The translations under genes and the position numbers were made by a program. Shown in pieces: positions 1 through 64,000 of a stretch of DNA of 64,000 bases. The DNA comes from Oegoconia quadripuncta (lineage: Eukaryota > Arthropoda > Insecta > Lepidoptera > Autostichidae): contig OX438747.1 of assembly GCA_949316235.1 (NCBI GenBank), forward strand, positions 31,340,101-31,404,100. Direction: 5' to 3'. The notes under the pieces were generated by a model. It saw only the letters and a program-made list of their open reading frames with translations. It made no database searches and was not told where the DNA came from. Position 1 is the first letter of the stretch. Every line of letters begins with the position of its first letter.

Positions 1-48
1 GTTTCCTCACGATGTTTTCCTTCACTGTTTAAGAGCAGTCGGATAAAT
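1..48 (-). mobile_element. SINE-3 fragment (body), cut by the window edge
   Basis: On the reverse strand this reads through the SINE-3 body: ATTTATCCGAC, then TGCTCTTAAACAGTGAAGG, then the CATCGTGAGGAAAC block. The same blocks occur at 27420-27480. It keeps an uninterrupted version of the site that carries LINE insertions at 57000-58880. The tRNA-like head is not present here. Confidence 0.75.
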
Positions 49-100
49 AATAATTTATATTATAATATCCTTAGACATACACACAGCGCCATCTAGTTCC
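49..100 (-). mobile_element. SINE-1 3' tip, left half of an interrupted copy
   Basis: AT-rich tail followed by ACACAGCGCCATCTAGTTCC, the reverse complement of the SINE-1 3' end seen intact at 21830-21860. The copy is broken at 100 by a reverse transcriptase element and resumes at 2381 with ACAGTAAGCAAC, the next bases of the SINE consensus. TTCC stands on both sides of the insertion (97-100 and 2377-2380). Confidence 0.8.
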
Positions 101-2376
101 AAAATTTCAAGAGTGTTTGGATAGCTTATCCTTTGCCGAAGTGTATGCAGAATCAGACCTAAATGAGGCTTTTAGTAAGTTTCATGAGATATTCTGTCTA
201 TTTTACAACCTTTGCTTCCCTAGGGTGAAAATTAAATTTAGTAGTAAACCATTTTTAAACTGGATTTCTAAAGGACTAAAACAGAGTTGTAATACTAGAC
301 GAATCCTACGCTACAAATACTATACCGCGAAAACACCCCATAATAAAATGACATATCTGAATTACACTAAACTCTTAAAAAAATGCATTGATCAAGCCAA
401 AAGAAATAATAATATCAAGTATGTACTTAACAGTAAAAACACGGTTAAAGCTACGTGGAATGTGATACAAAGTGAATCTAGTAAATCTGACCAAAATAAA
501 TATATAAATTTAATTAGAGATAAGGACAATAACATTATAACTGACCTTAGACAAATTGCCGACATTTTTAATAATTATTTCATTGATATGACACATAAAA
601 ATAAGAACAAAACTATTCAAACACATTCAAAAACAAGACATAAAAATTCTATTTTTTTGACACCAATTGATGAACAGTACGTCATACGGATAATAATGTC
701 TCTAAATAATACAAATTCAGAGGGATATGACGGCATATGTACGAAGGTTGTTAAGGCATGCAGGGGTCAGATCAGTAAGGTTTTGGCATTTTTGATTAAC
801 CTCTCAATGGCAAATGGTACCTTTCCTGAACTACTTAAGTTTTCTATCGTAAAACCTCTGTACAAAAAAGGAGACAACACTATAATGGACAATTATCGTC
901 CCATCACAATAATACCTGTGTTCTCTAAAATATTTGAGAAAGTGATGCATAATAAACTTATGGCTTTTTTGGTAAAATTTGATATTATAGATCAAAATCA
1001 ATACGGCTTTCAAAAGCAAAAATCCACTACCTTAGCCATTTTCAATCTAGTAAAGGACGTACTGTGTAGCACTAATGATAAATTATATACAACCGTTCTC
1101 TTATTTGACTTATCGAAAGCGTTTGATTTTGTATCACATGAGCAACTATTATCTAAATTGGATCACATGGGGATAAGAGGACCAGCGCTCAATTGGATCA
1201 AAATCTTCCTAGGAAATAGGCAACAATGTGTGGAGGTGATTAATTTAGACAAAAAACATGTAACGTTTGCAGTTCGTTCAGATTTAAAACAAATTTCCGT
1301 GGGTGTCCCACAGGGTAGCATACTTGGACCACTATTGTTCTTGCTTTATATCAACGACTTACCTGATGTAACGATACACAAAAGCACTTTATTCGCTGAT
1401 GACATCTCAGTAGTAGTGACAACTGATAAAAAATTGACATTAAGTATTCATGAATCTGACATTAATAAGGTAATAAATTCGATAATTCTATGGTTAAACA
1501 AAAATAATTTAAAAATTAATCTCAATAAATCCAAATACATAAACTTTAACAATTTAAAAAATTCACTTGTAATAAGACACAATGGGCAAGCTCTACTCGG
1601 TGTTAATAACGCAACTTTCCTTGGCATAATCTTAGATGAAAACTTGGACTGGAAAGAACAAGTTAACAAAGTTTGTAACAAAATTAATAGATTCACATTC
1701 CCTCTGTACAAGCTAAAAACTATAGCTACAAAACAAACGGCGATTATAGCATATCATGCTTATATTCAAACTGTTCTTCGATACGGACTAATTAGTTGGG
1801 GTAATAGTACGGAAATGAACAGAGCATTCATTGCCCAAAAAAAGTGCATACGTGCAATCAGTGGTGTTGCACAAGATGTGTCATGTAGGCCACTTTTTAA
1901 AACATTAAATATCCTACCACTGCCCTGCTTATATATATTTGAAATGGCAAAATTTATGAAGCAAAATCATAAAAAATATTATAAACAGGCTAAGGATGTG
2001 GTACAAATAAATACTCGGTACCCTGAAAAAATAATAATTAACGAGATTCCCAAATCCACGCGGTTTCAAAAAAACTGCTATTTCATGGGTAAACTAATAT
2101 ATAATAGCATTCCGACACATCTCAAGGATCAAGCATTCAATAGCTTTAAAAGGAACTTACAAATGTGGCTTCTGCAATACTCGTTTTATTCCATTAAAGA
2201 GTTCTTGGATCACAAAGACAATTAAATGCATGTTTGCATGCATTTCTTGATTTATTGGATACTGTCAAATATTTGCATGTCATTATTATGACTGAACTAG
2301 GAGGATCTTATTGTAATAACACCTAATGTAATGTACCCTATTCAAGAGCAAATAAATCATATTCTATTCTATTCTA
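101..2376 (+). mobile_element. 5'-truncated non-LTR retrotransposon (CR1/Jockey group)
   Basis: The element contains a 702-codon open frame for the reverse transcriptase part of ORF2, a short 3' UTR and an (ATTCT)n tail at 2361-2376. It lies inside a SINE-1 copy with a possible 4-bp duplication, TTCC. The apurinic endonuclease domain and ORF1 expected of full elements are missing, so this is a dead-on-arrival 5'-truncated copy. The frame is intact, so insertion is probably recent. The group assignment rests on RT motifs and the C-terminal pattern and is approximate. Confidence 0.85.
117..2225 (+). CDS. Reverse transcriptase, ORF2 fragment of a non-LTR retrotransposon
   Basis: The protein would copy its own RNA at a nicked chromosomal target. 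Visible RT motifs, by residue from the first listed codon: FDLSKAFDFVSH near 330-342, SVGVPQGSILGPLLF near 395-410, and the catalytic FADD box near 426-429. The C-terminal part has the SIPTHLKD...FK..L motif typical of the end of CR1/Jockey ORF2. The first listed codon is TTG and the frame is already open at the element's 5' edge, so no genuine start exists. The N-terminal endonuclease (roughly the first 230 residues of the family) is absent. No stop or frameshift is seen up to the TAA. As it stands the copy cannot be autonomous. It sits in the region left of the GNL1-like exons, probably in an intron of that gene. Confidence 0.85.
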   Translation: MDSLSFAEVYAESDLNEAFSKFHEIFCLFYNLCFPRVKIKFSSKPFLNWISKGLKQSCNTRRILRYKYYTAKTPHNKMTYLNYTKLLKKCIDQAKRNNNIKYVLNSKNTVKATWNVIQSESSKSDQNKYINLIRDKDNNIITDLRQIADIFNNYFIDMTHKNKNKTIQTHSKTRHKNSIFLTPIDEQYVIRIIMSLNNTNSEGYDGICTKVVKACRGQISKVLAFLINLSMANGTFPELLKFSIVKPLYKKGDNTIMDNYRPITIIPVFSKIFEKVMHNKLMAFLVKFDIIDQNQYGFQKQKSTTLAIFNLVKDVLCSTNDKLYTTVLLFDLSKAFDFVSHEQLLSKLDHMGIRGPALNWIKIFLGNRQQCVEVINLDKKHVTFAVRSDLKQISVGVPQGSILGPLLFLLYINDLPDVTIHKSTLFADDISVVVTTDKKLTLSIHESDINKVINSIILWLNKNNLKINLNKSKYINFNNLKNSLVIRHNGQALLGVNNATFLGIILDENLDWKEQVNKVCNKINRFTFPLYKLKTIATKQTAIIAYHAYIQTVLRYGLISWGNSTEMNRAFIAQKKCIRAISGVAQDVSCRPLFKTLNILPLPCLYIFEMAKFMKQNHKKYYKQAKDVVQINTRYPEKIIINEIPKSTRFQKNCYFMGKLIYNSIPTHLKDQAFNSFKRNLQMWLLQYSFYSIKEFLDHKDN

Positions 2377-2380
2377 TTCC

Positions 2381-2605
2381 ACAGTAAGCAACTATAGGCT
2401 TGTGTTGTGTATACCAGATGGTTGATATACTACATAAATTCGTTTTTTTTTGTAAATAAATACTTATTATAAATGAAAACATCCACTCGGGTACACATGT
2501 CCGTATTCATCACACAAACATATGCCCCTAGCGGGATTCGAACCCGCGACCATTTGGTATAGTGGCCAGAGTTTCTAACCACTACACCAAACAGGTGGTC
2601 TGGTG
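2381..2605 (-). mobile_element. SINE-1, right half with tRNA-like head
   Basis: Continues the copy broken at position 100. On the reverse strand the head shows a Pol III A box (TGGTGTAGTGG) and B box (GGGTTCGAATCCCGC), followed by the GGGGCATATGTTTGTGTGATG body found in all SINE-1 copies. This is a tRNA-derived repeat and not a functional tRNA gene. Confidence 0.85.
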
Positions 2606-2612
2606 TAATGCA

Positions 2613-2950
2613 GATGCACACAAATAATTAAATTAAATAACTCATTGGTACATGGCCTGCCTGGGTATCGAACCCGGACCTCCTAAATTGGGACACCGCG
2701 TCTAAACTTGAGCCACCGACGCCTTAGTTTAATTTTTAATTAAATTAATTATGTGCATTTATCCGACGATGTTAATCGGTGAAGGAAAATATCGTGAGGA
2801 AACATGCATGCCTGAGAAATAACAATTCTAAGGGATGTGCAGGCCCCAAGTCGCATTGGGCGAGCGTGGCTGACTATGGCCCATACTCCTTCCATTATGT
2901 GAGGGAAGGCCTATATCTCTGCAGTGGGATGTTTACGGGGTGATGATGAT
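2613..2950 (+). mobile_element. SINE-3 copy with inverted 5' end
   Basis: The tRNA-like head (2613-2727) is in reverse orientation, while the body (2728-2950) runs forward to its normal 3' end. The copy at 27325-27592 has head and body in the same direction. TAATGCA flanks the whole unit at 2606-2612 and 2951-2957, so head and body entered in one insertion. This is the structure left by twin priming during target-primed reverse transcription. A short stretch (TTTAATTTAATT..ATGTGC) occurs in both arms at the junction. Confidence 0.8.
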
Positions 2951-2991
2951 TAATGCAAAAATTAATAAAATTCACTATCTCTACATTTCAG

Positions 2992-5635
2992 GTTAGACAC
3001 ATACAGGGCGGCCAACAGTATACTAAGGATGGCGTTGGATGGCAGGGTCTGCTTGTGGCTTCGGCCTCCCGGCTTCACAGACCAAAGAGGTCAGTCTAAT
3101 ACAATATTATTTTGAATAAGTTTTTACATTCCGGCTTATGGATAATTCAATTTGTATTGCATGCTATTCTATTGTTAATCAGTTTTTACGTAATATCAGT
3201 TTAATTTTTAGGATTAAGAGACATTTATTGATTGAAGATTATACCCACTTATATTAAATTTCAAATGACATGGTACTCGTATGTAATAATCTTATATTTA
3301 ATATTGACTAAGGCTTACATGTTAGGTTAAGTACTGTATCGTATAGATACAAAGAGTAAATAAAATGCTCTGGAATTTAGCTATATCACTATATTGATTA
3401 GTTCGCTTAAATGAAGTACAGAGCTCCCTTGTGTAGGGGTATATCGAAATGTATGCAATGGCGGACAGTGTATAGCGAGTGGGGTGTACCTACCGGCCAA
3501 TACAAGACTCATACGTCATGCGTGAGGAAGTGTAATTGGATGTGTGAATGTGTGTGTGCCCAACAGTGTACCTGTACAGTATGTATGCATGTATGTGTGT
3601 GTAGTAAATTTGCCTGTCGAAGCACTAGCGTAGACAAGTACTGTTAGTGTAAGTTGTGAGAATAAATGAATTGAATACTATAATATCCACAAAAATTCGC
3701 GACACACAAATACATGCATGTGTCATCGCTGCACAAATTTGCAGTTCTCCCCCACCGCCTCGCTCACCTGTCCGCGCGACTAGTCATTCTCATCGATCCA
3801 TTCCCAAACCACAACACACACATACACTCACACACATAAAACACGACATTGCGAAATTCATACATACGACTAATATAATAATAATAATAACTTTATTCCA
3901 AAAAAGTTTACAGTTTATCTTATAATCTATATTAAGCTAGTAATTTTGTATTCCAATAATATAGCCCCTGTTGCCGAAGTAGGTTGAAAAACCTGTATTT
4001 CAGCATACAGTGCCCTTCCCCATAGGACAGTATCACTAGCCTTATAGTCATCATAACTAAAAACATAATAATAACATTATTGACACGTGTAGGGATACAA
4101 CTTGACTCTCGACATATAAAACAATAAAAAGCATTATTGTGTCTGATGCAGTATCCCAAAACGTGTCACAAATATCGATTAACTTAAAAATTTGTAAAAT
4201 TATTTGACATTGATTGAATTATTTCATCAATTTTTTATTTGTAATATTACTTATTGACTAATTTATTTATTATTACTTAGTTTGTCTCACTATTCACTTT
4301 TGATTTTTATTTAATAGTGACTTTCCACCTAATTTTTTTTTTTAAGAGAATTGTAATGAAAAATGAGAATCTGTAATTGGCATGACTTTGGCTTGTAAAT
4401 TTTGTGTAATATATTTTATAATGATGCTGTTGATTCTGTATTATCAGTAAAATAAAATAAAAATAAAATGTGTACAACTCACCTCATTAGACGTGTTTGG
4501 TGTAGTGGTTTGAAACTGCTATACCAAAAGGTCGCTGGTTCGAATCTCGCTAGGGCCATATGTTTGTATATTGATTACAGACATGTGATCCCGAGTTATG
4601 GATGTTTTGAAATACACCCGTATTGCTACTATTAGTGCAAAAATAAAAGTACTACTCACTTGTATCAATACCCTAAGGTTGCATGGAAGAGCTTGTGCTA
4701 TTAAAGATGCACCCTGTATTCTTTATGTAGTTTTACTATTCTACTAGGTAAGACCTGTATGTCAGGAGACAGTTCATCTCCACATAGAGTCACAATTAAA
4801 TTGTGCTTATACCTTTAGAGTATTAACTTGTACGAAAGAAATTACAAATTAAAGTATTACAACAGGATGTCCTTACCTATGAAATTGGCGCTTTGTAAGA
4901 CTGTTTTCTCCATACGAACATTTTGATTTTTTTTTGGGAACGGCAAATCCAAATTTAGCTAAACTTTGTGTGTATTATCGGATAACATTAAGTTATTAAG
5001 TAGGCAGTGTTAATTTTGAAAACTAACCGCTTTATAAGCGAATTTATAAATTTAAGCGAATCTAAAAAATAATATGGGAAGCAGATGGAAAGAGCTGTGT
5101 TCAAGTTTTTTTTTATTATGTGATTTAGCCAGGACATTACAAAATATATATCGTATGAAACCTTGAAAATATATTCCATTTTCCAAATAAAAAACAAATT
5201 TTGGAAATAGCTATAGAATCGTAGGAGTTGGTACATATGATTAACGAAGAAAAAATCTCCAATTTCATAGCTAAAGACCTAATATAACATACTTGTAATG
5301 CTTAAGATACTTTTACACATTTACACGCTGATTCTATCAAGTTCTGTAGAACTTAATTACATTAATTGTCGGTTATAGTTTGCATGAAAACCCTTAATAA
5401 GAGAATCGAATCCTCCACAGAAAAATACGATTCCTGCGACGAGTTGAAGTACGTGAAGTGGGTCCAGGCGTTGACGAGCGATATCCAGGAGCCGGTGAGC
5501 TCCACCGAGTCGGATGACGACGGCCTGACCCGGTCAGATGAGTCGGATGCCGACGACAGCGCCAGCGATGACGACGACGACGAGGAGACAGCCGCGATGG
5601 CGAATAAGTTCGCTGCTTTGGCTGGTGATGATTAA
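2992..5635 (+). CDS. GNL1: GNL1-like GTPase, last two exons
   Basis: Exon 1 of this partial model is 2992-3089 (98 nt), after a TTTCAG acceptor and before GAG|GTCAGT. It encodes L-D-T-Y-R-A-A-N-S-I-L-R, then DGRVCLWLRPPGF. This matches what I recall of the C-terminal part of guanine nucleotide-binding protein-like 1 (YlqF/HSR1 circularly permuted GTPases): a YRAANS-LR helix followed by DGR and PPG. Exon 2 is 5379-5635, after GTTATAG; the codon split G|TT joins in frame and runs 85 codons to TAA. It ends in an acidic Asp/Ser-rich tail and AAMANKFAALAGDD, comparable with the acidic tail of GNL1. The codons are GC-rich compared with the flanks. The G1-G5 motifs must lie in upstream exons outside the window. 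The 2.3-kb intron is full of repeats, and a further small exon in it cannot be excluded. Confidence is good for the exons and moderate for the name. Confidence 0.65.
3400..3880. other. Intronic GT/CA-rich segment, probable LINE 3' UTR
   Basis: Alternating GTGTG and CACAC stretches around a GC-richer core (CCCCCACCGCCTCGCTCACC) look like an old non-LTR element's untranslated region. No reliable open frame or splice pair is seen in it. Confidence 0.3.
3880..4190 (-). mobile_element. LINE-H 3' end fragment
   Basis: Begins with TAATAATAATAACTTTATTCC and continues through TTGCCGAAGTAGGTTGAAAA to AAAACGTGTCACAA. The same order recurs at 36788-37280, where another element splits it. The CTTTATT start on + suggests a poly-A-side end on the - strand. 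Confidence 0.6.
4191..4470 (+). mobile_element. LINE 3' end with AAATAA-like tail
   Basis: The block AATCTGTAATTGGCATGACTTTGG, ATGATGCTGTTGATTCTGTAT and (AAAAT)n is shared with 34077-34292 (AATCTTTAATTGGCATAAG, AATGCTGTTGATTCTATG, (AAAT)n). Both look like 3' ends of one LINE family ending in a short A-rich repeat. Confidence 0.5.
4483..4640 (+). mobile_element. SINE-1 fragment (head and first body block)
   Basis: Contains TTTGGTGTAGTGGTTTG and GGTTCGAATCTCGCTAGGGCC, then the CATATGTTTGT and ACCCGAGTTATGGATGTTTT blocks with substitutions. The 3' half is missing. Confidence 0.75.
4868..5279. mobile_element. MITE-2 copy in the GNL1-like intron
   Basis: The ends are inverted: TGTCCTTACCTATGAAATTGG at the left and CCAATTTCATAGCTAAAGACC at the right. 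The interior matches copies at 9365-9765, 58934-59335 and 62243-62661. There is no coding capacity, so it would be mobilised in trans. Confidence 0.7.
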
Positions 5636-5767
5636 ATTAATTGTGATTGAGATGGGTGAACGGAAAAAAAATAGAAGTGTACCTCAGGGGTTGTTCTTTT
5701 TAAATAAGTCAATACAAATACAATTAGAAATAATTGTAAAATTTATGATTCGACAAAGAAAAATAAG

Positions 5768-5773
5768 AATAAA
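5768..5773 (+). promoter_or_regulatory. Candidate poly-A signal for the GNL1-like gene
   Basis: AATAAA lies 133 nt after the TAA at 5633-5635, in an AT-rich stretch. It is the first canonical hexamer after the stop. Confidence 0.35.
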
Positions 5774-5874
5774 ATATACTGGATACTGCCGAGCGGTTCA
5801 TGTCCACGCATTCTTATCATCGAGATAGTCAGAAATTTTATAATAGCCTTTGGCACATAGTTTGGGTAACTTGG

Positions 5875-5985
5875 GTACACGTGCCCGTATTCATCATACA
5901 AACATATACCCTTACCGGGATTCGAACGCCACCTTTTGGTATAGTAGTCAATTTCTAACGACTATTCCCAGGTCGTCAACCAAAA
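5875..5985 (-). mobile_element. SINE-1 head fragment, decayed
   Basis: On the reverse strand GACGACCTGGGAATAGTCG and a damaged B box (GGCGTTCGAATCCCGGTAAG) precede the TATGTTTGTATGATGAATACG block. Substitutions and a small deletion next to the B box suggest an old copy. Confidence 0.7.
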
Positions 5986-6499
5986 TTAATTTGTAAAAGG
6001 AATGCTTCTACTTTTTTCCCGTTCGATGCTGTGATGTGAGTAATGTATGACAATATGCGTCCTTTCCTATTATGTAAGATAGAAGTGGGGCTTTCAATCA
6101 AGGGGTATTTAATTTAACATCACCAACTTGAGTTTTGAGACATGACTTCAAAACAGACTCCAATAGACTAATATTTTTATATATAGATCTCTGCGCCCCT
6201 ATAGTGCGTCCAACTATTCCGATTCGACTGAAAATTGCATGGACTGTTGATATTTTAGGCATGTATTCACCCTACAGATTGGAAAGTTAGTTTTTCATGA
6301 TATCTAAATGGAAATAACATTTAAAGTTTACAAAGTCCATGAGGATAGATAGAGGTGAATTTCTCTTCTTCTTGATAACGAACAACTATCTCCATAGAAT
6401 TATAGTCGAATGCGATAAAAAAATTTTTGATTACCCATGTAAAGTAAACCACTCTGAAAGCATCTGGGAAGTTCAGCAATTGTGACTAAATAGAATACA
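5986..6499. other. Intergenic DNA, nothing recognised
   Basis: AT-rich, without open frames of note or similarity to the other repeats of the window. It separates the convergent ends of the GNL1-like gene (+) and the candidate - strand exon at 6581-6700. Confidence 0.4.
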
Positions 6500-6505
6500 T
6501 TTATT
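6500..6505 (-). promoter_or_regulatory. Candidate poly-A signal for the exon at 6581-6700
   Basis: AATAAA on the reverse strand, 75 nt after the TGA at 6581-6583. Its spacing supports the idea that 6581-6700 is a last coding exon. Confidence 0.35.
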
Positions 6506-6580
6506 CGTCGACCATGACACAAGTCACTTAACCTACATTATACACATACAATATGGGTTGGTATATAGTTAAAAGTAATA

Positions 6581-6700
6581 TCAGGAGACGTGACCCATAT
6601 CAGGGACAACGAAATGGTCCAGACTCAGCATGTGCTGTGGGTAGAAACCCGCAGCGCTGTTCATTCTGCCAGGACCATTGAGATACTCGTATGTGCGCAT
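6581..6700 (-). CDS. Possible last exon of an unidentified gene
   Basis: Read on -, this stretch gives 39 codons and TGA without the AT bias of its surroundings. It starts after CCCTGAG with M-R-T-Y-E-Y-L-N-G-P-G and ends in LDHFVVPDMGHVS. A poly-A signal follows at a normal distance. The acceptor has a weak pyrimidine tract, and a SINE-2 copy stands only about 20 bp upstream (6722-7060), which may have disturbed it. I do not recognise the protein, and I found no upstream exon with matching phase. It could be a chance open stretch or a relic of a host gene. Conservation in a related moth would decide. Confidence 0.35.
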   Translation of the reverse strand: MRTYEYLNGPGRMNSAAGFYPQHMLSLDHFVVPDMGHVS

Positions 6701-6721
6701 CTCAGGGCACACAAAATTGTA

Positions 6722-7060
6722 TTTTTTTATTTTTTTTATGCACAACGGGTTGGTACTTGACCTCAATCACACCTGATGTTAAGTGAAGATGAGGTCGAAG
6801 GTGGAAGCGTACTGACCCGGAAACCCCAACACATTTGGGGGACTGGCTATCTTATCTCTGACAACCGGAACACAACAATGCTATTAACATTGCTGCTTGG
6901 CGGCAGATTTAGATAAGATGGTGGTAGCTAGCCAGGCGGACATTTAAAATGCCCTACCACCAACCAAACCGAGTACTTAAACATGTACCCCGCTGGGGAT
7001 CGAACGCGCGACCTCCGAAACGTAAACCCAATGTTGTTTACATTGAGCCACGGAGGCGGT
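6722..7060 (-). mobile_element. SINE-2, full length
   Basis: On the reverse strand: ACCGCCTCCGTGGCTCAATG, an A-box-like stretch, then a B box within GGTCGCGCGTTCGATCCCC, the CAGCGGGGTACATGTTTAAG body and a GTGCATAAAAAAAATAAAAA end. It is tRNA-derived, about 335 bp long and the commonest SINE here. A small deletion and changes in the head mark it as non-functional. Confidence 0.85.
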
Positions 7061-7355
7061 ATGATTTCACAAATATCGCAAAAGAACAATGGAAATCACA
7101 ATCGTACAATTATTTTACCAATTTCGCGGCTTACTTAAACAACTAAAAATTTCTGTAAATTGTTTTGCGCAATAAAGAGTATTTGTATTGTATTGTAAGA
7201 CTTAACTAATATCAATAAGATTAATTTGTTATTGTGATGATAAATAATATAAACAAGTTAATAGATAAATTAATTACAAATAAGCTAATAAATACGAGTT
7301 AAATAATAGTATACCTATGTTTGGGACTAAATGTGGTTTTAGATTGGTTTACTTC
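7061..7355. other. AT-rich spacer with a (TATTG)n LINE tail
   Basis: Around 7160-7200 the string GCAATAAAGAGTATTTGTATTG matches the 3' tail of the LINE seen at 14385-14526 and 50335-50395. The rest is unclassified. Confidence 0.4.
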
Positions 7356-7356
7356 G

Positions 7357-7475
7357 GGTAATTTAAAATATTTTGATCGAATTCGGTTATGTTTCCTTGG
7401 GGAAAGTTGTTCGTAATCAGGAGTGGAGTCGCCAGTAAACAGGAATTACACGAATTAAATTTCACCTCTGTATGT
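7357..7475. repeat. Dispersed repeat shared with 14816-14895
   Basis: TTTTGATCGAATTCG, GTCGCCAGTAAAC and GAATTACACGAATTAAATTT occur here in order and again at 14816-14895. The copies are diverged, and no terminal structure was found. Confidence 0.5.
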
Positions 7476-7559
7476 ATAATAAAATTCAAGTGTGCAAAGC
7501 AACGGTGTTGAAAGTTATACAGGGTGTTAGGTAGAAAAGAAAAAAACCAACCAAAAGCC

Positions 7560-7720
7560 AACCAGAGTCACGTGACGTCACCAGATTGTGTACAGCTTTT
7601 CTGCTGGATACTTGACGGAACTTTCCGTGATTTTTCCAGTTCAGTTACTACGCTGTGACGTCGTCACTCATTTACTAGCCGCCATTTTCATTTTGATTGT
7701 TCTCGCGGCCGATTTTAAAT
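7560..7720. promoter_or_regulatory. Candidate CRE-containing promoter-like segment
   Basis: GC-richer than its surroundings. It contains GTGACGTCACC near 7571 and TGTGACGTCGTCAC near 7655, both resembling CRE/ATF sites, plus TTCAGTTAC as a possible initiator and GCCGCCATTTT. No coding exon could be tied to it. A regulatory role is inference only. Confidence 0.2.
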
Positions 7721-9364
7721 AAAATTAACAAACCTATGAATGTTATTTTTATGTTTTTGAAATTAAGAAAGATTATAATTACTATTTCTCTACGAAATAA
7801 TATGTCATTATGAACAGTTTGAATCAATTTTTTTCAATTGGAATAGTAGGAATCACTACACTGAAAACGCCACGTATAAGTACAGTAATTATCATAAACT
7901 TAGAACACAACCCGCACGTAGCTCCATCCTACTCCACTGCTTGCATAATTGCATAAGTGTATACCGCTCATTCCGTTTTTTTAGTGCACGCAAAATATTC
8001 CGTTTCACATCGTAACTAATGCATATTTTGAACATGTAAAACATGTAATCACTAGATTATATTTGGTTTAATTATTTCTATTTTGGATTAACCCTTTGTA
8101 CGCGTATGAACGCTTGACTGTTCTAAGTTTATGGTATCTATTTCGACCGGTTGTTCGTCGACAGTCGTTCCAACTGCATTTCTAAGGCAACTAACATAAG
8201 TGCGCTTTTAGATTACGCTAAAGTGCTAGTTTTAAACTTCCTCATTCGAGAATACGTCAATTATACATAAACACAGAGGAAACTGCATCAAGGTATTGTT
8301 TTCTTTGTACTTGAAATGTGTTTGAAATTTTAGATTTTCAGCCGAAATCGAAACTTCTTTTCTCAAAATTTAAACATGTTAAATATTTGATACTGAAATT
8401 TTTTGTATGTTTTTACACATAATCTACAGATAACCATGTACAAGGAGGACCTGTCGACAGCGACTGTGCACTGTAATTGTGCAATGACGTCACGAAGGGC
8501 GTGGCCTATTCTGCCAGTCGTTTGTTACAGAGGACTCAAACTCACTCAAGCGCACATCTGCTCGATACTTATTATTTTTGTCTCAAATCCGTGTCATTAG
8601 TCCGTTAACGATAAAGAAGCACTGTATTGCCATTGATTCAGTCGCATTTCACACGTAATTTTATTTCAAATGAAATGAATTTATTGCATGTAAGGTTGGG
8701 TTACAAATTTGCAGATTTTTTTGTATCCAGTAAAATGGTATCGCCAAACCCTACCTTTTCAGAGACACATTATAGTGATTAAAAATAAAGTTGTCAATAA
8801 AACATAACATTTAAAACACATTTTTGTTAATAAAACCGAATTATACGATATTTATGTCAATCAAGCAAATAACTATCAGACAGTCTACAAGTCACCTATT
8901 TATAGTCAAGAAATTCGGCCACGGTATAAAATTTCAATAACTACTAGCCGATCTAGCGGGCAGTAGCGGAACTACAAAGTACAAAAATGATTTAGCTGAT
9001 GTAAATAACAATTTAAGTCGTTATTTAAAAACCAACAAACCCGAAAGTATGTTTTGTATTTTGCTGGCGCCTTTGGATATTGAACTTTCAAAGGCCGCTT
9101 TACAATTTCGATATTTTCCAATTAGGCATTAGTATTGTTAAAGAATGAGGCTTTGATGAAGTTTTTTTTGTCTAATAATTTAGTATTATGCCTACGCTTA
9201 AACAGCTTCTTGTGTACAACCTAATAACACTTCCTTGTATATAAATATACACATAAGCCAGAAATTAGTATACACAAAAGGCGAGCTGATCTCTGCAATA
9301 GATTTTTTCCAGCCAAGGAGCAACAATTGAGATTTTTCTATGTGTAGACAAAGAGCATATATTG
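7721..9364. other. AT-rich intergenic DNA
   Basis: No convincing exon, SINE or inverted repeat was recognised. One GC-richer island at 8440-8560 holds ATGACGTCACG, another CRE-like site, and GGGCGTGGCC. The remaining sequence looks unconstrained. Confidence 0.35.
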
Positions 9365-9765
9365 GGTCTTTACCTATGAAATTGGAGTTTTTTTACTTCG
9401 TTAATCATATGTACCAATTCCTGCGATTTTCAAAGCTATATCCAAATTTGTTTTTTATTTGGAAAATGGCATATTTTTTCAAGGTTATTTTTTAATTTCT
9501 GGGCTAAATCCCATAATAAAAAAAAATTTGAACAGAGCTCTTTTCATGTGCTTCCTATAATCATTTCTTAGATTCGCTGAGACTTTTATAAAGCGGTTAC
9601 TTTTAAAAGTCAACGCTGCCTATACTTAATGTTATCCGATAATGCACACAACGTTTAGCTAAATTTGGATTTGCCGTTCCCAAAAAAAAATCAAAAATGT
9701 TTGTATGGGGAAAACAGTCTTAATGAAATTCTTCATACAAAACGCCAATTTCATAGGTAAGGACC
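9365..9765. mobile_element. MITE-2, reverse relative to the copy at 62243
   Basis: Bounded by GGTCTTTACCTATGAAATTGG and CCAATTTCATAGGTAAGGACC, with TTG before and TAA after. The interior is collinear with the other copies in inverted order. About 400 bp, no open frame. Confidence 0.8.
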
Positions 9766-10439
9766 TAATACTAGGTGTCAGGTATAAGTAGTCACTTAAT
9801 CTGATACTTGATTGAGTTCCTAGACATAATTCATATATTTATTGCATTACACATGTCATAGTTACAATACATAGGTAAGTACTAACATACACATGTATTA
9901 TATATGTAGTATATGTGATATTTATGATATTAATGTCATAATTTTTATGAAGCTACATATGTATGTTGTAAGTTCAAAGAAAGTGCTCCAATTCCACAGT
10001 CAATCAACAATAAACAAAAAATAGCAAATTAAAAGGACACCCTATCCTATTTCAACGAATTTAATAAGATGTCAATAATTTGCATAAATCCATTTTAGAA
10101 TGTCAATTAATAATATCATGCGTAGGTAACTTTCCTCTATGCGTCTATTTCTAGGTATGCAATTTTATCTTTTATTAATTGGAGAATAAAGTGTATTTGT
10201 ATTGTATTGTATTGAATATTATATAACACTGTCATTATCTTTGTCATATCATTCATATTTACTATTGCACCAGTTCGAAGTTTTTATCATTAGCGAATTC
10301 GTCTATGCTGTAATAAGATTTACATAACATTTTATAAAAATGCTATAATTTAAGTCAGTTGTGGGTTGTACACGGTGGCTAGGTTTTTTTAAATTTTAAA
10401 CTAGATATTAAGTCTAAATACAAATACACATGCTTGTTT
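9766..10439. other. AT-rich spacer with a (TATTG)n tail
   Basis: GAATAAAGTGTATTTGTATTG at 10183-10215 is a LINE tail of the type seen at 50335-50395. No gene or other element was recognised. Confidence 0.4.
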
Positions 10440-10760
10440 TAACCGCCTCTGTGGCTCAACGTAAACAACATTGGGTTTACGATTCAGAGGTCGCGGGTTC
10501 GATCCCCAGCGGGGTACATGTTTGGTTGGTGGTAGGGCATTTTAAATTTCCGCCTGGCTAGCTGCCACCATCTTATCTAAATCTTCCGCCAAGCAGCAAT
10601 GCTAATAGCATTGTTGTGTTCCGGTTGTCAGAGATAAGATAGCCGGTCACCCAAATGTGTTGGGGTTTCCGGGTCAGTACGCTTCCTCCTTTGACCTTAT
10701 CTTCACTTAACATCAGGTGTGATTGAGGCCAAGTATCAACCCGTTGTGCATAAAAAAAAA
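10440..10760 (+). mobile_element. SINE-2, full length
   Basis: Starts ACCGCCTCTGTGGCTCAACG, has the B box GCGGGTTCGATCCCC and ends GTTGTGCATAAAAAAAAATG. Head, body and tail are all in order. Confidence 0.88.
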
Positions 10761-11394
10761 TGTCTATTTTCACAGTTGGGCTACCTTTATATTTATTTCC
10801 GTGCAGTCTGATACATCGAGATGCACTTACGCGTTTTTTGTGCAGCTGATTAAATTAATGAATTATTTGCTATTAATTGGTACATAATGTGCTTAAGAAT
10901 AATGAGAGTAATAAGAGGACCTCAAATTCTAGCATTGTGTGATCTACAAATAGAATAATAGAATAATTTATTTTTTACCACAGGTAAATACCGTAGTTTA
11001 CAACCGGTAAAATATTGTAGGTAATATTCATTAGCCTTAGTCGGAATATAAATATAAATTGATTTATATTCCGACGCTATTTATTAAAGCTGTAGTTGCC
11101 TACAGCTTGAAATTTTAATTTTTCCTTGTTAAGGGATTTGTTTATGAGATATATATTATTTACTTGAGTGGCAATGGTGCTGCCATTTTTATTTCATATG
11201 GCATGTGTGTTTGTATCGTTATATTAAGGGTCAATGAGACCGCCTGTTTCAGACTGCTATGAATTGTTATATTTTATAAGAATGCTATATTTATTGCGGA
11301 ATAAATGGATTTTATTATAATTAAATTGTATTTTTTTCATCGTCCAACCAAATAGTTAATCCCGCTTACATATAAGGTAACTCCTATAAGGTAG
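10761..11394. other. AT-rich spacer
   Basis: A small inverted repeat lies around 11036-11075 (CGGAATATAAATATAAATTG against its complement). Nothing else was recognised. Confidence 0.35.
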
Positions 11395-11645
11395 GAGATC
11401 CATAGTCAAAATCAAAATAAAAAAAAAAAATTATTTCGTAGGATAAAAATTATCACTTGAAAACGTCACATTTTTTATCTTATTATTAAAGTTTTTGACA
11501 TTATTGCTCATTCAAAAAGCTGATTCCCCAGAGAAGAACGAGTAAGAAACTCTTAATAAGTTTGGGTTATATTATATTGTATGATTAGACTGAATGTCAC
11601 CGAGCAAGAAACTCAAGGGTTGCTCTTTTAAATAAGTTTGGGTTA
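11395..11645 (+). mobile_element. LINE-G-like fragment
   Basis: Contains GAGAAGAACGAGTAAGAAACTC and AAGGGTTGCTCTTTTAAATAAG, the blocks that define LINE-G copies at 19328-19500 and 60915-61340, here rearranged and diverged. Confidence 0.45.
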
Positions 11646-11649
11646 CAAA

Positions 11650-11876
11650 TATACTAGCTTTCCTCCCGCGACTTCGTCCGCGTGGAAGATTTTATCAAAA
11701 TACAAACAACAAACTTTCATCCCCTATTTTATCCCCTTGGGGGTAGAATTTATCAAAATCCTTTGTTAGCGGATGCCTACGTCATAACATCTACCTGCAT
11801 GCCAAATTTCAGCCCGATCCGTCCAGTGGTTTGGGCTGGGCGCTGATAGATCACTATGTCAGTCACCTTTGAGTTA
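11650..11876 (+). mobile_element. Non-LTR element 3' tail (RTE-like)
   Basis: ACTAGCTTTCCTCCCGCGAC, TTCGTCCGCGTGGAAG, TGCCAAATTTCAGCCCGATCC and GATAGATCACTATGTCAGTC form a 3' end common in moth genomes, which I associate with RTE-type LINEs. It ends directly at the TA target of the element at 11881. Confidence 0.5.
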
Positions 11877-11880
11877 TATA

Positions 11881-12736
11881 CAGGGCGTCCCAAAGTTATG
11901 GGACATGAAGGGGAAGTACCTTAAATATTGTAGATAGTGAATTTTGCTCAAAGAAGACTTTATGTTATTTTTAAAAGTTAGTAATTCTGCATTCATAGAT
12001 TTTCTAAAAATTACTTGCTTCGGCTGGGAATCGAACCGACTTAAATGTGAAAAAAAAAACACCCTACTTTTATGATGCCAATCGAAAGAATAGCTAAAAA
12101 ATAATAACTCTGCCTAAGTAACATAGTATTTTAAAAGAAAGGAACAACATAAAATGATTGAGTCAAATTTCAAGAAAGTTATTTATTGCCGACGACGTTC
12201 GAAAAGTAGCGATATTATCATTCCAAAGATAGCATTGATTATTCGTAAATAAGTTGCAAACAGAATTGTGCCATATCACATCGAGTGTTCACCATAAAAT
12301 GATTAGAAAATCAACAGGCAGCGGGCTCATTAAAAGATTGGCGATTTGCGTAAGACAAGAGGGATCACATTTTGAGCATTTAATTAATTAATTTACAAAA
12401 AAATACCTACTTAATTGACTACGGCAGTTTCATGTATGTTTTTTATTTGATTAAAATGATTAATTTCACGTTGTTCCTTTCTTTTAAAATACTATGTTAC
12501 TTAGGCAGAGTTATTATTTTTTAGCTATTCTTTCGATTGGCATCATAAAAGTAGGGTGTTTTTTTTTCACATTTGAGTCGGTTCGATTCCCAGCCGAAGC
12601 AAATAATTTTTAGAAAATCTATGAATGCAGAATTACTAACTTTTAAAAATAACATAAAGTCTTCTTTGAGCAAAATTCACTATCTACGATATTTAAGGTA
12701 CTTCCCCTTCATGTCCCATAACTTTGGGACGCCCTG
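11881..12736. mobile_element. 856-bp TA-flanked transposon with 268-bp inverted arms
   Basis: CAGGGCGTCCCAAAG begins the left arm and CTTTGGGACGCCCTG ends the right arm, with TA on both sides (11879-11880 and 12737-12738), as in Tc1/mariner insertions. The arms 11881-12148 and 12470-12736 pair over almost their full length. Each arm carries a B-box-like GGTTCGATTCCCAGC. The loop holds a 28-codon stretch at 12299-12385 that ends in EGSHFEHLIN and stop, resembling the C-terminus of Tc1/IS630-type transposases. It is therefore better seen as an internally deleted DNA transposon than as a simple MITE. Confidence 0.75.
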
Positions 12737-12738
12737 TA

Positions 12739-13651
12739 TATAAATTGTATATATAAATTAACATTTCAAATATATTTTTTTTTACAAACCCAAGTAAATA
12801 ATTTCATGGTAAATGAAAAACACAAAGGAAAATGGACTTCGATTCCTTAGACATATTTTCTGGTGTCGCAAAGTGGTGCCAAAAAGGTCTCCAGCTCAGC
12901 ATGAGTTGTAATTACGTAATAACTACAACGCTGATTTTCAGAGGAGCCTCACATGACGCACGGACGTCAACCAACACAACCCGTGGTACACACGCGGTGT
13001 ATTTTGCCCCTTAAATGACTTAGTGACTTTGTGTAAACGGCTGACATGAATAGCTAGTTTATTTTTATATCTGGTATTAACATTATGTATATCACTATTT
13101 CTCCTTTGTTGCCCATGGTCCCTGTGATAGTCCCTGGAAGGTACCACGGGAATTATTTTACCCGTGGTCCCTGATTTTTTCTTACATACATTAAGTTTTC
13201 GCAAACATATTGTGATGCTAATGTTAATATATTAATTTCTTTAAATTTATTCCTAAGAGACACTCTCTGTAGCGGTACTCTGTGCAGCGCCAACGGAAGA
13301 TAAACGGTGCCTTTGTGACTCTCCTAGCGTGGACCCGACAGTCAACATTGGCAGTTCAATAGGCAATTTTCCCCTGACAAGAACCAGCAAGAAACTCGAG
13401 GGGTTGCTTGAGTAGATGTCAGAGCTCTAAAACCTCTTGTAACTTTACTTGTAACATGCAGTACATTGTCGGCGTTTGATAAGGCACCAATGCAGTATAC
13501 AGTCATTTTAATATCAAGCATTTCTGTGCTTCAGAGGGTACGTTAAATGTTTGAAAATATTAATTGCCATTGCCACGGTCACCGTGGTGGATTATCGTCC
13601 ATGTCCGTACTGTGAGAAGGGCTGTGGCCCAGCAGTGGACAGTGAGTACCT
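12739..13651. other. Mixed old LINE fragments between transposons
   Basis: 13060-13210 resembles the part of LINE-G that precedes the tandem array at 61341 (ATATCACTATTTCTCC, CATTAAGTTTTCGCAAA). The block 13370-13410 carries CAAGAAACTCGAGGGGTTGC. The segment 13565-13650 (ACTGTGAGAAGGGCTGTGGC, CCAGCAGTGGAC) is a separate retroposon 3' end. No gene is seen. Confidence 0.4.
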
Positions 13652-13947
13652 TTTTTTTATGCACGACGGGTTCCTACTTGACCTCAATCACACCTGATGT
13701 TAGGTGAAGATGAGGTCGAAGGAGGAAGCGTATTGACCCGGAAACTCCAACACATTTGGGGGACTGGCTACCTTATCTCTGACAACTGGAACACAACAAT
13801 GCTATTAACATTGCTGTTTGGCGGCAGATTTAGATAAGATGGTGGTAGCTAGCCAGGCGGACATTTAAAATGCCCACCGCCAACCAAACCTAGTACCTAA
13901 ACATGTACCCCGCTGGGGATCGAACCCGCGAGACACGGAGGCGGTTA
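13652..13947 (-). mobile_element. SINE-2 with deleted head core
   Basis: Body and tail are normal, but the head reads CGAACCCGCGAGACACGGAGGCGG on +, so about 40 bp between the A and B boxes are gone. It lies 50 bp beyond the stop codon of the first esterase gene. Confidence 0.82.
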
Positions 13948-13993
13948 AACCTATGTATAAATAAAACAATGTAATGTAATCTTTCTATAACAT

Positions 13994-16586
13994 TTATTTA
14001 TTGGCACCATTATTATAACCCCTCTGGAGTTCCCAATAGTTTTTATATAGTAAGTCCAAAAATGCAGACCTCTCTTTAAATGGTCTATTCCTTAAGTTTA
14101 GTTCAGAATCCAGGCTCATGTAAGGCATCTTGTTTGCGGACACTGAAGCCCATTCGACGGGCAGTAGGTCTGAAGTCTGTGGGGTTGGATCTCTGAAACA
14201 AAATTATGTTCAGTATTTATTTCAGTCAAAAGTATTTGTGTATTATTTTTGTTACGTATGTAGTATCCATCTATATGTACTATAAATGTATGGTTTTAAT
14301 TTTTGTTTATTAAATAAGTAATTAATTATGTAGCTATTTCATATCTGCATCCGCATTTTGCACAACCTACCTGTTCTGTACAGTTATACACCTACACATA
14401 AAGGTTGCCTGGATGAGATCGCGTTTAGTGATAAAGCCGCCTAATTCTACTCTTTTCAGTATTGTGCTTTGTAAAATGTATATTCTCTTTTTGTGCAATA
14501 AAGTGTATTTGTATTGTATTGTATTGTCAAAAGCTGAAGAGTACATTGACTGGTGACGCCATTCTTGATTATTAACAACTTTCTCCAAGGACCAATAGTC
14601 GATTTCAGCCGAAAATTGTTGGACTTCAATACTAAAGGTTGTTTCAGAATGATATACTTTGTTAATTAACATTATGTTATGGAAGAATGGGGCCACCCAA
14701 TACAGGTACTGTTGGAACCTAAAGGGTAACCCCCAAACATTTAATTTACTGAACTTAAGGGAAAGAAATAAATATTTTTGATTTTTGATTTTTTTTTTAC
14801 TTTGTATGGGGGAAATTTTTTTGATCGAATTCGACTATGGTTATATAGTCGGGTATAGTCGCCAGTAAACAAGAATTACATGAATTAAATTTATTTATTT
14901 ATTTATTGCATATCATATGGTTTACAATAAGCATGTGACACCCTGTAAGGGCACCGCAAAAGTATGAGAGAGAGCTTCTTATAATTAATTATATTCTCTT
15001 AACTTAAAGAAACTTAATGTAAAGAAATTCCGTATCAAGCATATTTCATACTTAATACAAAATTTCTTCATGTTAACCTAGAACTACCTTAAAACTGTTT
15101 TCAACTTATTTTAAAAACTTTTATAATATCAACTGTTTGTACTGTAAAGCTATCAAAATAGCTTAATTCCTCTCTGTTCTAGCATCATGAATGTAGTAAA
15201 ACTTACCCATATTTGATGAAATTAGCCCATAGAGTAGTCATTCTGTCAATCATGAGCTGATCTTCTATTCCTGGTGTTTCAGTTAAAGCTGCACTGTCAA
15301 ACAGATATCCCAATTCATCAGCATGCGATGCGCCTCCAAACGTTACATTATAAATCAATTTTAGATAATTCCTATCCCCTAAATATGAGAACAAGTATCT
15401 ATAAACTGCATGGGCTCCATTTTCTAAATAATTCTTAATGCTTCTCTGGGTTGGATGTAAGAACATCATATCTGATTCGAAATCGATTATCTTATCTTTT
15501 ACGTCGTTGCTTATGACCTCATCACCAATGTAGAAGTTACGTACAATCTTTGCCAATTCGACAAGGTCATCGCCAAAATCAAATAAAGCTTCAAATCTCA
15601 AATGAAACAGGTCTGCGAAATTTGTAAAGTCAGTGTGAGCGTATATATAAATCGTTTCATCATCGTTTGTACCTATCAGAATAGGCATATCTCTGACTTT
15701 GACTGCTTGTATATTTATAGGATTATCTGTAATAAATGCTTCTACGTTTTCTAATTCCTTCTCGACACAAGGTGAAAATTCAATAGCCAGTTGTGTAGCA
15801 GCTCTAAGTACTCTTTCGGCATCAATGCTAGAGAGGTACAATAACGCTGCGTTATCATCACCAGTGAAACCTAGACTTTCAGCTATTTTTGAGGCTGCAT
15901 TCACATCAGGCTCGATGACGACCCATGGAGACATCCCAGTTCCACTTTGCAGTATAGCTTTATCATACAGCTTCTCATGTCTTGACAATAAATGCAAATC
16001 AACAGAGGCACTGCCAGCACTTTCTCCAGATATTGTTATTCTATCAACATCACCACCAAAGGCTTCGATATTCTCCTTAATCCACCTCAACGCAGCAAGC
16101 TGATCTTTCAAACCCTGGTTACCTGCTGCGTCAGGGCTGTCCAAACACATAAAGCCATATGCACCTAGCCTATAATTAATTGACACAAGAATGATATCGT
16201 GCCTGACCAAATATTTCGGGCCGTAAAAAGCCCTACCTGATGTTCCGGTTATGAAGGCACCTCCATGAATCCAGACCATGACTGGAAGCTTGTTATCAAA
16301 TGTAGCAGAGTTTGGCACGTAGATGTGCAAATGGAGACAGTCCACGGTGCCTAAGAAGACATTGTTGGCTACTTGAGCGCACACCGTTGTGTCATCATAT
16401 GCTTCGAATGCGTCTTCGAATTCTGGATATGGTAGGGCCGGCTGAAATGTTCACTTGATGTTAGTGGAAGATAATCTATAATACGATGCGAAAAGTATGA
16501 CGTGTAAAGAGGCCAATTGACTGACTTAAACAGGTTCTTAAAAATGCCCGTATAGATAGATAAAGTATTTTTTAAACCACAGTGTT

Positions 16587-16623
<37 letters not shown>

Positions 16624-17675
16624 GCACACACACACACACACGCACGCACGCACACACACACACACACACATACACACACACACACACGCACGCTCACACA
16701 CACACACACGCACGCTCACACGCAGGCAATTACAATACTGAAGGGCACAATTGGTTTCATTATTACTTTAATATTTTCTTGTAAGTTGTTATGCTTCTGC
16801 TATAAAGTCAGTTTAAAATCACGGAACTATTGAAATAATGAAATAGTAGTAATGTGAAGTAATATATCGAAACCTGTTATTGGCTATATTTATGTATTAC
16901 TTGTTACATTGTACCTACTATTAAGAAAGCTGTTGGTTTCTTCAATAAATAAATTAAAAAAAAAAACTCATAGTGGCACATCACTCAAAGAGCGAAACAC
17001 TGGTTTTCATTTACAACCCCTACAAGTACCTACGAGTGCATAAAAGTGCAAGTTTCCAATATGCCTCGTGCCTAGTGGTATGTTGTTCCAACACTTTGTT
17101 GGCTGGTTGGGGAAAGAGTCAGCAAATGAGAGGATCTTGTGGTCATGAAACGTCAATTGGCTTCGTTTGGTACCTACCATGGAACGGTGAAAATTTAATC
17201 TATAAATAAGGTACTCTGTGTGCGAAGTGTAAGTTTTGTCTCGTTTTTAACTTTACCATCGCGTTCGCGTTTACGAAAAAAGTCCCTATGAATAAAATCA
17301 CGAAACGATTTTTTTCATAGGGACTTTTTTTGTAAACACGAGCGCGATGTAAAGTTAAAAACGAGACAAAACTCACACTTCGCACACAGGAAGACCTAGA
17401 CCTGGTTTAGTTATGACCGCCTTGACTCCCCTTTATTTATTAACTACTTATCAAGGTTTCACTGTACAAAGGTGTAGTTGACTTACCCCAAAGTGGTTAT
17501 CTTCATCGACCTTCGCGTACGGTATACCTAAGAACATAGAGTAATCCCCATCGCTGGCCTTAAGCCCTCTAATTAGGCCCACATTTGTATCCACCAATGG
17601 ATCCACTCTCGTCTGCCCATAGACAATATTAATAAAAACAATTGCAAAAACGAATACTGTCGATTTGAATGTCAT
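13994..17675 (-). CDS. Secreted carboxylesterase (gene 1 of tandem pair)
   Basis: Three exons: 17487-17675, 15207-16441 and 13994-14192, giving 540 residues, normal for carboxyl/choline esterases. All introns are GT-AG (GTAAGT donors; acceptors CATTTCAG and TTTGTTTCAG) and the phases are 0 and 2. Exon 1 encodes a hydrophobic signal peptide (residues 1-20, ending VYG) and the GIPYAKV motif. The oxyanion-hole HGG is at 122-124, the nucleophile Ser204 in GESAG, the acid Glu325 in GTNDDE and the general base His436 in GASHADE, so the triad is complete. The enzyme should hydrolyse carboxylic esters outside the cell or in the secretory path. By family resemblance, likely substrates are hormone, odorant or plant/xenobiotic esters, but the substrate cannot be read from sequence. 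Its twin lies at 24482-29819 with the same structure. The introns hold a CA repeat, a hairpin MITE and LINE tails. Confidence 0.93.
14385..14526 (+). mobile_element. LINE 3' tail in esterase intron 2
   Basis: GGATGAGATCGCGTTTAGTG, ATAAAGCCGCC, GTGCAATAAAGTGTATTTG and (TATTG)n. The same 3' end occurs at 51440-51545. It lies antisense to the esterase. Confidence 0.65.
14816..14895. repeat. Dispersed repeat shared with 7357-7475
   Basis: Shares GATCGAATTCG and GTCGCCAGTAAAC with 7357-7475, followed here by an (ATTT)n stretch that begins another LINE end (14895-15140, antisense-type CTTTATT tail without recognised coding). Confidence 0.45.
16588..16722. repeat. (CA)n microsatellite in esterase intron 1
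   Basis: About 135 bp of CA repeats with interspersed CG variants (CACGCACG, CGCTCACA). The open frames through it on both strands are artefacts of the repeat. Confidence 0.95.
16725..17215. other. Rest of esterase intron 1, upstream part
   Basis: AT-rich intron sequence. It includes AATAAATAAATTAAAAAAAA near 16945, an A-rich retroposon-like end. No further exon is needed, because exons 1 and 2 join in frame. Confidence 0.5.
17217..17390. mobile_element. Hairpin MITE in esterase intron 1
   Basis: The left arm begins GTGTGCGAAGTGTAAGTTTT and the right arm ends with its near-perfect complement. Arms of about 75 bp surround a loop of about 20 bp. It would fold into a long stem in the pre-mRNA. 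No coding capacity. Confidence 0.8.
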
Positions 17676-17697
17676 CTCGGAAATTAGAAGTATTTTC

Positions 17698-17735
17698 GAG
17701 TGATGATAAGAGATATTGGTAGATGGTTATATAGA
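17698..17735 (-). promoter_or_regulatory. Esterase gene 1 core promoter (TATA and initiator)
   Basis: On - the TATA box CTATATAACC lies at 17728-17735 and ATCACTCG, a TCACT-type initiator, near 17698-17704, about 30 nt downstream. This implies a 5' UTR of only some 25 nt before the ATG at 17675. The same arrangement is conserved in gene 2. Confidence 0.6.
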
Positions 17736-18133
17736 TTGTTTATCAGGTTACGAGTGGATTGTACAGTTGAACAGATAAATGTAATGCGTTTTTGTGCAAG
17801 TATATAGGATTTTTACATAGGTACATACATACATAATGTCACGCCTGTTTCCCGTAGGGGTAGGCAGAAGCTAGGCGTCCACTTGCTACGATCCTGACAC
17901 ACCTCTTCTGCTTCATTCACCCTCATAAGGTAGTTCATACATGCTCGTCGGTTTATGGTACTCTTGACTTGGCCACTTAATTTTTTACTCGGAAACAAAA
18001 TTTTTAAGACTAGTTTTTTTAATGAATAGGTATATTATTTTATTGTCATATACATGCAATTACAAAGTTTGTCGGGTTTATGTTGTTAGACCTTATATAT
18101 TACAAAAAAACAAAGTAGTTACATAAATCGGTT

Positions 18134-18375
18134 GACGACCGATTGGTGTAGTGGATAGTGACCCTGTCAGCGAAACCAACGGTTGCGGGTTCGAATCCCG
18201 CGAGGGGTAAATGTTAGTATGATGAATACGAACATTTATTCCCGAGTCATGGATGTTTATATAAATATTTATGTATGTTTATCCGTTATCTAGTATCCAT
18301 AGTACAAGCTTTGCTTAGTTTGGGACTAGACGATTGGTGTAAGGGCCCCAAATATTTATTATTATTATTATTAAA
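18134..18375 (+). mobile_element. SINE-1b, full length
   Basis: GACGACCGATTGGTGTAGTG head, B box GCGGGTTCGAATCCCGC, body with GAATACGAACATTTATTCCC and an end of TTTATTATTATTATTATT. It is a sister subfamily of SINE-1 (same head, different 3' body: TTAGTTTGGGACTAGACG). Confidence 0.88.
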
Positions 18376-18455
18376 TCATCTGATACCCATAATATAAGCC
18401 TAGTTGCTTACTGTGGAACTAGATGGCGCTTTGTGTATGCCCAAGGTTGTTTATT
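18376..18455 (+). mobile_element. SINE-1 3' fragment
   Basis: CATCTGATACCCATAATATAAG and TTGCTTACTGTGGAACTAG follow directly on the SINE-1b tail. A 5'-truncated SINE-1 end next to a SINE-1b suggests insertion into, or recombination with, an older copy. Confidence 0.7.
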
Positions 18456-18932
18456 TCTTATTTAACAAAAAAACATACTGGATTCTTTATAAAAGGAGAT
18501 TAAAGTAGTTTCATTTTAATATTCTTTTATAGTATAATGGCATTTCTATAACAGAAGGAATTCTAATTTCCTACAAAATATTGTACGCAGCAGATTCAAT
18601 TATTTTTACACGGCATCTTACACAAATCGCGATTTGTCGTACCAGATACGTACCTAACGCTAAATAGATTGATGTGGTTGAACACCTTCAGGTCTAGTTG
18701 ACTGTACTTGATAACTGAATTTTATTATTGTTGAGGATTACAGAGAAATGTCACGTGTAATGTTATATGCTGATCGCAATCTTAGGTAAACCACAATGTG
18801 TCCGCATATCATGAAAATGAAGGATCTATATTGCGTAAGTATTCTGAATGGGGAATCTTCCATCTTCGACCTCATCTTCACTTAACTACGGGTCAGATGT
18901 GAGTAGTATAGTATTGCGATAATGAAGAAATA

Positions 18933-18989
18933 AATCAAAATCAAAAAATGCTTTATTTTGTAGGTACACAGGGTACACTTAAAATATTT
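18933..18989 (-). mobile_element. LINE-G 3' end, first half
   Basis: AAATCAAAAAATGCTTTATTTTG then GGTACACAGGGTACACTTAAAAT, the complement of the LINE-G tail. The copy resumes after the SINE-2 at about 19328 (AGTCAGATTTTACATG), matching the uninterrupted copy at 60925-60985. Confidence 0.75.
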
Positions 18990-19327
18990 GACCGCCTCCG
19001 TGGCTCAATGCAAACAACATTGGGTTTACGATTCGGAGGTCGCGGGTTCGATCCCCAGCGGGGTACATGTTTAAGTACTCGGTTTGGTTGGTGGTAGGAC
19101 ATTTTAAATGTCCGCCTGGCTAGCTACCACCATCTTATCTAAATATGCCGCCAAGCAGCAATGTTAATGACATTGTTGTGTTCCGGTTGTCAGAGATAAG
19201 ATAGCCAGTCCCCCAAATGTATTGGGGTTTCCGGGTCAGTACGCTTCCACCTTCGACCTCACCTCACTTAACATCAGGTGTGATTGAGGTCAAGTACGAA
19301 CCCGTCGTGCATAAAAAAAAAAAAAAC
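18990..19327 (+). mobile_element. SINE-2, full length, inside LINE-G
   Basis: Complete head (ACCGCCTCCGTGGCTCAATG), B box and body, ending in a run of 14 A. It splits a LINE-G copy, so this SINE-2 is younger than that LINE. Confidence 0.88.
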
Positions 19328-19520
19328 AAAAGTCAGATTTTACATGTTTTAAGCTACTGCTTGTTCAAAAGCCAATTTTCCCCTGAGAAGAACAAGCAAG
19401 AAACTCGAGAGGTTGCTCTTTTTTAAAAAAAGGTTTTTATGTTACATATTAATTATTATTTTATATTATAATGTTTCATAAGTTTAAAGTCCGCAATATG
19501 CAGAATGTAATTCTATACCG
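19328..19520 (-). mobile_element. LINE-G 3' end, second half
   Basis: AGTCAGATTTTACATG, GCTACTGCTTGTTCAAAAGC, CCCTGAGAAGAACAAGCAAG and GAAACTCGAGAGGTTGCTC continue the copy broken at 18989. Confidence 0.7.
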
Positions 19521-19537
19521 TATGAGTTTTTGCACTG

Positions 19538-19782
19538 TGTGGGGACACATGTACTTGTGTATTAGAATATACACAATGTGACGTCAGCTGCACGGTGTAT
19601 AACTCTAGTTTATGCGCCGGAGCTCAGCCAGTTGTTTCCCACGCCGCGCCCTCTGCACCCTGTGTTCCCGAATGTAATTAAGTAATAGAGTTTATTATCC
19701 TGGACTATATCTTTTATTTGGGTATCCCGTAGTCATCATAAAGTCAACACAACACCACCATTTAATAATAAGATACCCTACA
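19538..19782 (+). mobile_element. LTR of an LTR retrotransposon
   Basis: Begins TGTGGGGACACATG and ends ACCCTACA, so it has the TG...CA ends, about 245 bp. It is followed after one base by a primer binding site, which fixes it as a 5' LTR. No second LTR and no gag or pol frame were found downstream; the leader is instead filled with other insertions. Confidence 0.65.
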
Positions 19783-19783
19783 C

Positions 19784-19807
19784 TGGTGACCCCGACGTGA
19801 TTTGAAC
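19784..19807 (+). other. tRNA-Trp primer binding site
   Basis: TGGTGACCCCGACGTGAT is the exact complement of the 3' 18 nt (with CCA) of eukaryotic tRNA-Trp, and the match continues for most of the next six bases. It marks the start of minus-strand DNA synthesis of the LTR element. Confidence 0.8.
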
Positions 19808-19822
19808 TATAGCACATTATTA

Positions 19823-20101
19823 GGTAAGTGACATAGAAGGTATTGGTATAGGTAGTTTAATTTCTTTTTAACGTTCGCGCCGACTGTAGGTTGATATGCG
19901 ACTGGCGGGATTCGTAGGAATTCGTTGTTATGCGAAAGAACTCATATTTTTCTTCCAAATTTTCTTTATTTATTTAATTTAATCATGTGAAATAAGCTGA
20001 CGCGACCGTCAAATAACACAATTAACGCATTATTCGATTACGATTTTGAAAAAAAAAAAATTAAACTACCTATAATGCCAATACCTTCTACTTCACTTAC
20101 C
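19823..20101. mobile_element. Inverted-repeat element E inside the LTR leader
   Basis: GGTAAGTGACATAGAAGG at the left and CCTTCTACTTCACTTACC at the right, with TATAGGTAGTTT and AAACTACCTATA completing arms of about 38 bp. Related sequence recurs at 24163-24480 and 63870-63990, each followed by AATATGCC(C/T)TATT and a GGTAAAA block. Confidence 0.6.
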
Positions 20102-20430
20102 CAATATGCCTTATTTTTTTTCCTTGCGGTAAAATAACTCATCCGGTCTAATAATATTGGATGACATAGCATTTGAAATGCAGAATAATATTCGAGATTA
20201 TTTTGCGATGGGTAGACAGAAATATTAACACAGCCAGGCGCTCAGGAAGTCCGTCTCGCTACCGGAACTCAAGTTCGCTTCTCTCGAATTTTTAAGTTTC
20301 AAATAAGTAGGCGTAATAAGTGTTTTATTGGTAAGTAAACGCTGATAATATTGAACTTGAAGCCGATGACATTCTGTCTTGTATTTATAATTGCTTACCT
20401 AATTAATTCAAAAAAAAAAAAAAAAAAAAT
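20102..20430. other. LTR element leader remnant or spacer
   Basis: The first part (CTCATCCGGTCTAATAATATTGG) is repeated at 63955-63980 and belongs to element E. The rest may be retroelement leader, but no gag frame is present. It ends in an A-rich run at 20410-20430. Confidence 0.35.
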
Positions 20431-20447
20431 AAAGGTAGGAGTCCTCA

Positions 20448-20570
20448 GATTGTCAGTCCCCCAAATAAGATGGGGTTTCAGGGTCAGTACGCATCCACCT
20501 TCGACCCCATCTTCACTTAAGACCAGGTGTGATTGAGGTTAAGTGCTAACCCGTATTTAATTTTAAAAAT
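20448..20570 (+). mobile_element. SINE-2 3' fragment
   Basis: CAGTCCCCCAAATAAGATGG, GGTCAGTACGCATCCACC and AGGTGTGATTGAGG. The head is missing. It stands directly 5' of a complete SINE-2. Confidence 0.8.
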
Positions 20571-20613
20571 AAAAAATATTTAAAAATATTTAAAAATATA
20601 TTTAGTTATATTT

Positions 20614-20938
20614 AACCGCCTCCGTGGCTCAATGTAAACAACATTGGGTTTACGATTCGGAGGTCGCGGGTTCGATCCCCAGCGGGGTACATGTTTAAGT
20701 ACTCGGTTTGGTTGGTGGTAGGGCATTTTAAATCTCCGCCTGTCTAGCACCATATCTAAGTCTGCCGCCAAACAGCAATGTTAATAGCATCGTTGTGTTC
20801 CGGTTGTCAGAGATAAGATAGCCAGGCCCCTAAATAAGATGCGGTTTCCGGGTCAGTACGCTACCACCTTCGGCCTCATCTTCACTTAACATCAGGTGCG
20901 ATTGAGATCAATTGCAAACCCGTTGTGGATAAAAAAAA
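20614..20938 (+). mobile_element. SINE-2, full length
   Basis: Complete head with GTAAACAACATTGGGTTTAC, B box GCGGGTTCGATCCCC and a GTTGTGGATAAAAAAAA tail. A few bases are deleted in the GCTAGCTACCACC block. Confidence 0.88.
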
Positions 20939-21102
20939 TCTCAAAAAACCGTGCATAAATAGTGCAACGGAAATATTACAAGCCCTGTAAATAGTTCTTC
21001 AAAAACAACGAATATATTTTGTGAAAAGGGGTAGTGCAGTCAACGGTCTAACTATTTATGGGACTTGTATATTTCGGTGGCACTATGCACAGTTTTTTGA
21101 GA
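20939..21102. mobile_element. 164-bp inverted-repeat MITE
   Basis: TCTCAAAAAACCGTGCAT against ATGCACAGTTTTTTGAGA. The arms are about 53 bp with a short centre (TTCAAAAACAACGAATAT). The target duplication is unclear because the left side abuts a poly-A tail. Confidence 0.7.
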
Positions 21103-21123
21103 TATAAATCATAATCGTATATA

Positions 21124-21386
21124 CAGGGTGTAACGGTTAAGTGTAGTCATATTTTAAGGGCTTGTTCTACCCATCAATACGAACAACTTTTACTATGGGG
21201 GCAACTTCGAAATCGCGAAAAAAAAATCAGCTGTTTCATACATTGCATCGGGAGGTTATTGAAATTTTCTATGGAACAGCTCATTTTTTTTTCGCGATTT
21301 CGAAGTTGCCCCCATAGTAAAAGTTGTTCGTATTGATGGGTAGAACAAGCCCTTAAAATATGACTACACTTAACCGTTACACGGTG
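21124..21386. mobile_element. 263-bp TA-flanked hairpin MITE
   Basis: CAGGGTGTAACGGTTAAG opens the left arm and CTTAACCGTTACACGGTG closes the right arm, with TA at 21122-21123 and 21387-21388. The arms, about 105 bp each, are almost perfect complements, including a stretch around GGGGGCAACTTCGAAATCGC. The CAGGGTGT end resembles that of the larger element at 11881. Confidence 0.82.
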
Positions 21387-21607
21387 TATAACGGTCTCTG
21401 CGCATAAGAACGAGATTATTAAATACGAAACTTTATATAAAAATTATATACGAAGTTAATAATAGATACCTATTGTACAAATACATTCAATAATAAACTG
21501 CTTAAAATAGTTAAAAAAAATAACATGTTGACTTTCAATAAGTGAAAGGGATATTTTTGTATCCTACATTGAATAAAATATTTTTGATTTTGAATCAAAT
21601 AATAAAT

Positions 21608-21890
21608 GACGACCTGTTTGGTGTAGTGGTTAGCAACTCTGACCACTGTACCAAAAGGTTGCGGGTTCGAATCCCGCTAGGGGCATATGTTTGTGTGATG
21701 AATACGGACATGTGTACCCGAGTTATGGATGTTTTTATTTATAATAAGTATTTATTTACAAAAAAAAAATTATTTATGTATTATATCAACCATCTGGTAT
21801 CCACAACACAAGCATATAGTTGCTTACTGTGGAACTAGATGGCGCTGTGTGTATGTCTAAGGATATTTTATTTATTTATTATTATTATGC
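21608..21890 (+). mobile_element. SINE-1, full length
   Basis: The most complete SINE-1 in the window: GACGACCTGTTTGGTGTAGTG head, B box, GAATACGGACATGTGTACCC, CCATCTGGTATCCACAACAC, AACTAGATGGCGCTGTGTG and a TTTATTTATTATTATTA tail. It served as reference for the other copies. Confidence 0.92.
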
Positions 21891-22119
21891 CTAATCAAAC
21901 TCATACCAATTATTGAGAAAGATTGTGCTCTTTTAACCTCTTCCTTTCTTATTTTTTTGCTTCGTTGAATCATTATAATTGGAAAAATACAAAAAGAGCA
22001 ACTCAGGAGTTTTTTGCTCTCCTCTGGGCAGTCATCCTACCGAATGCACGGTAATTGTATCTAATGATGTTTTCAAATGTTATTTTAATAATTACGAACT
22101 AACTGTCAAATAAATATTT

Positions 22120-22275
22120 ATTTATTTAAACCTGTCTTTGATTTTAAATGATATGAGCTCGACACGGCGCCAACTGAGGGTAGACGGTTCCCCAAAAGAT
22201 AATTTTTTCGTGTCCCTACTCGTACCCGACCGTGAGAAGCTGTGTAGGTACCAGCAGTGGACACAAAGATTTTGA
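22120..22275 (+). repeat. Retroposon 3' end with CTCGACACGGCGCC block
   Basis: CTCGACACGGCGCCAACTG and GGTAGACGGT are related, on the opposite strand, to a block in the 3' UTR of the LINE at 57633-58691 (58600-58640). It may be a 3' UTR relic of a similar LINE. Confidence 0.4.
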
Positions 22276-22335
22276 TGTAGGTATGTATGTGCCTACCCAC
22301 AATTGAAACAATGTAATATAATCTTTCTATTAAAT

Positions 22336-22494
22336 GTATTTATTGGCCCTATTGTTATAGCCCCTGGAGTTCCCTATAGTTTTTATTTCAAAAGTCCAGT
22401 TATCTTTTTAAGTGGTTCATTCAAGTTTAGTGCAGAATTCGGGCTCTTATTCGGCATGTTCTTTTCGAACACTGAAGGTTTTTCGGCGGGCACT
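22336..22494 (-). pseudogene. Orphan last exon of a third esterase copy
   Basis: Starts after TTTCTTTCAG on - and follows exon 3 of the two esterase genes: GTGCCCGCCGAAAAACCTTC, ATGCCGAATAAGAGCCC, CTAAACTTGAATGAACC, then TATAGGGAACTCCAGGGG. Internal deletions, frameshifts and in-frame stops (TGA, TAA, TAG) break it, and the normal TAA stop has become TAC. The 3' flank (AACAATGTAATATAATCTTTC) matches that of gene 1, and intron blocks further upstream match gene 2. No exon 1 or 2 accompanies it, so it was either duplicated partially or lost its front. Confidence 0.85.
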
Positions 22495-22654
22495 CTGAAA
22501 GAAAATTATATTTAAGTTAAGATACCTATGTACATATTTATTTGAAGTCCAAATAGAAAGTGGTATGTTAAGATGGTTTGGGGTAAGGAACGAATGAATG
22601 AGAGAAGAATGACGCAAGCGATGTGACTAGAACTCAACGACTGACAATCCCTAA

Positions 22655-23209
22655 GGCCCGTATTAATAAACCAATCTCAATACAAGTCTTGAGGCTGTAT
22701 CAACCGAGATGCGTCTTAAGCAGTTGACGCTATCTCAAGCTCCGCGCTAATTTATAAACCAATCTTGAGGTCTACTCAGCTGAGATCACTTCTCAAGTAT
22801 TCGCCTCAGCGGCGAATGAATGATAGTCTTGAGTTTCGTTTATAAATCCGCGCACCTCTCAAGTGAGTACTGCTTGAGTATGCACGTGCTTTTCAGGTCT
22901 CAAGTACGGTTTATTAATCAACACGTTTACAGTTCTCGAGGCGTAAGATCAGCTTTGCATTTGTGTGAGTGCACACAGATAGATACGGCTTGTGGCGCAG
23001 CGCGTCCCGCGCATTGTTTAAACGCGGCCTGAGGCGGCATTAGGCGACGTCGCTTCCCTGCCGCGCACATGCCGCACTTCACCTCTTGTACCGCTAGCAG
23101 CTTGACGTCACTCACACAAATGCAAAGCTGAGCTTACGCCTCGAGAACTGTACTTGAGACTGATCACAAGACTGTTTTCAATCTTGAGAATGGTTTATTA
23201 ATGCGGGCC
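22655..23209. mobile_element. MITE-1 (Harbinger-like), copy 1
   Basis: Ends GGCCCGTATTAATAAACC and GGTTTATTAATGCGGGCC, flanked by TAA at 22652-22654 and 23210-23212. A 3-bp TAA/TTA duplication with GGCC ends fits PIF/Harbinger elements. It is 555 bp including a 221-bp nested insertion (22930-23150). Confidence 0.82.
22930..23150. mobile_element. 221-bp GC-rich hairpin MITE nested in MITE-1
   Basis: CAGTTCTCGAGGCGTAAG and CTTACGCCTCGAGAACTG are the outer parts of 42-bp arms with one mismatch. TA flanks both sides (22928-22929, 23151-23152). MITE-1 copies at 23963 and 33683 lack it and have a single TA there, so the empty site is known. The interior is GC-rich, unlike almost all else here. Confidence 0.87.
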
Positions 23210-23285
23210 TAAAAAACCAAATTCCTTTGTCTTTGTTCTAAAAATGGTATCGAAGAACTATGCCAATATTTTCCACAACTTTCAA

Positions 23286-23481
23286 GTTATATTTAATTAA
23301 AGTTTATTGCATTAATTGGCGAAGTTCAACCCTATCAGGTGATTGGTCAATGACACTGCAAATATTCTAAAATTACTAATGTTTCTAGAACTTGCTCGTT
23401 TTTCATCTTTGTTTAGAAATCACTCATGTAGTGCGCTGTGCTTATTACTAGACGTTGGAATTCGTGTCTATTATAATATAA
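23286..23481. repeat. Duplicated esterase-intron block, copy 1
   Basis: TTAATTAAAGTTTATTGC, TCAACCCTATCAGGTGA and ACTAATGTTTCTAGAACTTG recur in order at 25176-25388, inside intron 2 of esterase gene 2. With 22556-22600 against 24838-24880 (GTATGTTAAGATGGTTTGG type), it shows that the orphan exon was duplicated with part of its intron. Confidence 0.8.
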
Positions 23482-23516
23482 TAGTAATCACTAATCATAC
23501 ATCGCAAGAATACTTT

Positions 23517-23570
23517 TTTTTATCCACAAAGGGTTAGCGATTGACCTCAATCACACCCGTTGTCACTTAT
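23517..23570 (-). mobile_element. SINE-2 3' tip
   Basis: TTTTTTTATCCACAAAGGGTTAG and TGACCTCAATCACACCCG, the complement of the SINE-2 end. Confidence 0.65.
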
Positions 23571-23871
23571 TTAGAAAGAGCAACCCCGGAATTTCTTTTC
23601 AGCTCTTCTCTGCGGAGTCATCCTACCGAATGCGCGGTAATTGTATGTCATTACGTTTTCAGACGTCATACAACCAGAGTGATTCTACAACATTTTGGAA
23701 AACATCTGATTATGCACTCCGGAGATAGAGAAACTGGAAAAGTTATAATTAATTGGATGACGGAAAAGGAAGGCCTCATCGTTTCGTGTTGATACTTAGT
23801 GTTGCATTTAAATATTTAGATATATGCTTGCATAACATAAATAACTAATCTAATCGGAAGTTGCGATACCC

Positions 23872-23962
23872 CATGTACCCCACATGTTTAGTACTCGGTT
23901 TAGTTGGTGGTAGGGCATTTTAAATGCCCGCCTGGCTAGCTACCACCACCACCAGTATCTAA
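23872..23962 (+). mobile_element. SINE-2 fragment interrupted by MITE-1
   Basis: GTACCCCACATGTTTAGTAC, GTTGGTGGTAGGGCATTTT and GCTAGCTACCACCACC. It is cut at TATCTAA, where MITE-1 copy 2 begins. Confidence 0.8.
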
Positions 23963-24160
23963 GGCCCGCATTAATAAACCATTCTCAAGATTGAGAACAG
24001 TCTTGTGATAGTCTCAAGTAAACGTGTTGATTAATAAACCTAACTTGAGACCTGAAAAGCACGTACATACTCAAGCAGTACTCACTTGAGAGGTGCGCGT
24101 ATTAATAAACGAAACTCAAGCCTATCATTCATTCGCCGCTGAGGCAAATACTTGAGAAGT
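23963..24160. mobile_element. MITE-1, copy 2, right end lost
   Basis: GGCCCGCATTAATAAACCATT to CTTGAGAAGTGAT, collinear with copy 1 read on the other strand. TAA stands to its left. Element E sequence begins at 24163, so the second half was deleted or replaced. Confidence 0.78.
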
Positions 24161-24162
24161 GA

Positions 24163-24480
24163 TTGGCATAGGTAGTTTTTTTTTAAACCATAATCGACGC
24201 ACGAGCAGGCCAGAGGGATGCGACTGGCGGGATTCTTAGGGTGCCTGTCATGGGACATTTATTACACCTCATATTTTCCCCAAGCTTTTTTATTTATTTA
24301 ATTTAATGATGTAATAATATTAAGTTACTAACTTACTTCTATTTATTTTTAAGTTACTAACCAAAATATGGGTCTAATCCTGAAATAAACTATTTTTTTT
24401 TTTTTTTTAATATGCCCAATTTTTTCCCTTACGATAAAAAACTCAGCGGGTATAATTTTATGGTGATGTATAGTTTTAAG
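24163..24480. mobile_element. Element E, second copy
   Basis: GGCATAGGTAGTTTTTTTT, ATGCGACTGGCGGGATTC and ATATGCCCAATTTTTTCCC match 19855-20130 in order. The outer part of the left arm is missing. It lies immediately past the stop codon of esterase gene 2. Confidence 0.6.
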
Positions 24481-24481
24481 C

Positions 24482-27400
24482 TTACGTATTGGTCGCATTG
24501 CTATAGCCCCTCTGGAGTGTCCAATATTTTTTAAATAGTTGGTCTAAAAAGGCAGACCGCTCTTTAAACGGTACATCCCCCAAGCTTAGTTCATAATCCA
24601 GGTTCAAGTAGGACATCTCGTTTGCGGACGTCGAAGTCCATTCGACGGGCAGTAATTCTGAAGTCTGTGGGGTCGGATTTCTGAAACAAAATTATATTTA
24701 AATTAAGATACGCTTTACGCTACGGGTCAGTACGCTTCCACCTTCGACCTCATCTTCACTTAACATCAGGTGTGATGGAGGTCAAGTGCTAACCCGTTGT
24801 GCATAAAAAAAAAAAGATATGCACCTACCTATAGATAAGAAGTATGTTAACGTGGTTTGGGTTTAAGAATCGAATGAGGAAAATAAATAAATAAATAATA
24901 AACAAAAATAAATAAATAATAAATAAATAAATTGCACATACACACAGCGCCATCTAGGTCCACAGTAAGCATCTAGGCTTTTGTTATGGATCCCAGATGG
25001 TTGATAAACTACATAAATAAAAAACATCCATAACCCGGGAACACATATCTGTATTTATCATACAAACAATTTGCCCCTGGCGGGATTCGAACCCGCGACC
25101 TTTTGGTATAGCGGTCAGAGTTTTTAACCACTACACCAAACAGGTCGTTAAAAGAAGAATAAAGATAGCATATAAGTTATGGTTAATTAAAGTTTATTGC
25201 TTTAATTGACGACGTTCAACTCTATCAGGTGATCAGGTCAATGACACTCAAAAATTCTAAGATTACTAATGTTTCTAGAACTCATTCGTTTTTCATCTTT
25301 TGTGTAGAAATCACTAATCTAGTGCGCAGGCGCCCATTACTATATATTTCGTGTTATGGTATGGTTATGGTATTCGTGTCTATTATATTTGGAAGTTTAC
25401 CTAAACCGTCACCATCGGGACCCGTGTCTTTTATTCAGAAAAGTGCACCACGATCAGGTGGTGTTGGGATCGCGTTCAGTGGGCCGATACAGGCCTTTGT
25501 GATGATGTAGCTATGTACTCTGAAGCGCATCAGGGAACACAGTTTTATTGTCAGTCGAAAATTCGACAATTATGGAGATCTTGTTATCAATTCGACTGTT
25601 TTTTTTTGTATATTTCCAAATATCTCAGACAAATGTAAATCAATTTAAATAATTGTTTTTTCATATAAAAGGGGTAGCCTGAGTCTGCCCTTGAACATCA
25701 ACTCATTAAATGTAACTAACTCATTGTGCCTTACTTATAACATTTTCTCGCTGTCTGAGCTGTACGTCCGAGAAGTACATCTGGGGTACTGGTGGCCTAA
25801 GGCACAGGCTACCTCCTAATTTAGGCATCAGTCTTCACACGTACTCACCAGACTTAAGTAACACTACTGTTATCCTGTACATTTCTCTATAGCGTGAGTT
25901 TGTGAAGAACATTATTAAGATACATTTATTATTAAAATAACTGTATTACACTATGTGTATTCTAACATTACGGACATAATAAAACTTACCCATATTTGAC
26001 AAAGTTAGTCCATAGAGTAGTCATTCTGTCAATCATAAGCTGGTCTTCTATTCCTGGTTCTTCAGTTAAAGCTGCACTGTCAAACAGATAACCCAATTCA
26101 TCAGCATGCGATGCGCCTCCAAATGTTATATGATGAGTCAGTTTATAATAATTCCTTCCCCCTAAATAAGAGAACAAATATCTATAAATTGCATTGGCTC
26201 CATTTTCCAAATAATTGTTAATGCTCCTCTGAGATGGATGCAAGAACATCATATCTGATTCGAAGTCGATGACCTTGTCTTTTACTGCGTTGCTTATGGC
26301 CGCATCACCTATGTAGAACTTACGTACGGTCCTTGCCTCTTCAACAAGATCATCACCCAAATCAAATACAGCTTTAAGTCTATCATAAAACACGTCTTTG
26401 TAATTTGTAAAGTCAGTGTGGCCGTATATAAAAAGCATTTCATCATCATTTGTACCTATCAGAATAGGCATATCTCTTACTTTGACTGCTTGTATATTTA
26501 TAGGATTATCTGTAATAAAAGCTTCTACGTTTTCTAATTCCTTCTCGACACAGGGTGAAAATTCAATACCCAGTCGTGTACCAGCTCTAAGTACAGTTTC
26601 AGCATTAATGCTGGAGAGGTACAATAACGATGCTTTGTTATCACCGACGTAGCCTAGACTTTCAGCAATTTTTGTTGCAGCATTCAAATCAGGCTCAGTG
26701 ACCACCCCTGGAGATATCCCAGCTCCACTTTCCATTATAGCTTTATCATACAGCTTTTCATGTCTTGACAATAAATGCAAGTCAACAGAGGCACTGCCAG
26801 CACTTTCTCCAGATATTGTTATTCTATCAACATTACCACCAAAGGCTTCTATATTCTCCTTAACCCACCTCACCGCAGCGAGCTGATCTTTCAAACCCTG
26901 GTTCCCTGGTACGTCAGGAGTATCTAAACACATAAAGCCATAAGCACCTAGTCTATAATTAATTGCGACTAGAATGATATCATGCCTGACCAAATATTTC
27001 GGGCCGTAGGCAGCCGTGCCTGACGTTCCTGTCAAGAAGGCACCTCCATGAATCCAGATCATGACTGGAAGCTTATTGACAGATGAAGCCGAGTCTGGTA
27101 CGTAGATTTGCAAGCGGAGACAGTCCACGGTACCTAAGAAGCGGCGGTTGTCTATTTGAGCGCACACCGTTGTGGAGTCATATGCTTCGAACGTGTCTTC
27201 GAATGCTGGATACGGTAGGGCCGGCTGAAATGTGCACTTGGTGTTAGTGGAAGATAATCTACAATAGGATACGAAAAGTAAGTATACTTTACAAAACAAT
27301 TAAACTGCAAAAAATTTACAAATCAAGCGTCGGTGGCTCAGCGGTTAAGACGCGGTCTCCCAATTTTCGATTCCCATGCAGGCCATGCACAAATGAGTTT

Positions 27401-29819
27401 TTAAATTTAATTTAATTACTTATGTGCATTTATCCGACTGCTCTTAAACGGTGAAGGAAAACATCGTGAGGAAACTTGCATGCCAATCCGCATTGGGCCA
27501 GCGTGGTGGACTATGGCCCATACTCCCTCATTATACGAGGGAAGGCCTATATCCATGCAATGGGATACTTACGGGCTGATGAAATTGGCAAATCGCCATG
27601 TTTATTTTAGAGTTTGTTCTGGCTGGACCTCGAGTATGTAACACAGTTGCTGCGTCAGCGCTCCCGTCCGCCCCGCGCTTGTCCATGCTACGGCTGTCGT
27701 TGTCGCGCACTCACGGGCATAGGTCAATTTTGTATGGATAATTACCCTTTGTAAACCTATGTATAATTAGTATTTATTTACAAAAAAAATATGTATGTAA
27801 TATATCAACCATCTGGTATCCACAACACAAGCCTATAGTTGCTTACTGTGGAACTAGATGGCGCTGTGTGTATGTCTTAAGGATATTTATTTATTATTTA
27901 TTTATGTAATCTCTTGCCAATTTTATACAAAATATAGTCCCACGGACGAGTTAAATTAATCTATTCGTTTATTTTCTGATCCCGCAATACTGGAGTCAAG
28001 GATGATCGCAACCTTACCTAAGGGTTCCGTAATGCTAAAAATAGATATTCATTAATAAACACATGCGGAGTTTTTTGCGAAGTCGGCTTAAATGAACTGC
28101 AAGTTTATCTTTATTTCTTGTATTGACATCATGTTTATCACTATTTTATTTAAATGATGCTACTTTTTTACCTCTCTAAACATAATGAGTAGGAAACTCA
28201 TCAAAATATCTACCTCTCAAGAGCGCGGGATCCAGCGTTCGACTTAGGGTCACATTTTTTTTATGCACGACGGGTTCGTACATGACCTCAGTCACACCTG
28301 ATGTTAAGTGAAGATGAGGTCGAAGTTGGAAGCGTACTGACCCGGAAACCCCAACACATTTGGGGGACTGGCTATCTTATCTCTGACAACCGGAACACAA
28401 CAATGCTATTAACATTGATGCTTGGCGGCAGATTTCGATAAGATGGTGGTAGCTAGCCAGCTCATACATACATACTCAAGGTCCAGCCTGCACAAGCTCC
28501 AAAATAAGAATAACAATAAACAAGTATTAATAAATACTTTGCACTTAAGTCTAACTCACAACACTAAGCTACTAGGCTTATATTTTCAGATACCAGATGA
28601 ACGATATACTACACAAATACATTATTTTGTAAATAAATATATCTAACTTAATAAATGCGTAAATTTGGATGTTTGTTTGTTTGTTTGTTGTTCAATCACG
28701 GCGATTGTTTAAGAAAAAAAAAAAAATATATTTCACTCACCACAAATGAGAATGTTACAAAAAGTTGATCTTAATAACTACATATATTACAAGCTCATTT
28801 GTGGGAGGCTGGTGCATGTAAAGGATAAACCAGAATCGTCGGTCACCAGGCTCCCCAGCCAGAGAAGCGGTTAGACCAACCAATTAATATATTTCCTCAT
28901 GTTATACATAACAATACATAAGCATTAAATTAAGTTTTGCCAAAAAAAATAATAAAAAGAGGGGAATAGGCACCAATGTCTCTTTTACTGCAGTTTAGTG
29001 TACAATTAAATAGAGTGCTGCACTTCTACAGTGCATGTAGGTGATGGGAGTGTAATGAATGACAGTGGGCTAGGTTATTATCATTAACAAATCTTCTGTC
29101 TTATCATAATTTAGACTTAACAGCCAATCAAAAACCAAACTTTTACAGTGAAAACGATCGAGCTCGTAGAGGGATAGTTTCTTGTGCAATTTATTATAAA
29201 GGTAGGGGCCGAGAAAAACGAAGAATTTTTGTATAAATGATGTTCTGATGTGCATAAAAATGAAAACTAATATTTTGTAACGATAATTTCCCTAAATGTT
29301 TTGAATTTAAAGAAATACCCTTCAATTGAACATTCTTTTTTAAAGAAACTCATTTTTCAACGTTTGCTTATTTAGTTACTTACTTAGTACTTGCGTTTCT
29401 TACAAATGCTTAATTTTTAGCATTTCAATCAATCAAATACTCTTTATTGCACAATTAACAAGAGCTACATGAAGAATACAGCAACTGTTACTACATTTAC
29501 AACACTTTATTAAATGTTTCAAGAAAATCGCGGTTATTCGTTTTTCCGAGGTTAAACGGTATTTTCCCTGGGCTACTAGGGACAGTGCGTTATCCGGGTT
29601 CACTGTTCAAATGAATAATTGACTTACCCCAAAATGGTTAACTTCATTGACCTTCGCGTACGGTATACCTAAGAACATGGAGTAATTCCCATCGCTGGCC
29701 CTAAGACCTCTAATTGGGCCCGCGTTTGTATTCACCAATAATGGATCCGCTCCGGTCTGCCCATAGACAATATTAATAAAACCAATGGCAAAAAAGAATG
29801 CTGTCGATTTGAATGTCAT
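24482..29819 (-). CDS. Secreted carboxylesterase (gene 2 of tandem pair)
   Basis: Exons 29628-29819, 25990-27224 and 24482-24680 give 541 residues. Splice sites, phases and exon 2 and 3 lengths (1235 and 199 nt) equal those of gene 1; exon 1 is one codon longer. The signal peptide ends VYG near residue 20. By position against gene 1: oxyanion HGG near 123-125, Ser205 in GESAG, Glu326 in GTNDDE, His437 in GASHADE. All catalytic residues are kept and there are no stops, so this copy should be active. The differences from gene 1 are mostly scattered, with a notable replacement in the stretch after GTNDDE (MLFIYGHTDF) near the active-site gorge, which may alter substrate choice. Intron 1 (2.4 kb) has gained four SINE pieces and intron 2 two more, which explains the longer gene. 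Confidence 0.93.
24722..24815 (+). mobile_element. SINE-2 3' fragment in esterase gene 2 intron 2
   Basis: CGGGTCAGTACGCTTCCACC through AACCCGTTGTGCATAAAAAA. The copy is 5'-truncated. Confidence 0.85.
24940..25148 (-). mobile_element. SINE-1 in esterase gene 2 intron 2
   Basis: ACACACAGCGCCATCTAGG, ACATCCATAACCCGGGAACAC and GCGGGATTCGAACCCGCG, up to ACACCAAACAGGTCG. Nearly complete and preceded by an (AAAT)n stretch, its own tail on -. It lies in the same orientation as the gene. Confidence 0.87.
25176..25388. repeat. Duplicated esterase-intron block, copy 2
   Basis: The partner of 23286-23481. It shares AATTAAAGTTTATTGC and ACTAATGTTTCTAGAACT, then TATTCGTGTCTATTATA. It is in place in intron 2 of the intact gene. 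Confidence 0.8.
25389..25980. other. Rest of esterase gene 2 intron 2
   Basis: A stretch at 25395-25500 encodes APRSGGVGIAFSGPIQAF on +, vaguely like part of a LINE endonuclease, but is too short to assign. Otherwise featureless. Confidence 0.35.
27325..27592 (+). mobile_element. SINE-3, reference copy
   Basis: GCGTCGGTGGCTCAGCGG head, B-box region partly deleted (TTTTCGATTCCCATGCAGG), then the forward body ACTGCTCTTAAACGGTGAAG, GTGAGGAAACTTGCATGCC and ATTGGGCCAGCGTGGTGG, ending GGGCTGATGAAATTGG. The TGCTCTTAAACGGT site is intact. It lies in intron 1 of esterase gene 2. Confidence 0.85.
27760..27905 (+). mobile_element. SINE-1 3' half in esterase gene 2 intron 1
   Basis: AACCATCTGGTATCCACAAC, TTGCTTACTGTGGAACTAG and GGCGCTGTGTGTATGTC, then a (TTTA)n tail. 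5'-truncated. The GC-rich stretch before it (27620-27720) is unclassified. Confidence 0.83.
28255..28462 (-). mobile_element. SINE-2, 5'-truncated
   Basis: TTTATGCACGACGGGTTCG through GATGGTGGTAGCTAGCCAG. The tRNA-like head is absent. It lies in esterase gene 2 intron 1, in the same orientation as the gene. Confidence 0.85.
28556..28650 (-). mobile_element. SINE-1 3' fragment, diverged
   Basis: CTACTAGGCTTATATTTTC, AGATACCAGATGAACGATAT and ACTACACAAATAC recall the SINE-1 3' body on -, with many changes. Confidence 0.55.
28651..29600. other. Rest of esterase gene 2 intron 1
   Basis: Contains old repeat pieces: TTTGGATGTTTGTTTGTTTG near 28660, also at 42110 and 46020, and an antisense CTTTATTGCACAATTAACAAG LINE end near 29440. 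No exon is required between 27224 and 29628. Confidence 0.45.
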
Positions 29820-29842
29820 CTCGGAAATTGGAAGTATTTACG

Positions 29843-29878
29843 AGTGACGTTAAGAGATGGCTTTCGATAGTTATATAG
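29843..29878 (-). promoter_or_regulatory. Esterase gene 2 core promoter (TATA and initiator)
   Basis: On -, CTATATAACT at 29871-29878 and GTCACTCG near 29843-29848 repeat the promoter of gene 1 at the same distance from the ATG. The leader differs slightly, and sequence similarity fades beyond the TATA box. Confidence 0.6.
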
Positions 29879-29935
29879 AATGTTTGTCGAGTATGTACAG
29901 TTGGTTGAAGCACATTAGTACCTACACTCAGTTGA

Positions 29936-30936
29936 ACCACATGAGTAAAGAAACTGAACAGAGACAAAGCTGAGGAGCAGACAAAATGTTTACCTATTCT
30001 AGTATTACGTTTAACAGTTTTTTTTATTCAATTGAGACATACCTATTTTAAAAAGTCATCTTTAGTTACACTATCTAAAGTATGTTCTTTATGCCTTCTT
30101 GCTTCTCGAAGTTCAGTAGTTTTTGTTTTCTTGGAGTACCCGTTAGGATTCGTCTGAATGCTGCAAGACGTTCGATTTTGTTAAAAACATTATTAAAAAC
30201 ATTATTTTAACTTGAAAATGGTGTCGATTCGGATGTACACCAACTAAACTAAACTCAGTTTTAAAGTAGTATTGTCTCTTTCTCCCTGGAACAGTGCGAC
30301 GCGACGGTACCACTCCAAAACTGGTTTTAGTTTAGTAGGTGTACATCCGAATTGACACCATTGGTGTCGTCATTATCATAGCGCGGTTGTGTGAATCTTT
30401 GTCTCTGTTCCATTTCTTTACTCATGTAGTCTCACGTACAGAGAGTGTCACCGCCTGTCACTAAGCCGCGTCTGCCCTCAAGGTTGTAGTAGTGTACATA
30501 TCACAGCGCGGTTGTATGAATCTTTGTCTCTGTTCCATTTCTTTACTCATGTAGTCTCACGTACAGAGAGTGTCACCGCCTGTCACTAAGCCGCGTCTGC
30601 CCTCAAGGTTGTAGTAGTGTACATATCACAGCGCGGTTGTATGAATCTTTGTCTCTGTTCCATTTCTTTACTCATGTAGTCTCACGTACAGAGAGTGTCA
30701 CCGCCTGTCACTAAGCCGCGTCTGCCCTCAAGCTTGTAGTAGTGTACATATCATAGCGCGGTTGTATGAATCTTTGTCTCTGTTCCATTTCTTTACTCAT
30801 GTAGTCTCACGTACAGAGAGTGTCACCGCCTGTCACTAAGCCGCGTCTGCCCTCAAGTTTGTAGTAGTGTACGCTTGTAGTCATAGCGCGGTTGTACGAA
30901 GCTTTGTTTTTCATCCGTTTCTTTACTCATGTGGTC
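29936..30936. repeat. 1-kb interval bounded by inverted 35-bp ends
   Basis: ACCACATGAGTAAAGAAAC at 29939 and GTTTCTTTACTCATGTGG at its right end, within about 35 bp of imperfect complement. The right end is the last, partial unit of the 125-bp tandem array, and the left end is an inverted piece of the same unit. It may be an element whose right terminus expanded in tandem. Confidence 0.45.
30220..30359. mobile_element. MITE-3, copy 1
   Basis: GGTGTCGATTCGGATGTACA and TGTACATCCGAATTGACACC terminate a 140-bp unit that also carries AACTAAACTAAAC inside both ends. A second copy in the opposite orientation lies at 50516-50656. Confidence 0.8.
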
Positions 30937-30945
30937 TCATGCGGT
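30375..30945 (+). repeat. 125-bp tandem array, about 4.5 units
   Basis: Units start ATCA(T/C)AGCGCGGTTGT at 30375, 30500, 30625, 30750 and about 30880. The first four are almost identical, with single-base differences (GGTTG, GCTTG or GTTTG near unit ends). The last is diverged and partial. No open frame runs through it. Such homogeneity indicates recent amplification. Confidence 0.92.
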
Positions 30946-31039
30946 ATTTACTAAATTAAAATATTGTTTGTTCTTTTAATTTTATGTAAATTGACAATAT
31001 TGTAATCTAATTATAGTTGTGGACATAATTTAGCAAATT

Positions 31040-31350
31040 GAGACCTGCTGTGTCACTCAGAGATAAGTTTAAGGAGTATGTATAATACCTTTCCGTCACA
31101 GCACCTTTTTGAAGATCTAATTTGTGCCATAAATGTATAGCATCATTTAGGAAAAATAGTGATAAACTTGCAGTTCGTGTAAGCCGAATCCGCAAAATCA
31201 GTAATTCATTCAGAGCGCTGCTGTGCATACCTACCTGGGTTTTTTCGATACGGTTCCTGTTGATATACAAAATCTTTCTTTCATTTCAGACTATTTGGAT
31301 GATAATCATCCATGGGCGTAACCAATTCGGTCGCATCTAATAATGAATTA
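31040..31350 (+). mobile_element. LINE-G related fragment
   Basis: GACTATTTGGATGATAATC and CCATGGGCGTAACCAATTCG recur at 43503-43560 and, on -, at 61150-61195. It forms the upstream part of the LINE-G 3' region that continues at 31385. Confidence 0.5.
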
Positions 31351-31384
31351 TAAAATTGTACCTGTTGTGATATAAAAGCATGTT

Positions 31385-31545
31385 TTAAAGAAGCAACCCT
31401 TCGAGTTTGCTTGTTCTTCTCAGGGGAAAGTTGCTTTCAACAAGCAGTAGCTTAAAAATGTAATAACTGACTATTTTAAGTGTACCCTGTGTACACAATG
31501 AAGATTTTTTTGACTTCGATTTTGACCTTGAGATTAAGTAAACAT
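31385..31545 (+). mobile_element. LINE-G 3' end
   Basis: GAAGCAACCCTTCGAGTTTG, CTTGTTCTTCTCAGGGGAAAG and TTTTAAGTGTACCCTGTGTAC, then a GACTTCGATTTTGA tail. Confidence 0.7.
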
Positions 31546-31848
31546 TTATTTATATAAGAATATATGTAGGTACAGGTGTTACAATCTTAGTATGGGTAAT
31601 TTCTACATTCAATCATATCGGCATGTAAATATTGTAATTCTATATAAGCCTTAAAATTTACTCAATAATATAAATGATGAATGAAACAGTAAATGAGTTG
31701 ACGTTTCCACTTAATCCAGTAAAAATAAGCAATTTTTGTGGTGTAATTTCCTATATTTAGAGACTTCCTGATATAAGTATAATACTTACTAGGAGGTCTC
31801 AACCCTAGATCTAGTTATAGCATTGTGAGGAACGAAATAAACATGAAA

Positions 31849-31990
31849 TGTTGTGTTCCGGTTGTCGGAGATAAGATAGCCAGTCCCCCAAATGTGTTTG
31901 GGTTTCAGTACGCTTCTACCTTCGACCTCATCTTCACGTAACATCACATGTGATTGAGGTCAAGTAGCAACCAGTTGTGCATAAAAAAAA
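31849..31990 (+). mobile_element. SINE-2, 5'-truncated
   Basis: GTTGTGTTCCGGTTGTCGG through CAACCAGTTGTGCATAAAAA, with a small deletion in the GGGTTTCAGTACGC stretch. Confidence 0.83.
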
Positions 31991-32370
31991 TGTATGATTT
32001 AAACATTCGCACTTGTCAACCTGAAACGACGTGCTTGGTTACCTGTCTAATTTCATTACCTTTCTAAAAATCTCAAAAACATTGTCGGGCTTGCCCCATT
32101 TTGAAACCTTATATACGCCACCAATATCTCCATCACAGTGGGGCCCGATAACAGATTATGCCCGTAGCCGTGCCCTCCGCTCAAAGTTTTAACAATGGAA
32201 CCTCTGTACTTGACGCCTATTTGATTTAAATTACGGCAAGAGTAGAATGATTTTACTTTAAACTATAGTTAAACTAGTTCCTTTATGTTTAATGCGGGCA
32301 ATAATATCTCTAAAAACTTGACAGCTATGGTGGGGGTTATCGCAATATTGTGTAATATATATATATATAT
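31991..32370. other. Unclassified segment with GC-richer core
   Basis: On - a 50-codon stretch free of stops runs through 32060-32225, without start, splice context or known motif. It may be an old LINE 3' UTR. Confidence 0.3.
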
Positions 32371-32376
32371 ATATAT

Positions 32377-32838
32377 ACAACATGTAACAGAATTAACGCA
32401 AAACCAGAAATTAGTTTGTTCAGAATCGGAAGTAGAGCCGATTGCACTATGTTAAAATATAGGTAATAATTTCAAAAATTTTAATTAAATTGAGATCAAT
32501 TCTAGAGTTGTTCTAAAGTCTGTGTGTTTGATACGACCACGCCCTTATTATTTTAAATAAATTGCTTTTGCTACCAATCTTCTTTCTTCGTTTTTCTTTT
32601 GCAACTGTTTTCCCGCCAATAACTGTATGGTGACAGATGGTTTTTCCACGAGTGGGTAACTGACAACTGGTAGTAAACTTTGTAGAATTATTAATCAAAT
32701 GATGTGGACACGATAACTTAAAATGCTAGTAACTTTTAAGATATTCCTTAAATTATTTGAATAGTTATGCAGATAGATTTATAAAATTATAAATCATTTG
32801 CGGTGTATGAGGTTTTGCGTTAATTCTGTTACATGTTG
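32377..32838. mobile_element. 462-bp inverted-repeat MITE in a (TA)n tract
   Basis: ACAACATGTAACAGAATTAA and TTAATTCTGTTACATGTTGT form the outer parts of about 32-bp arms. TA repeats on both sides hide the duplication but fit a TA-targeting element. The interior has no convincing protein. Confidence 0.75.
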
Positions 32839-32884
32839 TATATATATATAGTATTTATTATTATGTATATTAGTAGATATTTAT

Positions 32885-33060
32885 ATATATATTTAGCCAT
32901 GCTATACAGCGAGGCAACGCGGCCAGCCTTCTGAGTACCATTCCACCAACCAGAGACTTGGGGCTAGTTTTTTATTTGAGATTTTTTTTTATAATAAATT
33001 GTATAATTATTGTTTATAAATATTGTACAAATGTTAATAAATTTTTATATAGATAGTACC
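32885..33060 (+). mobile_element. LINE 3' end (CR1/L2-like)
   Basis: CAGCGAGGCAACGCGGCCAG and CTTCTGAGTACCATTCCACC encode RGNAASLLSTIPPTRDLG, an ORF2 C-terminus type, then an A/T-rich 3' UTR. Confidence 0.5.
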
Positions 33061-33502
33061 TATGTAGGAAAGCTTTAAACTCAATCCTCAAATGTCATTT
33101 AATTTGATAGGGTTAAGGGTAGAGTAATACCCCAGTATATTGACCCAATAGTCCCGGTCATTTTAACCTGGAGTTTAATTATAGTTAGTTACAGTAATTA
33201 GTAGTAACTGCAGACTTAACGGTTAGGTTAAATAGGGTTCGGGAGGAATAAGTGTTTTGACTTTGAGATGCTGTTCTAAACGGGATAGGGGCTGGAAGGA
33301 TGAAATGAGCCTTGCATTAAACAACCGTTATTTTGCCTAAATTTAGTTTATACATGGATTAGGTGTATGTAAATAGATTAAAAGACTGGACACACACACA
33401 CACACAATGTCCTCCAAACACATAATACCCGCCTTTTTTCATCTGGGGCTATTACCTATTACCTGGTATTACCTTTTATCACCAAATAAAACACATAGGT
33501 TT
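33061..33502. other. AT-rich spacer with a short (CA)n
   Basis: Short CA repeat at 33390-33407. No gene or element was recognised. Confidence 0.4.
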
Positions 33503-33682
33503 TTTTTATGCACAACGGGCTAGTACTGGACGTCAATCACACCTGATGTTAAGCGAAGATGAGGCCGCAGGTGGCAGTGTACTGAGCAGGGCAACCGCAC
33601 CTAATTTGGGGGACTGGCTATCATATTTGTGACAACCGAAACACCACAATGCTATTAACATTGCTGTTTAGCGGCAGACTTA
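33503..33682 (-). mobile_element. SINE-2, 3' part, split by MITE-1
   Basis: TTTTTATGCACAACGGGCTAG through GTTTAGCGGCAGACTTA. It continues at 34392 with TTAGAAAAGATGGTGG. Confidence 0.83.
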
Positions 33683-33908
33683 GGCCCGTATTAATAAACC
33701 ATTATCAAGATTGAGATCAGTCTTGTGACCGGTCTCAAGTAAACGTTTTGATTAATAAACCTAACTTGAGACCTGAAACGCACGTGACTACTCAAGGAGT
33801 TCTCACTTGAGAGGCGCGCGTATTAATAAACGAAACTCAAGGCTATCATTCATTCGCCGCTGAGGCGAATACTTGAAAAGTGATCTCAGCTGAGTAGACG
33901 TCAAGATT

Positions 33909-34062
33909 TTTTTTTTTTTTTTTAATTTAGAATGGGATCGCTCTTGACCTTAATCTGGATTAATGTCGAGATAAGGTCTACGATGGAACGAGCTTTCCCA
34001 GAAGATGCCTATTTAACCTGACTTTAAAGAGCTGCGGGTTATATGCGATTGGAAACACAGAC
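33909..34062 (-). mobile_element. Poly-A LINE 3' end nested in MITE-1
   Basis: It starts with a T run on + (poly-A on -) and is flanked by AGATT at 33904-33908 and 34063-34067. On - it reads CCAATCGCATATAACCCGC, AAATAGGCATCTTCTGGG and AAGGTCAAGAGCGATCCC, the last part of a LINE ORF2 and its UTR. Confidence 0.75.
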
Positions 34063-34076
34063 AGATTGGTTTATAA

Positions 34077-34292
34077 TATTTGACGTTTTCATTTATATTT
34101 AATAATGTTATAATTAATAATGTATTAGTACGAATTTTATTGTAATTTAATTAAGACATTACCCATTCAATGTTAAAGTAACCGTTGTCAGTAACATAAT
34201 AAAGAATCTTTAATTGGCATAAGTTTGGTATTAGTTTTCTGAATAAGAATTTGTAATAATGCTGTTGATTCTATGTAAATAAATAAATAAAT
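34077..34292 (+). mobile_element. LINE 3' end with (AAAT)n tail nested in MITE-1
   Basis: Interrupts MITE-1 between GGTTTATAA and ATTAGC. It shares AATTGGCATAAGTTTGG and ATGCTGTTGATTCTATG with 4330-4450. Confidence 0.65.
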
Positions 34293-34391
34293 AAATTAGC
34301 ACGGAGCTTGAGATTGCGTCAACTGCTTAAGACGCATCTCGTGTGATACAGCCTTAAGACTTGTATTAAGAATTGTTTAGTAATACGGGTA

Positions 34392-34546
34392 TTAGAAAAG
34401 ATGGTGGATAGCTAGCCAGGCGAACATTTAAAATGCCCTACCACCAACCAAACCGAGTACTGAACATGCACCCCGATGAGGATCGAACCCGCGACCTCCG
34501 ATTCGTAAACGATATGTAGTTCACATTGAGCAGCGGAGGCGGTGCA
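34392..34546 (-). mobile_element. SINE-2, 5' part with head
   Basis: TTAGAAAAGATGGTGG through CGGAGGCGGTG. The other half of the copy split at 33682. The head has several substitutions (GATATGTAGTTCACATTGAG). Confidence 0.83.
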
Positions 34547-34835
34547 AGGCAATGTGATAACAATTTAACCATCTGCTTGTTCACTCGCAGTTGCTGTTCA
34601 CCCCAAGTAGATCCGTTTAAAATTCTCAATCGAAAACGACATTTTAAACACCCTCTTTTTACAGGAATGTTGATTTTTCCGCTTTATAGGACACCCTGTG
34701 AATATTAATGACGACAATCGGGGTAATTCTTTGATTCGATTTATCAAAAAACGTCGAGCAATTCTGCAGATGAACGCTACAGTTGATCATTTAACTAATA
34801 TTTAAATGTGAAAGTTTGGAAGTTTCTTATGTATA

Positions 34836-35102
34836 TTTAATAAATAAATATCTTTGCACATACACACAGCGCCATCCAGTTCCAAACTAAGCAACTAGGC
34901 TTGTATTATAGATACCAGATGGTTGATAAACTACACAAATACTTTTTTTTTGTAAATACATACATATATAAATGAGAAACATCCGTCACTCGGGAACACA
35001 TGTCCGTGTTCATCATACAGACATATGCCCCTAACGGGATTCGAACACGCGACCTTTTGGTATAGCAGCAGAGTTTCTAACCACTACACGAAACAGGTCG
35101 TC
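34836..35102 (-). mobile_element. SINE-1, near full length
   Basis: ACACACAGCGCCATCCAG, CCGTCACTCGGGAACACATG, CGGGATTCGAACACGCGACC and CACGAAACAGGTCGTC. The tail on - is (AAAT)n. Confidence 0.87.
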
Positions 35103-35329
35103 TTTGTTTGTTGCTCAATCACAGCGAAACGGATAATTTGGAATATAGATAGAAACATATTTGGATGTAATTTGGAATATAGATAGAACATGCCCTGGAT
35201 TAAAACTTAGGATATTTTTTATCCCGATAAAATGAGTAGTTTAATACATTACAACATTAGGGATAAGCAAACTTGAAATTTTCTTGTGAATCTCCATATG
35301 TTATTAATATTATTATGATAATAATAATA

Positions 35330-35515
35330 AAGATTTAGCCATAGAACTTAGGCGCCAATGGCAAGCACACATAGTTCATATAGTCCCCATTGTAATATCC
35401 ACGACAGGTGTAATTCCTAAAACCTTAAGCAACAGCCTCAATACACTACAATATTTGGGATATGTAGTGTTAATACACCGCTACACTAATGTGTAAGAGT
35501 AAGAATAATTTAAAA
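35330..35515 (+). mobile_element. RLE-type LINE C-terminus fragment
   Basis: Translates as DLAIELRRQWQAHIVHIVPI, then VISTTGVIPKTLSNSLNTL and stop. This C-terminus is typical of LINEs with a restriction-like endonuclease (Dong/R4 type). Inverted and partial copies of the same region follow at 35516-35790, 36236-36540 and 36541-36760. Confidence 0.65.
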
Positions 35516-35790
35516 TAATAATTATAATATTATTATTATTATTATTTCAAATTCTTATTTTCTCCTCTTTTGAGGGTATTACCTTATCATGCGGGCCGTA
35601 GCCAAGCATGATAAGGGATAACATGGTTATGTTACGGGATTGTCGGTTATGGTTGCAGGCGTTAAAAATTTCCTAGCAATGCGACATGTATTTAGAATTA
35701 TGGCTTTTTGCAATGTTTCTATAATATGAGCTGGGATATGAAGGGTACTGAGGCTGTTGCTTAAGGTTTTAGGAATTACACCTGTCGTAG
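35516..35790 (-). mobile_element. RLE-type LINE 3' end, inverted neighbour
   Basis: On -: ACAGGTGTAATTCCTAAAAC, CTTAAGCAACAGCCTCAG and TCATGCTTGGCTACGGCCC, ending in a (TAA)n tail. It stands tail to tail with the fragment at 35330. Confidence 0.65.
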
Positions 35791-35843
35791 ATGAAATGAA
35801 ATGAAATGAAATGAAATGAAATGAAATGAAATGAAATGAAATG
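35791..35843. repeat. (GAAAT)n microsatellite as LINE tail
   Basis: About ten GAAAT units. The neighbouring sequence on - runs GCACAAATAAACATTTC into it, so it is the 3' tail of a - strand LINE at 35844-36000 that has expanded. Confidence 0.85.
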
Positions 35844-36235
35844 TTTATTTGTGCATAGAACCAGGTTAAAAAAAGATATACATAATTTTGGGATGATCTC
35901 TGGATCTGGCCTCTTCAGGCTTATACACTACACACTATAACTACAATAAAATAAATCTATGAAAAGGGCTTTTAGATGCGCTGCCAATAATTGATGATGC
36001 TCAAATGTTGCTTATTAAAAATAAAGGTTTAGAGTATGAGTAATTTAACAGTAACAATAATAATTTCCAATTGACTCATAATATAACAATAACTGATTAT
36101 AGAGATGTCATTAAAACTAAATGTCATAAAAACTACTTAAATGTCATAAAAATTTGATGTCATGAAAAGTTATAAAAAGTATAGATGTCATAAAAAGCAT
36201 CAAAAGAATTCTACAATTTATCTGCCAAAAACTCA
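35844..36235 (-). mobile_element. LINE 3' UTR and AT-rich spacer
   Basis: The first 150 bp (ATTTGTGCATAGAACCAGG, CTCTTCAGGCTTATACACTAC) are the 3' UTR of the element with the GAAAT tail. The remainder holds a short degenerate repeat, TGTCATAAAAA, four times at 36105-36200. Confidence 0.45.
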
Positions 36236-36540
36236 TTAATTGCATAGTAGCACTTGCCAGTTAAGATTGCCTTGATTCTGGTTTTGAATTCCTTTATCGT
36301 CATACATACATGGATACGTCATACATATGTAGATATTACAATGGGGACTATTATGAACTATGTGTGCTTGCCATTGGCGCCTAAGTTCTATGGCTAAATC
36401 TTGGTATTTGGCTAATTTCTCGTTAATTGTGGATTGAATGTTGTGTGTGTTTGGGATCGCTGTGTCAATCAGATATATGGTTTTATTGCTTTTATCAAAA
36501 AATTTAATATCGGGTCTATTATAATGAATTCTTAAAACCT
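36236..36540 (-). mobile_element. RLE-type LINE C-terminus, inverted segment
   Basis: On - it encodes NRPDIKFFDKSNKTIYLID, TAIPNTHNIQSTINEKL and LAIELRRQWQAH, the restriction-like endonuclease region. The following C-terminal part lies forward at 36541-36760: 5' part inverted, 3' part forward, the twin-priming pattern. Confidence 0.7.
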
Positions 36541-36760
36541 TAAGCAACTGCCTCAATACCCTACATATCCCAGCTCATATTATACAAACATTGCAAAAAG
36601 CCACAATTCTGAATACATGCCGCGTTGCTAGGAAATTTTTAACGTCTGCAACCATAACTGACAATCGCGTACCATAACTCGGTTATCCCTTATCATGCTT
36701 GGCTACGGCCCGCATGATAAGGTAATACCCTCAAAACATATAAGAATTAAAGATAAGAAT
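36541..36760 (+). mobile_element. RLE-type LINE 3' end, forward segment
   Basis: AAACCTTAAGCAACTGCCTC, CAGCTCATATTATACAAAC and TCATGCTTGGCTACGGCCC, ending in AGAATTAAAG repeats. Confidence 0.65.
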
Positions 36761-36787
36761 TAAAGAATAAGAATTAAAAAAAAATAA

Positions 36788-36882
36788 TAGTAACTTTATT
36801 TCCAAAAAGTTTACAGTTATATCTTATAATCTAAGTTAAGCTAGTTAATTTTTATGTCAATAATATAGCCTCTGTTGCCGAA
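36788..36882 (-). mobile_element. LINE-H, first half
   Basis: TAACTTTATTTCCAAAAAG through CCTCTGTTGCCGAA, matching 3890-3975. Broken here by LINE-F; it resumes at 37083. Confidence 0.7.
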
Positions 36883-37082
36883 CGGACTTCCGGCAGCGGT
36901 ATTCCCGAACGAGTACGACATTGGAACCTTCAAGAAACGAGCCTACACCTTCCTCAAAGGCCGGCAACGCATCTGTGACCCTTTTGGTGTTGCGGGTGTC
37001 CATGGGCGGCGGTGATTGCTTTCCATCAGGTGACCCGCATGCTCGTTTGCCGCCCTCTCATATTAAAAAAAAAAAAAAAAAA
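36883..37082 (+). mobile_element. LINE-F 3' end inside LINE-H
   Basis: CGGACTTCCGGCAGCGGTAT encodes [20 protein letters not shown], then GGGCGGCGGTGA (stop), a short UTR (CATCAGGTGACCCGCATGC) and a poly-A run. It is a very short 5'-truncated copy of the LINE also seen at 54077 and 63550. Confidence 0.82.
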
Positions 37083-37290
37083 CTAGGTTGAAAAACCTGT
37101 ATTTCACACCTTCATACAGTGCCCTTCCCCATAGGACAGTATTACCAGCCATAAATAGTCATTACTTAAAACTTATAAGAATATAATTATTGACATGTTA
37201 AGGGACACTTAAGGGAAACTTGAGTTTGGACTATTCTATTGTGTCTGATGCGGTATCCCAAAACGTGTCACAATTATCGACTAACTGAAT
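37083..37290 (-). mobile_element. LINE-H, second half
   Basis: CTAGGTTGAAAAACCTGTATT through AAAACGTGTCACAATTATCG, collinear with 3980-4190. Confidence 0.7.
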
Positions 37291-37297
37291 ATATTAG

Positions 37298-37537
37298 GTC
37301 CCTTACCTATGAAATTGGCGTTTTGTATGAAGAATTTCTATAAGACTGTTTTTTCCATACAAACATTTTTGATTTTTTTTTGGGAACGGCAAATCCAAAT
37401 TTAGTTAAACTATGTGTGTATTATCGGATAATATTAAGTTAAGTATAGGCAGCGTTAATTTTTAAAAGTAACCGCTTTGTAAATGTTTCAGCGAATCTAA
37501 GAAATGATTATGGGAAGCATATGAAAAGAGCTCTGTT
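37298..37537. mobile_element. MITE-2, left half only
   Basis: Starts GGTCCCTTACCTATGAAATTGG and stops at GAGCTCTGTTTC, where the intact copies have a T run. The other half does not follow; an (ATTTC)n repeat does. Confidence 0.78.
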
Positions 37538-37582
37538 TCATTTCATTTCATTTCATTTCATTTCATTTCATTTCATTTCATA
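37538..37582. repeat. (ATTTC)n microsatellite
   Basis: About eight ATTTC units, complementary to the GAAAT repeat at 35791. It may be the tail of a truncated LINE inserted in the T run of MITE-2. Confidence 0.8.
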
Positions 37583-37682
37583 GAATATGTAATAATCATG
37601 ATGGAGTTGATGCTCCATCAACCAAGCTATTGATATAGCTTATGTTTAAAGGTATTTTTAATGTACCTATACATACATAATA

Positions 37683-37735
37683 CATAACCTCACGACCGTT
37701 ATCCCAAATGGGGTAGTCAGAGATATCCCAAACCA
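37683..37735. repeat. Short dispersed repeat (CACGACC...GTCAGAGATATCCC)
   Basis: TCACGACCGTTATCCCAAATGG and GGGTAGTCAGAGATATCCC occur again at 46938-46981 and 54570-54615. Boundaries are not defined. Confidence 0.55.
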
Positions 37736-37854
37736 TAATGTTAACCAGAATGTTAACTTATTATTAACATGTAAATAACTTAATTTAAAAAATTAATTCT
37801 TGTATATCAGTCATCCAAAATGGATATTAAAAAAAAAATTTGGATTTTTTTTTT

Positions 37855-37975
37855 TTTTTTTTTTATATGAGGCAAACGAGCATGCGGGTCACCTGATGGA
37901 AAGCAATCACCCGCAACACCAAAAGGGTCACAGATGCGTTGCCGGCCATTGAGGAAGGTGTCCACCCCAGAATAA
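37855..37975 (-). mobile_element. LINE-F 3' end
   Basis: Begins with a T run (poly-A on -), then GAGCATGCGGGTCACCTGATG and AGGGTCACAGATGCGTTGCC. 5'-truncated. Confidence 0.8.
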
Positions 37976-38049
37976 GATTTACATGTTAATCAATGATTTC
38001 CATTCACCGCTCTGTCTGCTGTTAGGTGTATGTACTTCTATGTGTAACT

Positions 38050-38689
38050 TTTGATCTAATTTTAACTTAAATTCGGCCATCTTGTCGAGTCTAGACTCCA
38101 GACAGCTTGTGATTTAATTTAAAACCTAGACTTTGGTAGGCGTGTCCCGGCCACACCCCCCCAGCACGCCCACAGATCCCCACCCACATCAGTTTCGATC
38201 CAAAATTCAGCGCGAGCAGTCGTATTTCGCGTTACACCGTCAATTTTGAATTAATTCTTTAAAGTATTTTAGATAAATACAATGTGAAATTACAATTTTC
38301 AGTGTGCGTCATAAAAGTACTGTTGAGGAAACAATTTCATTGTGAACAGTGTGACTTTTTTGTTTGTTTGTGATTGTTGTTCTGTTTGTAAACAAAGTCA
38401 CGTGGTCGCAAGGTTGCGAGGTCATTGAACCTTCTGTTGTTCCGCTTCTACAGTGAAATGTTGATCAGATTTTTTAATCAGTGATAAAAATAACAAAGAT
38501 AAGAGTGTTTCACGGATATAAAGTGTCAATAACGAGCTCAAAACTTTCCCAATTTCCTTGTTCAGTGTCTGCTTAATATCCGAATTTATTAATGCTTTGA
38601 TATGAACTGATAAAATACTTTTTGTGCATTAATTCATATTTTATTGATAAAAAAACTTATTGTGCTAATTATAAAAAAAATCTTTCAAA
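38050..38689 (+). promoter_or_regulatory. Probable promoter and 5' leader of the exon at 38690
   Basis: GC-rich patches unlike the surroundings (CACACCCCCCCAGCACGCCC), an initiator-like ATCAGTTTCG at about 38188 and an E-box (AGTCACGTGGTC) near 38400. It is repeat-free, which is rare in this window. Promoter function is inferred from position and composition only. Confidence 0.3.
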
Positions 38690-39280
38690 TTGGATTCAAA
38701 AAGGTCTAGTGAGGCCCTGGGAGGGGCCTCAAATAAACTATTTCAAACACAGAACCGAAACACAAAAACACTTCTCGTACATCCGTTCAGCAATCCAGAA
38801 GTGGCACCGAACACCTCAAATTCCACAGAAAATTCCAAAACGAAATCTTACTTACTAGAGACACCGAAAACTTTAAAGAGAAAAACTCCACTTCTAGAAT
38901 TACCAAAGGAATTCACTAAAAAAGCAAAACTCTACTCAACCGACAATTACAACATCCAAAAACAAAAGACAGTCAGCGCTCCAACAAACGCAAATGAGAA
39001 CATCACTGAAATGAGAAGCTGCGAAAACAAAAAACCAGATACCCATTGCTGTCAGAAAACCTGTCTCAGCGCTGTCAAGGTGTGCCACCACTGTTGCTGC
39101 AGTAAAAGCTGCCGTCAGGACGACGAAGACACTGAAGTCCAAATCAGTGGCGAAACGAAATCTTGCAACTGCTCAAGTCCAGTGAAAGTGATCTTCGCTC
39201 CAGCTATGATGCCCTCCATCTTCGGTCCGGTCCCTGGGATACCTTACATCGTGAAGCAGCCAGTCAAAGTCGGTGAGAAG
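38690..39280 (+). CDS. Cys-rich early exon of an unidentified gene
   Basis: 591 nt (197 codons, ending in phase 0) before a strong donor, GAGAAG|GTAAGT. The frame is open from a TAA at 38672-38674. The first codon given is TTG, and the only in-frame ATG with a fair context is near 39011, so either that is the start or the exon has an upstream partner. The first half is polar, rich in Asn, Thr and Lys, with L-E-T-P-K-T-L-K-R-K. The second has a dense Cys/His cluster (HCCQKTC, VCHHCCCSKSCRQ, SCNCSS) that may bind zinc, then the hydrophobic, Pro-rich MMPSIFGPVPGIPYIVKQPV. Codon choice and lack of repeats point to a real host gene, possibly a nuclear regulator. I do not recognise the family. The downstream exons lie beyond long intron sequence or outside the window. 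Confidence 0.6.
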
Positions 39281-40514
39281 GTAAGTCTTGTAATAAGTAG
39301 TGATACTAACCTATTTGAAATTTAATTGCAAAGCGTAATTTTAGGCTCTATATTGGAATCCCGAAAAAAAAATTCTCATATTTTTCTTCATTTGTCCTAA
39401 AGTAAATTACACAATTATACAAATGTATTAATTAATATCATTTAACATAATATTTGATTATTGTAAACATTTGTTTACAATAATCAATTTTGTTTGTTTT
39501 TTAGGCTACATTTGTGGCCTAAAAAAATTTACCATCAATCTTAAAAACACTAACATTGTTAGTGTGAATAATTTATGAATAAAAAAAATTTATAAATAAA
39601 AAATTTTAGTCTAGTAAAAAAACGTAATTTTTGTGGTGTAACTTTCTATTTTTTTAAGTGGGATAGAGAATAGTTAACAGAATGAAAATATTTTCTATAG
39701 CTTGCTTTGGGTATGGTTTATATTTGGTTACAAAACCTACAATATTAAAACAAAGTTACCATTGTGAACTTCATTGCGTTGTGGAAGATGCTAAGATCTC
39801 TTAAAAAAAATTCTAAAATAACAATCAATGGCTGCTATATATTTCTTTTTAATAGTCATTCGAGTCGTGATATTTGCCCTCGGTGAAATTTTTCATAAAT
39901 ATAATGCAGTTCTACGTATATTCACAGTGGTAAGTTTAATCTAATAGTCTATTTCATTACTAAGTATCTATACTATATCTAAAGCAAGCTACTGATTTGT
40001 TAGAAATAATTTTTATTCTATCATTAACAGGTACAATGCAAAACATTAGGAACTTCAAAATCATAGGAAATAAAAATATTTTGCTTACTTACTACTACTT
40101 GCTGTTATTTATTTATTTAGATTCACCAACAATTGTTACATCAGTAGGTACATAGTCCATCTAACAATTAAGGTAGCTGGTATTAAATTTAAATGTACAA
40201 CCTTTTATTGGTGAACACATCATGCAAAAAACTTTAAAAATAAAATAACAGTAAAACAAAAACTTATTTAACCTAAATGTACCTTTACTTTGATTGGTTG
40301 AGCAGTTTCGTGTCAAGTTGCGGTGATAAGGTAGTGAAAATAATAACTAGAAAGTAATATATTACGTATGTTGTTGAGAGAATGTTCAACGTATAAACAA
40401 TGGTATGTTAACTAAGTATTGAGGCTAGTACTAATGGTTTTGTAAAACCTAGAGACAGTGTCGCAGTGAATGTCGATAAGGTCACTGTTGGCATTCAAAA
40501 TCCTACACAGCCCC
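39281..40514. other. Probable first intron of the Cys-rich gene
   Basis: AT-rich. A 10-bp inverted repeat, ATTGTAAACA / TGTTTACAAT, is at 39460-39485 (written once on each side of TTTG), and an antisense LINE-type TTTATTTATTTAG is near 40108. No second exon was identified. Confidence 0.4.
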
Positions 40515-40756
40515 GGGCCTGCAGTCTCGACATAGATAGCGATCGCTATACCACCGATTTCGGTCGTTAAGTCCTAACAATGTTATTTTTATTGGAGAAT
40601 TAGAGTCTTTTGTATCAAAATATCGGTTTTCATTGAAATTGAGATTCAGGCTTCCAACAAAAACCGATATAATTATGAACACTATAAAATTTAGAATAAG
40701 ATCGTTAGGAGTTAACGACCGAAATCGGTTGTTATCTATGTCGAGACTGCGGGCCC
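40515..40756. mobile_element. 242-bp inverted-repeat MITE
   Basis: GGGCCTGCAGTCTCGACATAG and CTATGTCGAGACTGCGGGCCC. The arms extend about 60 bp and include ACCGATTTCGGTCGTTAA. The small open frames through both arms are artefacts. The target duplication is not clear (CC before, TGG after). Confidence 0.8.
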
Positions 40757-42070
40757 TGGGATTGGAGAGCCAGCACCGAGAACTGTTCTGCGCGTTGGTG
40801 GATAAAGAGGTGTGATTGGATTGGGAGGCTTCTGTTTGGCGCAAGAAATCTGAACTGTGCTAGCAGCTGGGGACAGTCAATGAGGTTTCTAAAAAGTTTG
40901 TATAAAAACATCATGTCCATTAAGTCCCTATGAACTGATAGAGAGCACATCTTAAAGTACTGCAATCTACTTTTATAAGATAATCTTTTTTAAAATTTCC
41001 CTGCAGAATATGCTAGGTGCCATATAAATCGTTTCGTTATGCTGCTATGTACTGAAATTAGTACTCACTCACTTACTTACTTCAATCAATGGAATTTAGC
41101 TGATTTGTTAAATCAATAGCCAAAACTTTGACGCTATCAGTGTATTATATGACCCTATATAATTTTATAACGTGCATATTTGCTTTATCTTGAAGAACTT
41201 AAAATATTTCATCAAAAACTATATTATTTTTGATTTCGATCAAAGGCGAAGTTGAATATGGTGACAGCATTTGTAGAAGTGACGATATAATAATACTAAA
41301 TAATTTATTTATTCTGTATTTAAAACGAAATCTTAACTTATCCAATAACCCTCTTAAATGTCACCGATTTCTAACATTTTGTATTTATGCATATTGACGA
41401 AACAAATAATACACATGACAAGGCGTCGCCTGTTCTTTTCCTTAAAATATATTTCGGAGTTGTCGTCAATGTAGAGATTTTAATAGATCGTTATAGGACG
41501 TGTAGAAATGTGACCTCATCTCCATACTTTCACCGGTATTATCCTTTGACCAAAATAGTTGCTCTTACATGAATCTGAAATTGTACAATCCGCCATTTTG
41601 ACCGGGTAACAATCGGAAACACTCGACCCGGATGAACGTAAATCCGTCACCGGTCAAGTAGCCGTGTTTAACTTGGGGTTAGTTTTATCTGGGATGGATG
41701 GGCCTTTACATGCAAGGGCAAAATGTTGAAGTAACACTATTGTTTATTATGCTACTTTTATCTTCATATGGATTTTATTTGAAATAATAGGATAAAATTA
41801 AATAAATAGATATTTTTCGATCACTTACCTAGTCCCAAATTAAGCTAAGCTTGTACTATGCATACTAAATAACGTTTATCCGTTGTTAATCCGTTTTCGT
41901 TCATAAGTTTATTTTATTACTTTGTACTTTTTAAATACTTTATGCGTAACTTTACCTATAATTTTCCTTAAATTCTTCTACTTCTAAAATTGTAAATACA
42001 AAATAAAGCGTCTTACACTTAATTAGCTACAACTATTTTCATATAAATAATAGGTGTAAATATCTATCTA
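40757..42070. other. AT-rich DNA with one SINE-1b fragment
   Basis: At 41822-41895 on - a SINE-1b 3' piece is visible (CTTACCTAGTCCCAAATTAAG, ACGTTTATCCGTTGTTAATCC). The block 41590-41700 (CCGGGTAACAATCGG, CCGGATGAACGTAAATCC) is GC-richer but unassigned. Confidence 0.4.
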
Positions 42071-42074
42071 ACAA

Positions 42075-42295
42075 ACTAGTCTAACTAAAATTATAAATGC
42101 GAAAGTTTGGATGTTTGTTTCTTAGTTTGTTGCTCAATCACGGCGAAACAGATGAACGGATTTGGATGTAATTTGGATATAGATAGATAGATATCAATCG
42201 ATAGATAAAGGGCGAAGTTTTCGCGGAATAATCAGTTTTTTTTTTCGATAAAGTTAGTCCACGCAGACGAAGCCGCGGGTGGAAACTAGTAATTC
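42075..42295. mobile_element. Dispersed element with ATGTTTGTTT...CACGGCG ends
   Basis: GCGAAAGTTTGGATGTTTG, TGCTCAATCACGGCGAAAC, GATGAACGGATTTGGATG and GTCCACGCAGACGAAGCCGC, a very common moth repeat. Partial copies lie at 28660, 35100 and 44540 and at 46020 in the minisatellite element. Confidence 0.55.
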
Positions 42296-42350
42296 ATAAA
42301 TTTTTTTTTCGAAGGGGGGAAAACCTTATTACCAGAAATATAAACTATAT

Positions 42351-42590
42351 ACGACCGGTTGGTATAGTGGATAGTGACCCAACAGTCAGCCCAACCAAAC
42401 GGTTGCGGGTTCGAATCCCGCGAGGGGTAAATGTTTCTGTAATGAATACGAACATTTATTCCCGAATCATGGATGTTTATATAAATATTTATGTATGTTT
42501 ATCCCTTATCTAGTATCCATAGCACAAGCTTAGCTTAGTTTGGGACTAGATGATTGGTGTAAGTGTCCGAAATATTTATTTTATTATAAT
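42351..42590 (+). mobile_element. SINE-1b, full length
   Basis: ACGACCGGTTGGTATAGTGG, GCGGGTTCGAATCCCGCGAGG, TAGTATCCATAGCACAAGC and AGTTTGGGACTAGATGATTG. Ends in a (TTA)n-like tail. Confidence 0.88.
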
Positions 42591-43500
42591 TATAAAGAGA
42601 TATATAATAATAATTTGTACACGAACTATTGTTTGTACTCTGTTATATGTAATTTTATTGTGCGACAAATTAAGAATATAGTCTAGTTTAGAAATCAATC
42701 TCCCACAATTCTGTTGATGTGTGACACATTTGTATTGTATATTTATACTATTGACTTATTTAAAAAGAGCAACCCCGGAGTTTCTTGCTCGTTCTTCACT
42801 GGTGAGACTGCCTAGTGAATGAGCGATTACTGTATGTCATGACGATTTCAAATGTTATTCTTATAACTTTATAACTATATATGTATTAAGGATTAATCAT
42901 CCTCTCTTTTTATACAACAATTATAAATAGGTCTTTTTGTATTGTCTTTGTGATTTAGTTAGTTAATATATATTTTATTATTAAGTATTGAAACTGTTTA
43001 CCTGTGTGCATGCTGTGTTCACATCCAGTAGGATACATTCATTAATTATGTCGTAATGTTGGGTAAGACTGAAAATACTTTGAATTGTGTCCAGTTTTGC
43101 GAACCGTTATTTTTTTTAACGGTTCGCAAAACTTACGAAATAAAACATTTTTGATTTGATTTAATTTGATTTTCAATTGTACCCACATAATTGTGGAGAG
43201 AAATAAATGTTACAAAATACCTAAATATCAAACAGATTTCGATAAATTTTTACATTCCCATATCCATATCCCGCGGAACCCTAACCGGGATGGCAATAAA
43301 TGTAAATACATTCGGAGTCGCATTCGCACATCTATTTTATACGCCTTATAAATTTAAAGGGATCCATAATTTTATTCATGGACTTTTTTCCGCGACTGTA
43401 CCTTCATTGTTATTCGTGCAATAAAATGCATTTTTTCTTTCGTATGTATTTCATATATGTTTCTTTATAAATGTAAAGATTCTAGAAAACCTTTATAAAA
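42591..43500. other. AT-rich DNA with LINE-G-like and hairpin pieces
   Basis: 42760-42850 contains AAAAAGAGCAACCCCGGAG and GTTCTTCACTGGTGAGAC, also found near 23575 and 22000 in other forms. A perfect hairpin lies at 43094-43132, and a (TTGATTTGATTTAA) LINE tail follows at 43145-43170. Confidence 0.45.
43094..43132. repeat. Perfect 16-bp hairpin
   Basis: GTTTTGCGAACCGTTA, seven T, then its exact complement TAACGGTTCGCAAAAC. It is too small to be a recognised MITE. It could be the tips left by an excised or collapsed element, or a transcribed stem-loop. Confidence 0.85.
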
Positions 43501-43742
43501 TGTCAGACTATTTGGATGATAACAAACCATGGACGTATCCAGCTCGTTCGCATACCAGGCTATTATGCAATTAATAATAAAATAGTGTGTTTTTGTAATG
43601 TACAAACTTGTTTTCAAAAAGAACAACCTTTCGATTTGCTTCATTTTTCCTCTCAGGGGAAGATTGCGTTTTGAACAAGCAGTAGTTTAAAAAAATGTAA
43701 CATCTTACTATTTTATGCGTACCCTGTGTACCTACAAAATAA
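43500..43742 (+). mobile_element. LINE-G 3' end
   Basis: CAGACTATTTGGATGATAAC, AACAACCTTTCGATTTGC, CTCTCAGGGGAAGATTGCG and TATGCGTACCCTGTGTACC, then CAAAATAAAG. Confidence 0.7.
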
Positions 43743-43982
43743 AGCTTAGGTTTAGGTTGATGGTAGGGCATTTTAAAATGTCCGCTTGGCTAGCTACCAC
43801 CGTCTTATCTAAATCTGTCGCCATTTAGCTTGTGTTGTGTTCCGGTTGTCAGAGATAAGATAGCCAGTCCCCCAAATAAGATGGGGTTTCCGGGTCAGTA
43901 TGCTTCCATCTACGGCCTCACCTTCACTTAACATCAGGTGTGATTGAGGTCAAGTGCTAACCCGTTGTGCATAAAAATACAA
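43743..43982 (+). mobile_element. SINE-2, head lost
   Basis: GGTTTAGGTTGATGGTAGGGC through AACCCGTTGTGCATAAAAATAC. It directly follows the LINE-G end. Confidence 0.83.
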
Positions 43983-44164
43983 GAAAAAATAAGAATCATT
44001 CATTACTAGACAATGCAATAAATGATAATTAAACTAAGCATTCTGCAATACTGTCATCAAACAAATAAAACAATAATTCCAACGCCCCTTGTTATAGATA
44101 ATTCTTAGATACGCCTAGCTTAATACGGTGTTATACAGTCAGCAACCGAATTAAGTACAATACA

Positions 44165-44640
44165 ATAACTCTTTATTGCATAACACAAATTACAAATTTT
44201 GTTTTAAAGAAAATAATAGAACGCAATTCACATATTTTTGAATTTGGGAATCGATAATTGAGTTACTTACTAAACACACGGATATTTCTACGCTTGCATA
44301 TTTCTACAGTCGCATATTTCTACAGTGGCGTATTTCTACAGTGGCATATTTCTACAGTGGCACATTTCTACAGTGGCATATTTCTACAGTGGCATATTTC
44401 TTCCCTCGCATATTGCTACACTCAGACATTTCTACAAGCGCATATTTGTCGCGTTTATCCCGCGGGAACTACTCACTTTATCGGGATAAAAAATATCCTA
44501 CATCTTAATCCAGGGTATATTCTACCTACATACTAAATTTTATCCAAATCTGTTCATCCGTTTCGCCGTGATTGACCAACAAACAAACATCCAAACTGTC
44601 ACATTTAAACAATTAGATTAGTTAAAAAACATACTTCCTA
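44165..44640 (+). mobile_element. Minisatellite-bearing element, copy 1
   Basis: Flank TTGAATTTGGGAATCGATAA and AGTTACTTACTAAACACACGG, then about ten units of 16 bp (GCATATTTCTACAGTG type) at 44282-44450. After these come TTTATCCCGCGGGAACTAC, CACTTTATCGGGATAAAAAA and CGTTTCGCCGTGATTGACC. An inverted copy with fewer units is at 46005-46350. Confidence 0.75.
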
Positions 44641-45449
44641 AGCAAATTTTATGTTTTTCTTTATATTTATCAATAATATTGAACATAGTGATAGTAAAAA
44701 GTTGAATTTGGGCAGAAAACCTATCAGAAGTTACTATAGAAATACAGGGGAAGACTCTGACTGTACCCTGTGGGGTGGTCCTGCCCGGATCACAATAAAT
44801 CCTTCACCAGTCGGGAAGCTACATCGATAACCACTTAGCCATCGCATCTCGTTACAGTCGGGGTTTGCGTACTGGCATGGCAAGCAAATTAAAGGTATAG
44901 TTAAAATTATGAAGTACTACCACCTTTCCGCCCGCGGCTTCGCCTGCGTGGTACAACTTTATAGCGGATATGTTTAAATACCGCGGGCATTGTGCATAAA
45001 ATATTTTTTAAGACTGCATAGACAAGAATTTGTCTTTGTTCGGTATTGTAGAAAGCATCAATATAGAAGACATCCTGTGCTTTTCTACTCAAAATTCGTT
45101 TCTATTTGAATTAATTATTTTCAAACAGAGAATGGCCTCGCGGCACTGGCCACGCCACCTTGCGGCGTAATTCAACCGTTTAAATTGAGTTCGAAATAAA
45201 AATATGGCGCCGACTGTGCGTCTGTGATCCGTGCTCCAATTCTAAATATCAAAAATCAATTCAAATCCGCCATACGGCATACAAAATCTTCACACAAACA
45301 TTTCGATAGTGCCAATAGGGAAGGATTCTCCTGAACCGCTACTGGATGCACCCCCGGGGCCCTAAGGAAGACCAGGAACCGGCTACCGATGAGTGCTGCA
45401 TTCCGCATTTCTCTGTCACATAACTGAGCTATCGAAGATATCAAACAGT
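44641..45449. other. Unclassified DNA with a GC-richer repeat piece
   Basis: 44920-44965 (CCACCTTTCCGCCCGCGGC) is a 3'-tail fragment of the RTE-like kind at 11650. 45300-45440 (CTGAACCGCTACTGGATGC, ACCCCCGGGGCCCTAAGG) reads as a LINE piece or an open - strand stretch of 62 codons; I could not assign it to a gene. Confidence 0.35.
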
Positions 45450-45561
45450 CTTTTTTTTATGCACAACGGATTAGCATTTGTCCTCAATCATACCTGATAT
45501 TAAGTGAAGATGAGGCCGCAGGTAAAATCGTACTGACTCGGCAACCCCATCTTATTAGGGT
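45450..45561 (-). mobile_element. SINE-2, 3' part, split by SINE-1b
   Basis: CTTTTTTTTATGCACAACGG through CCCCATCTTATTAGGGT. It continues at 45813 with TAGGGTGACTGGC. Confidence 0.82.
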
Positions 45562-45812
45562 AATAATTTTAATTTTTTTTTTAATATATCGGACACTTAC
45601 ACCAATCATCTAGTCCCAAACTAAGCAAAGCTTGTGTTATGGATACTAGATAACGGATAAATATACATAAATATTTATATAAACACCCAAGACTAGGGAA
45701 TAAATGTTCGTATTCATCATACAAACATTTACCCGTCGCGGGATTCGAACCCGCAACCGTTGGTTTCGCTGATAGGGTCACTATCCACTACACCAATCGG
45801 TCGTCAAACCAG
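45562..45812 (-). mobile_element. SINE-1b inside SINE-2
   Basis: TCGGACACTTACACCAATC, ATGTTCGTATTCATCATAC, GCGGGATTCGAACCCGCAAC and CACTACACCAATCGGTCGTC. TAGGGT flanks it at 45556-45561 and 45813-45818, a 6-bp target duplication. Confidence 0.87.
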
Positions 45813-45984
45813 TAGGGTGACTGGCTGTCTAATCTCTGACTTGGCGGCAGACTTAGATTCGATGGTGGTAGCTATAACCAGGCTGACATTTAAAATGCCT
45901 TACCACCATCCAAACGGAGTACTAAAACCGCGACCTCCGATTCGCAAACCCTGTGTTGTTTTTGGGCTACGGAGGCGGTTAAAA
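45813..45984 (-). mobile_element. SINE-2, 5' part
   Basis: TAGGGTGACTGGCTGTCTAATC through GGGCTACGGAGGCGGTT. Several deletions, including part of the B-box region (ACTAAAACCGCGACCTCCG). Confidence 0.8.
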
Positions 45985-46004
45985 TTGTTGTCTAAGTAAC
46001 TCCT

Positions 46005-46350
46005 ATTATAAATGTGATAGTTTGGATGTTTGTTTGTTTCTTGCTCAATGATGGCGAAATGGATGAACGGATTGGGATGAAGTTTGGAGTATAGGTAGAA
46101 CATACCTTGGATTAAAATATAGGATATTTTTTATCCTGATAAAGTGAGCAGTTCCCGCGTGATAAACGCGGGAAATATGCGATTTTAGAAATGTATGCGT
46201 GTAGCAATATGCGAGTGAACAAATATGCCACTGTAGAAATATGCGACTGTAGAAATATGCCGGCGTAGAAAAATATCCGTGTGTTTAGTAAGTTACTCAA
46301 TTATCGATTCCCAAATTCAAAAACTTGTGAATTGCGTTCTATTATTTTCT
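46005..46350 (-). mobile_element. Minisatellite-bearing element, copy 2, inverted
   Basis: Reverse complement of 44200-44600: GATGAACGGATTGGGATGAAG, GATAAACGCGGGAAATATGC, about six 16-bp units, then TTAGTAAGTTACTCAATTATC and ATTCCCAAATTCAAAAAC, the last with small changes. Fewer repeat units than copy 1. Confidence 0.75.
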
Positions 46351-46494
46351 TTAATTTATTATTTATATTTTTTATTCTGTTAAAGTGAGTAGTTCCCGCG
46401 AGATAATTAAATTAAACATATTCGCGATAAAGTTAATTCACGCAGGCGATACCTAATAAGACTTGGTATTGCTATAATGTGTCCATCCATATGT

Positions 46495-46725
46495 TGTCAA
46501 CATACCGAACATCCGCACTAAGCTCTTTGCTTCATCATTTATAATGCGGACTGCTAAGGTATGGAACTCACTGCCCGCGTCGGTTTTTCCCGACACTTAC
46601 AACCTTGGGATCTTCACGTCTAGAGTGAATAGGCATTTACTGGGTGCGCGTGATACATCTTCGGCTACAGCGTCACTTTTCATCAGGTGAGACTGTAGTC
46701 AAACGCGAAACCAGTTTAAAAAAAA
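46495..46725 (+). mobile_element. CR1-like LINE 3' end
   Basis: Encodes RTAKVWNSLPASVFPDTYNL, GIFTSRVNRHLLGARDTSS and a stop after SLFIR, the typical last residues of ORF2. A short UTR and A-rich tail follow. Confidence 0.7.
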
Positions 46726-46937
46726 TAATTATAAAAGACACATATTGTTCTGCAAAGAAACCTACACTTAACCTTGTCTACTGAAAGGTACTACATCTCA
46801 CGTAAAAGCAATAAAGTAAGTCAAAAGTCACTTTATTATAGTCTTGCGAGGTATTGTGGCAGCCCTACGCATACAGGGTGAGGAAATATCACCATATATT
46901 ACTAAATTAAATTACTTGAAGCTAAATATATAGTTAC

Positions 46938-47283
46938 TTAACATAACGACCTTTATCCCAAATGGTGTGGTCAGAGATATCCCGCCTCCGTGGCTCACTT
47001 GGGGTTACACTTGACCTCAATCACACCTAATGTTAAGTGAAGATGAGGCCGAAGGTGGGAGCGTACTGACCCGGAAACCCAAATATTTGGGGAACTGGCT
47101 ATCTTATCTCTGACAACCGAAACACAGCAATGTTATTAAATTGCTGTTTGGCGGCAGATTTAGATAAGATGGTGGTAGCTAGCTAGGCGGACATTTAAAA
47201 TGCCCTACCACCAACCTAACCGAGTACTAAACATGTACCCCGCTGGAGATAGAACCCGCGACCTTCGAATCGTAACCGTAACA
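46938..47283 (-). mobile_element. SINE-2 with an extra head fragment at the wrong end
   Basis: 47000-47283 is SINE-2 on -, from CTTGACCTCAATCACACC to ACCCGCGACCTTCGAATCG. At 46982-46997, before its 3' end, stands CCGCCTCCGTGGCTCAC in + orientation, a piece of SINE-2 head. A short dispersed repeat (46938-46981) precedes this. It points to a rearranged pair of SINEs. Confidence 0.7.
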
Positions 47284-47670
47284 GTAATCCGAAATATATA
47301 CATTAAACATTATCCGATTACTTGAGTGATAAAAAGGCCTGGAACTAGCTAGTCAAGCTATGTGTCTAGATATTCCTTTGCTTTGTAGTAATACAATAAA
47401 GTATTCCTATCGCACGTATAAAAGAACTACCTTTGAGTTCCTTGGGCTTCTTCTCAAATGAAGACTGTAAATTCTCAACGCCAACGCCAGCTTCAAAAAC
47501 TGTCAATATTCAAGTGTTAATTTTTACATCCTGTATATGAAGGTGTCGGATTGAGCACCCTTTTGTGCGGCACTAAATTTCGTGCTATGAATACGTTACC
47601 CTGAGCCGTGTTCCTGTGAAATACTTAAATATACTACTTACTTACGGGTTTTAACCCCTAAAGAAAAACG
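47284..47670. other. AT-rich DNA, nothing recognised
   Basis: No repeat of the window and no exon-like stretch. Confidence 0.4.
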
Positions 47671-47837
47671 TTTTTTTTTTATTATGTGATATAGCCCACA
47701 AATTAAAAAATATTTCATGTGAAACCTTGAAATAGTATTCCATTTTCCAAATAAAAAACATATTTGGATATAGTTTTGAAAATAGCAGGAATTATGATTA
47801 ACCAAGAAAAAAAACTCCAATTTCATATGTAAAGACC
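47671..47837. mobile_element. MITE-2, right half only
   Basis: Begins in the T run (TTTTTTTTTTATTATGTG), includes CATTTTCCAAATAAAAAAC and ends CCAATTTCATATGTAAAGACC. It lacks the half that is present alone at 37298-37537. Confidence 0.77.
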
Positions 47838-49470
47838 CAATATTTAATTTCTATTAGGTAGGTATTTGCTTTATGAAAGTACTTATTGAAACAACAAATT
47901 TATAAAACACAATTAAAAATACCTATATCTTATAGAAAAAATATGCCGTCCAACTCGCTTCCGTGAGGCATAGTACCTAGTACGCTAGCGCTATTGCCCC
48001 GCTGAATGCATAAGCTCAGCTGCTGAGCAAAGTAGGTACCAGCTCTCACATCTCCAGAGGCGTGGACCAGTCTATTTCTATTATAACAACAACATATATA
48101 ATTATTATGGGTTTGTAGCCGACTTTTTTGTTATTTCCTTTTATTTATCAGTTGCATATTTGATAATAACTTCGGTTTTGTAAGTATACCCTCTGTCTAC
48201 TTTTAAGTAGCCTTTTGTATTATTTTTAATATTGTTTTGTTTTAGTTTAATGTTCTTCTTCTTATTTTTGAGGATGGCAACCAGTCAACCTCACTGTCGA
48301 GGGACATTACTGGCAGTTTCGAGTGAAAATTTTTATTTCTCTTATTTCTTCAGTTTATAAGTCAGTCTCAGTCAAAACAAGTAATTCGTCGTATACTTGG
48401 CGTATACAGAGTCTAGTCACGGTCAAGTCATTCTTCAGTAAAGTGGCAGAATGCTTTACAAAAGATTTTGTAGGCTTCTTGTGGGAACCCAAAAGCTCGG
48501 TTACGCACTCTAATTTACACTTCCTTTCACCTGTTCACCAACACTAACGTTTGCTGCACAATATTCTGCCATTATTAACCTTCAAAAGTTAGAATGCACA
48601 AATTATAAGAATTATAAAGAAAAATGCAACTTCACTCGCCGCGATCCCGCCAAAAAGCCTTAGTTTAATGTTATACTTATATGCAATAAAGTGTTAAATA
48701 AATCATTAAGCCGTGTTGAAGATATTTAGCTCTTAACATAGTATTTATATGATATCATAGTCTATCGGTGGTTTTGTATTTTTCTTAAATTATAGCCCGG
48801 GATTCTAGGCCATGTTTGATGGAAATCGGTCAAGACGTTTCGACGAGATTTAAGCTTTTAACATAATTTCAATACAATTCCTAAGTATTTTTGAAAAACA
48901 GAGCACAAACAATACAAGTATATCCCCATATTCTCGCGCAGCTGTCACTCGTATGGCCTCCATTACATACCAATGTTGCAGTGTCGCGTTGTATTGACTT
49001 TTATGTGTAGATATTATGCAATTTTAATACTATTCAAAGAAACTGAGTTTAAAATTATCCTGGAAATATGAAAATACTATTAGTACCTAATGACTATTCA
49101 AGATATAATTTCAAGTGTTTTCTAAAATTACCGCCAGGTGTTGAGACGCTGAGTGGTATAACGCAATAAGTCAGTAAACGTCAATTTCCTCGGCGATATA
49201 TCCGCAGAAATAACATTTTCTTTACTTAGCTGCGTCCGGCTGATAGCGACGCGACGACCCTACCAGGATCGCCACTTTTTATTTGTATTGGTACAGTCGT
49301 GTTCAGAAAATTGTTACTCTATCTATAAGCACAGATATTTATTTAACACTGTATTGTACACACACACATCAAAGTACATATTAAGAATCAAATACAAATG
49401 TGCAAAGGGGGAACTTCTCTCTATAAGATATCTCCAACTAACCCTCAAAAGCGGAACAATTTTAAAAGGT
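47838..49470. other. Long AT-rich intergenic stretch
   Basis: GC-richer islands at 47945-48060 and 49130-49265 show no open frame with splice context. Nothing else was recognised. Confidence 0.35.
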
Positions 49471-49471
49471 A

Positions 49472-49566
49472 GACAGTGTGTTTTTTATTTTTTTTTATGC
49501 ACAACGGGTTGGTACTTGTCCTCAATCACAGCTGATGTTAAGTGAAGATGAGGTCGAAGGTGGACC
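49472..49566 (-). mobile_element. SINE-2 3' fragment
   Basis: TTTTTTTATGCACAACGGG through GAAGATGAGGTCGAAGGTGG. Confidence 0.82.
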
Positions 49567-50515
49567 TAGAGTGGGATATGGGCAGGAAAATGTTATCTAA
49601 CTCCTATATCAATTAACTTGGTGTACCTTTCTTTTTTTTTATCCGGGGATATGCATTACGCATACTGTTCGCCTGGGGGACGGAGGCGGTTATGTGGGAC
49701 TCCATTTCCTGGAGGGATACCCACTAAAACCCCGGGGCGACCTTCCTCGGCAGTAGAGACGACCTGGGAACGCATAAGCGGCTCTACCTAGTTCAATTAA
49801 ATAAGAATTTGAATCAACATTGGATTCAAACGTAACTCTTTTGTGTGCGATTGTCCCACTCAGTCTCGTGTTATGTTAGGCCGACTGCTTGACCGCAGAT
49901 AAGGCTGCAGGAAAGGTGGTGTAAGTACCAAGATATAATACAATAGCGCTTTTCGGGTCCGCTTACCCCTGTATATACCTATATAATGTCGACTTGGAAC
50001 TTATATACCTAGTATACTGACTTTGAATGAATATTTCTGCACCTCATTTCAGATTTATTTTATAAAAAGTAATCATTAAATTAAAATTCATTTAAGAATT
50101 GGATCCCATTACAATTTTTATTCAGGATTATTTTTTTTTTAGATATAGATTCGAATAGAATAGAATAGAATAGAATAGAAATCTTTATTATTTGAAATGT
50201 GAAATTAATAAAAAAAAATGAAATGAAATGAAATAATAATGTTCAATCACACTTAACCATTACTGGTATACAAAAATAATGGGAAACAATAATTATTTAC
50301 CAAATTGTACATTCTATTCTTACCACTGTTCTGAAACTGTATTTTCTTATCTGTTGTGCAATAAAGTGTATTTGTATTGTATTGTATTGTATTTACTCTA
50401 GCACACAATATTATAAAAGTTAGTATTTTTGTGTCATATTAAATTATACAATAATATAAGTCCGTATTAAAATTGTGTCACTATTAAATTTGAGAATATT
50501 CAAGTTGAAGTTACT
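49567..50515. other. Retroposon tails and AT-rich DNA
   Basis: 49630-49790 (CGGGGATATGCATTACGC, ACCCACTAAAACCCCGGGGC) is a GC-rich retroposon-like piece beginning with a T run, thus on -. 50153-50180 is (GAATA)n followed by AATCTTTATT, a - strand LINE tail. 50335-50395 is a + strand tail, GTGCAATAAAGTGTATTTG(TATTG)n. Confidence 0.5.
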
Positions 50516-50656
50516 GGTGTCTATTCGGATGTACACCAACTAAACTAAACTTTTGGAATTGTCCAGTCGCATCGTACTGTTCCAGGGAGAAAGAGATAGT
50601 ACTACTTTAAAACTGGTTTTAGTTTAGTTTAGTTGGTGTACATCTGAATCGATACC
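50516..50656. mobile_element. MITE-3, copy 2
   Basis: GGTGTCTATTCGGATGTACA and TGTACATCTGAATCGATACC. The interior (GGGAGAAAGAGATAGTACTAC) is the reverse complement of that in copy 1 at 30220. Confidence 0.82.
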
Positions 50657-52143
50657 AATGTTACGTTATTGTTTTGTTATCTTATCTGTGTATCAATATG
50701 TGTATAAGTTAAATGTACGTGTGTAGCTGTAGACGCAAATAAAGGCTTTATCTATCTAATAGAATCTTTGCCGGTCTCTAATCCATAGAAAGAAGCTATT
50801 ATAAGCAGTAAAAACTTCCAGCCTCTGTCCCAAACTCTGTAATTCCAAGTCATGATACCTACAACCCATAAAAACCATCTTCATAATTAGAGTTTGCTCA
50901 TAATTTTTTTCTTTAATACTTAAACTGTGGTGTATAGCATAGCCTCTAGCGGGAATCGTTCCAATTAATTTTATTTCATGCAACACAACACAAATGCTTG
51001 TTATTACAAGAAATTTTTGACGTACACAATAGAAAACAATATCCGTTTCCACGAGAAAAACTTATGATATAGGTAACTATTATCACTAGTAACGTAACAC
51101 AAAGACTTTCGTCTTCAAACACTAAGGCTTTAATATGGGCTCCTTTCTTATCTTCTCTCTATACCTTAGCACAATCCTGTTGTCGCTTATTATTATTATT
51201 TTATATATCAATAAATATTTATTTAGTACACCTATATATTTACGTTGTTGCTATTTCATAGATGTTATATTTTAGTAGGTATATTTGTCTATTGATCTAT
51301 GTATGTATCTGTCTATCTGTGTATGTAAATATATGAAATTTATTCACGTAGTTTGTACCTGCATCCCTATTTAATACAGCACAACCTTCTATTTCAAATT
51401 TACTGTCCTTATACCCAAAGAATGCTTAGAAGAGATTTTAGTGATAAGGTCGCCAAATTGTACATTCTATTCTTACTACTTTTCTGAAACTGTATTTTCT
51501 TCTCTGTTGTGCAATAAAGTGTATTTGTATTGTATTGTATTTTGAATGAGAAGACGTTGTACATTTTCCCGAATCCTGACAATCCAAGTTGGATGCGTCG
51601 ATTGGCCACTCTCTCGAAGTAGGATCTGTCTAGTCGGATCTCTTGTCCTAAATAGTCATACTAGCTTACAACTTCGTGAATGGAGTTCCTAAAGGAGTTG
51701 TGTTTTATTATTATTTAAATTCATATACTTGTCGAATCGCCGACATCAGATGGATCACAATTTTCATGCCCCTCCGCAATGATGATTGGGTCATAATTTT
51801 CAGGCTGCTCTGCCATGACTGTTCAATACTTCTTTTAAATAAAACACAAGGTTATGGGTTTTCCAATAATAACGTTAATAACGTTCAAATCACACTAACT
51901 AAACTAAAGAGTTTACTGACACTAAGTTAGTTAACACGACACAAACCACAGTTAAATATTACTACTTTAGTCTCTCACTGTAAACTTTAAACTGTTCTAA
52001 AAATAGATCGTAGGAACAACCACGAGTCCTTCACACAGCAACCGGCCAGGGCAAGATTAGTTATAAAACTGCACTATTATTTTGTTCTCGAAGTTTATAC
52101 GTTATAAACAAAACTCTCAAATGACAAAGAACAAAGCCCTTAC
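50657..52143. other. AT-rich intergenic DNA with one LINE tail
   Basis: 51440-51545 carries GATTTTAGTGATAAGGTCGCC, GTGCAATAAAGTGTATTTG and (TATTG)n. After it (51545-51660) is a GC-richer piece, CCGAATCCTGACAATCC and TCGATTGGCCACTCTC, perhaps antisense LINE. No gene was identified. Confidence 0.4.
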
Positions 52144-52195
52144 CAGTGAGTTGAAGGCCACGTTCAGTACCACATACGGCACTGCGTCCCCACAT
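52144..52195 (-). CDS. Weak candidate first exon
   Basis: On -, an ATG (52193-52195) opens M-W-G-R-S-A-V-C-G-T-E-R-G-L-Q-L-T before CTCACTG|GTAAGG, a good donor. Another frame reads DAVPYVVLNVAFNSL, also ending at the donor. The upstream DNA is repeat-free and moderately GC-rich. No second exon was found, so this is only a possibility. Confidence 0.2.
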
Positions 52196-52645
52196 GTCTA
52201 ATCTTAACTATTTGCTTCTAAGCCGAACACGATAACATAAACATCGATCTCGAGTGCGAGCCAGCCAGCACCGAATTTTAAAGTTATGAAATGCTCTCCA
52301 TTCCAGCATCAACATACTTAAACCTCTGGATGGTCATTTCCGCTAGCAACTTATAACTCGGTCGGATCCCCAACCGAGGGGAAGTTTTGTCAAGTGTCGC
52401 TGGGATCTCTAATAAGCATACAAATGGGGAGTTTTAGAAAAGTTTCCGCTAATCACTGTTTTCTTAAACGTTGGACAGGGACAAGGCGAGCGAGGGAGAT
52501 AGTTGATCTTTGTTCTTGAAAATGTCCTGTAAAAACAAGAGATTATTTATTTAGGGGGAAATTAAAACGGCTGTAATTCCGTCAAATACTTATGAAGGTT
52601 CCGGGTTCGATTACCAGCATGGGACATGTACATGTCTAGTACATG

Positions 52646-53883
52646 GGGCACACTAAAAGTTTTGCACTTCTAGCTAATCGGAACTATTTGAATTTCGAAT
52701 GTCATATTTTTTGAAACGACTTGCAATCTTCTTAGTAATAAAAAAAATGTCGGGAAATCATTTGCCAATTGTTTTTATCACACATCAAAGTTCTACGTAC
52801 GCACAGAAAATGGAATTAAGTCGAAAAGATTTTATAGCGATGATTTCTTATGATTTTAAAAGTTCTCTCTCTCCGCAAGACTGTGCCGCTCGTCTTCAAA
52901 ATGCTTTTGGGAGAGAAGCACCTTATTTGAGCACCGTGAGGCGATGGTTTGCTGAATTTGAGAGAGGTCGGGTTTCTTTACATGACGAATTTGGTGAAGG
53001 GCGGTCAAGTTTCGTCAACTGCCGTCAACGAAAATAATGTGGCTACTGTTAAGCGGCTAATTGTAGAAAACCCGCGGATTACCTATGAGACAATTCGAGG
53101 GCTATTGGGGATTCGTATGAGCCAAATACAGAAAATTACACAAAGAATTAAAAGTTCGGAAACTTTGTTGGATCCCTCATGAACAGACAGCGGAGCAGAA
53201 GCGGGCTCGTGTGGAATGGTGCTCACAGATGCTACTGAAGTATGACTACGGACATTCTAATGCTGTATATGACATTGTCACAGGAGACGAAACGTGCATT
53301 TATTGTTTTGAACCCGAAAAAAAAACAGGAATCCTGTGAGTGGGTGCTTAAAAATGAGAACAGGCCAACAAAAGTGAGGCAGGCGAGAAACGTTGGTAAA
53401 AAAATAGTTGCGTTTTTTTTCTCAGCTACGGGTCCCATCTGCACAATTCCACTTGAAGATCAAAAGAGTGTTAATGCCGACTACCACACCGAAAGACGAC
53501 CAAAAAGCCGCGTTCACCTACATCATGACAACGCTTCTTCACACACGGCCAACAAAACAAAGTCATTTTTAGCTTTCGAAAAAGTACAACTCGTCACCCA
53601 TCCTGCACATAGCGACCTAGCACCCTGTGATTTCTGTATTTTCCCCAAAATCAAAGATTTTGATGAGAAGTTTCACTTTTACCAACTCCGAAGTGGCAGT
53701 GATAGCGTTCAATCAGCACATAGAAAACATGCCTTCACATCTGTGGTCCTCCTGTTTTAAAAAAATGGTTAGATCGCATAAAAAAATAGTTAATATGTAA
53801 ACGAGAGTATTTTGAAAAGCAATAAATATTTATTGGTTATAACATGTTGTTTTTTTAAGTTACGCAAAACTTTTAGTGTGACC
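52646..53883 (+). mobile_element. Mariner transposon, inactive
   Basis: Terminal inverted repeats GG(G/T)CACACTAAAAGTTTTGC: left from 52646, right ending at 53883. TA follows on the right (53884-53885); the left flank is TG, probably a mutated TA. At 1238 bp it is close to the usual 1.3 kb. The interior is a broken transposase gene. Confidence 0.85.
52810..53760 (+). pseudogene. Mariner transposase, frameshifted
   Basis: A cut-and-paste transposase of the IS630-Tc1-mariner superfamily. The N-terminal helix-turn-helix region is seen as M-E-L-S-R-K-D-F...DCAARL, then TVRRWFAEF. The frame changes near 53010 and again near 53170. The catalytic part in the last frame shows the first Asp in TGDETCIY, the second in HHDNASSHTA and the third in HSDLAPCDF, the D,D(34)D pattern of mariners, all present. 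Part of the region between the second shift and the first Asp is compressed, and the C-terminus is degraded. With at least two frameshifts the copy cannot make a functional enzyme. Confidence 0.87.
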
Positions 53884-53919
53884 TACGTACTCTAATTCTT
53901 GTTCCTGCTTTAATAAAAA

Positions 53920-54062
53920 TGGAAATCAGATGGTTGATAAGCCGTTTCTTTTTGTACATATAATAAATGTAAATTGGTTACACAAATCTGTGTTCATCAT
54001 ACCCAGGATTCGAACCCTTGAGCTGTAGATATAGTACTCACACTAATAGCATGACAGGAGCG
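53920..54062 (-). mobile_element. SINE-1-like copy, strongly decayed
   Basis: TCAGATGGTTGATAAGCC, TCTGTGTTCATCATACCCAG and GATTCGAACCCTTGAGC are recognisable pieces of SINE-1 on -. Confidence 0.55.
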
Positions 54063-54076
54063 ATAAACATTTATGA

Positions 54077-54350
54077 TTGGCTGATATGAATGATGAGTGG
54101 GAGTCTACCACTGTACGTTTCTCAAGAAATTTCTTGCCACGTACGACCACCCTGTGGAACGGACTTCCGGCAGCGGTATTCCCGAACGAGTACGACATTG
54201 GAACCTTCAAGAAGCGAGCCTACACCTTCCTCAAAGGCCGGCAACGCATCTGTGACCCTTTTGGTGTTGCGGGTGTCCATGGGCGGCGGTGATTACTTTC
54301 CATCAGGTGACCCGCATGCTCGTTTGCCGCTCTCTCATATAAAAAAAAAT
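54077..54350 (+). mobile_element. LINE-F 3' end
   Basis: Encodes [20 protein letters not shown] and [19 protein letters not shown] up to GVHGRR and TGA, the C-terminus of a CR1/Jockey-type ORF2. A 60-bp UTR and poly-A follow. Nearly identical to 63550-63812. Confidence 0.83.
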
Positions 54351-54759
54351 AAAAATGTTTAGATAATTATTTGTCCTGCTGGTTCGCTTGGATGAAATAT
54401 ACAACAATCCACTCTACTCCTATGCGCGCGCGACGATGCTATACTACAAAGGCTGGTGTAACCATTACCCCAAACTAAGGCCCGTATTTAAGAACGTTAC
54501 TCAAGCGTAGATCTGCGCTTGAGCATAGTTAGAGAGTTAGAGATTTATACATCCGCTTCATATATACATGATGTCACGACCTTTTTCCCAAATGACGTGG
54601 TCAGAGATATCCCAAACATTAGCGTCTGGGTGTTCCAAATATAAAAAGTTTAATGCTTCAAACAAAATCCATGGTTCAGCTTTCGAAATTCGAAATAGAC
54701 ACGTGACAAGAGGCGAGTTCATCGCCCATAAAACGTGCAAGTCTTTTCAGTGTCAAGTC
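54351..54759. other. Spacer with a possible Harbinger end and a dispersed repeat
   Basis: At 54477 CTAAGGCCCGTATTTAAG resembles the MITE-1 terminus with its TAA target. 54570-54615 is the short repeat GTCACGACCTTTTTCCC...GTCAGAGATATCCC. No gene was identified. Confidence 0.45.
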
Positions 54760-54850
54760 ATAGCAAGGTTCCACCTTCAGCCTCATCTTCACTTAACATC
54801 AGGTGTGATTGAGGTCAAGTACCAATCCGTTGTACATAAAATAAAGTCCC
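54760..54850 (+). mobile_element. SINE-2 3' fragment
   Basis: GGTTCCACCTTCAGCCTCATC through AATCCGTTGTACATAAAATAA. Confidence 0.8.
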
Positions 54851-56054
54851 TTAGTCGTCCTTTATGACATCCCCGGGAAGAGACAGGTTGGTTCTTTGTT
54901 CTTGTGTTGTTTTTTCTTCTCTTCTTTGTTCTTCTGTTTACGTGCCGATACCACACAGTTCTACAGGAATTCGACAAGTTAGGAAAGTATGTTTTATATA
55001 TTTTCTAACCCATTACTATTCCCCCCTCATCCCTCCCCGTACGCGTCACAGAGACAGGGATAAAGATCAACAGGAATCACACGCGACAACGGTTTCAATT
55101 TCACGTTTCAAATGATTGTAGCAAAGGAAATAATAATGTGGATAAGACTGCTTGAGATTACTAACTTTGTATTTGTTTTTGCTTCGTTTCTAAGTTTTTT
55201 ATTTTTTTTAAATGAAATTGAATGCTTACCATGTCAGTGTATATTAATAAAATTTTAACATAATATATAAACATAACATTTTAACAGTTACTCAGGTTAT
55301 GCCTTTACAAACTTTAGGAAAAAACAGGAACTTTACAAATTCACAAATAATTATATTATAGCTAGATTTGTATGAAATTGTTTGATATTAATTTAATTAA
55401 TCAAATCAGGTGTTATCTTGCTGAAATTCATTATTATATAACATATGACTTACAAAATATCTTGTACTTTATTCCAGCAACAATGCTGTAGTTGCCCTAC
55501 CTCCTCGTTTAATTCTGTTATAGAAAAGAAAAGTCGCTTGTGCCCGAAAGAATATCCACATTAAGTCTAACGTACAAAAGAAAATAATCTGGAAAGAAAG
55601 AAATGATTCAATCTTGTATATTTAAGAGTTCCCTTCCTCTTTGATAACTGCCCCGGAAAATTCTGCATTTGAAATTAGACATTCCCTTCTGTTTTAACAA
55701 TGAGATGGGAGAAAAAAAGAATACTTTTCCAATTATTTGAATAATAAATAGCTAACGGAATTTAGTAACAAGAGAAAGAAAATTAATCGTTCTTTCTCTG
55801 GAACAGCAAGTCAAAAGGAATGGATGTTTTCGAGATAAGGCCTAAACTAATCGTCCTCTCGGAGGACTGCAAAAGTCTGCTGGATGTGCGGGTGTTATTG
55901 CGGAGACTAGGCCACTCAAAGGCCAATTCATGTCAATAAAAAAAAAAAAAAATCAGAATCTACATATTGAAAATTAAAAATTTCAATATTGAAAATTAAA
56001 AATATTTTTTAGAATCCGTGAAATTAAAATTATAAGTAGATATTAAAAAAGTTT
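54851..56054. other. AT-rich DNA with one poly-A retroposon end
   Basis: 55835-55950 (CTAAACTAATCGTCCTCTCG, GAGGACTGCAAAAGTCTGC, GTCAATAAAAAAAAAAA) is a + strand retroposon 3' end. The rest is unclassified. Confidence 0.4.
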
Positions 56055-56384
56055 TTTTTTATGCACAACAGGTTGGTACATGACCTCAATCATACTTGAT
56101 GTTAAGTAAAGATCAGGTCGAAGGTGGAAGCGTACTGACCCGGATACCCCAACACATTTGGGGGACTGGGTATCTTATCTCTGACAACCGTAACACAACA
56201 ATGCTATTAACATTGCTACTTGGCGGCAGATTTAGATAAGATGGTGGTAGCTAGCGAGGCGGACATTTAAAATGCCCTACCACCAACCAAACCGAGTACT
56301 TAAACATGTACCCCGCTGGGGATCGAACCCGCGACCTCCGACGCGCAAACCCAATGTTGTTTACATTGAGCCACGGAGGCGGTT
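56055..56384 (-). mobile_element. SINE-2, full length
   Basis: TTTTTTTATGCACAACAGG to GAGCCACGGAGGCGGTT, with intact B box GGGGATCGAACCCGCG on +. Confidence 0.88.
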
Positions 56385-56389
56385 ATTAC

Positions 56390-56995
56390 ATAGGCGGTAT
56401 AGGTACTTCAAATATTGCATGGCATTGGTCGTGCAATGACAACCAGTGTTTAATGAATGGCCCATCCATGAAGCCTGTCACTACAACGAGTTCAATGCAC
56501 CATGGATGCCACTTTCTCACGTATAGTAGTGTGGAAGCTATCCACTCGTGCTTCCGCGAATATCCCCGATGAGATACATAAGCGAGGCAGCCGCAACAGC
56601 ATCCTGAGTGTGTTTTATGTATATTGAACGCGAAGGGTGTCAACTTTATTAAGAATATCATTAAAAGAAAAGTGAAGGGGAATAGGAAGAGAGGAAGGCC
56701 TAGAAGAATATACATAGTACACGTAGCAAAAAGTAAATGCCGTGTCGTATCAGGAAGTCAAAGAAAAGGCGGAATGTAGAGAAGTGTACTAAACTCAAAC
56801 TCCAATCATTTATTGCATTCCTTACTAGAAGTGTAGAAGGAGAAATACAACCGAATTGATAACCTCCTCCTTTTTTGGAGTCAATTAAAAATGATGGTGT
56901 GAGTTCTCCTGTAAGACGCTCGGTAGACAAGTATAATGGAGATTTCTTACATTTTGACATATTTTCATTGTCATATAACAGATTTAAAAAAATTG
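56390..56995 (+). mobile_element. Old LINE fragment (RTE-like C-terminus)
   Basis: 56640-56780 encodes RKVKGNRKRGRPRRIYIV, a basic GRPRR motif common near the end of some LINE ORF2 proteins, followed by stops. The flanking DNA on both sides is probably the same element. The clade is uncertain. Confidence 0.4.
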
Positions 56996-56999
56996 GAGC

Positions 57000-57096
57000 G
57001 TCGGTGGCTCAGCGGTTAAGACAGGCCAATGTACTAATGAGTTTTTAAATTTAGTCTAATTACTTATGAGCATATATCCGACTGCTCTTAAACGGT
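57000..57096 (+). mobile_element. SINE-3, 5' part, carrying LINE insertions
   Basis: GCGTCGGTGGCTCAGCGGTT, then a head with its B box deleted (AAGACAGGCCAATGTAC), then AATTACTTATGAGCATATATC and the site ACTGCTCTTAAACGGT ending at 57096. The normal next bases, GAAGGAAAACATCG, appear only at 58706. Confidence 0.85.
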
Positions 57097-57402
57097 CTGC
57101 TGACTGGCCACGGCAGGTTTAAGAAGCGACTGCACGCTATGTCCCTGACAGAGTCCCCGGCGTGCTACTGTGGAGACGCCACGGAGGAGGACAGGGAGCA
57201 TGCCCTATGGGTCTGCCCCCTGTATGAGGTGGAACGTCGGGAAATGCTGGCAGACATTTGGAGGTCCCTTTTTGGACCGATACACCATGGCGATCTCGTG
57301 GGGACGGAGGCGAACTACGCAAGCTTTAGAAGATACGCACACGCATGGCACAGGAAGCGGGCTCGACTCGAGTTTGAAGAACGGAACGCTTCGGAACATT
57401 AG
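57097..57402 (+). CDS. R1-like ORF2 C-terminus, element A
   Basis: The frame is open from the element edge: L-L-T-G-H-G-R-F-K-K-R-L-H, then SPACYCGDATEEDREHALWV and a stop. This is the zinc-finger-like end of R1-clade ORF2 proteins, with TGHG and C-x-C...H-x4-C (CYCG...EHALWVC). No start, no RT or endonuclease domain, so not functional. It is only about a third identical to element B by eye, so the two belong to different subfamilies. Confidence 0.78.
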   Translation: MLTGHGRFKKRLHAMSLTESPACYCGDATEEDREHALWVCPLYEVERREMLADIWRSLFGPIHHGDLVGTEANYASFRRYAHAWHRKRARLEFEERNASEH

Positions 57403-57618
57403 ATCTGCAGTCCGGGGGTGAAGCAGCCGTATTAGTGACGTCAAGCCCCAGAATGGGGAGAATTGGCCATAGGGACAAGGAGAAAGATTTAAATAATTTG
57501 TCGAGAGTCAAGAAGTGTGCTACCGGGAAAGAGCCACGAGCAAGTACCGGACACATCTCTCAACGATTCGGCCCGTATAACCAAGATGGTTGATGGGGCC
57601 ATGGGAAGGTGGAGGGTT
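57097..57618 (+). mobile_element. R1-clade LINE remnant A in SINE-3
   Basis: 522 bp, starting in the ORF2 C-terminal region and ending GGAAGGTGGAGGGT without poly-A. TGCTCTTAAACGGT stands before it (57083-57096) and after it (57619-57632). The 14-bp duplication equals the length known for R1 of the silkworm. The copy is 5'-truncated. Confidence 0.82.
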
Positions 57619-57632
57619 TGCTCTTAAACGGT

Positions 57633-58691
57633 ATATACTCTCCGCATCATATACAAGGCCACCTATTTGGCCAGTATGTGCTATGGGGCGCCGTCCTGGG
57701 TGGACAGGGCTACTATGGTTGCCGTTCGTCGTCGCTTACTCCAGAGTCAGAGGATAGCATTGCTATTCCTCTGCAAAGCCTACCGAACCACCAGTACAGA
57801 GGCTCTCCCAGTATTGGCAGGGGTATGGCCAATTGACCTGGAAATTCAAGCGCGCGTCGCCAACCACTTCCGTTCTCGTGGTCTAGCGTGGACCGACTTT
57901 AACATAGGCGACAAGTCCCGTGTGTCTCGTCTGTTTTGCGGGACTTGTGCTGAAGTGGAGGACCAACTTATGACCGATTGGCAGACCAGGTGGGACTGCT
58001 CAGAGAAGGGGAGACAGTTGTACAGGTTCTTTCCTGACACAAGGGACCGCATGGTAAAGGGGTGGTTAGATATTGACCATTGCACGTCTCAGTTCCTAAC
58101 GGGTCATGGAAACTTTAAAAGTAAACTGTTCTCGATGGCTCTGGCCGAATCTCCTGATTGTGAATGTGGAGATGGAGAACAATCGGCTCATCATATCTTA
58201 TGGGAATGCGAAAATTGGAGTAAGGAGCGCGAACTCATGCTTGACGACCTAAATTCAGAAATCCGTCCGGTATTCTACGGCGATCTGGTTTTAAACAGAC
58301 ACAACTTCCGAGCTTTCAAGCGTTTTTGCCATTCGTATTACTGGCACTATTACTCGCGGTAGCCTTAACTGCTACCGCCACGCTCACTGCATCTAGGCGC
58401 AGTCCGTGGTGTATACGAAAGCAGGAGGCCGAACTTCACTCGCCCTACTTCCCCACAGGGATGGCCCTAGTGCCATGTTGCATTTCATGGGCTACACTCC
58501 CATTTGCCAAGGGGGGAAGTGGGAAACCTTTTTCTTACTTACACACCCTATTTCTTTCTTTAATTAGCCTGGGGTCCAAGGTAGCAATAGAGTCACGTAG
58601 GGCACCGTCTACCTTCAGTAGGCGCCGTGTCGAGTACCACTGTCGATCCTAGTTTATAGGAGTTACAGTGGGAGGAGTGTGGAGGTGGGAT
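57633..58691 (+). mobile_element. R1-clade LINE remnant B in SINE-3
   Basis: 1059 bp, 5'-truncated in ORF2, with a long 3' UTR ending GGAGTGTGGAGGTGGGAT and no poly-A. It is bounded by TGCTCTTAAACGGT at 57619-57632 and 58692-58705. The GGAGG-rich last bases resemble those of element A. Confidence 0.82.
57634..58362 (+). CDS. R1-like ORF2 C-terminal third, element B
   Basis: The frame is open from the element edge: Y-T-L-R-I-I-Y-K-A-T-Y-L-A-S, then YGAPSW, LCKAYRTTSTEALPVLAGV and PIDLEI. This is the conserved post-RT region of R1/TRAS-type ORF2, where alignments show Y-R-T-x-S and A-G-x-x-P-I. The end has FLTGHGNFKSKL and the zinc finger CECGDGEQSAHHILWEC (C-x-C...H-x4-C), then a stop. Uninterrupted for 242 codons, which suggests a fairly recent insertion. 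The catalytic RT motifs and the endonuclease that would choose the target are not in this copy. Confidence 0.82.
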   Translation, partial: YTLRIIYKATYLASMCYGAPSWVDRATMVAVRRRLLQSQRIALLFLCKAYRTTSTEALPVLAGVWPIDLEIQARVANHFRSRGLAWTDFNIGDKSRVSRLFCGTCAEVEDQLMTDWQTRWDCSEKGRQLYRFFPDTRDRMVKGWLDIDHCTSQFLTGHGNFKSKLFSMALAESPDCECGDGEQSAHHILWECENWSKERELMLDDLNSEIRPVFYGDLVLNRHNFRAFKRFCHSYYWHYYSR

Positions 58692-58880
58692 TGCTCTTAA
58701 ACGGTGAAGGAAAACATCGTACGGAAACCTGCATGCCTGAAAAATAAAAATTCAAAGGCATCTGAAGTCCGCAACCCGCATTGGGCCAGCGTGTTGGACT
58801 ACGGCCCATACTCCCTCATTATACGAGGGAATTAGGCCTATGTCCTTGCAGTGGGATGTTTACGGGCTGATGATGATGAT
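58692..58880 (+). mobile_element. SINE-3, 3' part after the LINE insertions
   Basis: Target repeat TGCTCTTAAACGGT, then GAAGGAAAACATCGTACGG, AATAAAAATTCAAAGGC, CGCATTGGGCCAGCGTG and the end GGGCTGATGATGATGATG. It continues the SINE exactly where 57096 stops. Confidence 0.87.
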
Positions 58881-58933
58881 GATCACAGATTTAGCAGTCC
58901 TGTTGTTGGAGAGTTATTACACGGGTAATATTA

Positions 58934-59335
58934 GGTCCTTACTATGAAATTGGCGTTTTGTATGAAGAATTTCATTAAGACTGTTTTCTCCATACAAACA
59001 TTTTTGATTTTTTTTTGGGAACGGCAAAACCAAATTTAGGTAAAGTTTGTGTGTATTATCGGATAACATTAAGTTTAGTATAGGCAGCGTTAATTTTTAA
59101 AAGTAACCGCTTTATAAAAGTTTCAGCTAATCTAAGAAATGATTATGGGAAGCACATGAAAAGAGCTCTGTTCAAATTTTTTTTTATTATGTCATTTAGC
59201 CCAGATATTAAAAATATTTCATGTGAAACCTTGAAATAATATTCCATTTTCCAAATAAAAAACAAATTTGGATATAGCTTTGAATTGGTACATATGATTA
59301 ACGAAGAAAAAAACTCCTGTTTCATAGGTAAAGAT
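58934..59335. mobile_element. MITE-2, full length
   Basis: GGTCCTTACTATGAAATTGG to CCTGTTTCATAGGTAAAGA. TTA stands before it. The right end has a few substitutions and runs close to the palindrome at 59350. Confidence 0.8.
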
Positions 59336-59349
59336 CGGCAGTAAGTTTT

Positions 59350-60046
59350 GATCCCATCAAAAACAATACTTGTCAAAAAAACCAAGTCTCGCAACTCAGT
59401 TGTTCTGCGGTAAAAAGTTGTGAAATCCATGTAATACCAAGTCGGTTGTTAATTTATTCAGTCTCTACTTAAGCGACTTTCTGTCTTAATACGTCCAGTC
59501 TCTAAGACCACGATCGTGGTCCATAACAATTGAAAATCAATTGTGTCTGGAATCTCCGTACTCGAAGCATTAAGTTGTTACGTAATAATTAACAGCATCT
59601 TATAGTGACGCATATCAATATTAACATTCTTTAATGTTTTATATAAATATATCGAGACTTGGCCATCGCACTAAATAATTGAATTTACATGTGTTTTCAG
59701 GCGATTGAATTTACACGTATTTTCAGGCGATGGCCAAGTCTCAATATATTTATATAAAACATTAAAGAATTTTAATATTGATATGCGTCACTATAAGATG
59801 CTGTTAATTATTACGTAACAACTTAATGCTTCGAGTACGGAGATTCCAGACACAATTGATTTTCAATTGTTATGGACCACGATCGTGGTCTTAGAGACTG
59901 GACGTATTAAGACAGAAAGTCGCTTAAGTAGAGACTGAATAAATTAACAACCGACTTGGTATTACATGGATTTCACAACTTTTTACCGCAGAACAACTGA
60001 GTTGCGAGACTTGGTTTTTTTGACAAGTATTGTTTTTGATGGGATC
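59350..60046. mobile_element. 697-bp palindrome with 320-bp arms
   Basis: GATCCCATCAAAAACAATAC at the left and GTATTGTTTTTGATGGGATC at the right. The arms 59350-59669 and 59727-60046 have equal length and are almost exact complements (about one difference per 40 bp by eye). The 57-bp centre consists mainly of two direct copies of 26 bp (ATTGAATTTACATGTGTTTT type). No long coding frame. It could be a hairpin-type MITE or an inverted duplication of part of the neighbouring repeat. Confidence 0.87.
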
Positions 60047-60780
60047 TCATTTCTTTTTGTATTTTGTAGACAGTTCTACTTTTTTCCTTTTCGGTACCTT
60101 CTACTTATTGTATATATGTATATCTACCAGCAACGAATTTTTTTAAAGCCCTCTCTCTGACTTATGAACTTTTCTTATTTTTGTAGGTAGCCTTCCGTTT
60201 TCTCTTTTCCGGTACTACTTCTTGAGCTTCAGCTACAGTTTTTCTATGAGCCCACTCCCTGTCTCTATGGGTTTTTCTGGGAGGCTTTGATGTTACAATT
60301 TTTGCCGTAAAATAATAAAACATCGTTACGAATAAAGCCAATATTGAAAAATTTAATTAACTGAAGACTTGGCTGTATGGGCTTAATTTTCTTTGCTGTC
60401 TTTTCTAGATTTTTTAGTTTTTCCTTGATTCATATACCAAACACTACTTATATTCCAAATTTGAAGCTTCTAGGTCTGCTAGAAGTGCCTTAGAATTTTG
60501 ATGATCGGTGAGTCAGTGAGTGACAAAATTAAGAAATTTGACCCGTTATAATTCTTAAAAATACTGGTTCAAATTGAATGAAATTTTAAATATACGTGTC
60601 TTTATAATGCCTGCATAGTTACTGAAAATTTCAGTCTTCTATTTTTATCCACAACGAAGTTACAGGGGGTCGAAAATGGTCTGAATTGCTTCGAGAAAAG
60701 GATGGTACGGCCGTGACGCTTTTTTGCTCGACTTGGTGAGGGCACGGCCGTGCCCCCAGAACGTTGGTACAAATGTTTAT
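60047..60780. other. Unclassified repeat-like DNA beside the palindrome
   Basis: Pyrimidine-rich (TTTTTCCTTTTCGGTACC), then GGTGAGTCAGTGAGTGAC at 60507, a motif I associate with a common moth repeat, and GC-rich GGGCACGGCCGTGCCCCC near 60740, itself a palindrome. It may form one element with 59350-60046. Confidence 0.4.
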
Positions 60781-60914
60781 TCAATTGTTAAGGAATTATT
60801 AATTGTTTATATCTCTGTTTGTATTTGTTGAAGTTGTATGGAAATTATTGGTTTATATATTTTTGTTCATTATTTGTTAAGAGGGTTCATCCCACATGGA
60901 ATTCCTTACAAATC

Positions 60915-61340
60915 AAATGAAATCAAAAATGCTTTATTTTGTAGGTACACAGGGTACACTTAAAATAGTCAGATTTTACATTTTCAAAGCTACTGCTTAT
61001 TCAAAAGGCAATTTTCCCCTGAGAAGAACAAGCAAGAAACTCGAGAGGTTGCTCTTTAAAAAAAAACTTTTTACATTACAAAATTATTAATTATTATTTT
61101 ATATTATAATATTTCATTATTAGTTGTGAAATAGCCTGGTTAAGCGAACGGGCTGGTTATGTCCATGAATGTTTATCATCTAAATAATCTGATATTTCAT
61201 AACATGCTTTCTTAATAAGTTTCTGTTTTATAGTATCTTTAAATTTATTGAAAGGAAGATTTTGTATATCAACAGGAACATTGTTGAAATTCATTTATAT
61301 ATCTATATTCTGTCACTATTTTTCTAAAACGATTCTAGAT
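60915..61340 (-). mobile_element. LINE-G 3' end, reference copy
   Basis: AAATCAAAAATGCTTTATTTTG, ACAGGGTACACTTAAAATAG, CCCTGAGAAGAACAAGCAAG, GAAACTCGAGAGGTTGCTC and, further, AATAGCCTGGTTAAGCGAACG and ATGTTTATCATCTAAATAATC, all complements of the + copies at 31040-31545 and 43500-43742. Confidence 0.75.
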
Positions 61341-61764
61341 TTTTCTCCTCGCATGCATTAAGTTTTCGTAAATATAATGCAACGTAAATGTATCGCACCT
61401 AAGTCAGTGACCCGCGACTACCGACTACGCGACGCCTTCTACATCAGTTTTCTCCTCGCATGCATTAAGTTTTCGTAAATATAATGCAACATAAATGTAT
61501 CGCACCTAAGTCAGTGACCCGCGACTACCGACTACGCGACGCCTTCTCATCAGTTTTCTCCTCGCATGCATTAAGTTTTCGTAAATATAATGCAACGTAA
61601 ATGTATCGCACCTAAGTCAGTGACCCGCGACTACCGACTACGCGACGCCTTCTACATCAGTTTTCTCCTCGCATGCATTAAGTTTTCGTAAATATAATGC
61701 AATGTAAATGTATCGCAACTAAGTCAGTGCTCCGCGACTACTCCCCCGCCCTCTACATCAGTTA
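61341..61764. repeat. 107-bp tandem array, four units
   Basis: Units begin TTTTCTCCTCGCATGCATTAAG at 61341, 61448, 61554 and 61661. The first three are nearly identical; the fourth is diverged at its end (GCTCCGCGACTACTCCCCCG). It stands where LINE-G continues and probably amplified from that LINE; compare 13185-13215. Confidence 0.92.
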
Positions 61765-61959
61765 TGAATATTACATTCCTGCTAACACATGTGCCGACTT
61801 AATATCTTTTTTTGCAATTTTCCCTCCTAAGGGTTCCACTGGATATTGCCGTGCGGCCTATATTTAGGGGACAGTGAAATATAAATAACTATTATAACAA
61901 GGAAAGTTGCTTCAAATGTCCGGGTCTGATTGTAGAGCTTTCAAACATACTATAATATA

Positions 61960-62010
61960 ATAATAATAAATAATTATCCTTAAAACATACACACAGCGCC
62001 ATCTAGAAAG
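61960..62010 (-). mobile_element. SINE-1 3' tip
   Basis: A (TAA)n tail on +, then ACACACAGCGCCATCTAG, the extreme 3' end of SINE-1. Confidence 0.7.
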
Positions 62011-62242
62011 CCATCTTTGTATCGAATGTGTGCATTATGTAATAGTACGAGAATCCAGATTGATATATTTTCAGGAACAATCGCCTCCACTAAGAAAGTT
62101 ATCTATGGTTGTATATGTATTAAAGATTAATCATCCTTAATACATATACATCATTTTGTTCAACAATTATAAATAGGTCTTTCTGTATCGTTTTAGTGAT
62201 TTAGTTAATAGCCTATTTAATAACTTTTCCCAACCTAAATTA

Positions 62243-62661
62243 GGTCCTTACCTATGAAATTGGCGTTTTGTATGAAGAATTTCATTAAGACTTCTTCATA
62301 CAAACATTTTTGATTTTTTTTTGAGAATGGCAAATCCAAATTTAGCTAAAGTTTGTGTGTATTATCGGATAACATTGAGTCAAGTATAGGTAGCGTTAAT
62401 TTTTAAAAGTAACCGCTTTATAAAAGTTTCAGCGAATATGAGAAAATGATTATGGGAAGCACACGAAAAGAGCTCTGTTCAAATTTTTTTTATATGTGAT
62501 TTAGCCCAGAAATTAAAGATTATTTCATATGAAACCTTGAAATAATATTCCATTTTCCAAATAAACAACAAATTTGGATATAGCTTTGAAAATCGCAGAA
62601 ATTGGTACATATTATGTATGATTGACGAAGAAAAAAAACTCCAATTTCATATGTAAAGACC
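62243..62661. mobile_element. MITE-2, full length
   Basis: GGTCCTTACCTATGAAATTGG to CCAATTTCATATGTAAAGACC, with TTA to the left. Interior as at 58934 with small indels. Confidence 0.83.
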
Positions 62662-63132
62662 AAATATTACGTACTCAATTATACGGCTTTGATTTCAAAC
62701 TTCGACAAACCTGTATAGATAAAATAATAAATAAATACAGTTAAAGAGTAGAAATATTTAATGGCCACACCCCATGAAATCGTGCCACTGTGCAGACATA
62801 ACGCAGACTCACTAATTGACCGCCCCTCAGTAATTTTTCCCTCGTTTTTGACCAGATGTCGGCAGGGTGGGGTGGCGCGAGGATCTGCACAGTGTGTGGA
62901 CGAGGCCATAATTTATTTAGTCTGCTAGCCAACAGAGTTGTGGGTCCATAGCTAACGATTGACCATCTCTTACAGGATCACAAATGTTTTCAATAATTCT
63001 ATATTTGTTCTACCGAAATAGATAGAAATATATATATATATATAGTATATGTATATTCATGTAATTAGAAGTTAAAAATTTAGAAATCCCCCGACAAAAC
63101 AGGAGATTATGACATCCAGATAAACCAAACCA

Positions 63133-63164
<32 letters not shown>

Positions 63165-63549
63165 ACAACGGCACACAAACTAGAATAAAACATAGTTATA
63201 AGAAATTTATATTTGGCTCATGTATTCTTTTTTCTACTGAATAGTCGTGGAAATCTATAAAGGCTTTCGCATTGTAAAAATACTCTGAAATATGTAAGCA
63301 ATACTTGTTAAGATTAAGCTGTTGATTTCCCTAATAAAAATAAATAAATAAATCTTCGAGACGGCTCAACCGATTTTCATCAAACATGGCTAAAACGTTT
63401 ATTACACTATCTTATATGTAGGAAATCTAATTAGGAAATAATCTCTATCGCATATTTCACGGGGAGTGTTCTGAAGAACTGTTCGAGCTAATACCCGCTG
63501 CTCAATTTAACCGATACACTTCTCGCCGAAAATTAAATTTCCATCCACA
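62662..63549. other. AT-rich DNA with a (CA)n and a (TA)n
   Basis: 62780-62930 is GC-richer (CCACCCCACCCTGCCGACAT on -) with overlapping open frames of 63-76 codons but no splice or start evidence. (TA)n lies at 63028-63046 and (CA)n at 63132-63163. Confidence 0.4.
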
Positions 63550-63812
63550 TCACCTGGATGAGTGAAAGTCTACCACTGTACGTTTTTCAAGAAACTTCTT
63601 ACCACGTACGACCACCCTGTGGAACGGACTTCCGGCAGCGGTGTTCCCGAACGAGTACGACATTGAAACCTTCAAGAAACGAGCCTACACCTTCCTCAAA
63701 GGCCGGCAACGCATCTGTGACCCTTTTGGTGTTGCGGGTGTCCATGGGCGGCGGTGATTACTTTCCATCAGGTGACCCGCATGCTCGTTTGCCGCTCTCT
63801 CATATAAAAAAA
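63550..63812 (+). mobile_element. LINE-F 3' end
   Basis: CTACCACTGTACGTTTTTCAAG, then the [14 protein letters not shown] coding region, GGGCGGCGGTGA and a poly-A run. Almost identical to 54090-54350. Confidence 0.83.
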
Positions 63813-63869
63813 AAATAGGAATACTCTAATTAAGAAATAGCTATATATATAAATAGCTATTTAGAAGCT

Positions 63870-63990
63870 AGGTAAAAAAAAACTACCTGTGCCAATAACC
63901 TCTATTTCACGTACCTGTAATATGCCCTATTTCTTCCCTCACGGTAAAAGAACTCATCCGGTATATTATACTACTGCCGTGAATTTTTCA
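63870..63990. mobile_element. Element E end, third copy
   Basis: AAAACTACCTGTGCCAATAACC, ATATGCCCTATTTCTTCCC and AAAAGAACTCATCCGGTATA match 20080-20160. The rest may lie outside the window. Confidence 0.55.
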
Positions 63991-64000
63991 CGTATCCAAA

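What the first reader, a model, noticed from the sequence alone, without database searches (positions are those of the whole stretch)
57000..58880. Two different R1-clade LINEs at the same site of a tRNA-derived SINE
Seen: one SINE-3 copy is split at TGCTCTTAAACGGT. That 14-bp string occurs three times (57083-57096, 57619-57632, 58692-58705), separated by two LINE 3' ends of 522 and 1059 bp, and the SINE then continues in register. Both LINEs encode R1-type ORF2 C-termini but differ strongly in sequence, and both lack poly-A and end in a similar GGTGG/GGAGG-rich tail. Known: R1-clade LINEs insert into fixed sites (rDNA, telomeric repeats, some RNA genes and microsatellites), and silkworm R1 makes a 14-bp duplication. 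Inference: a group of R1-like LINEs uses this SINE as its target. SINEs are abundant and dispersed, so this would be a target-specific LINE that is not confined to one locus. The duplicated site stays usable, which explains the tandem stack. I do not know of a described LINE with a SINE target.
Basis: partly seen in the sequence, partly recalled or inferred. Interest (0 to 1): 0.92.

Follow-up and report, generated by a model that had tools for sequence, protein, structure and literature searches.

The report
Two stray R1 retrotransposons in SINE
Two R1-type jumping elements, one of them the known ribosomal-gene R1, most likely landed one after the other on the same spot of a common short repeat in an insect-like genome; the spot resembles R1's usual ribosomal target, so this is a known behaviour at a new place, not an element that targets the short repeat.

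Summary
One SINE copy (56995-58891) is split at TGCTCTTAAACGGT, which occurs three times around two 5'-truncated LINE ends of 522 bp (A) and 1059 bp (B). The 14-mer is SINE sequence and a target-site duplication.

LINE-A is R1 itself: copies 99.2% identical sit in 28S rDNA at the R1 site. LINE-B is a dispersed R1-clade relative. Both prefer AC|TG, the core of the 28S site. Of 109 A ends read, 3 are at the SINE site; of 40 B copies, 1. Genome-wide, 3 B junctions there compare with 1510 B ends, and about 8,380 SINE sites are uninterrupted. R1's site preference times SINE number predicts about 2 A copies; up to 5 are seen.

The stack is a known R1 habit: inserting into the duplication left by a resident R1 (Stage and Eickbush 2009). 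It recurs here in rDNA and at four more non-28S loci; at the three where age could be read, the upstream copy is younger. Whether ectopic stacking exceeds chance is open (6 of 103 ends, against 0.15-3.7 expected depending on assumptions).

The parts
56995..57082 (+). 5' part of the tRNA-like SINE copy, up to the insertion site (...ATCCGAC)
   Evidence: aligns with the SINE copy at 27326-27582
57083..57096 (+). target-site duplication 1 (TGCTCTTAAACGGT), SINE sequence
57097..57618 (+). LINE-A: 5'-truncated R1 (end of ORF2 57097-57402 plus 3' UTR, ends GGTGGAGGGTT, no poly-A)
   Evidence: 99.2% identical to R1 copies in 28S rDNA (L010-L012); 100% over 390 bp to the ectopic copy L014
57619..57632 (+). 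target-site duplication 2
57633..58691 (+). LINE-B: 5'-truncated copy of a dispersed R1-clade family (end of ORF2, listed ORF 57667-58362, plus 3' UTR; ends GGAGGTGGGAT)
58692..58705 (+). target-site duplication 3
58706..58891 (+). 3' part of the same SINE copy, in register

Best explanation
Two sequential off-target insertions of R1-clade LINEs by target-primed reverse transcription. The SINE happens to hold a sequence (CCGAC|TGCTCTT) close to the 28S R1 nick site (CCCAC|TGTCCCT). An R1-clade endonuclease nicked the bottom strand between C and TG; LINE-B was reverse-transcribed there, 5'-truncated, and left a 14-bp duplication. Later R1 itself (LINE-A) nicked the same junction, which the duplication at B's 5' edge had kept intact, and inserted upstream of B, copying the 14 bp again. 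Shown: family identities, duplications, site motif, dispersed copies, recurrence of stacks. Inferred: the order B then A in this copy (by analogy with L014, L035 and L166) and the enzyme steps.
For: A is R1: copies L010-L012, 99.2% identical to the window's A, are followed by TGTCCCTATCTAC, in L010/L039 continuing ATCTAGCGAAACC (28S), and LSU rRNA is detected in L039 and L040, 2 of 5 loci scanned. All 8 genome-wide matches to R1-type end plus 28S duplication are on C11 at 21.23-21.48 Mb. The R1 in L039 has an ORF1 and a 1030-aa ORF2 whose best PDB match is the silkworm R1 endonuclease 2EI9 (166 bits, against 32 for TRAS1). Site motif: 90 of 94 non-28S A sites begin TG, and of 17 upstream flanks 14 end in C and 12 have A at -2. 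For B, of 17 copies with both flanks read 12 gave a duplication; 12 of 12 flanks end in C and 9 of 12 in AC. B's endonuclease also matches R1's best (142 bits, against 47 for TRAS1). Stacks recur: in rDNA R1-TSD-R1 (L041); outside 28S at L014, L035, L166 and a stack on C11 (L162, L120, L187), besides the window. Order: in L014 the upstream copy is 100% identical to another copy read and the downstream one at most 83%, and TSD1=TSD2 differ from TSD3; in L035 90% against 82%; in L166 the two upstream duplications resemble each other more than the third. The published mechanism is the same (PMC2718515, passages and one section read).
Against: In the window itself the three duplications are identical and both LINEs are young (nearest copies about 99-100%), so the order cannot be read there and a single double event is not excluded. 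With the number of occupied sites that I counted, stacks are more frequent than site preference predicts (6 of 103; expected 0.15-0.61 with 1,659 occupied sites, up to 3.7 with an assumed 10,000), so something beyond preference may add to re-use. A-type copies at the SINE are somewhat above the prediction (up to 5 against 2.15, P 0.067). The site model rests on 17 upstream and 91 downstream flanks and a 64-kb background that includes the window's own SINE sites, and several real A sites score low in it.
Confidence: 0.9

Rival explanations
1. A group of R1-clade LINEs has evolved the SINE as its specific target.
For: 11 R1-clade insertions with the SINE 14-mer (or a near copy) at their end were found, of three lineages: A-type at window, L194, L197, L198, L200; B at window, L192, L193; a third lineage at L195, L196, L199. 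SINE sequence was also seen upstream in 8 of the 9 fetched (not in L196, where the LINE's start was not reached).
Against: They are about 0.2% of B ends (3 of 1510) and at most 5 against at least 149 A ends; the prediction from the R1 motif times 8,380 SINE sites is 2.15 A copies (P of 5 or more 0.067; not computed for B). The other copies read lie in other DNA, and A and the third lineage also occupy the 28S site.
Confidence: 0.03
2. Both LINEs inserted in one event: two RNPs, or two RNAs in succession, used the same nick.
For: All three duplications in the window are identical and both elements are young.
Against: A direct template jump would join A to B without a duplication between them. 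In L014 and L035 the stacked copies differ in distance to their nearest relatives read, and in L014 and L166 the third duplication has diverged more than the first two.
Confidence: 0.1
3. The 14-mers belong to the LINEs, or the array arose by recombination or misassembly.
For: None found beyond the repeat itself.
Against: The 14-mer is in thousands of SINEs without a LINE at the site; other LINE copies carry other duplications; A and B differ strongly in sequence and truncation. Assembly error was not tested with reads.
Confidence: 0.02

Closest known systems
R1 non-LTR retrotransposon (28S rDNA; R1Bm and Drosophila R1 of the 'ancestral type')
   Same: LINE-A is a copy of this genome's R1: 28S copies at TGTCCCTATCTACT, two ORFs, no poly-A, 13-14-bp duplications.
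   Different: The window copy is truncated and lies outside rDNA, in a SINE.
Tandem R1 arrays separated by the 14-bp duplication (Stage and Eickbush 2009, PMC2718515)
   Same: Same anatomy and same order: new copy inserted into the duplication at the 5' end of a resident R1. Two lineages can stack: a table note says that the D. ananassae R1A tandems were all found upstream of R1B.
   Different: Those arrays are at the 28S site; here the stack is at a non-28S site and mixes R1 with the dispersed family B.
Non-28S R1 insertions (Drosophila, PMC2718515; B. mori, cited there as ref. 43 and in PMC10257491 as Xiong et al. 1988)
   Same: Sites in repeated DNA with 4-9 bp identity to the 28S site around the nick, duplications of 3-14 bp. 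The SINE site shares 11 of 23 positions with 28S, including ACTG at the nick.
   Different: Host repeat is a SINE; no SINE host is mentioned in the passages read.
Target-specific R1-clade LINEs (TRAS, SART in telomeric repeats; others in RNA genes; recalled)
   Same: Same clade and endonuclease type.
   Different: A and B are not confined to the SINE.

Membership tests
R1 (for LINE-A) | insertion at the canonical 28S R1 site | tested here: met
   L010-L012 and L160 at TGTCCCTATCTAC(T) on C11, 28S continuing after L010/L039; the site sequence itself is recalled, LSU confirmed by Rfam in L039 and L040, 2 of 5 loci scanned
R1 (for LINE-A) | ORF1 plus ORF2 with APE endonuclease and RT; endonuclease closest to R1Bm | tested here: met
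   tested on the near-identical rDNA copy L039, the window copy being truncated
R1 (for LINE-A) | about 14-bp target-site duplication, no poly-A | tested here: met
R1 (for LINE-B) | insertion at the 28S R1 site | tested here: not met
   of 7 matches to B end + 28S duplication (up to 3 mismatches) the 6 on C11 have A-type or third-lineage ends; the seventh, with a GGCGGGAT-type B end, is at a 28S-like string (TGTCGCTAACTACT) on C1
R1 clade, wider (for LINE-B) | endonuclease and RT closest to R1 | tested here: met
   2EI9 142 bits vs TRAS1 47; in the 39-row tree B is next to the R1 group, 94/92 support, on a long branch, with no named TRAS/SART row included
SINE-targeting LINE | most copies at one SINE position | tested here: not met
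tandem R1 (stack) | copies separated by the target duplication, younger copy upstream | tested here: met
   anatomy in the window and at L014, L035, L166, C11 and in rDNA; order read for L014, L035, L166 only, not readable in the window
tRNA-derived SINE | tRNA-like head with pol III A and B boxes | not tested
   head GGTGGCTCAGCGGTTAAGAC looks like an A box by eye; no promoter or tRNA test was run

The most novel reading that the evidence does not exclude
Outside rDNA, a resident R1-clade copy makes its own 5' edge a preferred site for further R1-clade insertions, even from another family, beyond what the cut motif explains, so stacks form anywhere in the genome.
Probability: 0.25. Interest if true: 0.45.

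Novelty: new member of a known kind. Interest (0 to 1): 0.25.

Why it matters
It removes a tempting but wrong claim (a SINE-specific LINE) and replaces it with a clear case of how a target-specific LINE behaves off target: the same site motif, the same 14-bp duplication and the same stacking habit as in rDNA. The genome holds enough copies (at least 149 A ends and 1510 B ends) to measure R1-clade site preference in vivo, and B is a lineage near R1 that kept the site motif but was not found at the 28S site.

Tried and rejected
SINE-specific targeting: rejected on the counts above. LINE ownership of the 14-mer: rejected. Template jumping between A and B: does not explain the duplication between them. 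Nested insertion instead of stacking: L019 and L118 are A copies next to antisense B sequence at the same CCCC-rich site (L019 upstream flank CCCAC), so they were not counted as stacks; L136 and L149 have B-like sequence downstream and could be nested or stacked, and were not counted. A viral-contig scan for the empty SINE site found nothing. The Pfam scan of the two window C-termini gave only a weak zf-RVT match, below the cut-off, in A and none in B; the B ORF1 gave no Pfam match, its zinc-knuckle-like end is seen by eye. Seven paper searches were answered; in the listings I saw no title or abstract start about a LINE with a SINE target. That is not proof that none is in print.

Rows and limits: of 330 first-look candidates for A and 3987 for B only 40 each were scored. 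Flanks were read for 109 A ends (30 best; 79 of the 100 places listed, which are 100 of 149, best matches first) and 40 B copies. Of the 109, 6 at 28S or 28S-like sites (L010, L011, L012, L029, L160, L161) were set aside, leaving 103. For the 79 only 130 bp of 3' flank was compared with A, B, R1 and SINE, so stacks with other elements, or with A as the downstream member, could be missed. In the motif count 101 A ends had a recognised end (22 of 30 and 79 of 79); 7 were dropped (those six and L120), leaving 94; the window copy, L139 and L167 were left out of the site model. The 17 upstream flanks of A are those with a resolved duplication apart from the window; a further doubtful one (L034) was not used, and for L020 and L033 I set the break by hand. 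Five of 17 B copies with both flanks gave no usable duplication (L074, L076, L077, L078, L079). Whether the SINE-site copies on C18 and C19 are among the 149 A ends was not checked. L195 is put in the third lineage by its tail only; it gave no match to A, B or R1 ORF2.

Full report
What is there. The window lies in an unnamed 622.6-Mb genome (G000:C6:31340101-31404100). The three other SINE copies or pieces in the window that span the site are not interrupted.

Whose sequence is the 14-mer? It occurs 4,492 times in the genome, with 2 matches for the reversed control, and 8,380 places match the uninterrupted SINE site with up to 3 mismatches in 35 bases. At other SINE loci with a LINE at this position the duplicated string carries that copy's own changes on both sides, for example TGCTCTTAAATGGT at L194/L167 and TGCTCTTAGTCGGT at L200/L139. 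So it is SINE sequence and a target-site duplication.

LINE-A is R1. The own-genome search gave 42 matches from 40 scored of 330 candidates. Copies L010-L012, 99.2% identical to the window's A over 521 bp, lie on C11 and are followed by TGTCCCTATCTAC; L010/L039 continue into ATCTAGCGAAACC, the 28S sequence after the R1 site, and Rfam finds LSU rRNA in L039 and L040, 2 of the 5 loci scanned. The element in L039 has a 520-aa ORF1 and a 1030-aa ORF2 with endonuclease and RT; its best PDB match is the R1Bm endonuclease 2EI9. All 8 genome-wide matches to an R1-type end joined to the 28S duplication are on C11 at 21.23-21.48 Mb; three of them have a different end (GGTGGTGGGAC), a further 28S lineage.

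LINE-B is an R1-clade relative that is dispersed. The first look gave 3987 candidates, of which 40 were scored, giving 44 matches; 1510 places match its last 25 bases with up to 2 mismatches. An upstream stretch of one B copy (L106) has an ORF that ends in zinc-knuckle-like motifs (by eye), then endonuclease and RT in two overlapping frames. Its endonuclease matches R1Bm at 142 bits and TRAS1 at 47. In a 39-row tree B is next to the R1 group (support 94/92) on a long branch. No B end was found in the rDNA locus.

Target choice. Of 109 A-type 3' ends read, 6 are at 28S or 28S-like R1 sites and 3 at the SINE 14-mer (L009, L139, L167); the other 100 lie elsewhere, one of them (L137) in a SINE at another position. 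Of the 94 sites kept for the motif count 90 start with TG; of 17 resolved upstream flanks 14 end in C and 12 have A at -2. For B, 12 of 12 resolved flanks end in C and 9 of 12 in AC. Of 40 B copies only the window's is at the SINE 14-mer, and one more (L072) is in another SINE copy on the opposite strand, at CCCAC|TGCAGGG. Genome-wide 10 junctions join this kind of LINE end to the SINE 14-mer with up to 3 mismatches: two in the window, two more of B, three of A-type (C17, C18, C19) and three of the GGTGGTGGGAC lineage. L139 is one further A-type copy beyond that limit. SINE sequence was seen upstream in 8 of the 9 of these that I fetched; in L196 the LINE's start was not reached. The SINE site scores in the top 0.01% of background positions in the R1 motif model, though several real A sites score much lower. 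That preference times 8,380 sites predicts 2.15 of 149 A copies at the SINE; up to 5 are seen (P 0.067), or 4 without the window copy (P 0.17). No special affinity for the SINE is needed. Other repeats are hit repeatedly in the same way: A lies twice beside antisense B at one site (L019, L118), and L114 and L131 share a 3' flank.

The stack. It is not unique. In rDNA, L041 shows R1, a 13-bp duplication, then R1 again. Outside 28S, 6 of 103 A-type ends at 5 loci are followed by their duplication and then by another R1-clade insert: the window, L014, L035, L166 and two ends of one stack on C11 (L162 and L120, with the duplication TGTCCTATAGGAC seen at three junctions; its upstream end was not reached, and the 2.4 kb between its two ends was not read in full). 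In L166 the order is A-type then B-like, as in the window. In L014 the upstream copy is 100% identical to the window's A while the downstream copy's nearest relative read is 83%, and its third duplication differs by one base; in L035 the figures are 90% and 82%. In L166 the first two duplications differ by one base and the third by more. Younger upstream, older downstream is what Stage and Eickbush described for Drosophila rDNA: insertion of additional R1 elements into the duplication at the 5' end of a resident R1, including R1A upstream of R1B in D. ananassae; they also report R1 insertions outside 28S at sites with 4-9 bp of identity to 28S (PMC2718515; passages, the section on non-28S sites in full). 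PMC10257491 (passages) cites R1 and R2 insertion outside 28S in silkworm.

What is not settled. In the window copy A and B are both young and all duplications are identical, so the order is inferred. Whether ectopic stacks exceed chance depends on how many sites are already occupied: with the 1,659 ends counted, 0.15-0.61 would be expected in 103; with an assumed 10,000, 0.9-3.7; 6 were seen, or 5 of 102 without the window. The mean likelihood ratios used there (2,200 and 9,000) are my rough values.

Verdict. Real and correctly read as R1-clade insertions with 14-bp duplications, but not a SINE-targeting LINE: it is off-target R1 and a relative re-using one site, a new instance of a known behaviour.

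Noticed in passing
C11:21227248, 21313434, 21469453 and SINE sites C7:18290368, C7:19335579, C9:238671: A third R1-clade lineage with the end GGTGGTGGGAC occurs both at the 28S R1 site and at the SINE 14-mer.
   Followed up: partly
L040 8856 / L011 (C11 about 21.477 Mb): An R1 in rDNA is followed by its 14-bp duplication and then a different region with short R1-like matches: perhaps two R1 lineages stacked in 28S.
   Followed up: partly
L188 and L136 (C3:38028700-38029340): A-type end followed by B-like sequence and a second B-like piece; nested or stacked could not be told.
   Followed up: partly
L050-L057 against L058-L071: B has two subfamilies: one ends GGTGGGAT before TG, the other GGCGGGAT mostly before CT, as if the junction with the target shifted by one base.
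   Followed up: no
L187 1003-1278 (C11 about 21.731 Mb): The DNA after the C11 stack encodes a piece 39% identical to R1 ORF2, so that stack may itself lie in an older R1-clade element.
   Followed up: no
window 117-2225: 702-aa ORF that looks like a LINE reverse transcriptase (by eye), with SINE pieces on both sides (1-48 minus, 2735-2950 plus).
   Followed up: no
window 15203-16384 and 25986-27299 (minus): Two similar carboxylesterase-like ORFs (by eye), apparently a duplication.
   Followed up: no
window 53242-53760: ORF that looks like a piece of a mariner-type transposase (by eye).
   Followed up: no
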